Below are positions 1-32,092 of a stretch of 32,092 nt of DNA, piece by piece. Both the position numbers and the translations under genes were made by a program. The DNA is taken from the NCBI GenBank assembly GCA_020859945.1, contig JAJBVG010000022.1:1-32092 (forward strand). The letters are read 5' to 3'. Source of the DNA: Clostridiales bacterium (GTDB lineage Bacteria; Bacillota; Clostridia; Oscillospirales; Oscillospiraceae). Within the stretch, counting starts at the first letter, position 1, and the number at the start of each line of letters is the position of its first letter. Below the pieces are notes generated by a model that was not told the DNA's origin, did no database searches, and saw only the letters and a list, made by a program, of their open reading frames with translations.

Positions 1-2349
1 CTGTCCTTCGCCATCGTGGACGAGGTGGACTCCATCCTCATCGACGAGGCCCGTACCCCCCTCATCATCTCCGGCAGAGGCGAGGAATCCACCCAGCTCT
101 ACCAGCAGGCGGACCTGTTTGCCAAGAGCCTGGACTGCTACACCATCGCCGAGACCGAGGACAAGGAGATCGACGAGACCGTTGAGCAGAACTACGACTA
201 CGTGGTGGAGGAAAAGCGCAAGACCGCGACCCTGACCGCCCGGGGCATCGCCAAGGCAGAGCAGTTCTTCCACGTGGAGAACCTGGCCGACGAGGACAAC
301 ACCACCCTGAACCACCACATCAACCAGGCCATCCGTGCCCGGGGCGTGATGAAGAAGGACATCGATTATGTGGTGAAGGACAATCAGATCATCATCGTGG
401 ACGAGTTCACTGGCCGTCTGATGTTTGGCCGCCGGTTCAACGAGGGCCTGCACCAGGCCATCGAAGCCAAAGAGGGCGTCAAGGTCCAGAACGAGTCCAA
501 GACTCTGGCTACCATCACCTTCCAGAACTTCTTCCGGCTGTACGATAAGCTCTCCGGCATGACCGGCACCGCCATGACCGAGGAGGACGAGTTCAGCTCC
601 ATCTACAACCTGGACATCGTGGAAATCCCCACCAACAAGCCCGTCATCCGTAAGGACAACCCCGACGTGGTCTACAAGACCGAGGAGGGCAAGTACCGCG
701 CCATCGTCGCCCAAATTCAGGAGTGCTATGACCGCAGCCAGCCTGTGCTGGTGGGCACCGTCTCCATCGAGAAGTCGGAGCACCTGTCCAAGCTGCTGCG
801 CAAGGCGGGCATCCCCCACAACGTCCTCAACGCCAAGAACCATGAGAAGGAAGCCGAAATCATTGCCCAGGCCGGCAAGCTGAAAACCGTCACCGTGGCC
901 ACCAACATGGCTGGCCGTGGTACGGATATTATGCTGGGCGGCAACGCCGAGTACCTGGCAAAGGCCGACCTGCGCCGGGCCGGTTACAACGGCGAGGTCA
1001 TCGCCGAGGCCACCGGCTACGCCGACACCAACAACGAGGACGTGCTGGCCGCACGGAAGATGTTCGTGGAGAGCCAGGCCAAGTATAAGGCTGAAATCGC
1101 GGATGAGGCCCAGAAGGTCTGCGACGCGGGCGGCCTGTTCATCCTGGGCACCGAGCGCCACGAGGCCCGCCGTATCGACAACCAGCTGCGCGGCCGTTCC
1201 GGTCGTCAGGGCGACCCCGGTGAGAGCCGCTTCTTCCTGTCCCTGGAGGACGACATCCTCCGGCTCTTCGGGTCTGACAAGATTCAGAAGATGATGGACA
1301 ACCTGAGCATCGACGAGGACACCCCCATCGACGCCAAAATGCTGTCCAACGCCATCGAAAAGGCCCAGATGAAGGTGGAGTCCCGGAACTTCCAGACCCG
1401 TAAGAACGTGCTGGACTACGACGACGTGATGAACACCCAGCGGGAGGTCATCTACGCCGACCGGCGCAAGGTGCTGGCCGGGGAGAACATGAAGGACACC
1501 GTTCTGGAGATGATTTCCACCAGCATCACCAACGCCATTCAGGGCAAGGTGGGCGAGCAGCACCACCTGACCGTGGAGGACTTCCAGGACGCCATTGCGA
1601 AATACCGCACCATGTTCCTGACGGCGGACGAGCTGAACTACACCGAGGAGGAAATGGCCCAAAAGACGCCGGAGGAGCTGATCGAGGCGGTCAAGGCCCG
1701 CGCGCTGGACATCTATGCCCAGAAAGAGGCCATCGTCAACGAGAAAATGCCCGGCGACGGCGGTATGCGGGAGGCCGAGCGCGTCATCCTGTTGGGCGTC
1801 GTGGACGAATACTGGATGGAACACCTGGACGCCATGGACGACCTGAAACAGAGCATCCGGCTCCGGGCCTACGGCCAGGAGGACCCGGTGGTGGCCTTTA
1901 AGCGTGTGGGCTTCGAGGTCTTTGAGCTGATGATGGACGAGATCCGGGAGGAGACGGTGCGCCGCCTTTACCTGTTCCGGCTGCGGGAGCGCTCTCTCCA
2001 GCGGCGGGCGGTGGCCCGCGTCACCTCCGAGGGCCGCGGCGGTTACACCAACGCCGCCACCGACCCCCGTACCCAGAACATCCAGACCGGTGGTGTGACC
2101 CGCCGTCAGGCGGCGGCTCCTGCCGGTACGGAGCACGGCAAGGTGGACAAGGTGGCCGCCAACGAGTCCGAAAAGCCCAAGCGGATGCCCATCGTCAAGG
2201 GCGCCAAGGTGGGTCCCAACGACCCCTGCCCCTGCGGTTCCGGCCTGAAGTTCAAGAAGTGCCACGGCAAGAACGGCGCCAAGCGCTATGTCCCCGACGA
2301 GGTGGACGAGGCCGCGCAGGAGGCCGTCAGCGAGAGCAAGAAAGCCTGA
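1..2349 (+). CDS. secA: Preprotein translocase ATPase SecA, 5'-truncated by window edge
   Basis: SecA is the cytoplasmic ATPase motor that pushes unfolded preproteins through SecYEG. The frame is open from base 1, so the N-terminus and Walker A lie outside the window; 782 residues are present. Seen in order: Walker B (DEVDS, within the first dozen residues) followed by the family-typical DEARTPLIISG; the preprotein cross-linking domain; NBD2 with TNMAGRGTDIMLGG near base 900 and the arginine-finger segment QLRGRSGRQGDPGESR near 1185-1225; the helical scaffold/wing region; and a C-terminal SEC-C zinc motif (CPCGSG..FKKCHG near 2227-2270), which in this family binds zinc and can contact ribosome or SecB-like partners. 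A hydrophilic tail follows the zinc motif. The stop is followed 40 bases later by a tandem heptamer repeat. Identity is essentially certain. Confidence 0.98.
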   Translation: MSFAIVDEVDSILIDEARTPLIISGRGEESTQLYQQADLFAKSLDCYTIAETEDKEIDETVEQNYDYVVEEKRKTATLTARGIAKAEQFFHVENLADEDNTTLNHHINQAIRARGVMKKDIDYVVKDNQIIIVDEFTGRLMFGRRFNEGLHQAIEAKEGVKVQNESKTLATITFQNFFRLYDKLSGMTGTAMTEEDEFSSIYNLDIVEIPTNKPVIRKDNPDVVYKTEEGKYRAIVAQIQECYDRSQPVLVGTVSIEKSEHLSKLLRKAGIPHNVLNAKNHEKEAEIIAQAGKLKTVTVATNMAGRGTDIMLGGNAEYLAKADLRRAGYNGEVIAEATGYADTNNEDVLAARKMFVESQAKYKAEIADEAQKVCDAGGLFILGTERHEARRIDNQLRGRSGRQGDPGESRFFLSLEDDILRLFGSDKIQKMMDNLSIDEDTPIDAKMLSNAIEKAQMKVESRNFQTRKNVLDYDDVMNTQREVIYADRRKVLAGENMKDTVLEMISTSITNAIQGKVGEQHHLTVEDFQDAIAKYRTMFLTADELNYTEEEMAQKTPEELIEAVKARALDIYAQKEAIVNEKMPGDGGMREAERVILLGVVDEYWMEHLDAMDDLKQSIRLRAYGQEDPVVAFKRVGFEVFELMMDEIREETVRRLYLFRLRERSLQRRAVARVTSEGRGGYTNAATDPRTQNIQTGGVTRRQAAAPAGTEHGKVDKVAANESEKPKRMPIVKGAKVGPNDPCPCGSGLKFKKCHGKNGAKRYVPDEVDEAAQEAVSESKKA

Positions 2350-2388
2350 GAACAGCGTTTGACTGTCCCTTCGTTCCGTTACTCAAAA

Positions 2389-2420
2389 ATTAGCAATTAG
2401 CAATGTGCAGTGTGCAATGA
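2389..2420 (+). repeat. Tandem heptanucleotide array downstream of secA
   Basis: Four consecutive 7-base units of the type ATTAGCA, ATTAGCA, ATGTGCA, (g)TGTGCA lie 40 bases after the secA stop. The same array, almost base for base, is found at the end of rfbB (28904-28934). A short inverted fragment (cattgcacattg, about 2514-2525) lies between this array and pgeF. The rest of the 243-base secA-pgeF gap shows only the terminator at 2543-2575. Confidence 0.75.
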
Positions 2421-2542
2421 TACGGAAACGCAACCATCTCCTATCGCCTTGCGGCGAGGGCGGCGAACTGTTTTCCAAGCCGTTCCTGTGAGGACTGAGA
2501 CTGAAAACCCAGTCATTGCACATTGACCAAACTCAATTTTTC

Positions 2543-2575
2543 CAGCCGCAGGCGGTTTGTCTGCGGCTGTCTTTT
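2543..2575 (+). terminator. Intrinsic terminator between secA and pgeF
   Basis: A 9-bp perfect stem (CAGCCGCAG, 2543-2551, with CTGCGGCTG, 2561-2569) is followed by TCTTTT. It ends only 17 bases before the pgeF start, so its T tract almost touches the pgeF ribosome binding site. Confidence 0.75.
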
Positions 2576-2592
2576 ACGCGGAAGGAGACGCG

Positions 2593-3408
2593 ATGTATTT
2601 TATCTACAGACAGGGGGAAGCTGGTCTGGACTGGCTCAGCGCGGAGGGTCTCACCGACGGAGCTGCCGTCCACGGCTTCTCCACCCGGCTGGGTGGGGTC
2701 AGCGAAGGGCACCTCGCCAGCCTGAACCTGGGCATTGCCCGCGGGGACGACCCGGCCAACGTCCGGGAGAACTACCGCCGGTTCTGCGGCGCGCTGGGCG
2801 CTCAGATGGACAAGATGGTCTTTTCCCACCAGGTTCACGGGGACGAGATTCGGGTCTGTACCCTGGCGGACGCGGGGAAAGGGCTGGACCGCCCCCGGGA
2901 TTACGAAGCGGACGGGTTGGTGACGGACATCCCCGGTCTGCCGCTGGTGATTTTCTCCGCCGACTGCATCCCCATCCTGTTCTATGACCCGGTGCGCCTG
3001 GTGGTGGGAGCCTGCCACGCCGGTTGGCGGGGGACCGCCCTGGGCATCGCCGGGAAAACCGTGCGGACCATGGCGGCGGTCTACGGCTGCCGCCCGGTGG
3101 ATATTCGCTGCGCCATTGGGCCGGGCATTTCCCGCTGCTGCTTCGAGACCCACGGCGACGTGCCCCAGGCCATGGAGCGGGCCATGGGCGCGGCGGCTGC
3201 GGCCCCGTTCATCGACCCGCTGCCGGGCGGCAAGTTTCGGGTGGATTTGAAGGGGATCAATGGTTACTGGCTTGAAAAAGCCGGGGTTTTGCCGGAAAAA
3301 ATCGTTATTTCTGACGATTGCACCTCCTGCCATCCTGATATATACTGGAGCCACAGGCACACCGGCCCCGCACGGGGGTCTATGGCGGCCATGATTCAAC
3401 TAGTGTAA
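2593..3408 (+). CDS. pgeF: Peptidoglycan editing factor PgeF (YfiH/YlmD, laccase-domain family)
   Basis: 271-residue protein of the DUF152/multicopper-oxidoreductase-laccase family. Members are known as purine nucleoside phosphorylase/adenosine deaminase-like enzymes, and in E. coli as the editing factor that removes misincorporated L-Ser peptidoglycan precursors. Seen: an N-terminal strand region with HGFSTRLGG, then FSHQVHGDEI, FSADCIPILF and CHAGWRGT, which carry the His and Cys residues that ligate zinc in this family, and AIGPGISRCCFE and DDCTSCHPDIYWSHR near the C-terminus. The start at 2593 is chosen because GGAAGGAG lies 6 bases upstream; a longer in-frame start at 2557 would lie inside the terminator hairpin. 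The enzyme's physiological role in this organism is inferred from family only. Confidence 0.9.
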   Translation: MYFIYRQGEAGLDWLSAEGLTDGAAVHGFSTRLGGVSEGHLASLNLGIARGDDPANVRENYRRFCGALGAQMDKMVFSHQVHGDEIRVCTLADAGKGLDRPRDYEADGLVTDIPGLPLVIFSADCIPILFYDPVRLVVGACHAGWRGTALGIAGKTVRTMAAVYGCRPVDIRCAIGPGISRCCFETHGDVPQAMERAMGAAAAAPFIDPLPGGKFRVDLKGINGYWLEKAGVLPEKIVISDDCTSCHPDIYWSHRHTGPARGSMAAMIQLV

Positions 3409-3441
3409 GTATTTCTGATAATCCCTTTTCACAGATTTAAT

Positions 3442-3521
3442 GAGAAACCTCTCCGCCACCGCCTAAAGGCGGCGGCCCTCCTCCCCTTTCAGGGGAGGCA
3501 AGAGGGGCGGTCAATCACAAA
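3442..3521 (+). repeat. Dispersed palindromic element, copy 1 (variant stem)
   Basis: This copy occupies most of the gap before the solute-binding protein gene. It shares the frame GAAACC(C/T)CTCC ... CTCCCCTTTCAG(g)GGAGG ... GAGGGG with copies at 19028-19102 and 29088-29164. Its first hairpin is CCGCC-TAAA-GGCGG, where the other copies have ACCATGC-TTC-GCATGGT: different sequence, same pairing. It is also flanked by a near-perfect 14-base inverted repeat, TGATAATCCCTTTT (3416-3429) and AAAAGGGATAATCA (3519-3532), suggesting an inserted unit of about 117 bases. Confidence 0.75.
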
Positions 3522-3563
3522 AGGGATAATCAACCAATTTTCCCTTGCGTTGAGGTTTCTCCT

Positions 3564-5405
3564 ATGAAAAAACGTTCCTTTCTCTCCCTTGTGCTGGTCC
3601 TTTCGCTGCTGCTGGGCCTGACGGCCTGCTCCCGTCAGGGGGACAGCTCCGCCGATGGGGACAGCTCCGCCGAAGGTTCGGCGGACGCCTCCGTGGAGGA
3701 GGTGGTGGAGGAACCGGAGGAGGCGGAAGAGCTGTCCACCTTCGGCCTGGGGTATTATAAAGGCGTGGGCATCAACCCCTACTTTTGCGACAACGCCCAG
3801 AACCAGACCATCGCCGGGCTGGTCTATGAGACGCTGTTCGAGGTCAACGAGTCCTTCCAGGCCATCCCCTGCCTGGCGGAGTCGGTGACGGCGGAGGTGC
3901 GCTCCACCGGCACCACCACCATGAAGAGCGACGAGGACGAAGAGGACGAGAAAAATACCGATTCCAAGACCGGGGACGAGGACACCGAGACCGACCCCGG
4001 CACGGACGAGGAGGAGGGCGACGGCTCCGCCAGCGCCGAGGGGAAGGAGAGCACCGAGACCGCCATCACCACCTATGAGACGGACGTGACCATCACCCTC
4101 CGCAGCGGCGTGACCTTCTCCGACGGCAGTACCATGGACGCGGACGACGTGGTCTATTCCATCGAACGGGCCATGGATTCCGACAGCGTCTATTATAACC
4201 GCCTCTCCACCGTCACCAACGTGTGGCAGGGCAGCAGCACCACCGTCTACCTGACCATCAGCGGGGCCAACACCAACGTGGCCGTCTTTTTGGACATCCC
4301 CATCGTGAAATACGGCACCGGCGAGGACCTGTTTCCTGTGGGAACGGGGCCGTATGTTCCCAAGCGGAATAAAAACGGTCTGCCCACCAAGCTGACCGCC
4401 AACAGCGGTTGGTGGCAGCTGACCCGGGAGTACGAGGAAGAGGTGGAGAACCTGAACAGCACCAGCGGGTCTGACGCCACCATGCTGGTGACGAAAACCA
4501 TCACCCAGCCCCTGGAGGAGATCAAGATCTACGCCGTGGAGGATAGCGATGAGCTGGTATTCGGATTCAGCAGCGGCAACGTCTCCGTGGTCTCCACCGA
4601 CATGACGGGGACCGATTCCCTGAGCTATACCGGCAGCTATTCCGTCACTGACTACGCCACCACCAACATGATTTACTTGGGCTGCAACACCAGCGAGGGG
4701 GCCTGCGCGGACCAAACCCTCCGTGTCGCCATTTACCGCTCGCTGAACCGGGAGACCCTGGTCACCCGGATGCTGGCGGGCCACGCGGAGGCGGCGGTGC
4801 TGCCCGTCTCCCCCAGCTCCACCCTCTACGACGAGGAGCTGGCGGCAGAGCTAGCCTATGACCGTTCTGTTGCGGAGGAGCTGTGCGGGGCGGCAGACCC
4901 CGGCTCCACCCTGACCCTGGTGGTCAACTCCAACTCCAGCTTTAAGGTGTCTCTGGCGAAGGAAATTGCCCAGGAGCTGGAGGACGCGGGACTGGACGTG
5001 GAGGTGGAGACCCTCGCCTGGTCCAAGTACAAAAAGGCCCTGAAAAACGGGGATTACGACCTCTATTTGGGCGAGGTGAAGATGAAGGGCAACTTCGACC
5101 TGACCCAGTTCATCGGCTACGGCGGCAGCCTGAATTACAGCGGCTACTATGACGCCGACCTGTCGGAGCTGTCCTGGCTGTTCAACTGCGCCAGCAGCGA
5201 GGAACGGGCCGCCGCCGCTTCCGAGTTTTATCAGGCGCTGGCGGAGCAGGCCCCGTTTATCCCCGTCTGCTTCAAGACCTACTCCCTGCTCAGCCGGGAG
5301 GGGTATCTCACCAGCCAGAAGCCCACCCAGCAGAATTTGTTTTTCCACTTCTGGGACTGGTCATTCACCGAAGAAGCGGTGGAGGCCAGCAAAGCAGAAG
5401 ATTGA
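3564..5405 (+). CDS. ABC transporter solute-binding lipoprotein, SBP_bac_5 (peptide/oligopeptide) family
   Basis: 613-residue predicted lipoprotein. Residues 1-22 form a signal peptide with a lipobox ending GLTAC, giving lipidated Cys22. An acidic linker follows (about 23-57). The fold is family 5 (OppA/DppA-like): residues about 171-199 carry the diagnostic pattern TITLRSGVTFSDGSTMDADD, then a GTGPYV segment and the usual C-terminal lobe. Odd: an about 45-residue, very acidic Asp/Glu/Ser/Thr stretch (residues about 121-165) interrupts the region that in relatives is a short hairpin before the LRSGV strand. No permease or ATPase genes are adjacent, so the partner transporter must be elsewhere. 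The start has GAGG 8 bases upstream. The gene begins right after a palindromic repeat. Ligand not predictable. Confidence 0.85.
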   Translation: MKKRSFLSLVLVLSLLLGLTACSRQGDSSADGDSSAEGSADASVEEVVEEPEEAEELSTFGLGYYKGVGINPYFCDNAQNQTIAGLVYETLFEVNESFQAIPCLAESVTAEVRSTGTTTMKSDEDEEDEKNTDSKTGDEDTETDPGTDEEEGDGSASAEGKESTETAITTYETDVTITLRSGVTFSDGSTMDADDVVYSIERAMDSDSVYYNRLSTVTNVWQGSSTTVYLTISGANTNVAVFLDIPIVKYGTGEDLFPVGTGPYVPKRNKNGLPTKLTANSGWWQLTREYEEEVENLNSTSGSDATMLVTKTITQPLEEIKIYAVEDSDELVFGFSSGNVSVVSTDMTGTDSLSYTGSYSVTDYATTNMIYLGCNTSEGACADQTLRVAIYRSLNRETLVTRMLAGHAEAAVLPVSPSSTLYDEELAAELAYDRSVAEELCGAADPGSTLTLVVNSNSSFKVSLAKEIAQELEDAGLDVEVETLAWSKYKKALKNGDYDLYLGEVKMKGNFDLTQFIGYGGSLNYSGYYDADLSELSWLFNCASSEERAAAASEFYQALAEQAPFIPVCFKTYSLLSREGYLTSQKPTQQNLFFHFWDWSFTEEAVEASKAED

Positions 5406-5490
5406 TAGAATTGAACCAAAAACAGCGCACTTTTCCAGCACTTCCAACCTTGAACAGTTTTCAACAGACAGCAACAGGAGGAACGGAATT

Positions 5491-8400
5491 ATGAGCAACC
5501 AAGTGTACCGCTGCTACGCGGAAAAACGCCCCGGCTTTGACCTGGAGGCCAGCCATCTGCTGGCCGAGCTGCGGGAGCAGCTGGGCCTGACGCAGCTGGA
5601 GGGCGTTCGCATCATCCACCGCTACGACGTGGACCAGATCGACGAGGCCGTCTACCAGCGGGCCAAGACCACCGTCTTTTCCGAGCCGATGGTGGACAAT
5701 TTCTATGACGAGACGCTGCCTGCCCTGCCGGAGAACCACTCCATCCTGGCGGTGGAGGCCCTGCCGGGCCAGTTCGACCAGCGGGCGGATTCTTGCGCCC
5801 AGTGCGTCCAGTTGCTGGCGGGCTGCGACCGGCCTCTGGTCAGCGCCGCCACCCTCTATGTGCTGCTGCCCGCCGTCTCCCCGGCGGAGCTGGACCGGGT
5901 GCGCCGCTACCTCATCAACCCGGTGGAGCGCCGGGAGGCCGCCATGGACAAGCCGGAGACCCTGGTGCAGACCTACGACGTCCCCACCTCCGTGGCTACG
6001 GTGGAGGGCTTTATCGGCATGGACCGGGAGGCTCTGGCAGCGCTGCTGAAGCGGCTGGGCCTGGCGATGGATTTGGACGACCTGGCCTTCCTCCAGTCCT
6101 ATTTCCAGAACGAGGAGCACCGGGACCCCACCATCACGGAAATTCGCGTGGTGGACACCTACTGGTCCGACCACTGCCGCCACACCACCTTCGGCACCCA
6201 TCTGGACTCCGCCGACATCCAGGACCCCGCCGTCAAAGCGGCCTATGACCGCTATAAGGCGGACCGGGTGGAGGTCTACGGCCAGGAGAAGGCCGCAAAG
6301 CGCCCCGAGACCCTGATGGACATTGCCACCGCGGGCACCAAGGTGCTGAAAAAGCGGGGCGGTCTTGCTAACATCGACCAATCTGAGGAAATCAACGCCT
6401 GCTCCATCCACATTCCCGTAGACGTGGACGGCGGGGAGGAGGACTGGCTGCTCCAATTCAAGAACGAGACCCATAACCACCCCACCGAGATCGAGCCTTT
6501 CGGCGGCGCGGCCACCTGCATCGGCGGCGCCATCCGGGACCCCCTCTCCGGGCGGGCGTATATCTATCAGGCCATGCGCATCACCGGCTGCGGCGACCCC
6601 CGGGTGCCTATGAGCGAGACCATCGAGGGCCGTCTGCCCCAGCGCAAGCTGGCCACCACCGCCGCCGCCGGGTATTCCTCCTACGGCAACCAGATCGGCC
6701 TTGCCACCGGCATCGTCAACGAATACTATCACCCCGGCTACGTGGCGAAGCACATGGAGCTGGGCGCTGTGGTGGGCGCGGTGCGCTCTGACGCAGTGGT
6801 GCGGGAGGTCCCCGCCCCCGGCGACATCGTCATTCTGCTGGGTGGCCGCACCGGGCGGGACGGCATCGGCGGGGCCACCGGTTCCTCCAAGACCCACAAC
6901 ATGGACTCCCTCCAGACCATGGGGTCCGAGGTGCAGAAGGGCAACGCCCCGGAGGAGCGCAAAATTCAGCGGTTGTTCCGCAACGGTGACGTGACCCGGA
7001 TGATCAAGCGCTGCAACGACTTCGGCGCGGGCGGCGTCTCTGTCGCCATCGGTGAGCTGGCCGACGGCCTGCAAATCGACCTGAACGCCGTGCGCAAGAA
7101 GTACGAGGGCCTGGACGGAACGGAACTGTCCATCTCCGAGTCTCAGGAGCGGATGGCCGTGGTGGTGGCCCCGGAGGACGTGGACAAATTCATTGCCGCC
7201 GCCACCGCCGAGAACCTGGAGGCGTACACCGTGGCTGTCGTCACGGAGGAGCCCCGCATGGTCATCAACTGGAACGGCACGGCCATCGCCAACCTGTCCC
7301 GCTCTTTCCTGAACTCCAACGGCGCGGTGAAGCACGCCACCGTAGCGGTCCCCGCCCTCCCCGGCAAGCCGGAGGACGACCAAACCGCCGACGTAAAGAG
7401 CCGCTTCTTCGCCCTGGCTGAAAACCCCAACACCGCCTCCCAGCGGGGCCTGACCGAGCGGTTCGATGCCTCCATCGGGGCCGGTTCCGTGCTGTTCCCC
7501 TATGGCGGCAAAAAGCAGCTGACCCCCACCCAAGCCATGGTGGGTCTGTTGCCCGTAGGCCCCGGCCACACTACTACCACCTGTTCCATCATGGCCTCCG
7601 GCTTCGACCCGGAGCTGATGGCCCGGAACCCCTTCCTGGGGGCGCAATGCTCCGTCATCGAGAGCGTGGCCAAGCTGGTGGCCGCCGGCGGCGACAACGA
7701 GAAAGCCTACCTGACCTTGCAGGAGTACTTTGAGCGGCTCCACGAGGACCCCCACCGCTGGGGCAAGCCCTTCTCCGCCCTGCTGGGGGCGTATCAGGCT
7801 CAGCTGGAGCTGGGCTGCGCCGCCATCGGCGGCAAGGACTCCATGTCCGGCTCCTTTATGGATCTGGACGTGCCGCCCACCCTGGTCTCTTTCGCCATTG
7901 CGCCGGAGAAGGTGGAGAACATCGTCTCCAACGAGTTCAAGGCCCCCGGTCATCCGGTGTACCTTTTCGCCGCCCCGGAGGGGGACTACCCCGCCATGAA
8001 GGCCATGTGGCAGCAGTACCACCGGCTGGTGCTGGAGGGCAAAGTAGCCGGTTCCTGGGCGCTGACCTCCGGCGGCGTGGCCGAGGGCCTGATGAAAATG
8101 GCCTTTGGCAACGGCATCGGCTTTATCGGCGGGGACAACCTGTCCGGTGCCAAGCTCTTTGACCGGCATTATGGCGCAATTATTGCAGAATTGACCGAGG
8201 ATGTGGACTTTGGCGAGAAGATCGGCGAGACCACCGGCCTGCCCATCCTCCGGGTAGCCGGGGAGGAACTGCCCCTGGACGACCTGCGCGCCGCCTGGGA
8301 GGGGACGCTGGAAAAGGTCTACCCCACCGTGGCGAAGGTGGAACACCCCTATGACATCCCCAACGTGGACTGCGCCCAGCGCAGCACCCACGCCCCGGCC

Positions 8401-9210
8401 ACCAAGCTGGCCCGGCCCCGTGCGGTCATTCCCGTGTTCCCCGGCACCAACTGCGAGTACGACACCGCCAACGCCTGTCTGCGGGCGGGCATTGAGCCGG
8501 AGATTCTGGTTATCCGCAACCTGACCACCGGCCTGCTGACCGAGAGCGAGACGGCGCTGGAACAGGCCATTCAGGGGGCGCAGATGATCGTGCTGCCCGG
8601 TGGCTTCTCCGGCGGCGACGAGCCGGAAGGCTCCGGCAAGTTCATCGCCTCTTTCTTCCGCAACCCACGCATCAAGGACGCGGTCCACGACCTGCTCAAG
8701 AACCGGGACGGCCTGATGCTGGGCATCTGCAACGGCTTCCAGGCCCTGGTCAAGCTGGGTCTGGTGCCTTACGGTGAGATCCGGGACCTGGACGAGAACT
8801 GCCCCACCCTGACCTTCAACCTGATTGGCCGCCACCAGAGCCGCTACTGCGACATCCGGGTGGCCTCGGTGAAGTCCCCGTGGATGCTCAAGTCTCAGGT
8901 GGGCAGCGTGTACAGCGTCCCCATCTCCCACGGCGAGGGCCGCTTCGTGGCTCCCACCCCCATTCTGGAGCAGATGGTACAGAACGGGCAAATCGCTACC
9001 CAGTATGTGGACGCCCAGGGCCGTCCCTCCCTGGACATCTCCGCCAACCCCAACGGCTCCCTTTACGCCATCGAGGGCATTTTCAGCCCCGACGGGCGGG
9101 TGTTCGGCAAGATGGGCCACACCGAGCGGTGGAACCCCGGCGTGGCGAAGAACATTCCCGGCGAGAAGCTGATGCCGATTTTCGAGTCCGGCGCGGCGTA
9201 TTTTAAGTAA
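5491..9210 (+). CDS. purL: Phosphoribosylformylglycinamidine synthase, single-chain PurL with fused glutaminase
   Basis: Catalyses the ATP- and glutamine-dependent conversion of FGAR to FGAM in de novo purine synthesis. At 1239 residues this is the long fused form (synthase plus glutaminase in one chain), of the class found in Clostridia. Seen: an N-terminal PurS-like/linker region, DTYWSDHCRHTTF and NETHNHPTEIEPFGGAATCIGG (first AIRS-like half), GRTGRDGIGGATGSS, a second half with GGKDSMSGSF, and a class-I-like amidotransferase domain from about residue 976 with FPGTNCEYD, GGFSGGDEPEGSGK and GICNGFQ. The nucleophile is Cys1080. The start at 5491 has AGGAGG 8 bases upstream; the longer open frame to 5149 overlaps the preceding gene and is discarded. 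No other pur genes are adjacent and no purine riboswitch was seen in the 85-base gap before it. Confidence 0.97.
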   Translation: MSNQVYRCYAEKRPGFDLEASHLLAELREQLGLTQLEGVRIIHRYDVDQIDEAVYQRAKTTVFSEPMVDNFYDETLPALPENHSILAVEALPGQFDQRADSCAQCVQLLAGCDRPLVSAATLYVLLPAVSPAELDRVRRYLINPVERREAAMDKPETLVQTYDVPTSVATVEGFIGMDREALAALLKRLGLAMDLDDLAFLQSYFQNEEHRDPTITEIRVVDTYWSDHCRHTTFGTHLDSADIQDPAVKAAYDRYKADRVEVYGQEKAAKRPETLMDIATAGTKVLKKRGGLANIDQSEEINACSIHIPVDVDGGEEDWLLQFKNETHNHPTEIEPFGGAATCIGGAIRDPLSGRAYIYQAMRITGCGDPRVPMSETIEGRLPQRKLATTAAAGYSSYGNQIGLATGIVNEYYHPGYVAKHMELGAVVGAVRSDAVVREVPAPGDIVILLGGRTGRDGIGGATGSSKTHNMDSLQTMGSEVQKGNAPEERKIQRLFRNGDVTRMIKRCNDFGAGGVSVAIGELADGLQIDLNAVRKKYEGLDGTELSISESQERMAVVVAPEDVDKFIAAATAENLEAYTVAVVTEEPRMVINWNGTAIANLSRSFLNSNGAVKHATVAVPALPGKPEDDQTADVKSRFFALAENPNTASQRGLTERFDASIGAGSVLFPYGGKKQLTPTQAMVGLLPVGPGHTTTTCSIMASGFDPELMARNPFLGAQCSVIESVAKLVAAGGDNEKAYLTLQEYFERLHEDPHRWGKPFSALLGAYQAQLELGCAAIGGKDSMSGSFMDLDVPPTLVSFAIAPEKVENIVSNEFKAPGHPVYLFAAPEGDYPAMKAMWQQYHRLVLEGKVAGSWALTSGGVAEGLMKMAFGNGIGFIGGDNLSGAKLFDRHYGAIIAELTEDVDFGEKIGETTGLPILRVAGEELPLDDLRAAWEGTLEKVYPTVAKVEHPYDIPNVDCAQRSTHAPATKLARPRAVIPVFPGTNCEYDTANACLRAGIEPEILVIRNLTTGLLTESETALEQAIQGAQMIVLPGGFSGGDEPEGSGKFIASFFRNPRIKDAVHDLLKNRDGLMLGICNGFQALVKLGLVPYGEIRDLDENCPTLTFNLIGRHQSRYCDIRVASVKSPWMLKSQVGSVYSVPISHGEGRFVAPTPILEQMVQNGQIATQYVDAQGRPSLDISANPNGSLYAIEGIFSPDGRVFGKMGHTERWNPGVAKNIPGEKLMPIFESGAAYFK

Positions 9211-9223
9211 AAACAACAACTCA

Positions 9224-9251
9224 GGGCCGCCGCGCTTGCGGCGGCCCTTTT
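9224..9251 (+). terminator. Intrinsic terminator after purL
   Basis: A perfect 10-bp G+C stem (GGGCCGCCGC, 9224-9233, with GCGGCGGCCC, 9238-9247) has a GCTT loop and is followed by TTTT. It finishes 10 bases before the start of the next gene, so the SD of that gene begins within the end of the terminator. Confidence 0.88.
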
Positions 9252-9261
9252 GGGAGAACGT

Positions 9262-9894
9262 ATGAGCTACGACGCAATCGTATTTGACATCGACGGCACC
9301 CTCTGGGACGCCAGAGAGAGCATCACCGCCGGATGGAACCTGGCCATTGAGGAACTGACCGGTACCCCCGGTACGCTGGAGAGCGAGACCTTCGGGCAGC
9401 TCTTTGGCAAGCCTCTGGACGATTTGATCGACTTCGCCTTCCCTGGTGTGCCGCCGGAGCGGAAGGCGGTGCTGGGGGACTACTGCTTGCGCCGGGAGAA
9501 CGAAATGCTGCTGGAGCGACCCGGCACCCTCTACCCCGGCGTGGAGGAAACGCTGGAGAAGCTGATGGCACGGTATCCGCTGTTCATCGTCTCCAACTGC
9601 GGCAAGGGCTACATTGAGGCCATGCTCCAGGGCACCGGCCTGAGAAACTATTTTTGCGACTGGTTGTGTTACGCGGACACCAACGCCCCCAAGGACGTGA
9701 CCCTGCGGGTGCTGATGAAACAGTGCAGACTGAAAAACCCCGTCTATGTGGGAGACATTCAGGCGGACGCGGACGCCTGCGTCCGGGCGGGGGTGGACAT
9801 CATCTATGCCGCCTACGGCTTCGGGACGATTCAGCGCCCCGCCGCCACCATTCAACAATTCCCCGACCTGCTGACCCTGGAGGCTCTGCGATGA
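9262..9894 (+). CDS. HAD-superfamily phosphatase, first of a tandem pair
   Basis: 210-residue haloacid-dehalogenase-like hydrolase of the phosphoglycolate-phosphatase/Gph type. Seen: motif I FDIDGT close to the N-terminus (nucleophile and acid/base Asp), a helical cap, motif II SNC (FIVSNCGKGY), motif III Lys in NAPKDVTL, and motif IV GDIQADADAC. Predicted cytosolic Mg2+-dependent phosphomonoesterase; substrate unknown. The start at 9262 is preferred over TTG 9250 because GGGAGAA lies directly upstream of 9262. The stop overlaps the ATG of the next HAD gene as ATGA, so the two are probably translationally coupled. The strong purL terminator ends only 10 bases upstream and no separate promoter is visible, so expression may depend on read-through. 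Confidence 0.9.
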   Translation: MSYDAIVFDIDGTLWDARESITAGWNLAIEELTGTPGTLESETFGQLFGKPLDDLIDFAFPGVPPERKAVLGDYCLRRENEMLLERPGTLYPGVEETLEKLMARYPLFIVSNCGKGYIEAMLQGTGLRNYFCDWLCYADTNAPKDVTLRVLMKQCRLKNPVYVGDIQADADACVRAGVDIIYAAYGFGTIQRPAATIQQFPDLLTLEALR

Positions 9895-10517
9895 ACGAAT
9901 ACGACGGCATCATCTTTGACGTGGACGGCACCCTCTGGTACTCCTGCGACAAAGTGGCCCATATCTGGTCCGCCGAGGCGCAAAAGTTCACCGGCAAACC
10001 CTACCGCTGGGACGGCAAGACGCTGGAAAAAGAGTTCGGCAAGACGATGGACGACATCATGTTGAGCCTTGTGCCGGAGCTGTCCCCTGCCCAGCGCCAC
10101 GAGTTGGGGGAGCGGTGCTACGCCCAGGAGAACATCGGGCTGGCGAAAGACCCCGGCGTCCTCTACCCCGGCGTGGCGGAGACGTTGGCAGCGCTGGCGA
10201 AGCGCCACCGGCTGTTCATCGTCTCCAACTGCCAGCGGGGGTATATTGAAATTTTGCTGGATAGCTATGGACTGCGAGACTGCTTCGAGGGCTGGCTCTC
10301 CTGGGGGGACACCCTGGCGGAGAAGGACAAAACCATTCGCGTCCTGATGGAGCGGTACGGGCTTCAAAATCCCGTCTACGTGGGGGACACCCAGGGCGAC
10401 GCCAACGCCTGTGCCAAAGCGGGGGTGGATTTTGTGTTCGCCGCCTATGGGCTGGGCCAGGCGGAGGGATATGTGGCGAAGGTGGAGAGCTTTGCGGAAT
10501 TGGCAGAACTTTTCTAA
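9891..10517 (+). CDS. HAD-superfamily phosphatase, second of a tandem pair
   Basis: 208-residue HAD hydrolase clearly paralogous to the preceding gene. Shared landmarks are FDVDGTLW at the N-terminus, GVLYPGV before the core re-entry, LFIVSNCQRGYIE (motif II), a Lys in LAEKDKTIRVLM (motif III) and NPVYVGDTQGDANAC (motif IV). All catalytic residues of the family are present. It starts with the ATG of an ATGA overlap with the upstream gene. The pair looks like a local duplication with divergence in the cap region, consistent with two related small phosphorylated substrates; the substrates themselves cannot be read from sequence. No terminator is visible before the aro promoter at 10546, so read-through into the aro leader is possible. 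Confidence 0.9.
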   Translation: MNEYDGIIFDVDGTLWYSCDKVAHIWSAEAQKFTGKPYRWDGKTLEKEFGKTMDDIMLSLVPELSPAQRHELGERCYAQENIGLAKDPGVLYPGVAETLAALAKRHRLFIVSNCQRGYIEILLDSYGLRDCFEGWLSWGDTLAEKDKTIRVLMERYGLQNPVYVGDTQGDANACAKAGVDFVFAAYGLGQAEGYVAKVESFAELAELF

Positions 10518-10545
10518 AAATTTGCGCGTCCCGAAAAATTCCCTC

Positions 10546-10573
10546 TTGCGTTTTCCCGGAAAGATGATATAAT
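10546..10573 (+). promoter_or_regulatory. Promoter of the aromatic amino acid operon
   Basis: TTGCGT (10546-10551), a 16-base spacer and a consensus TATAAT (10568-10573). Predicted transcription start is near 10580, giving a leader of about 270 bases before aroF. Confidence 0.75.
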
Positions 10574-10642
10574 AACCATACTGTCTCATTGATTTTTTTG
10601 ATGGGACGCAAGCTCCACCTGATGATTGAGGCGTATTGAACG

Positions 10643-10723
10643 ATGCTGTATTCTTCCACTTTCTCTTTTACCGGCAGCTGGAATCGATTTTTCGGTTTCG
10701 GCTATTACGCATGGGTAAAATGA
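10643..10723 (+). CDS. Aromatic-rich leader peptide (26 aa)
   Basis: ATG at 10643, TGA at 10721-10723. The 26-residue product has Phe at 7, 9, 16, 17 and 19, Tyr at 3, 21 and 22, and Trp at 13 and 24: ten aromatic residues, concentrated in residues 13-24. A random peptide would carry about two. It is too short for ordinary ORF calling. A weak SD (GAGG, 10628-10631) lies 11 bases upstream. The peptide has no sign of being a functional product. Its position just before competing hairpins and a terminator upstream of aroF makes it a sensor of charged Phe, Tyr and Trp tRNA, as in trpL or pheL of Proteobacteria. I do not recognise this particular peptide from any named family. Confidence 0.85.
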   Translation: MLYSSTFSFTGSWNRFFGFGYYAWVK

Positions 10724-10736
10724 GATAGCGGGACTG

Positions 10737-10797
10737 TGAGCGTCTAAAGCCGCCTTTGTCAGAAGGCAGGATTCTATACACTGTGATTTTAGGCTCA
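10737..10797 (+). promoter_or_regulatory. Antiterminator stem of the aro attenuator
   Basis: TGAGC-GT-CTAAA (10737-10748) pairs with TTTAG-GCTCA (10788-10797): ten base pairs interrupted by a two-base bulge, extendable by a G-U pair (10749 with 10787). Its 3' arm uses six bases (10792-10797) of the 5' arm of the terminator at 10792-10822, so the two structures exclude each other. Its 5' arm is also the partner of the leader peptide's Tyr-Tyr region. Confidence 0.7.
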
Positions 10798-10822
10798 TTG
10801 TCGCAAGGCAATGGGCCTTTTT
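10792..10822 (+). terminator. Attenuator terminator upstream of aroF
   Basis: A 9-bp stem, GGCTCATTG (10792-10800) with CAATGGGCC (10809-10817), with one G-U pair and an 8-base loop, followed by TTTTT (10818-10822). It ends 28 bases before the aroF ATG and after the operon promoter, so it acts on the leader transcript and not on an upstream gene. Confidence 0.85.
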
Positions 10823-10850
10823 GCGCGCTAAAATTGAAAGGAGTATTTTT

Positions 10851-11870
10851 ATGGTAGTCATTATGAAGCCCGGCACCAGTCAGAAGGAAATTCGCAAACT
10901 GGCGGCCCGGTTCGAGGCTCAAAATCTGCGGGTGGGCATCACCAACGGCGTGGACTGTTCCATTTTGGGGCTGGTAGGGGACACGACCCAGCTGGACGAG
11001 GACAAAATTCTGCTCAACGATCACGTGGAGCGGGTCATGCGGGTGTCGGAACCCTTCAAAAAGGCCAACCGGAAGTTCCACCCGGCGGATACGGTGGTCA
11101 ACGTCAACGGCGTGGAGATCGGCGGCGGCAAGTTTGCGGTCATGGCAGGGCCTTGCTCTGTGGAATCACGGGACCAAATTGTCACCATTGCCGACGAGGT
11201 CCAGCAGGCAGGGGCCGCTATCCTCCGGGGCGGAGCCTTCAAGCCCCGCACCAGCCCCTACTCCTTCCAGGGTATGGGAACCCCCGGCCTGAACCTGCTG
11301 CTGGAGGCCAAGGCAGAGACGGGTATGCCCATCGTCACCGAGATCATGAGCCCCAAGTACTGCGAATTGTTCGAGGAAAAGGTGGACTTGGTGCAGATCG
11401 GGGCGCGGAATATGCAGAACTTCGACCTGCTGAAGGAAGTGGGCAAGATGTCCAAGCCGGTGCTGCTGAAGCGGGGCCTCTCCAGTTCCTACGAGGAGTG
11501 GATCATGTCCGCCGAGTACATCATGAGCGAGGGCAACGAAAACGTCATCCTCTGCGAGCGGGGCATCCGCACCTTCGAGACCTACACCCGCAACACGCTG
11601 GATATCTCCGCCATCCCCGCCGTCAAGCGGATGAGCCACCTGCCCGTGGTGGTGGACCCCTCCCACTCCGGCGGCTACAGCTGGCTGGTGGAGCCGCTGA
11701 CCATGGCGGCGGTGGCGGCGGGGGCCGACGGCCTCATCATCGAGGTCCACAACGACCCCAAACACGCCCTCTGCGACGGCCAGCAGTCCCTGACCCCCAT
11801 GCAGTTCGGCCAGCTCATGGGTAAGGTGCAGAAAATTGTTGACCTGATGGGTAAAACAGTAGTAATATAA
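10851..11870 (+). CDS. aroF: 3-deoxy-7-phosphoheptulonate (DAHP) synthase, type I-beta with regulatory domain
   Basis: First enzyme of the shikimate pathway: condenses phosphoenolpyruvate with erythrose 4-phosphate. 339 residues. Residues about 1-70 (VVIMKPGTS..., ending near VSEPFKKANR) form the ferredoxin-like regulatory domain that in the Thermotoga-type enzyme binds Tyr/Phe for feedback inhibition. The TIM-barrel catalytic domain has GPCSVES, FKPRTSPYSFQGMG, QIGARNMQNFDLL, KPVLLKRG, ILCERGIRTFE and DPSHSGG, including the metal and substrate ligands. The start at 10851 has GAAAGGAG 8 bases upstream; a longer frame to 10821 begins inside the terminator. It is the first gene of the operon and is therefore directly controlled by the leader attenuator, giving two layers of end-product control. 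Confidence 0.97.
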   Translation: MVVIMKPGTSQKEIRKLAARFEAQNLRVGITNGVDCSILGLVGDTTQLDEDKILLNDHVERVMRVSEPFKKANRKFHPADTVVNVNGVEIGGGKFAVMAGPCSVESRDQIVTIADEVQQAGAAILRGGAFKPRTSPYSFQGMGTPGLNLLLEAKAETGMPIVTEIMSPKYCELFEEKVDLVQIGARNMQNFDLLKEVGKMSKPVLLKRGLSSSYEEWIMSAEYIMSEGNENVILCERGIRTFETYTRNTLDISAIPAVKRMSHLPVVVDPSHSGGYSWLVEPLTMAAVAAGADGLIIEVHNDPKHALCDGQQSLTPMQFGQLMGKVQKIVDLMGKTVVI

Positions 11871-11908
11871 GAACAGACAAATTTGCTTTAAACCGATAAA
11901 GTATGGGA

Positions 11909-11963
11909 GGGCGAAGCGAAAGCCGCGCAAAATCACCTGGTTTTGCCTGTGGGAGCCTCGCCC
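11909..11963 (+). other. Structured aroF-aroB intergenic hairpin
   Basis: Nested stems fill half of the 107-base gap: an outer GGGCGAAGC (11909-11917) with GCCTCGCCC (11955-11963), one mismatch, and an inner 8-bp GCAAAATC (11927-11934) with GGTTTTGC (11939-11946), one G-U pair and an ACCT loop. There is no T tract, so it is not an intrinsic terminator. The aroB SD starts directly after it. It could be an mRNA processing or stability element; no named family recognised. Confidence 0.5.
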
Positions 11964-11977
11964 GGAAGGAGCGCGCC

Positions 11978-13048
11978 ATGAACCGACTGAATGTGGCTCT
12001 GCCCGGCAGAGAATATGAGATTTTGATTGAACGGGGCCTGCTGGACGCGGTGGGCAAGCGGTGCCGGGTGGTGCTGATGCGGGCCACCCGCATTGCCCTG
12101 GTGACGGACAGCACAGTTGGCCCCCTGTACGCCCAGCGAGTGGTGAACAGTCTGGAGGCCGCCCGGTTCCAGGTGAAGGTGTTCACCATCCCGGCGGGGG
12201 AATCCTCCAAGAACCCGGAGATGCTGGCCTGGTTGTGGGAGGAGATGATGGCCTTCGGCCTGACCCGCACCGACGCGGTGGTGGCCTTGGGCGGCGGCGT
12301 TGTAGGCGACCTGGCGGGGTTTGCCGCCGCCACCATCCTCCGGGGCATTGATTACGTCCAGATCCCCACCACCCTGCTGGCCCAGGTGGACTCCTCCGTG
12401 GGCGGCAAGGTGGCAGTGGACCTCCAGGCCGGGAAGAACCTGGCCGGGGCCTTCTGGCAGCCCCGGATGGTGGTCATCGACCCCGACGTGCTGGAGACCC
12501 TGCCCGACCCGGTCTTTGCCGACGGCATGGCCGAGGTCATCAAGTACGGCTGCATCTGGGACGCGGAGTTTTTCGACATGCTGGACCAGTGCGGCAGCCG
12601 GGAGCGGGTCATGGCGGCCATCGAGCAGGTCATTCACATCTGCTGCGCCATCAAAGCCGAGGTGGTCCTCCAGGACGAGCACGACCGGGGCCTGCGGATG
12701 ATTCTGAACTTTGGCCACACCCTGGGCCACGCCTACGAGAAGGCGTATCACTACGAGACTTACACCCACGGCCAGGCCGTGGCCGCCGGGATGTGCCGGG
12801 CGGCGGAGATCGGCGTTCACATGGGCGTCACCCCGGCGGAGGTCCCCGGCAAAATTCAGTCCATCGTGAAAAAGTTCGGCCTGCCGGATGAGATCCCCTG
12901 CACCCAGGCCGACTATGAGGAGGCCGTGGGCCTGGACAAGAAGGGGCAGGGCGGTGACATCAACGTCATTCTGCTCCCCGAGCTGGGCAAGGCGGAGGCC
13001 GTCCGGCTGAAAAAATCGGAATTGATGGAACAAATTAAGCAACTGTAA
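11978..13048 (+). CDS. aroB: 3-dehydroquinate synthase
   Basis: Second shikimate-pathway step: NAD+- and Zn2+-dependent cyclisation of DAHP to 3-dehydroquinate. 356 residues, the usual length. Seen: the NAD-binding PAGESSKN and ALGGGVVGDLAGFAAATILRG, the substrate region IPTTLLAQVDSSVGGKVAVD, and the three zinc ligands in GMAEVIKYG (Glu), NFGHTLGHAYE (His) and YTHGQAVAAG (His). The start at 11978 has GGAAGGAG 6 bases upstream; the longer open frame to 11903 would translate the intergenic hairpin and is rejected. Second gene of the aro operon. Confidence 0.97.
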   Translation: MNRLNVALPGREYEILIERGLLDAVGKRCRVVLMRATRIALVTDSTVGPLYAQRVVNSLEAARFQVKVFTIPAGESSKNPEMLAWLWEEMMAFGLTRTDAVVALGGGVVGDLAGFAAATILRGIDYVQIPTTLLAQVDSSVGGKVAVDLQAGKNLAGAFWQPRMVVIDPDVLETLPDPVFADGMAEVIKYGCIWDAEFFDMLDQCGSRERVMAAIEQVIHICCAIKAEVVLQDEHDRGLRMILNFGHTLGHAYEKAYHYETYTHGQAVAAGMCRAAEIGVHMGVTPAEVPGKIQSIVKKFGLPDEIPCTQADYEEAVGLDKKGQGGDINVILLPELGKAEAVRLKKSELMEQIKQL

Positions 13049-13129
13049 CCGCCGGCGGGCGTTCCCGCAGGGATGCGTCTCTGCCGAACCCGCACAAAGG
13101 AGTGCGGCGCGGAAAGGACAGATAGAAAA

Positions 13130-14356
13130 ATGGATTTAGCGATTTATCCCCACAAACTACAGGGGACGGTGACGCCGCCCCCCTCCAAAAGCCAGGCCCA
13201 CCGTGCCATCATCTGCGCGGCGCTGGCCGAGGGGGAGAGCCTGATTTTGAACCTACAGCTCTCCCAGGACATCCACGCCACCCTGAACTGTATGCGCGCC
13301 CTGGGCGCGGAGGCCACGGAACACGGCGGCATCATCACCGGGGCCAACGCCCGCCGGGGCAAAATGCGGCCCCTGCCGGAGCTGGACTGCTGCGAGTCCG
13401 GCTCCACCCTGCGGTTCCTCATTCCCATCGCCCTGGTGGTGGCCGGGGGCGGCGTATTCAGTGGCCGGGGGCGGCTGATGGAGCGGCCCCAGAAGCCCTA
13501 CCGGGAGCTGTTTCAGGAGCGGGGCATCCGTTTCGAGCGGCGGAACGGCAAAATCGAGGTAGAGGGCCAGCTCCAGCCCGGCACCTTCCGCATCGCGGGC
13601 AACGTGTCCTCCCAGTTCATCACGGGGCTGCTCTTCGCGCTGCCTCTGCTGGAGGCCGATTCCGACATCGTCCTCACCACCGAGCTGGAATCCGCCGGGT
13701 ATATTGACTCCACCATCGTGGCCCAGCAGCTGTTCGGCGTCACAGTGGAGCGGACGGAGACCGGCTGGCACATCCCTGGAAACCAGCACTACCGGGCCGC
13801 CAAGGGACCGGTGATGATCGACGCGGATTACTCCAACGCGGCCTTTTATATCATCGCCAACGGTCTGGGCAACGACATCCAGGTCTGCGACATGAACCCC
13901 ATGACCTGTCAAGGGGACAAAATCATCGTGGAGCAGGAAGCGCTGCTGGACCAGCCCGGCGAGGTAGTCATTGACGTGCGGCAATGCCCCGATTTGGTCC
14001 CCGCCCTGGCGGGGCGGGCCGCCCTCCGGGAGGGACAGGTGACGAAAATCGTCAACGCCGCCCGGCTGCGCATCAAGGAGAGCGACCGGCTGGACACCGT
14101 CACCACCGAACTGAACAAGCTGGGGGCCAAAGTGGAGCAGACCCCCGATTCCCTCATCATCACTGGGGTGAAACAGCTCCACGGCGGCGTGGTGAACAGC
14201 CACAACGACCACCGCATCGCCATGATGCTGGCGATGGTGGCCAGCGCCGCCACTGACCGGGTGGTTTTGCAGGACGCGGGCAGCGTCGCCAAGTCCCACC
14301 CCGGTTTTTGGGAACACTACTACCGGCTGGGCGGACAGTTCAGTATCTGGGATTAA
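13130..14356 (+). CDS. aroA: 3-phosphoshikimate 1-carboxyvinyltransferase (EPSP synthase)
   Basis: Adds the enolpyruvyl group of PEP to shikimate 3-phosphate. 408 residues, slightly short for the family (about 427). Seen: PPPSKSQAHRAI near the N-terminus (substrate Lys/Ser), ESGSTLRFLIPIA in place of the class I GNAGTA-type loop (the Gly corresponding to the glyphosate-critical residue is kept), GNVSSQFITGLLFALPLL, DADYSNAAFYI, RIKESDRL and SHNDHRIAMM. The start at 13130 has GGAAAGGA 11 bases upstream. An alternative in-frame ATG at 13073 would add 19 residues with no similarity to the family. In the aroB-aroA gap, a CCGCAC/GTGCGG stem (13090-13107) presents AAAGGA in its loop. Third gene of the aro operon, 12 bases before aroC. 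Confidence 0.95.
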   Translation: MDLAIYPHKLQGTVTPPPSKSQAHRAIICAALAEGESLILNLQLSQDIHATLNCMRALGAEATEHGGIITGANARRGKMRPLPELDCCESGSTLRFLIPIALVVAGGGVFSGRGRLMERPQKPYRELFQERGIRFERRNGKIEVEGQLQPGTFRIAGNVSSQFITGLLFALPLLEADSDIVLTTELESAGYIDSTIVAQQLFGVTVERTETGWHIPGNQHYRAAKGPVMIDADYSNAAFYIIANGLGNDIQVCDMNPMTCQGDKIIVEQEALLDQPGEVVIDVRQCPDLVPALAGRAALREGQVTKIVNAARLRIKESDRLDTVTTELNKLGAKVEQTPDSLIITGVKQLHGGVVNSHNDHRIAMMLAMVASAATDRVVLQDAGSVAKSHPGFWEHYYRLGGQFSIWD

Positions 14357-14368
14357 GGAGAGAGCGAT

Positions 14369-15430
14369 ATGAAACACACGATTTTTGGCGAGTCCCACGG
14401 CCTCGCCGTGGGCGTGTCCCTGACCGGCGTGCCGTCTGGCATCGAGCTGGACATGGACGAAATTGCCTTTGAGATGAGCCGCCGCGCACCCGGCAAAAGC
14501 CCCCTCTCCTCCGCCCGGAAGGAGGCGGACGTGCCGGAGATTCTCTCCGGCGTGTTCGAGGGCATGACCACCGGCACCCCCCTCTGCGCCATCATCCGCA
14601 ACACCGACACCCGCAGCAAGGACTACGCCAAGACCAAGGACCTAGCCCGGCCCGGCCACGCCGATTACTCCGGCTTTATGCGCTACCAGGGCTACAATGA
14701 CTACCGGGGCGGCGGACACTTCTCCGCCCGGCTGACGGCTCCGCTGGTGTTCGCCGGGGCAGTCGCCAAGCAGATTTTGGCCCAGGAGGGCGTCAAGGTG
14801 GGCGCCCACATCCAGCAGGTGGCGGGCATCAAGGACGCGGCCTTCGACAGTGAGGCGTATCCCCTCTCCGGCAACCTGTTTTACACCGTGGCCCACAAGG
14901 ACTTTCCCGTTCTGGTGGACGAGCAGGGGCAGAAAATGCAGGAGGCCATCCTCGCCGCCAAGAACGACTGCGACTCAGTGGGCGGTGTCATTGAGTGCGC
15001 CGTGCTGGGCCTGCCCGCCGGACTGGGTTCACCGGATTACGGCGAAAACGTGGAGGGCATCTTCGCCCAGCAGCTGTTCGCGGTCCCGGCGGTGAAGGGC
15101 GTGGCCTTTGGCGTGGGTTACGGCTGCGCCGGGCTGCGGGGCAGTCAGATGAACGACCCTCTCTATATGCGGGGCGGCGACGTGCGCACCCGCACCAACT
15201 ACAACGGCGGCGTCAACGGCGGCATCACCAACGGAATGCCCGTCACCTTTACAGTGGCCGTCCGGCCCACCCCGTCCATCGCCAAAGAGCAGGACACCGT
15301 GAACCTGGACACCATGCAGAACGCCAAGCTCCGTATCGAGGGGCGGCACGACCCCTGCGTGGTCCACCGGGCGGTGCCGGTCATCGAGGCGGCGGCGGCG
15401 CTGGCCACCTGCGAGCTGTTGGGCATCTGA
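14369..15430 (+). CDS. aroC: Chorismate synthase
   Basis: Last step of the common aromatic pathway: FMN-dependent anti-1,4-elimination of phosphate from EPSP to give chorismate. 353 residues. Seen: FGESHG at the N-terminus, MSRRAPGKS, RPGHADYSG, YRGGGHFSARLTA (FMN/substrate loop), GVGYGCAGLRGSQMND, TNYNGGVNGGITNGMPV and RHDPCVVHRAVPV near the end, the signatures of the family with their His and Arg residues intact. SD AAGGAGAG lies just upstream of 14369. Fourth gene of the operon. Confidence 0.97.
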   Translation: MKHTIFGESHGLAVGVSLTGVPSGIELDMDEIAFEMSRRAPGKSPLSSARKEADVPEILSGVFEGMTTGTPLCAIIRNTDTRSKDYAKTKDLARPGHADYSGFMRYQGYNDYRGGGHFSARLTAPLVFAGAVAKQILAQEGVKVGAHIQQVAGIKDAAFDSEAYPLSGNLFYTVAHKDFPVLVDEQGQKMQEAILAAKNDCDSVGGVIECAVLGLPAGLGSPDYGENVEGIFAQQLFAVPAVKGVAFGVGYGCAGLRGSQMNDPLYMRGGDVRTRTNYNGGVNGGITNGMPVTFTVAVRPTPSIAKEQDTVNLDTMQNAKLRIEGRHDPCVVHRAVPVIEAAAALATCELLGI

Positions 15431-15462
15431 TTGCATACAGGGAAAGGAATCGGTAAGAGAAC

Positions 15463-16626
15463 ATGACTGAATTAGACGAACTGCGGGGCAAAATCGACGA
15501 AATCGACCGTCAAATCGTGGCCCTTTACGAGGAGCGGATGGACTGCTGCCGCCAGGTGGGGCTGTACAAGCTGCGCACCCAAATGCCCATCCTGGACTCC
15601 GGGCGGGAGACCGAGGTGCTGCGGAGCAAGACTGACCTGGTCAGCGACCCGGAGATGAAACCCTACGTCATCGCCCTGTTTGAGCAGATCATGGCCCAGA
15701 GCCGCATGATCCAGACCAAGCTCATCAACGCCTGGAGCCCCGCCAAAGAGCGGGCTTACAGCGAGTACCAGGAGGCCATGAACAGCGGCAACTGGTTCCC
15801 GGAGTCGGACCGCATCATCTACCAGGGCCAGCCGGGAGCCTACGGCGAGGAGGCCACCATCCAGCTTTTTGGCGAGGACTGCGACCGCACCCCGGCCCGG
15901 AGCTTCGAGGGCGTGTTTGTAGCCATCCGGGAGGGGCTGGGCGGCTACGGCGTGTTGCCCATCGAGAACAGCTCCACCGGCTCCATCAATGACGTGTATG
16001 ACCTGCTGGGCAAATATGGCTGCTCCATCGTAGGGGAGACCATCGTGCGGGTGGAACACTGCCTGATGGGGGTCCCCGGCTCCAGCCTGGGCAGCATCAC
16101 CGACGTGTACTCCCACGAGCAGGGCTTCTCCCAGTGCCGGGAGTTTTTGAATACCTTCCCCCAGTGGAACCAGAACGTGGAGGCCAACACAGCCGCCTCC
16201 GCCAAAATGGTGGCTAAGCTGAACGACCCCTCCAGGGCCGCCATCGCCAGCCGCCGGGCGGCCAAGCTCTACGGGCTGGACATCCTGGCGGAGAAGATCA
16301 ACTACAACTCCAACAACTACACCCGCTTTGTGGTGGTGGCGGAAAAGCCCCGCATCAGCAAGAAGGCGGACAAAATCAGCGTCATTTTCACCGTCCCCCA
16401 CACCGAGGGCAGCCTGCACCGGATTTTGTCGGTGTTCGCCGCCAACGGCCTGAACCTGTTGAAACTGGAGTCCCGCCCCATTCCGGGCAGAAGCTGGGAG
16501 TACAACTTCTTCGCGGACTTTGCCGGGAACCTCCACAATGAGGGGATGGACGCGGTGATTCACCAGCTCATCGACGAGACGCTGAGCTTCCATATCTTGG
16601 GCAACTACGAAAAGAGTTCGGATTAA
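15463..16626 (+). CDS. pheA: Bifunctional chorismate mutase/prephenate dehydratase with ACT domain (P-protein)
   Basis: Commits chorismate to phenylalanine: chorismate to prephenate to phenylpyruvate. 387 residues in three parts: AroQ-type chorismate mutase (about 1-90, LRGKIDEIDRQIVALYEERM), prephenate dehydratase (about 117-292, with YQGQPGAYGEEA, LPIENSSTGSI and the catalytic TRF at 287-289), and an ACT domain (about 304-380) with ESRP at 336-339, the Phe-binding motif of this family. It should be feedback-inhibited by Phe. As the last gene of a unit headed by a leader peptide rich in Phe codons, it links the attenuator to the Phe branch. No tyrA or trp genes are in the window. Confidence 0.96.
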   Translation: MTELDELRGKIDEIDRQIVALYEERMDCCRQVGLYKLRTQMPILDSGRETEVLRSKTDLVSDPEMKPYVIALFEQIMAQSRMIQTKLINAWSPAKERAYSEYQEAMNSGNWFPESDRIIYQGQPGAYGEEATIQLFGEDCDRTPARSFEGVFVAIREGLGGYGVLPIENSSTGSINDVYDLLGKYGCSIVGETIVRVEHCLMGVPGSSLGSITDVYSHEQGFSQCREFLNTFPQWNQNVEANTAASAKMVAKLNDPSRAAIASRRAAKLYGLDILAEKINYNSNNYTRFVVVAEKPRISKKADKISVIFTVPHTEGSLHRILSVFAANGLNLLKLESRPIPGRSWEYNFFADFAGNLHNEGMDAVIHQLIDETLSFHILGNYEKSSD

Positions 16627-16634
16627 GCCGGTTT

Positions 16635-16668
16635 TAGTAGTTAGTGGCCAGTGATTAGTGGTTAGTAA
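16635..16668 (+). repeat. Tandem heptamer array after pheA
   Basis: Five 7-base units of the type TTAGTGG (ttagtag, ttagtgg, ccagtga, ttagtgg, ttagtaa) start 8 bases after the pheA stop. The unit is the same type as the array at the end of the thioredoxin reductase gene (17932-17966, opposite orientation). Confidence 0.75.
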
Positions 16669-16694
16669 ACCAGCGTTAAACCAAAAGACGACAA

Positions 16695-16738
16695 AACGCC
16701 GCCCGGAGACAGGTACAAACCTGCGTCCGGGCGGCGTT
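16695..16738. terminator. Bidirectional terminator between convergent pheA and kinase genes
   Basis: A perfect 13-bp stem, AACGCCGCCCGGA (16695-16707) with TCCGGGCGGCGTT (16726-16738), has an extra inner CAGGT/ACCTG stem. On the minus strand it is followed by TTTTGTCGTCTTTT, a good T tract for the kinase operon. The plus-strand side (TTCTGT) is weaker. Confidence 0.8.
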
Positions 16739-16763
16739 CTGTACGGGAAAGCATTGCTTTTCC

Positions 16764-17549
16764 TTATTGTACATTGTTCATTGTAAATTGAATCTCTTCC
16801 CGCAATTCACCAACCGACTGAAACCGCCGTTCCGGGTTCGCCGCCAGACAGCGGCTCAGCAGCCGTTCCACCCGGCGGGGCAGGGGGCGATGGAACAGGC
16901 TCTCTCCCGGCAGCTCATGGGTGAGCAGCTGGAACGCCGTGACCCCCAGGGAGTACACGTCTGTCCGCTGGTCCAGCGGGAGGAACTGCTTCTGCTCCGG
17001 GGAGGCGTAGGCCATCGACATGGCCCGGATGGGAACGGTTTGGCCGGTCAACTCTCTGGCAATGTCGAAATCGGCCAGGCAGACCGCCCCGTCCTGCCGC
17101 AGAATCAGGTTGGCTGGCTTGATGTCGCAGTGGAGGATGGGCGGCTGGCTCTTGTGGAGATACGCCAGCGGCTCACAGGCGGAAAGCATCCACCCCAGCA
17201 CCTTGGGCCAGCGGGCGGGGACGCCCATGTTCCGGTTGCTCTTCAGAATCTGTTTCAGGCTGACGCCGGGGAGGTAGTCCTGCACGATGTAAAGCACCCC
17301 ATCCCCCTGCCCCAGCTCATGAAACCGGGGCAGCTGGGGGTGGTCCAGCCGCCGGAGGATGCGGAGGTTTTGTTCCAGGTCGGCAATGGCCTCCGGGCGC
17401 ACTTGCTTGACGGTGCAGAGGGCGCCGTCTGACCGCCTCCGGGCGCAGAACACCAAACTTTGGCCACCCTGCCCCAGTTGGCGGGTGATTTCATACCGGC
17501 CCGAAAAAATCTGTTCCAGCTCCTTCTGGGGAACGTCCGGTTCTGTCAC
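16764..17549 (-). CDS. Soluble Ser/Thr protein kinase (Hanks type)
   Basis: 261-residue kinase domain with no transmembrane segment, PASTA repeat or other sensor domain. Seen: Gly-rich loop GQGGQS (26-31), ATP Lys48 in CTVKQV, catalytic HCDIKPANL (Asp142, Asn147; Arg of HRD replaced by Cys), metal Asp160 in DFD (Gly of DFG replaced by Asp, a variant seen in bacterial kinases), YASPEQ (APE-like) and DVYSLGV. It is probably active, phosphorylating proteins in the cytosol. The GTG start overlaps the thioredoxin TGA as GTGA, so it is translationally coupled to trxA and cotranscribed with the thioredoxin reductase. The last eight residues are encoded by a repeat (16766-16790) and follow the natural end of helix I, so function is probably not disturbed. 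Confidence 0.9.
   Translation of the reverse strand: MTEPDVPQKELEQIFSGRYEITRQLGQGGQSLVFCARRRSDGALCTVKQVRPEAIADLEQNLRILRRLDHPQLPRFHELGQGDGVLYIVQDYLPGVSLKQILKSNRNMGVPARWPKVLGWMLSACEPLAYLHKSQPPILHCDIKPANLILRQDGAVCLADFDIARELTGQTVPIRAMSMAYASPEQKQFLPLDQRTDVYSLGVTAFQLLTHELPGESLFHRPLPRRVERLLSRCLAANPERRFQSVGELREEIQFTMNNVQ
16766..16790 (-). repeat. Tandem heptamer array forming the kinase 3' end
   Basis: Read on the minus strand: CAATTTA, CAATGAA, CAATGTA, CAAT(aa). Period 7. It encodes the last eight residues (QFTMNNVQ) and the first two bases of the stop codon of the kinase gene, so the coding sequence ends inside the repeat. Confidence 0.7.
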
Positions 17550-17872
17550 AGGGCCAGGGCTTCGTCCAGAGCGGCGGCGTAAGCGTCCTTGGGCATGGCC
17601 CCCACCTTGCGGTCCACCTGGTCGCCATCCTTGAAGATGACCACGTTGGGGATGCTCATGACGCCGTATTCGGCGGCAAGGCCCGGCTCCTGGTCCACGT
17701 CCACCTTGCCCACCAGCACCTTGCCGTCATAGTCCTTCGCCAGCTGCTCGATAGCCGGGGCGATCATCCGGCAGGGGCCGCACCAGGTCGCCCAAAAGTC
17801 CACCAGCATGACGCCGGGCTGTTTCAGCGCGTTGTTGAAACCTTCTTCGGAAAAATGAATGATATCTGCCAT
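17546..17872 (-). CDS. trxA: Thioredoxin
   Basis: 108-residue thioredoxin, the classical length, reducing protein disulfides in the cytosol. Seen: DFWATWCGPCRM with active-site Cys31 and Cys34, the buried Asp25 preceding it, and the cis-Pro segment MSIPNVVIF. The start at 17872 has AAAGGAG about 8 bases upstream; the longer open frame to 17941 has no SD. It lies 89 bases downstream of a thioredoxin reductase-like gene on the same strand and overlaps the kinase gene by 4 bases, so the three form one unit. Confidence 0.96.
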   Translation of the reverse strand: MADIIHFSEEGFNNALKQPGVMLVDFWATWCGPCRMIAPAIEQLAKDYDGKVLVGKVDVDQEPGLAAEYGVMSIPNVVIFKDGDQVDRKVGAMPKDAYAAALDEALAL

Positions 17873-17931
17873 GATACATACTCCTTTTCTGTTGTATAGG
17901 GGTTGATTTGTTTTAATTTTTGCACACGGGC

Positions 17932-17966
17932 TGCTAGCCACGAATCACTGACCACTGACCACTAGC
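17932..17966 (-). repeat. Tandem heptamer array at the thioredoxin reductase 3' end
   Basis: Read on the minus strand: GGCTAGTGG, then TCAGTGG, TCAGTGA, TTCGTGG, CTAGCAG, period 7. The TAG stop codon of the thioredoxin reductase gene (17964-17962) is part of the first unit. It occupies much of the 89-base gap before trxA. Confidence 0.7.
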
Positions 17967-18804
17967 CTTCCAGCCAGCGGTCAGCAGATTCCGCTGCAAC
18001 CTGGCCCTCGCCCACAGCCTTCGCCACCTGGAGGGGCTTGCCGGTGCAGTCCCCGGCGGCGAATACGCCGGGCAAATTCGTCTCCATCCGGCGATTGACC
18101 GCAATATACCCGTCCTCCGTAACAAGGTCGGGCAGTAAATCGGTGGGGACCACCGCCTCCCGGAGGATGAACACTCCGGCGCAGGGCAGCTTTGCCCCGT
18201 CCGCCAGCAGGCCCTCCACCGCGTTTTCCCCCAGCACCTCCAGCCGGTTTGCCCGCACAAAGGGGATGGACGGGGACAGGCCCTCCGGCTTGGCGGGGCT
18301 GACGTAGGTGACCTGGCAGCCGATGTCCGCCAAGTAATCCGCCTCCAGGGGCGCGTCGGCGCTGCGGCCCACTACGATGACCGGCTTGTTTCGGTAGAGC
18401 ATCCCGTCGCAGGTGGCGCAGTAGCTGACCCCACGGCCCAGCAGCCGCTGCTCGCCGGGGTATTTCTGCCCCCGCGCCACTCCGGTGGCGATAATCAGTG
18501 CCTTCGATTGGAACACCTCGCTGCCTACGGTGAGCATCCAGCCGTCGAAGGGCATGGCGGAGAGGACTTTGCCCGTCCGCAATTCCGCCCCCGCCTGCTG
18601 TGCGTGGTCCAGAAATTTGTCCATCAGCTCCTGTCCCGTCAGTCCTGGCAGGCCCAGGTAGTTGTCCACCCGTTCCGCCTTGGAAAGGGGATTCCGGGCG
18701 GTGGGGTTGGAAAGCACCAGGGCGGTGCGGTTCCGGCGGCGAAGGGTGATGGCGGCGCTGAGCCCCGCCGGGCCGCCGCCGATGATGATGCAGTCGTAGA
18801 CCAT
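17962..18804 (-). CDS. Thioredoxin reductase-like flavoprotein, atypical electron-donor site
   Basis: 280 residues, about 30 shorter than a standard TrxB. Seen: FAD-binding GGGPAG (9-14), the redox pair C129-A-T-C132, the second FAD segment FAAGDCTGKPLQVAKAVGEG (250 onward). In the middle domain the NADPH fingerprint GxGxxA reads VVGRSADAP (144-152) with Ser at the second Gly position, and the HRRxxxR motif for the 2'-phosphate is absent (VSPAKPEG instead). Such losses are known in ferredoxin- or flavin-dependent thioredoxin reductases of Clostridia, so the donor may not be NADPH; this is inference. First gene of the trx-kinase unit, behind a promoter at 18858-18886. Start chosen at the ATG fitting the family N-terminus. 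The stop lies in a tandem repeat. Confidence 0.88.
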   Translation of the reverse strand: MVYDCIIIGGGPAGLSAAITLRRRNRTALVLSNPTARNPLSKAERVDNYLGLPGLTGQELMDKFLDHAQQAGAELRTGKVLSAMPFDGWMLTVGSEVFQSKALIIATGVARGQKYPGEQRLLGRGVSYCATCDGMLYRNKPVIVVGRSADAPLEADYLADIGCQVTYVSPAKPEGLSPSIPFVRANRLEVLGENAVEGLLADGAKLPCAGVFILREAVVPTDLLPDLVTEDGYIAVNRRMETNLPGVFAAGDCTGKPLQVAKAVGEGQVAAESADRWLEG

Positions 18805-18857
18805 AGCGTCCTGCCCTGCCTTTCGTTCGTATTAGTATGGGTCTTTTCGACAGGATT

Positions 18858-18886
18858 ATTATACCCTGCCTCATCCCGGAAAACAA
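18858..18886 (-). promoter_or_regulatory. Promoter of the thioredoxin reductase-thioredoxin-kinase operon
   Basis: On the minus strand: TTGTTT (18886-18881), 17-base spacer, consensus TATAAT (18863-18858). The 5' UTR would be about 47 bases. Confidence 0.75.
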
Positions 18887-18948
18887 GACTGTTTCCTGTT
18901 TTTCATGCACTTGGAAAATTCGCCCGAAAAAGTTTAATTTGTTCTCTT

Positions 18949-18978
18949 TTGCCATAGACTTTGAGGGGGAGAGATGAT
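18949..18978 (+). promoter_or_regulatory. Possible prfB promoter
   Basis: TTGCCA (18949-18954), 18-base spacer, GATGAT (18973-18978), a 5/6 and 4/6 match. The 429-base gap 18805-19233 otherwise holds the divergent trx promoter, a palindromic repeat (19028-19102) and a short inverted repeat ATTGTT-AA-AACAAT (19171-19184) about 50 bases before prfB. No better prfB promoter was found. Confidence 0.3.
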
Positions 18979-19027
18979 AAGATAACAAATAATTAAACTG
19001 GTTATCCCTTTGAGTCAGCAATGTGGC

Positions 19028-19102
19028 AGAAACCCCTCCACCATGCTTCGCATGGTCCCCCTCCCCTTTCAGTGGAGGCAGGAGGGGTGGTCAGTTACGA
19101 AA
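19028..19102 (+). repeat. Dispersed palindromic element, copy 2
   Basis: Predicted three-way junction: outer stem ACCCCTCC with GGAGGGGT, first hairpin ACCATGC-TTC-GCATGGT, second hairpin CTCC..CTTTCA..GGAG. It is over 80 per cent identical by eye to copy 3 (29088-29164, inverted). It lies in the 5' region of prfB. Confidence 0.8.
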
Positions 19103-19233
19103 CGTAAATCGTAAATGCGAAAATCGCCATACAAAATGAAGTAGAACTGCATCATTGGGTAATTCAAGTGATTGTTAAAACAATATCTTAAAATGCCTGC
19201 GAAATGGCAAGCAGGAAAAGGTGAGGGAAAAGT

Positions 19234-20358
19234 ATGGCATCCATCAAGTTTGATGAATATCGCGTCAAGCTCCACAATCTGGCCCCGGTGCTGGAGGACC
19301 TGGGCAAGTCCCTGGGGCTGGAGGCCGCCGAGCAGGAGCTGGACCTGCTCCAGGCCCAGAGCGCGGCGGAGGATTTCTGGACCAACATGGAAAAGGCTCA
19401 GAAGGTCTCTCAGCGCATCAAGAACCTCCAGGACAAGATCGAGGCCCAGAACAAGCGCCTCTCCACGGTGGAGGATTTGTTAGTCCTGTGCGAAATGGGC
19501 ATGGAGGAGGACGACGACGAGCTGCTGGACGAACTGGAGTCCACCTATGCTGCTCTGGAGGCGGACATTGAATCTGCCCGGCTGTCCACCCTGTTCCGGG
19601 GGGAGTATGACCACAACGACTGTATGCTCTCCATCCACGCGGGGGCGGGCGGCACCGAGGCCCAGGACTGGGCCGCCATGCTGTTCCGCATGTACCAGCG
19701 CTGGGCGGACCGCCGTGGCTTCAAGTGCGAGACGCTGGACTACGAGGACGGCGATGAGGCGGGCATCAAGACTGCCACGCTGATGATTTCCGGCGAGAAC
19801 GCCTACGGCTACCTCCGCAGCGAACACGGCGTCCACCGGCTGGTGCGCATCTCCCCCTTCGACTCCAACGCCCGGCGGCAGACTTCCTTCGCCGCGGTGG
19901 AGGTCATGCCCGACCTGCCCGACGACGTAGAGGTGGACATCCGGCCGGAGGACGTGGAAATGCAGGTGTTCCGCAGCTCCGGCGCGGGCGGCCAGCACAT
20001 CAACAAGACCTCCTCCGCCGTCCGGCTCATCCACAAGCCCACCGGCATTGTGGTGTCCAGCCAGCAGGAGCGCTCCCAGTTCCAGAACAAGGACACCTGT
20101 TACCGGATGCTCCGGGATAAGCTGGTGCAACTGCAAATGCAGGCCCACGCGGAGAAAATTTCCGACCTGAAGGGCGTGCAGATGAAGATTGAATGGGGAA
20201 GCCAAATTCGCTCCTACGTCTTTATGCCCTACCAGATGGTCAAGGATATGCGCACCGCCTACGAGACCAGCAACATCAACGCCGTCATGGACGGCGACCT
20301 GGACGGGTTCATCAACGCCTACCTGACCGCCGAGGCCACCGGCAATTGGGCGAAGTAA
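19234..20358 (+). CDS. prfB: Peptide chain release factor 2 (no programmed frameshift)
   Basis: RF2 recognises UGA and UAA and triggers peptide release in the ribosome. 374 residues in one uninterrupted frame. Seen: N-terminal coiled-coil domain with LQDKIEAQNKRLSTVEDL, HAGAGGTEAQDWA, the codon-recognition tripeptide SPF (207-209), which marks RF2 rather than RF1, and the catalytic GGQ (252-254) in SSGAGGQHINKTSSAVRL. At the place where many prfB genes carry an in-frame UGA with a +1 shift site (about codon 25) this gene reads straight through LGKSLGLEAAE, so UGA-dependent autoregulation is absent. SD-like AGGTGAGGG lies just upstream of 19234. Followed by a terminator. Confidence 0.97.
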   Translation: MASIKFDEYRVKLHNLAPVLEDLGKSLGLEAAEQELDLLQAQSAAEDFWTNMEKAQKVSQRIKNLQDKIEAQNKRLSTVEDLLVLCEMGMEEDDDELLDELESTYAALEADIESARLSTLFRGEYDHNDCMLSIHAGAGGTEAQDWAAMLFRMYQRWADRRGFKCETLDYEDGDEAGIKTATLMISGENAYGYLRSEHGVHRLVRISPFDSNARRQTSFAAVEVMPDLPDDVEVDIRPEDVEMQVFRSSGAGGQHINKTSSAVRLIHKPTGIVVSSQQERSQFQNKDTCYRMLRDKLVQLQMQAHAEKISDLKGVQMKIEWGSQIRSYVFMPYQMVKDMRTAYETSNINAVMDGDLDGFINAYLTAEATGNWAK

Positions 20359-20377
20359 CTTCTTATATAGAGCTTCC

Positions 20378-20410
20378 CGCCGCCCTGCCTTTGACGGGGC
20401 GGCGCTTTTT
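20378..20410 (+). terminator. Intrinsic terminator after prfB
   Basis: An 8-bp stem CGCCGCCC (20378-20385) with GGGCGGCG (20397-20404), then CTTTTT. Confidence 0.87.
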
Positions 20411-20432
20411 GCCGTTTTCCAATGAAATCATA

Positions 20433-20461
20433 TTGAAAAAACGGTGTTTGTATGGTATAAA
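20433..20461 (+). promoter_or_regulatory. Promoter of the CDP-glycerol transferase genes
   Basis: TTGAAA (20433-20438), 17-base spacer, TATAAA (20456-20461). The -35 region is embedded in an imperfect inverted repeat, CCGTTTT..AAT (from 20412) with ATT..AAAACGG (to 20445), which might be an operator or simply the end of the terminator region. Confidence 0.75.
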
Positions 20462-20500
20462 AATAGAAACGACACGGCCTGAACAAAACCAGGGGAAAGG

Positions 20501-21649
20501 ATGGAGCTGATGGGATTTTTTCTGCTGATCGCAAGGTGGGGCCTGCGCTTCCTCTACCTGTTTTTTATGCCCCTGAAGGCCAAAAACAAGGTGGTCATGC
20601 TCTCCCGGGAATCCGACACCCCGCCGATAGACTTCCGCCTGCTGGAACAGGAGATCAAACGCCGTTCCCCGGAGACGGAGGTGGTCTACTTCTGCCGCAA
20701 AATGACCAAACAGGTCAACATCCCCTCCTACTGCTGGATGACGCTGAAAAGCCTCTACCACATCGCCACCGCCTCCGTCGCGGTGACAGACACCTACTCC
20801 ATCCAGCTGTGCGTGCTGCCCCACAAAAAGAGCCTGACGGTGGTGCAGATCTGGCACGCCCTCGGCGCGGTCAAGCGGTTCAGCTACCAGTGCCTGGACA
20901 CCCCCAATGGCCGCACCAGCCAGATGGCGGAGCAGATGTGTATGCACAAAAATTACGATTACATCCTCTGCACCTCCCAGGCCACCAAAGCCATTTATGT
21001 GGAGGCGTTCCACACCGCGCCGGAGAAAATTCTGGTGCTGGGGATGCCCCGCGTGGACTACATCCAACGCCCGGCCCCCGGCCTGCGGGAAAAGTTTTTG
21101 CAGCAGCGGCCCGACCTGCGGGGCAAAAAGCTGATGCTCTACCTGCCTACCTTCCGGGACGGAATCGACGAGGGCACCGAACAGCTGCTCCACGCCGCCG
21201 CCGGGATGGACGAGCTGGCGCTGCTGGTCAAGCCCCACCCCCTCTCCAACTTCCACGTTCCCCGGGGCAACCGCCCCGGCAAGGGCTGGTCCACTTATGA
21301 CCTGATGAAGGTCTGTGACGGCGTCATCACCGACTACTCCGCCTCCTCTCTGGAGGCCAGCCTGCTCCACAAGCCGGTGTACTTTTACCTCTTCGACTAC
21401 GAGGCGTACAAGTACAACCAGGGGCTGAACATCGACCCCAGCAAGGAGCTGCCGGGGGCCGTCTCCGTGGACGCCGCCGGGATGATGGAGAAAATTCGCG
21501 CCGGGAACTACGACCTGGAGGCCCTGGAGCGGTTCCGGGCCAAGTACATCCAGACTGCCGATGAGGACAACACTGCCGCTATCACCGAGTTCCTGCTGGA
21601 GCACATCCCAGCCGAATTGCGGCAGAGCAGGGAAGCTGCGAAGGTGTGA
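20501..21649 (+). CDS. CDP-glycerol glycerophosphotransferase family protein (TagB/TagF-like), shorter paralogue
   Basis: 382 residues of the Glyphos_transf family, which transfers glycerol phosphate (or ribitol phosphate) from the CDP-alditol to teichoic-acid-like polymers at the inner membrane face. Seen: a hydrophobic, basic N-terminus (MGFFLLIARWGLRFLYLFF) likely to lie on the membrane, QIWHALGAVKRF with the family His, LYLPTFRDG, LLVKPHPLSNF and CDGVITDYSASSLEASLL with the acidic nucleotide-binding residues. Start uncertain: ATG 20501 sits close to the AGGGGAAAGG, while ATG 20510 has it at 9-base spacing. It is followed 24 bases later by a second family member. Polymer identity unknown. 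Confidence 0.88.
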   Translation: MELMGFFLLIARWGLRFLYLFFMPLKAKNKVVMLSRESDTPPIDFRLLEQEIKRRSPETEVVYFCRKMTKQVNIPSYCWMTLKSLYHIATASVAVTDTYSIQLCVLPHKKSLTVVQIWHALGAVKRFSYQCLDTPNGRTSQMAEQMCMHKNYDYILCTSQATKAIYVEAFHTAPEKILVLGMPRVDYIQRPAPGLREKFLQQRPDLRGKKLMLYLPTFRDGIDEGTEQLLHAAAGMDELALLVKPHPLSNFHVPRGNRPGKGWSTYDLMKVCDGVITDYSASSLEASLLHKPVYFYLFDYEAYKYNQGLNIDPSKELPGAVSVDAAGMMEKIRAGNYDLEALERFRAKYIQTADEDNTAAITEFLLEHIPAELRQSREAAKV

Positions 21650-21673
21650 CATAAAAAGTAATAGGGTGACACT

Positions 21674-22990
21674 ATGAACATAAAAAAAGCCATCAAAACC
21701 ACTGCTTACAACGTGGCCAAAGCCTGCCCTCCCCTGCGGAGGGTGTACCGCCGGTGTTTGTTCGCCTACCGCCATTTTCACTACTGGGTCCACACCCGGG
21801 GACTGACGGTGGACAAGAAGCTGGTGGTGTTCTGCACCTTCTCCGGCAAGGGCTATTCCGACAGCCCCAAGGCCATTTATGAGTATATGCTCACGGAGGA
21901 GAAGTACGCGGATTACCGCTTTGTCTGGATTTTCCGGGAACCGGACAATTTCCGCTGGCTGGAGGGCAACCGCAACACCACCATTGTCCGCTGGGCCTCC
22001 AAGGAGTACGAGCGGGCCATGGCCTCCGCCGGGTACTGGATCTTCAACTACCGGGTCAGCGACCACATCTGGCCCAAAGAGGACCAGACCTATGTGGAGT
22101 GCTGGCACGGCACCCCATTGAAACGGCTGGGCTACGACATCACCGCCGGGGGCAATGTGATGAACACGTCCAAGGAGATCCAGCGGAAGTACGACCTGGA
22201 CTCCGCCAAGTTCAAATACATTATTTCCCCCTCGCCCTACTGCTCGGAGAAGTTCGTCTCCGCCTGGAATCTGACCGCCATCGGTAAAGAAAACACCATT
22301 CTGGAGCAGGGCTACCCCCGGAACGACTTTTTGCTGAACCACACCCAGGCCGATGTGGACGACATCAAGGCCCGGCTCCACATCACTCCGGCGGAGATCG
22401 GAGGCAGAAAAATCGTCCTCTACGCCCCCACCTGGCGGGACAACCAGCACGACGACGCCAACGGCTACAGCTACAAGCTGGGGCTGGACTTCCAGCGGCT
22501 GCGCCAGGAGTTGGGGGAGGACATCGTGGTGCTGTTCCGCGCCCACTACCTGGTGGCCAGTCAGTTCGACTTCGCTGCCTATGAGGGCTTTGTCTACAAC
22601 GTCTCCAGCTACCCCGACATCAACCACCTGTACCTGGCCGCCGACCTGCTCATCACCGACTACTCCTCGGTGTTCTTCGACTACGCCAACCTCCGCAAGC
22701 CCATGCTGTTTTATATGTACGACCTGGCCGCTTACCGGGACGACATCCGGGGCTTTTACATCGGCCTGGACGAGCTGCCCGGCCCCATCGTGGAGACGGA
22801 GGACGAATTGCTCCGGGCCATTCCCGCGCAGCTGGCCGACAGCAGCCAGTGGGCGGAGCAGTACGAGACCTTCTGCCAGAAGTTCAGCCCATTTGACGAC
22901 GGCCACGCCAGCCAGCGGGCGCTGGAAATCATTCTGGGAGAAAAGCCCAACGTCCGGGCCAGTCAACAGCGGGAAACGGTGGGCGTTTGA
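21674..22990 (+). CDS. CDP-glycerol glycerophosphotransferase family protein (TagF-like)
   Basis: 438 residues. Seen: a basic amphipathic N-terminus, FCTFSGKGYSDSPKAIYEYM, CWHGTPLKRLGYDI with the catalytic His, YISPSPYCSEKF, YAPTWRDNQHDD, a phosphate-binding VLFRAHYLV and LLITDYSSVFFDYANLRKP. It matches the catalytic half of TagF polymerases better than its upstream neighbour, so one may prime and one extend the polymer; that division is inference. The C-terminal coding end carries the -35 hexamer of the next promoter: the TGA stop is inside TTGACG. Probably cotranscribed with the preceding gene from 20433-20461. Confidence 0.9.
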   Translation: MNIKKAIKTTAYNVAKACPPLRRVYRRCLFAYRHFHYWVHTRGLTVDKKLVVFCTFSGKGYSDSPKAIYEYMLTEEKYADYRFVWIFREPDNFRWLEGNRNTTIVRWASKEYERAMASAGYWIFNYRVSDHIWPKEDQTYVECWHGTPLKRLGYDITAGGNVMNTSKEIQRKYDLDSAKFKYIISPSPYCSEKFVSAWNLTAIGKENTILEQGYPRNDFLLNHTQADVDDIKARLHITPAEIGGRKIVLYAPTWRDNQHDDANGYSYKLGLDFQRLRQELGEDIVVLFRAHYLVASQFDFAAYEGFVYNVSSYPDINHLYLAADLLITDYSSVFFDYANLRKPMLFYMYDLAAYRDDIRGFYIGLDELPGPIVETEDELLRAIPAQLADSSQWAEQYETFCQKFSPFDDGHASQRALEIILGEKPNVRASQQRETVGV

Positions 22991-23015
22991 CGCTGGGGCT
23001 GTCCTGTGGTATACT
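22987..23015 (+). promoter_or_regulatory. Promoter overlapping the stop codon of the TagF-like gene
   Basis: TTGACG (22987-22992), 17-base spacer, TATACT (23010-23015). The TGA stop of the upstream gene is within the -35 element. It drives the polymer-export permease after a leader of about 205 bases that contains a palindromic repeat (23078-23147) and a CGGCG-GAGA-CGCCG hairpin (23199-23212) just before the SD. Confidence 0.78.
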
Positions 23016-23077
23016 ATTTATTGGTTATTCTTTTGAATCAGCACAAACAAATTCGCGCAAAATTGATTCCCACAGCC

Positions 23078-23147
23078 TGTAGGGGCGGCCCGTGGCCGCA
23101 CGCAGGAACCATCTGCTTACCCTGGGCGGCCGAGGGCCACCCCTACA
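23078..23147 (+). repeat. Inverted-repeat element with TGTAGGGG ends
   Basis: 70 bases bounded by TGTAGGGG (23078-23085) and CCCCTACA (23140-23147). The two halves are nearly palindromic for about 25 bases (TGTAGGGG[c/t]GGCCC..GGCCGC). It resembles the small non-coding palindromic repeats scattered in Clostridia genomes; only one copy is in the window. Confidence 0.7.
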
Positions 23148-23228
23148 CATACGATAGCAAAATGGATAGTTAAATGCTGTTTTGTGCAAGAAGCGCTGCG
23201 GCGGAGACGCCGATAAGGGAGCGAAGCT

Positions 23229-24011
23229 ATGATCCGGTTTCTAAAAGACGTACACAAATACTGGCGCTACATCCTCTACTCGGCCAGGGCGCAGCTGAAA
23301 GACGAGGTGGCCGGTTCCTTCCTGAACTGGCTGTGGTGGATTCTGGACCCGCTGCTGTTCATGCTGGTCTACACCTTTGTTTACACCATTGTCTTTGGCA
23401 GGAGCCAGGACTATCTGTGCGCCTTCATCTTCATCGGTTATACCACCTGGCAGTTTTTTGACCGGTGCGTCAACGGCAGCGTCAAGCTGGTGAAGCGATA
23501 CCAATCGGTGTTGTCTAAGGTCTATCTGCCCAAGTTCATCCTGATTTTGGCCAATATGATGGTGCAGGGCTTTAAAATGCTCATCGGCTTCGGCCTGGTG
23601 TTTATCACCATGCTGATTTACCGGGTGCCGTGGACGCCAAAGGTGCTGTGGGTGGTGCCCTATCTGCTGTTGCTGTTCCTGCTGACCTTCGGGCTGAGCT
23701 GCGTGCTGCTCCACGGCGGCGTGTATATCGAGGATCTGTCCAACATCATCCGGGTGCTGCTGCGGCTGATGTTCTACCTGTCCGGCATCTTCTACAACCC
23801 GGAAAAGCAGCTGGAGGGGATCGCTCAGTACGCCCTGATCCGGCTCAATCCCACCTGCTATATCATCACTCAGCTGCGCAACTCTATGCTCTACGCCAAG
23901 ACTCCCCTGCTGAACTGGTATTTGGTTTGGGCAGTGGCGGGACTGCTGCTGTCCATCATCGGCGTCCGGCTGATTTATAAGTACGAGCGGCGGTATGTGA
24001 AGTCCGTCTGA
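23229..24011 (+). CDS. ABC-2 type permease for teichoic acid/polysaccharide export (TagG/Wzm-like)
   Basis: 260-residue integral membrane protein. Seen: a cytosolic amphipathic N-terminus with LKDEVAGSFLNWLWWILDP, the family's typical first-helix signature, then about six predicted membrane segments (roughly residues 30-52, 58-75, 94-121, 128-154, 167-181 and 224-247) and a basic C-terminus (KYERRYVKSV). This family exports undecaprenyl-linked teichoic acids or O-antigen-like chains and works with an ATPase (TagH/Wzt). No ATPase gene follows: a terminator and infC do. Location after two CDP-glycerol transferases supports export of an alditol-phosphate polymer. SD AGGGAG lies 7 bases before the ATG. 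Confidence 0.88.
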   Translation: MIRFLKDVHKYWRYILYSARAQLKDEVAGSFLNWLWWILDPLLFMLVYTFVYTIVFGRSQDYLCAFIFIGYTTWQFFDRCVNGSVKLVKRYQSVLSKVYLPKFILILANMMVQGFKMLIGFGLVFITMLIYRVPWTPKVLWVVPYLLLLFLLTFGLSCVLLHGGVYIEDLSNIIRVLLRLMFYLSGIFYNPEKQLEGIAQYALIRLNPTCYIITQLRNSMLYAKTPLLNWYLVWAVAGLLLSIIGVRLIYKYERRYVKSV

Positions 24012-24031
24012 CCACGCTATCCTGTCTTTTG

Positions 24032-24059
24032 CCCCTCCGCCGGTGGGCGGAGGGGTTTT
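24032..24059 (+). terminator. Intrinsic terminator after the export permease
   Basis: A perfect 10-bp stem CCCCTCCGCC (24032-24041) with GGCGGAGGGG (24046-24055), GGTG loop, then TTTT. Confidence 0.9.
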
Positions 24060-24085
24060 CGCGGCAAAAAATCCGAACATTCCCC

Positions 24086-24114
24086 TTGACAGGCGAAATT
24101 TCCGCTGGTATAAT
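24086..24114 (+). promoter_or_regulatory. Consensus promoter of infC-rpmI-rplT
   Basis: Perfect TTGACA (24086-24091), 17-base spacer, perfect TATAAT (24109-24114), the strongest promoter in the window. Confidence 0.92.
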
Positions 24115-24120
24115 AGCTAC

Positions 24121-24273
24121 GCAAAACAAAGCAGGAACGGTTCCTCACCTTCTGTGCCTGGGCGCAGTGGTCAATAGCGCTAGTCCTTCTCACCCGGCTG
24201 GTTTCGGGTGGGTGTGGTTTGTGCGGATACCGTTTCGGTATCCGTTTTGATTTTATTCTGGAGGTGTTTTCGT
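24121..24273 (+). promoter_or_regulatory. L20-type autoregulatory leader of infC-rpmI-rplT
   Basis: A roughly 150-base leader between a consensus promoter and infC contains a CACCCG/CGGGTG hairpin (24191-24210), upstream segments with a GC-rich core (about 24133-24185) and a terminator (24224-24254). In Firmicutes such leaders (Rfam L20_leader class) bind ribosomal protein L20 when it is in excess and terminate the transcript. The assignment rests on position, operon content and terminator; I did not fold or align it. Confidence 0.72.
24224..24254 (+). terminator. Leader terminator upstream of infC
   Basis: A 9-bp perfect stem CGGATACCG (24224-24232) with CGGTATCCG (24236-24244), TTT loop, followed by TTTTGATTTT. 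Its tail ends 5 bases before the infC SD. Confidence 0.82.
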
Positions 24274-24849
24274 ATTAGCAGTATGTCTCATCAGATCAAT
24301 GAGGAGATCCGCGACAAAGAGGTTCGCCTGATTTCCTCTACCGGCCAGCAGATGGGTATCATGTCCTCCCGCGCCGCGTTGCAGGAGGCGCAGAAGGCCG
24401 GTCTGGACCTGGTCAAGATCTCTCCCAAGGCCGTCCCCCCCGTGTGCAAGATCATGGACTACGGCAAGTTCCGCTTCGAGCAGTCCAAGCGGGAAAAAGA
24501 AGCGAAAAAGAACCAACACGTGGTTGAAATCAAGGAGATTCGGATGTCCCCCAGCATCGACGTGGGCGACTTCAACACCAAGCTCCGCAACGCCCATAAG
24601 TTCCTGAACGAGGGCAACCGCGTCAAGGTCACTGTCCGCTTCCGGGGCCGCGAAATGGCCCACACCGACATCGGCGAGAAGCTGCTGCGCCGCTTCGCCG
24701 CGGAGAGCGAGGAGATCGCCGTGATGGACCGCAAGCCCGTCCTGGATGGCCGCCATATGACCATGCTGCTCTCTCCCAAGGCGTCCAAGGACGCCGCCTC
24801 CAAGGGCGCGGCCCGGCGTGACAACCGCCGCCCGCCTGAGACAAAATAA
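24274..24849 (+). CDS. infC: Translation initiation factor IF-3, ATT start
   Basis: IF-3 binds the 30S subunit, checks the start codon and blocks premature 50S joining. 191 residues. Seen: HQINEEIRDKEVRLI at the N-terminal domain, DLVKISPKAVPPVCKIMDYGKF at the linker junction, and a C-terminal domain with EIRMSPSIDVGDFNTK and VKVTVRFRGREMAH. The C-terminal tail is long and basic (GAARRDNRRPPETK). The start is taken as ATT 24274, because the SD GGAGGTG (24260-24266) is 7 bases from it but 16 from the first ATG (24283). An AUU start is the family's classic device for autoregulation by IF-3 proofreading. Confidence 0.95.
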   Translation: MSSMSHQINEEIRDKEVRLISSTGQQMGIMSSRAALQEAQKAGLDLVKISPKAVPPVCKIMDYGKFRFEQSKREKEAKKNQHVVEIKEIRMSPSIDVGDFNTKLRNAHKFLNEGNRVKVTVRFRGREMAHTDIGEKLLRRFAAESEEIAVMDRKPVLDGRHMTMLLSPKASKDAASKGAARRDNRRPPETK

Positions 24850-24882
24850 CGCAGCTGCCACCAACGAAAGGAGTCTTTCACC

Positions 24883-25080
24883 ATGCCTAAGATGAAAACG
24901 CACAGCGGTGCGAAAAAGAGATTCAATCTCACCAAAAACGGCAAGGTCAAGCGTTCCCACGCCTACGCCAGCCACATCCTGACCAAGAAAACCACCAAGC
25001 GTAAGAGAGGCCTCCGCAAGGGCGCCTATGCGGACGTGACCAACAGCGATACCATCCGCAAGATGATCCCTTACAAATAA
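24883..25080 (+). CDS. rpmI: 50S ribosomal protein L35
   Basis: 65 residues, very basic, of the usual length for bL35. It begins [14 protein letters not shown], the family signature, followed by [14 protein letters not shown] and [13 protein letters not shown]. It binds 23S rRNA in the large subunit. SD AAAGGAG lies about 10 bases before the ATG. Middle gene of the conserved infC-rpmI-rplT operon (33- and 20-base gaps). Confidence 0.97.
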
Positions 25081-25100
25081 GTCGATAGGAGGCAACTGAA

Positions 25101-25454
25101 ATGGCAAGAGTCAAACGCGCGATGATGACGCGCAAGAGAAGAAATAAGGTCCTCAAGATGGCCAAGGGCTACTGGGGCGCCAAGAGCAAGCACTACAAGA
25201 TGGCCAACCAGGCCGTCATGAAGTCCCTGACCTACGCCTACACCGGCCGCCGTCTGAAAAAGCGCGACTTCCGCCGCCTGTGGATCACCCGTATCAGCGC
25301 CGCCTGCAAGCAGAACGGCATCAACTACTCCACCTTTATGCACGGCCTGAAGCTGGCCAACGTCAACATCGACCGCAAGATGCTCTCTGAGATGGCCGTC
25401 AACGACAAGGCCGCTTTCACTCAGCTGGTGCAGGTCGCCAAGGCCAGCCTGTAA
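25101..25454 (+). CDS. rplT: 50S ribosomal protein L20
   Basis: 117 residues, the standard bL20 length. Seen: [24 protein letters not shown] at the N-terminus of the long basic helix, [20 protein letters not shown] in the globular domain, and LNRK-like [11 protein letters not shown] near the end. It is required early in 50S assembly and is the likely ligand of the leader at 24121-24273. SD TAGGAGG lies 8 bases before the ATG. Confidence 0.98.
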
Positions 25455-25475
25455 AATTCATTTTTACGCTGCTTT

Positions 25476-25515
25476 CACAGCGCGGAGGTTTTTGGAATCT
25501 CCGCGCTGTGTTTTT
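25476..25515 (+). terminator. Intrinsic terminator after rplT
   Basis: A perfect 12-bp stem CACAGCGCGGAG (25476-25487) with CTCCGCGCTGTG (25499-25510), then TTTTT. Confidence 0.93.
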
Positions 25516-25518
25516 GTC

Positions 25519-25547
25519 TTGCGGGTCCGGCCTGGGCGTGATATACT
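25519..25547 (+). promoter_or_regulatory. Promoter of the topoisomerase A-subunit gene
   Basis: TTGCGG (25519-25524), 17-base spacer, TATACT (25542-25547). It begins 4 bases after the rplT terminator. Confidence 0.72.
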
Positions 25548-25595
25548 AGGATGAATTTGAAGAAGAGAAGATTTGTTTTTAGACCGAGGTAAGTT

Positions 25596-27839
25596 ATGGC
25601 AAGACGCAAAAAAGACACCGCACCCAAACCCACTAACAACGAAAACGTCAAGGGCCTCCACGCCGAGGTGCTGGAGCAGCCCATCACCGAGACGCTGGAA
25701 ATCAACTATATGCCCTACGCCATGAGCGTCATCATCAGCCGGGCCATTCCGGAAATCGACGGTTTCAAGCCCAGCCACCGGAAGCTGCTGTACACCATGT
25801 ACCAGATGCACTTGCTGGGGGGCAACCGCACCAAGTCCGCCAACGTGGTGGGCTCCACCATGAAGCTGAACCCCCACGGCGACGCCGCCATTTACGAGAC
25901 CATGGTGCGCCTTTCCCGGGGCTACGGGGCGCTGCTCCACCCGCCCGTGGACTCCAAGGGCAACTTCGGCAAGGTGTTCTCCCGGGACATGGCCTACGCC
26001 GCCTCCCGTTACACCGAGGTCCGGCTGGACCCCATCTGTCAGGAGTTTTTCCGGGACATCGACAAGGACACCGTGGACTTTGTGGACAACTACGACGGCC
26101 AGCTGAAAGAGCCGACGCTGCTGCCCACCACCTTCCCCAACGTGCTGGTCTCCGCCAACCAGGGCATCGCCGTGGGCATGGCCTCCAACATCTGTGGGTT
26201 CAACCTGGGGGAGGTCTGCGACGCCGCCATCGCCCGGATGAAAAACCCCAAATCCGACCTGTTCGCCACCTTGAAAGCGCCGGATTTCCCTACCGGCGGC
26301 CAGCTGCTCTACGACCAGAAGGCGCTGGAGCAGGTCTACCGCACCGGGCGGGGGTCGCTGAAAGTCCGGGGCCGCTGGCGCTACGTCAAGGCGGAAAACC
26401 TGATTGAGATTTACGAGGTCCCCTACTCCACCACCATCGAGGCCATTATGGACAAGGTGGCCGACCTGGTGAAGGCCGGGAAAATTCGGGAAATCACCGA
26501 TATGCGGGACGAGACCGACCTCTCCGGCCTGAAACTTGCCATTGACCTGAAACGGGGCGTGGACCCGGAAAAGCTGATGGCCAAGCTGTGCAAGCTGACC
26601 CCCTTCCAGGACGCCTACCCCTGCAACTTCAACATCCTCATCAACGGCAACCCCCGCGTTATGGGCGTGGGGGAGATCCTGGACGAGTGGATCGCCTGGC
26701 GGATGGAGTGCGTCCGCCGCCGGGCCAGCTACGACATGGCGAAAAAGCGGGAGAAGCTCCACCTGCTGTTGGGCTTGCGGAAAATTTTGCTGGACATCGA
26801 CAAGGCCATTAAAATCATCCGGGAGACCCCCACCGAGGCGGAGGTCATCCCCAACCTGATGATCGGCTTCGGCATCGACCAGGTGCAGGCGGAGTTCGTG
26901 GCGGAAATCAAACTGCGGAACATCAACCAGGAGTATATCCTCCGCCGCACCAACGAGGTGGACCAGCTCCAGCAGGAGATAGACGACCTCCAGGACGTGG
27001 TGGACAACCCCCAGCGGGTGAAGAAAATCATCACCGGCGAGCTGCAAGCGGTCAAAAAGAAGTACGCCGTGCCCCGGCGGACGGAAATCGTCTACGACTA
27101 CCAGGAGGATGTGCCGGAGGAGACCGAGGACGTGCCGGACAACCCGGTCCACGTGTTCCTGTCCCAGCAGGGGTACTTTAAGAAAATCACCCCCCAGTCC
27201 CTGCGGATGTCCGGCGAGCAGAAGTACAAGGAGGGGGACGGCCCCAGCCAGTACTGGGAGACCACCAGCAGCCAGGAAATCATGTTCTTCACCGACCGGC
27301 AACAGTGCTACAAGGCCCGGCTCAACGACTTTGCCGACAGCAAGGCCAGCGTGCTGGGCGAGTACCTGCCCTCCCGCCTGGGCATGGACGAGGGAGAGAA
27401 CGTGGTGTGGGCCTGCCTGCCGGGGGACTACTCCGGCACCCTGCTCTTCTTCTTCGAGAACGGCAAGGCCGCCCGTGTGGACCTGGAGAAGTACCGCACC
27501 GTCACAAACCGGCGGCGGCTGACCGGCGCTTACTCCGACAAATCCCCCCTGAAAGCGGCGTTTCTGCTGACGGAGGACATGGAGCTGGCAGTGTTCTCCA
27601 CCGAGAACCGGGCGCTGCTGTTCAACACCGCCGCCCTGACCCCCAAGGCCACCCGCACCACCCAGGGCGTGGCGGTGCTGACCCTCAAGCCCAAGTACAG
27701 CCTCAGCCGGGTGGTTCCCGCAGCGGAGAGCGGCATCGTCAATCTGGCCCGCTACCGGGCCAGGAATATCCCCGCCACCGGCGCGTTGCTCAAGCCGGAG
27801 GACAAGGGCGAGGTGCAGATGACGCTGGATATCAAGTGA
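25596..27839 (+). CDS. parC: Type IIA topoisomerase subunit A, ParC-like (topoisomerase IV)
   Basis: 747 residues. The breakage-reunion domain has FKPSHRKLLYTM, NPHGDAAIYETMVRLS and the catalytic Arg138-Tyr139 in AASRYTEVRL; a long coiled-coil follows (about residues 380-490, with RRTNEVDQLQQEIDDLQDVV), then a C-terminal beta-pinwheel region. The GyrA box (QRRGGKG) that gives gyrase its wrapping ability is not seen, which favours a ParC-like decatenase over GyrA. The position equivalent to the quinolone-resistance Ser (GyrA Ser83, ParC Ser80) is Ala97, while Glu101 fills the acidic position. The partner B subunit gene is not adjacent. SD GAGG lies 8 bases upstream. Annotation pipelines may call it gyrA. 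Confidence 0.88.
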   Translation: MARRKKDTAPKPTNNENVKGLHAEVLEQPITETLEINYMPYAMSVIISRAIPEIDGFKPSHRKLLYTMYQMHLLGGNRTKSANVVGSTMKLNPHGDAAIYETMVRLSRGYGALLHPPVDSKGNFGKVFSRDMAYAASRYTEVRLDPICQEFFRDIDKDTVDFVDNYDGQLKEPTLLPTTFPNVLVSANQGIAVGMASNICGFNLGEVCDAAIARMKNPKSDLFATLKAPDFPTGGQLLYDQKALEQVYRTGRGSLKVRGRWRYVKAENLIEIYEVPYSTTIEAIMDKVADLVKAGKIREITDMRDETDLSGLKLAIDLKRGVDPEKLMAKLCKLTPFQDAYPCNFNILINGNPRVMGVGEILDEWIAWRMECVRRRASYDMAKKREKLHLLLGLRKILLDIDKAIKIIRETPTEAEVIPNLMIGFGIDQVQAEFVAEIKLRNINQEYILRRTNEVDQLQQEIDDLQDVVDNPQRVKKIITGELQAVKKKYAVPRRTEIVYDYQEDVPEETEDVPDNPVHVFLSQQGYFKKITPQSLRMSGEQKYKEGDGPSQYWETTSSQEIMFFTDRQQCYKARLNDFADSKASVLGEYLPSRLGMDEGENVVWACLPGDYSGTLLFFFENGKAARVDLEKYRTVTNRRRLTGAYSDKSPLKAAFLLTEDMELAVFSTENRALLFNTAALTPKATRTTQGVAVLTLKPKYSLSRVVPAAESGIVNLARYRARNIPATGALLKPEDKGEVQMTLDIK

Positions 27840-27869
27840 AACGCTGTTCTCTGAGAAAGGAGCTTTTCT

Positions 27870-28916
27870 ATGACCACGAAAACCATCATTGTCACCGGCG
27901 GCGCGGGCTTCATCGGCGGCAACTTTGTCCACTATATGCTGAAAACCCACCCGGATTACCGCATCGTCTGCCTGGACTGCCTGACCTACGCCGGCAATCT
28001 GGAGACTCTGGCCCCGGTGATGGACAACCCCAATTTCCGCTTTGTCAAGGACTCCATCACCGACCGGGCGGCGGTGTACCGCCTGTTTGAGGAGGAGCAT
28101 CCCGACGTGGTGGTGAACTTCGCCGCCGAGAGCCATGTGGACCGCTCCATCGAGAACCCCTCCGTCTTTTTGGAGACCAACGTCATCGGCACCGGCGTTC
28201 TGCTGGACGCCTGCAACAAGTACGGCATTGGCCGCTACCACCAGGTCTCCACCGACGAAGTCTATGGCGACCTGCCCCTGGACCGGCCCGACCTGTTCTT
28301 CACTGAGGAGACGCCGCTGCACACCTCCAGCCCCTATTCCGCCTCCAAAGCCTCGGCGGACCTGCTGGTCATGGCCTATCACCGCACCTACGGCATGCCC
28401 GTGACCATCAGCCGCTGCTCCAACAACTACGGGCCGTACCACTTCCCGGAGAAGCTCATCCCCCTGATGATCGCCAACGCTCTGAACGACAAGCCTCTCC
28501 CCGTCTACGGCGAGGGCAAGAACGTCCGGGATTGGCTCTATGTGGAGGACCACTGCCGGGCCATCGACCTCATCATCCACAACGGCAGGGTGGGCGAGGT
28601 CTACAACGTGGGCGGACACAACGAAATGCGGAACATCGACATCGTCAAGCTCATCTGCAAGGCTCTGGGCAAGCCGGAGAGCCTCATCGTCCACGTGGAG
28701 GACCGAAAGGGCCACGATATGCGCTACGCCATCGACCCAACCAAAATCCATAATGAGTTGGGCTGGCTGCCGGAGACGAAGTTTGCCGACGGCATCCAAA
28801 AGACCATCCAGTGGTATCTGGACAACCGGCCCTGGTGGGAGCATATCCTCTCCGGGAACTATCAGCGGTACTATGAGGAGATGTACGGGGAGCGGCTGAA
28901 AAAAATTAGCAATTAG
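27870..28916 (+). CDS. rfbB: dTDP-glucose 4,6-dehydratase
   Basis: Converts dTDP-glucose to dTDP-4-keto-6-deoxyglucose, an early step to dTDP-rhamnose and other deoxysugars. 348 residues, short-chain dehydrogenase fold. Seen: NAD-binding TGGAGFIGGNF, AAESHVDRSI, the active-site STDEVYGDL, YSASKASADLL (Tyr and Lys of YxxxK), SRCSNNYGPYHFPEKLIP and the C-terminal RKGHDMRYAIDPTKI. The SD AAAGGAG precedes the ATG. It follows the topoisomerase gene by 30 bases with no promoter between, so both are probably on one transcript. rfbA, rfbC and rfbD are not in the window. The last three codons and TAG stop lie in a tandem heptamer repeat. Confidence 0.95.
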   Translation: MTTKTIIVTGGAGFIGGNFVHYMLKTHPDYRIVCLDCLTYAGNLETLAPVMDNPNFRFVKDSITDRAAVYRLFEEEHPDVVVNFAAESHVDRSIENPSVFLETNVIGTGVLLDACNKYGIGRYHQVSTDEVYGDLPLDRPDLFFTEETPLHTSSPYSASKASADLLVMAYHRTYGMPVTISRCSNNYGPYHFPEKLIPLMIANALNDKPLPVYGEGKNVRDWLYVEDHCRAIDLIIHNGRVGEVYNVGGHNEMRNIDIVKLICKALGKPESLIVHVEDRKGHDMRYAIDPTKIHNELGWLPETKFADGIQKTIQWYLDNRPWWEHILSGNYQRYYEEMYGERLKKISN

Positions 28917-28934
28917 CAATGTGCAATGTGCAAT
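28904..28934 (+). repeat. Tandem heptamer array forming the rfbB 3' end
   Basis: ATTAGCA, ATTAGCA, ATGTGCA, ATGTGCA, ATT: period 7. It differs from the array after secA (2389-2420) by about one base. It encodes the last three residues (ISN) and stop of rfbB. The 310-base gap 28917-29226 also holds a terminator (29012-29054) and a palindromic repeat (29088-29164); the rest shows no gene. Confidence 0.8.
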
Positions 28935-29011
28935 TCCGCAGGGCGGAGGCGCGCCGCTCCCTGCGAAAGGCACAGTTTACACCGGCGAAACCGGCTCAAA
29001 GTACAGAAAAA

Positions 29012-29054
29012 TAAGGCGTCCTGTGGAAAACTTCACGAGACGCCTTACTTTTTT
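29012..29054. terminator. Bidirectional terminator between rfbB and the sensor-kinase gene
   Basis: A 9-bp perfect stem TAAGGCGTC (29012-29020) with GACGCCTTA (29039-29047), an inner GTGGA/TTCAC stem, then CTTTTTT on the plus strand. On the minus strand the stem is followed by TTTTTCTG, so it can serve both convergent genes. Confidence 0.85.
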
Positions 29055-29087
29055 ATCTATAATACAAGTTTTCTACAGAGAACCGAC

Positions 29088-29164
29088 GTTTTGTAACTGA
29101 CTACCCCTCTTGCCGCCCCTGAAAGGGGAGGGGGACCATGCGAAGCATGGTGGAGGGGTTTCCT
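29088..29164 (-). repeat. Dispersed palindromic element, copy 3 (inverted)
   Basis: Reverse complement of copy 2 (19028-19102) with a handful of differences. It has the same ACCATGC-TTC-GCATGGT hairpin and a second hairpin CCCC-TTTCA-GGGG. The outer stem ACCCCTC/GAGGGGT is kept. It lies downstream of the sensor-kinase gene. Confidence 0.8.
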
Positions 29165-29226
29165 CTGGAATCATAGACAAGGCTAATTCAAAAGGATACC
29201 AATTTGTTTTTCACGAGAGCCGCTGC

Positions 29227-30306
29227 CTACAACACCGTCTCCTGTCCGTAGCACCGGGCGGGCAGCACCCCGCTCAGCTCGGTGAGGACCTGGCTGTAAT
29301 TCTGGGCCGGATCGAAGATGCCCTCGTCCCGGAGCAAATCGCGCTGAGAGGTGGAACACAGGGGCAGAGACAGAGTGACCGCCGTCCCCTCTCCGGCGGG
29401 GGCCAGCAGCAGCGTCCCGCCGAAGAAATGGGCGATTCGGCGGCAGATGGGCAGCCCAAGCCCGAAGCCGTCCGGCAAGGCATCGCTCAGTGGCCGGTCC
29501 GCCTCCGGGGTGAAAGCCTGCTCCAGCTTCTCCGGGGAGATGCCTCCGGCGCTGTCCGCCAGGGTCAGCATCGCCCGGCCCCCCGCGACGCGCAGGGTCA
29601 GCACCAGCTCCCCTTTCTGTCCCAGGGCGTTGGCGGTCAGGTTGTAGAGCAGTCTGCGCAGCAGGTACTCGTTGACCCACACCGTTGCGTTGGACGCTTC
29701 CTCCCGGTAGACGAAGCGACAGCCGATCTGCCCCAGCAGATAGGCCAGCAGATGCTCCATCTCCCGGCAAAATCCTGTCAGTTCCAGGGGAGCGGAGGGA
29801 TAGAGGATGGCCAGGTCGTTATCGCTCTGGCTGTAAAAGTCCAGATTGTCCACCAGTCGGAGCAGTTTGTGCTGGCTGTGGTTCAAATAGGAGATCCACT
29901 TCTCGTTGCGGTGCTGCTCCGTCTCCACCAGGGTATTTTGCAGCGTCTCGATGGAGGCGTTCAGCGGCCCCAGCAATCGCCGCAGCTGTACGGCCAGCTC
30001 CCGCACCCGCTGAGGGGAGAACCCGCCGTCCCCGACCTGCTCAAACAGATAGAGGGCGCCGTCGGCCTCCAACCCCCGGCTGCGGACAGTCCAGCGCGCT
30101 CCGTCCACGGTCAGCTCCGCCGACACGCCCTCTCCGTCCGGCAGCGCCACGGGAGGGGCCGCGCCCTCCGCCAGGGGGAGGGCGCAGGCGCGAAACAGGG
30201 CCTGGGCCGCCGGATTGTAATATTTGATTTTTTTGTCTTTCACCAGCAGCACCGGCTGGGAAACGCCGTCAAAATAGACATTCCCAGACAAGGTAAACTC
30301 GCCCAT
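29227..30306 (-). CDS. Soluble sensor histidine kinase-like protein, H-box His absent
   Basis: 359 residues, no membrane segment or signal peptide. Seen: an N-terminal PAS-like region (about 10-95, FDGVSQPVLLVKDKKIKYYNP), a helical dimerisation region (about 97-165) and a HATPase_c domain with N-box LLYNLTANAL (Asn222, Asn226), G1 box LADSAGGIS (Asp251) and G2 box DGFGLGLPICRRIAHFFGG. In the dimerisation helix the segment RRLLGPLNASIE aligns with the usual HELRTPLTSIE, but the phosphoacceptor His position is Arg109. ATP binding looks intact, so it may be a signalling ATPase or pseudokinase. No response regulator is adjacent. The start at 30306 has GGAG just upstream; the longer frame to 30378 has no SD. 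Confidence 0.82.
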   Translation of the reverse strand: MGEFTLSGNVYFDGVSQPVLLVKDKKIKYYNPAAQALFRACALPLAEGAAPPVALPDGEGVSAELTVDGARWTVRSRGLEADGALYLFEQVGDGGFSPQRVRELAVQLRRLLGPLNASIETLQNTLVETEQHRNEKWISYLNHSQHKLLRLVDNLDFYSQSDNDLAILYPSAPLELTGFCREMEHLLAYLLGQIGCRFVYREEASNATVWVNEYLLRRLLYNLTANALGQKGELVLTLRVAGGRAMLTLADSAGGISPEKLEQAFTPEADRPLSDALPDGFGLGLPICRRIAHFFGGTLLLAPAGEGTAVTLSLPLCSTSQRDLLRDEGIFDPAQNYSQVLTELSGVLPARCYGQETVL

Positions 30307-30373
30307 ACTATTCTCCACTCTCCACCCTGATTGCAGTTCACTTTCATAGAGCCAAACGCGGATACGCGAGGCT

Positions 30374-30410
30374 GCCACGCCGCCTTAGCTTGCCCCAAAA
30401 GGCGGCTGGC
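30374..30410 (-). other. Strong hairpin in the sensor-kinase 5' UTR
   Basis: GCCA-c-GCCGCCTT (30374-30386) pairs with AAGGCGGC-TGGC (30399-30410): 12 bp with one bulge and a 12-base loop. It lies between the minus-strand promoter and the start codon. There is no T tract. It could be an RNA regulatory element or another dispersed repeat. In the 348-base gap 30307-30654 it is accompanied only by the two divergent promoters. Confidence 0.5.
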
Positions 30411-30425
30411 GCTCCCTTTTCAACT

Positions 30426-30454
30426 AGTATACCAAAACATGGCGCGACAAACAA
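30426..30454 (-). promoter_or_regulatory. Promoter of the sensor-kinase gene
   Basis: On the minus strand: TTGTTT (30454-30449), 17-base spacer, TATACT (30431-30426). The 5' UTR would be about 113 bases. Confidence 0.7.
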
Positions 30455-30509
30455 GAAATTTGTCGAAAACAGGCGGAATAATTTTGTGAAAAAAATAACA
30501 AAGTCCCTC

Positions 30510-30538
30510 TTCCCATTTTAACACGACTGCGTTATAAT
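30510..30538 (+). promoter_or_regulatory. Promoter of the CoA-transferase gene
   Basis: TTCCCA (30510-30515), 17-base spacer, consensus TATAAT (30533-30538). The 5' UTR is about 110 bases with no recognised structure. Confidence 0.65.
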
Positions 30539-30654
30539 GGAATGGACAACAACGAACCGGGAGGCCGCCCCAGTATCCTATGACGGTCTGGCCCCACCGG
30601 TCACCGGCGAACACAGGACAGGATTTCATATTCCATCAGCAGGAGGTTTCTCTT

Positions 30655-31995
30655 ATGGATTATCAGGCACTTTATCAGAGCAAGCTGACCACGGCGGACG
30701 AGGCGGTCAAGTGTGTCCGCAGCGGCGACTGGGTGGACTACGGCTGGACCGTCACCACCCCCGTGGCGCTGGACAAGGCCATGGCCAAACGCATGGACCA
30801 GTTGGAGGACATCAACTTCCGGGGCGGCATCCTCATGTGGGAGCCGGAAATTTTTAAAATCGACGACCCCGCCAGCCGCCTGACCTGGAACAGCTGGCAC
30901 ATGGGCGGCATCGAGCGCAAGGCGGTCAACAAGGGCTTCGCTTTCTACGCCCCCATCCGCTACTCCGAGCTGCCCCGCTACAACCGGGAAATCGACTGCC
31001 CCAGCCGGGTTGCCATGTTCCAGGTCTCCCCCATGGATGAGCACGGCTATTTCAGCTTTGGCCCCAGCGCCTCCCACATGGCGGCGGTCTGCGAGCGGGC
31101 GGAGGTCATCATCGTGGAGGTCAACCAGAATATGCCCCGGTGCCTGGGCGGATTCCAGGAGGGCATTCACATCTCCCAGGTCAGCATGGTCGTGGAAGGG
31201 GACAACCCTCCCATCGCTGAGATGGGCTCCGCCGCCGCTACCCCTGTGGACGAGGCCGTGGCAAAGCTCATCGTCAACGAAATTCCCGACGGGGCCTGTC
31301 TCCAGCTGGGCATCGGCGGTATGCCCAACGCCGTGGGGTCCCTGATTGCCAAGTCCGACTTGAAGGACCTGGGCGTTCACACCGAGATGTACGTGGACGG
31401 CTTTGTGGACATCGCCAAAGCGGGCAAAATCACCGGCGCACGGAAGCCCATCGACAAGGGCCGCCAGGTCTACGCCTTCGGCGCGGGCACCAAAAAGCTC
31501 TATGACTACCTGGACAACAACCCCGCCTGTATGTCCGCCCCGGTGGATTACACCAACGACGTGCGCACCATCTCCGCCATCGACAACTTCATCAGCATCA
31601 ACAACGCCGTGGACATCGACCTTTACGGCCAGGTGAACGCCGAATCCGCCGGCATCAAGCCCATCTCCGGCGCGGGCGGGCAACTGGACTTCGTGCTGGG
31701 CGCGTACCTCTCCAAGGGCGGCAAGAGCTTCATCTGCATGTCCTCCACCTTCAAGAGCCGGGACGGGGTGCTGCACAGCCGCATCAAGCCCACCCTGGAC
31801 AACGGCTCCATCGTCACCGACACCCGTGCCAACACCATGTATGTGGTCACGGAATACGGCCTGGTCAATTTGAAGGGCCTGTCCTCCTGGCAGCGGGCCG
31901 AGGCGCTGATCTCCATCGCCCACCCCGACTTCCGGGACGAGCTTATCGCCAGCGCGGAGAAAATGCACATCTGGAAGCGCAGCAACCGCCGCTGA
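30655..31995 (+). CDS. but: Butyryl-CoA:acetate CoA-transferase (class I CoA-transferase family)
   Basis: 446 residues, matching the length of the butyryl-CoA:acetate CoA-transferases of gut butyrate producers. It moves CoA from butyryl-CoA to acetate, releasing butyrate and acetyl-CoA, the last step of butyrate formation. Seen: [41 protein letters not shown], the catalytic Glu region [10 protein letters not shown], and [13 protein letters not shown] near the CoA site. Related 4-hydroxybutyrate or propionate CoA-transferases share these motifs, so the acyl preference is an inference. The start at 30655 has AGGAGG 8 bases upstream; the longer frame to 30580 lacks an SD. Monocistronic from a promoter at 30510-30538. 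Confidence 0.88.
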
Positions 31996-32014
31996 CATCG
32001 AATCGACGTTTTTT

Positions 32015-32039
32015 AGGGGACGCGCCGGGCGCGTCCCCT
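32015..32039 (+). other. Perfect hairpin after the CoA-transferase gene
   Basis: An 11-bp perfect stem AGGGGACGCGC (32015-32025) with GCGCGTCCCCT (32029-32039), CGG loop. The T run lies before it (32009-32014) and none follows, so it is not a canonical plus-strand terminator; it may still act as the 3' end of the gene. Confidence 0.6.
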
Positions 32040-32078
32040 CAGCTTGTCAAAAAACTATCCTCATTCCGCAATATGGTG

Positions 32079-32084
32079 TATAAT
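32079..32084 (+). promoter_or_regulatory. Possible -10 element at the right edge
   Basis: A consensus TATAAT 95 bases after the CoA-transferase stop, with no convincing -35 at standard spacing. It may belong to a gene beyond the window. Confidence 0.35.
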
Positions 32085-32092
32085 AGAGGAAA

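Follow-up and report, generated by a model that had tools for sequence, protein, structure and literature searches.

A probable leader-peptide attenuator ahead of the aromatic amino-acid operon in Oscillospiraceae and their relatives

How is expression of the common aromatic pathway adjusted in Oscillospiraceae? The question is raised by a 32,092-nucleotide stretch of DNA from a Clostridiales bacterium of this family (contig JAJBVG010000022.1 of assembly GCA_020859945.1; hereafter the window), in which a short, unannotated ORF precedes the genes of that pathway. A first-pass annotation of the sequence had read this ORF as a leader peptide heading an aroF-aroB-aroA-aroC-pheA operon, and the gene models agree with this order, the best scores of the pheA-like gene lying below their cut-offs:

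10851..11870, plus strand: aroF, DAHP synthase (NCBIfam PRK08673 and TIGR01361 above cut-off)
11978..13048, plus strand: aroB, 3-dehydroquinate synthase (TIGR01357 above cut-off)
13130..14356, plus strand: aroA, EPSP synthase (TIGR01356 just above cut-off, with a query started two codons 5' of the ATG at 13130)
14369..15430, plus strand: aroC, chorismate synthase (TIGR00033 above cut-off)
15463..16626, plus strand: pheA-like chorismate mutase/prephenate dehydratase (best matches to bifunctional chorismate mutase/prephenate dehydratase and prephenate dehydratase models, below curated cut-offs)

Further along the window, at 19234-20358, an ORF that we take to encode a release factor 2-like protein is open from an ATG with no in-frame stop; release factor 2 genes usually carry an in-frame stop for programmed frameshift.

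On comparative evidence, we consider it highly probable that positions 10643-10723 are the leader of a classical ribosome-mediated transcription attenuator. The elements around it are as follows:

10546..10573, plus strand: promoter (-35 TTGCGT, 16-nt spacer, -10 TATAAT), from pattern search
10628..10631, plus strand: candidate Shine-Dalgarno sequence for the leader ORF, GAGG, 11 nt 5' of its ATG
10643..10723, plus strand: leader peptide ORF of 26 codons, MLYSSTFSFTGSWNRFFGFGYYAWVK and a stop codon; frame and coordinates are exact, and the assignment draws on aromatic content in relatives
10792..10817, plus strand: intrinsic terminator hairpin (regions 3 and 4), -17.2 kcal/mol by folding
10818..10822, plus strand: terminator U-run of five U, from the sequence

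The 26 codons include five for Phe, three for Tyr and two for Trp, as the first-pass annotation had counted; its statement that they cluster in codons 13-24 holds for seven of the ten (W13, F16, F17, F19, Y21, Y22 and W24), the remaining three being Y3, F7 and F9. Its placement of the ORF between a promoter and a terminator was likewise borne out, and the terminator sits between leader and aroF, as expected of a transcription attenuator. A stock promoter and terminator scan of the window detected neither element, and direct patterns found both. Three of the six positions of the -35 box agree with the consensus; at 26 of 30 window-type loci a TTG hexamer is likewise followed, 16-18 nt downstream, by a TATAAT-like box, upstream sequence being cut in two of the four that miss the pattern. 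The CTCATTG stretch of the terminator is kept in all 32 aligned window-type loci. The spacing from the candidate Shine-Dalgarno sequence to the leader ATG is long, and a GAGG-like stretch 5' of the leader ORF is also visible in the alignment of relatives; together with the substitution pattern described below, it hints that the ORF is translated.

A U-rich leader RNA could yield aromatic codons by chance and without function, and the window locus by itself is modest evidence against this, because 25 of 3000 dinucleotide shuffles of its 300 upstream bases are equally dense, reaching its 7 aromatics in 12 codons. The relatives carry the argument. AroF was present in 110 of 148 related genomes, and 90 aroF loci of the genus, family and order were taken as a subset of the matches; 89 had enough upstream sequence for the shuffle test, L029 having 7 nt. 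With related loci counted as separate rows here as in the other comparative tests, aroF is preceded at 71 of the 89 loci by an ORF that reaches 5 or more aromatics in 12 codons, versus 13.7% of shuffles, at 56 loci by one that reaches 6 or more, versus 3.3%, and at 33 loci by one that reaches 7 or more, versus 0.46%. On the reverse strand of the same loci, the corresponding counts are 8, 4 and 0. Compared with their own shuffles, 58 of the 89 loci beat 95% and 31 fail. As a control, only 3 of 22 trpE upstream regions (19 from the same genus; L329, L332 and L334, whose upstream sequence is cut, being left out) reach 5 aromatics. Conservation among close relatives was thus largely, though not uniformly, upheld: 23 of 24 aroF loci of the window's genus with enough upstream sequence reach at least 5, but L030, of the same genus, has an aroF without an aromatic-rich ORF (best 3 in 12), its nearest kin having one.

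The pattern of substitution points the same way. A widened motif matched 86 of 102 loci, giving 68 distinct sequences and 50 pairs, a narrower pattern having caught 32 loci. Between nearest-neighbour leaders, 39 of 96 differences that touch an aromatic codon retain an aromatic residue (p=6e-4), where about 25% would be expected by our own estimate from single-base changes. Trp occupies its central site in 55 of the 68 distinct leader sequences, and 11 of the other 13 have Tyr or Phe there instead. Given this replacement, the recurrence at 71 of 89 loci, a similar recurrence in the class-level sample described below and the sparse trpE control, we regard the chance explanation as having next to no probability.

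Another reading would make the ORF the gene of a small protein, rich in aromatics, that has its own function and is co-transcribed by coincidence. There is a precedent of a kind in the Sinorhizobium leader peptide peTrpL, described as acting in trans (PMC7298713), and the W-x-R-F stretch of the peptides studied here is well conserved. However, their length, their ends and many residues drift among relatives while the aromatic content persists, which is a pattern that the first-pass annotation had proposed to look for in the aroF upstream regions of related genomes. The window ORF has no NCBIfam match, and its assignment to a named small protein was therefore rejected. Peptide stretches that recur in other genera fall where the RNA pairs: in our own reading, recurring ends such as FGLA, seen in several genera, are the coding face of the region 2 RNA strand discussed below, and the recurring stretch SFTxFFGKA of L054, L055 and L084 is accounted for by a hairpin within the aromatic codons. 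A protein with its own function is thus extremely unlikely as an explanation. The hairpin in those three loci (with variants in L071, L081 and L082) is of the type AGCTTTACC...GGTAAGGCT.

If the ORF is a leader, does it act as an attenuator, or could it be incidental to a tRNA- or ligand-sensing RNA such as a T-box or riboswitch? T-boxes sense uncharged tRNA directly; like the proposed leader they respond to amino-acid supply before a terminator, but they need no leader ORF. The first-pass annotation had set the leader against the T-box or TRAP control familiar in Firmicutes. That contrast is borne out in part, T-boxes standing before trpE of the window's genome and before aroF of some relatives. 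Five relatives carry T-boxes before aroF (L049, L057, L075, L083 and L163) in a scan of 39 aroF loci, mostly without a convincing leader; four of them (L049, L075, L083 and L163) have aromatic scores of 2-4, and L057 scores 6 from an ORF overlying its T-box and is included among the 71 of 89. The trpE gene of the window's genome also has an upstream T-box (L322, 1095-1330; 84 bits, E 8e-19, under the gathering score of 93). In the window, by contrast, no Rfam family matches at the curated gathering score, so that known amino-acid operon leaders were rejected, and relaxed settings returned only two snoRNA matches (E 0.58 and 3.5). A motif search of the region upstream of aroF found no T-box either, and a T-box (RF00230) was rejected there on both covariance model and motif. 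Moreover, under T-box or riboswitch control the aromatic codons need neither persist nor track operon content. We therefore consider such control very unlikely for the window operon. The family of L049, with its T-box, also holds the leader-bearing locus L067; leader and T-box thus look like alternatives locus by locus, in an apparent swap of sensing systems. With a T-box before trpE and the probable leader before aroF, aromatic control in a single cell would be divided between two sensing systems.

An attenuator of the classical kind should also have an antiterminator that uses the 5' arm of the terminator. Two strands in the window are predicted to fill this role:

10730..10749, plus strand: antiterminator 5' strand (region 2), from nascent-RNA folding and from matched versus mismatched arms in relatives
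10787..10804, plus strand: antiterminator 3' strand (region 3), overlapping the terminator 5' arm and loop, from nascent-RNA folding

Region 2 begins six nt past the leader stop codon, and in nascent-RNA folding its helix with region 3 (-23.9 kcal/mol) excludes the terminator. If region 2 evolved to pair with the arm of its own terminator, it should pair better there than with the arms of other loci, and this matched-versus-mismatched comparison was made with region 2 defined as a segment counted from the last aromatic codon. Among 30 window-type loci, pairing reached -16.6 kcal/mol with the own arm versus -14.5 with foreign arms (0 of 500 permutations), and among 31 other family and order loci -16.2 versus -12.4 kcal/mol (0 of 500); 28 loci of this non-window type, one per genus, gave -15.8 versus -12.2 (0 of 1000). 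The tests with 500 permutations, and the cruder one described next but one, took loci with a terminator of -11 kcal/mol or below. The difference recurred in 41 class-level loci that were independent of discovery, four of them from the window's order, at -13.5 versus -9.8 (0 of 1000), under essentially the same definition, with at least 5 aromatics and any terminator downstream. An earlier, cruder test with loose segments and shuffles had yielded 19 of 71 loci at the 5% level, the window standing at 9 of 200. In six Tyr-type second-copy loci tested alone, the pairing signal between regions 2 and 3 was absent (190 of 500 permutations). The proposal of leader-peptide attenuation of the aro operon is thus strongly supported by comparison, through aromatic content kept amid drift, the terminator and an antiterminator matched to its arm.

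From these features we infer leader translation, stalling, read-through and termination in amino-acid plenty. Transcription would begin just past 10573, and a ribosome would translate the 26-codon leader while RNA polymerase advances. A shortage of Phe-, Trp- or Tyr-tRNA would stall the ribosome in the aromatic stretch and leave region 2 free; region 2 would then pair with region 3 once this is made, the terminator would be blocked, and aroF-aroB-aroA-aroC-pheA would be transcribed. With charged aromatic tRNAs, the ribosome would reach the stop codon and interfere with the first part of region 2, and formation of the terminator would follow. With no ribosome loaded, upstream RNA would take up region 2, and the terminator would again form.

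Folding by itself does not account for termination in amino-acid plenty. Region 2 starts 10-19 nt past the last aromatic codon at 29 of 69 loci, a distance that would put it barely clear of a stalled ribosome. Without a ribosome, 0.6 pairs of the 2:3 helix remain in RNA folded from 10586 and 0.9 in RNA from 10600, and 12.4 remain in RNA from 10643; region 2 being occupied by upstream RNA, an unloaded leader should terminate, and one with a ribosome in its aromatic codons should be read through. Folding of the window demonstrated no consistent hairpin of regions 1 and 2. In nascent RNA, the 2:3 helix forms at every ribosome position within the ORF, codon 1 included, and with a ribosome on the leader stop codon 9.2 of about 10.6 pairs persist. 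Equilibrium folding with a ribosome mask gave the terminator at every ribosome position and did not separate the states. Because the helix forms at all positions, folding alone fails to distinguish starvation from repletion in the lineage of the window, and since neither nascent nor equilibrium folding suffices, kinetics must decide between the two outcomes. Of the steps of the model, termination when amino acids abound is the one least secured. In seven relatives (L007, L008 and L011-L015), the leader ORF continues through region 2, which a translating ribosome would then mask fully.

That a ribosome on the window stop codon leaves region 2 mostly uncovered also speaks for a variant in which the leader attenuates, but the ribosome governs translation of aroF or access of Rho and the intrinsic terminator plays no part. 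Leader peptides without terminators, perhaps linked to Rho, have been proposed for cys genes of Actinobacteria (PMC1262725). Against this variant, many loci have a terminator-like hairpin and U-run in the interval from leader to aroF, region 2 matches the terminator arm, and a GGAG belonging to aroF itself (10840-10843) lies beyond the terminator hairpin. We consider it unlikely, and retain termination at the hairpin as the preferred reading.

Which amino acids would such a leader sense? Leader composition follows operon content across the sequenced loci. A table of 169 rows, minus four that were cut (L043 and L169 downstream; L029 and L143 with no real upstream sequence), 15 duplicates and 26 loci scoring under 5, was sorted by operon type, with 5 loci unclassified; a gene was counted as tyrA if its product resembled that of an L232 ORF, which we took to be TyrA from its motifs. 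Loci with aroF followed by tyrA only (9 loci, eight from the window's family and one, L193, from another) have Tyr-rich leaders, with Phe/Tyr/Trp totals of 14/48/1 and a mean Tyr share of 0.77. Those with aroF-tyrA-aroB or aroA (40 loci) have Phe/Tyr leaders (201/151/9; Tyr share 0.41), with Trp in 6, and those with aroF-aroB and no tyrA (70 loci) have Phe-rich leaders (339/116/59; Tyr share 0.22), usually with one Trp, which is present in 59. In the window, as in L241, L246 and L247, this last type runs on to pheA. Rank tests of composition against operon type gave p values of 2e-6 to 1e-9, on related rows. PF02153 matches lie directly 3' of aroF in eight genomes (G090, G094-G097, G099, G100 and G104).

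Gene copy number shows a parallel trend. Leaders of the window's type carry a mean of 2.23 Tyr codons in genomes with one aroF (n=22) versus 0.90 in those with a second, aroF-tyrA operon (n=10; p=4e-4). This comparison leaves out L036 (second AroF fragment in the genome) and three loci with second matches, L008 (short fragment), L010 (genome with 10% contamination) and L090 (split gene); with these restored, the means are 2.27 (n=26) versus 0.90 and the conclusion is unchanged. In seven loci of the family (L038, L040, L041, L044, L045, L050 and L052), a Tyr-rich leader of the GYGYxYYRYY type precedes the second-copy aroF-tyrA operon, and in three of them, L041, L045 and L052, sequence past the stop codon pairs with the Tyr codons in a long hairpin. 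L247 has a second aroF (10543-11556), followed by tyrA, before which no aromatic-rich leader is seen, the best ORF reaching 2 in 12; the stretch scanned there matched no Rfam family.

The first-pass annotation had further supposed that one peptide senses all three aromatic amino acids. The codon content of the window agrees with this, and the window leader plausibly covers all three, because its genome has a single aroF, a T-box stands before trpE, and no Tyr-type leader precedes tyrA in the genus where upstream sequence is readable (in genomes other than the window's own). Among close relatives, however, the supposition holds only in part: in L004 and L006, whose AroF is about 97-98% identical to that of the window, the Tyr codons fall to 0 and 1, and both Trp codons are kept. 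Phe and Trp therefore look like the stable signals, and they are most likely the strongest-acting amino acids, Tyr being added in some lineages.

The leader is not peculiar to the window operon; by the same sequence comparisons, it occurs in much of the family, the order and the class-level sample. In that sample, which we take to represent the class Clostridia, AroF was found in 217 of 292 genomes, and 60 upstream regions were chosen from the listed matches and spread over families. A leader with at least 5 aromatics in 12 codons precedes aroF at 49 of the 60 loci, 41 of which have a terminator of -9 kcal/mol or below downstream of it. The predicted peptides of C. tyrobutyricum (L166; FYFEFSFSWGYYYFSAGYLFCKK) and Flavonifractor plautii (L140; FLFSYGWARFMGAGFFGMEK) are examples. 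Leaderless loci also exist: 26 of 150 distinct loci in the operon table score under 5, and nine Oscillospiraceae or Clostridia loci score just 0-3 (L100, L106, L114, L122, L123, L125, L133, L134 and L152). In a phylum-level sample of 29 further loci, 6 aromatics in 12 codons are reached by 9 of the 12 best AroF matches (L339-L350, of which L339 belongs to the window's family) and by 1 of the remaining 17.

Attenuation by leader peptides is an established kind of control. The enteric trp and pheA attenuators likewise consist of a short ORF rich in codons for the end product, a terminator before the first gene and an alternative antiterminator using the terminator 5' arm, but the window leader fronts the first gene of the common pathway and mixes three amino acids. 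In enteric ilvGMEDA, too, one leader carries codons for a set of three amino acids related to each other, although there the amino acids are branched-chain and the bacteria are others. Nearest in function to the window leader are those of Corynebacterium glutamicum and Acholeplasma. In the former, a putative leader peptide with Phe-Tyr-Phe is described upstream of the DAHP synthase gene aroF (PMC4046766), the same kind of target but in another phylum and with a short aromatic run. In the latter, the uORFC-13-1 motif is described from 24 sequences of Acholeplasma and unknown organisms; it lies upstream of aroF and combines a terminator stem with a candidate uORF in which one or more codons specify Phe (PMC8632094); that description gives no mix of Tyr and Trp, and it is by the description that we set the motif apart. 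His leader peptides are reported to act by classical attenuation in some Firmicutes, replacing a T-box (PMC2965389, PMC9413887); the mechanism is the same, but it concerns histidine genes in few lineages rather than aromatic genes in many families. Among the matches listed in a search of the open-access literature by title and start of abstract, none concerned aromatic leader peptides in Clostridia, which does not establish their absence from print. We judge the attenuator family to be real, ordinary in mechanism but widespread, and apparently uncatalogued; what surprises is how far it reaches, that it mixes amino acids and the way its composition tracks operon content.

On balance, we lean towards a broader picture, in which much of Clostridia would gate aromatic synthesis by leader attenuation and codon changes would tune the sensor: when aroF is duplicated, the leader of a copy that joins tyrA would turn Tyr-rich, and that of the other copy would lose Tyr codons and keep Phe and Trp. 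Because leader attenuation needs a ribosome close behind the polymerase, this would imply coupling of transcription and translation at these Clostridia leaders, unlike in Bacillus subtilis, for which runaway, uncoupled transcription has been described as possibly widespread (PMC7858274). Should this picture be true, a mechanism best known from Proteobacteria would regulate the first aromatic step in a large bacterial group with members from the gut and from industry, and coupling in these bacteria would become testable with one reporter. The leader codons would then form a readable code of the amino acids sensed, which would, from sequence alone, predict regulation in uncultured bacteria.
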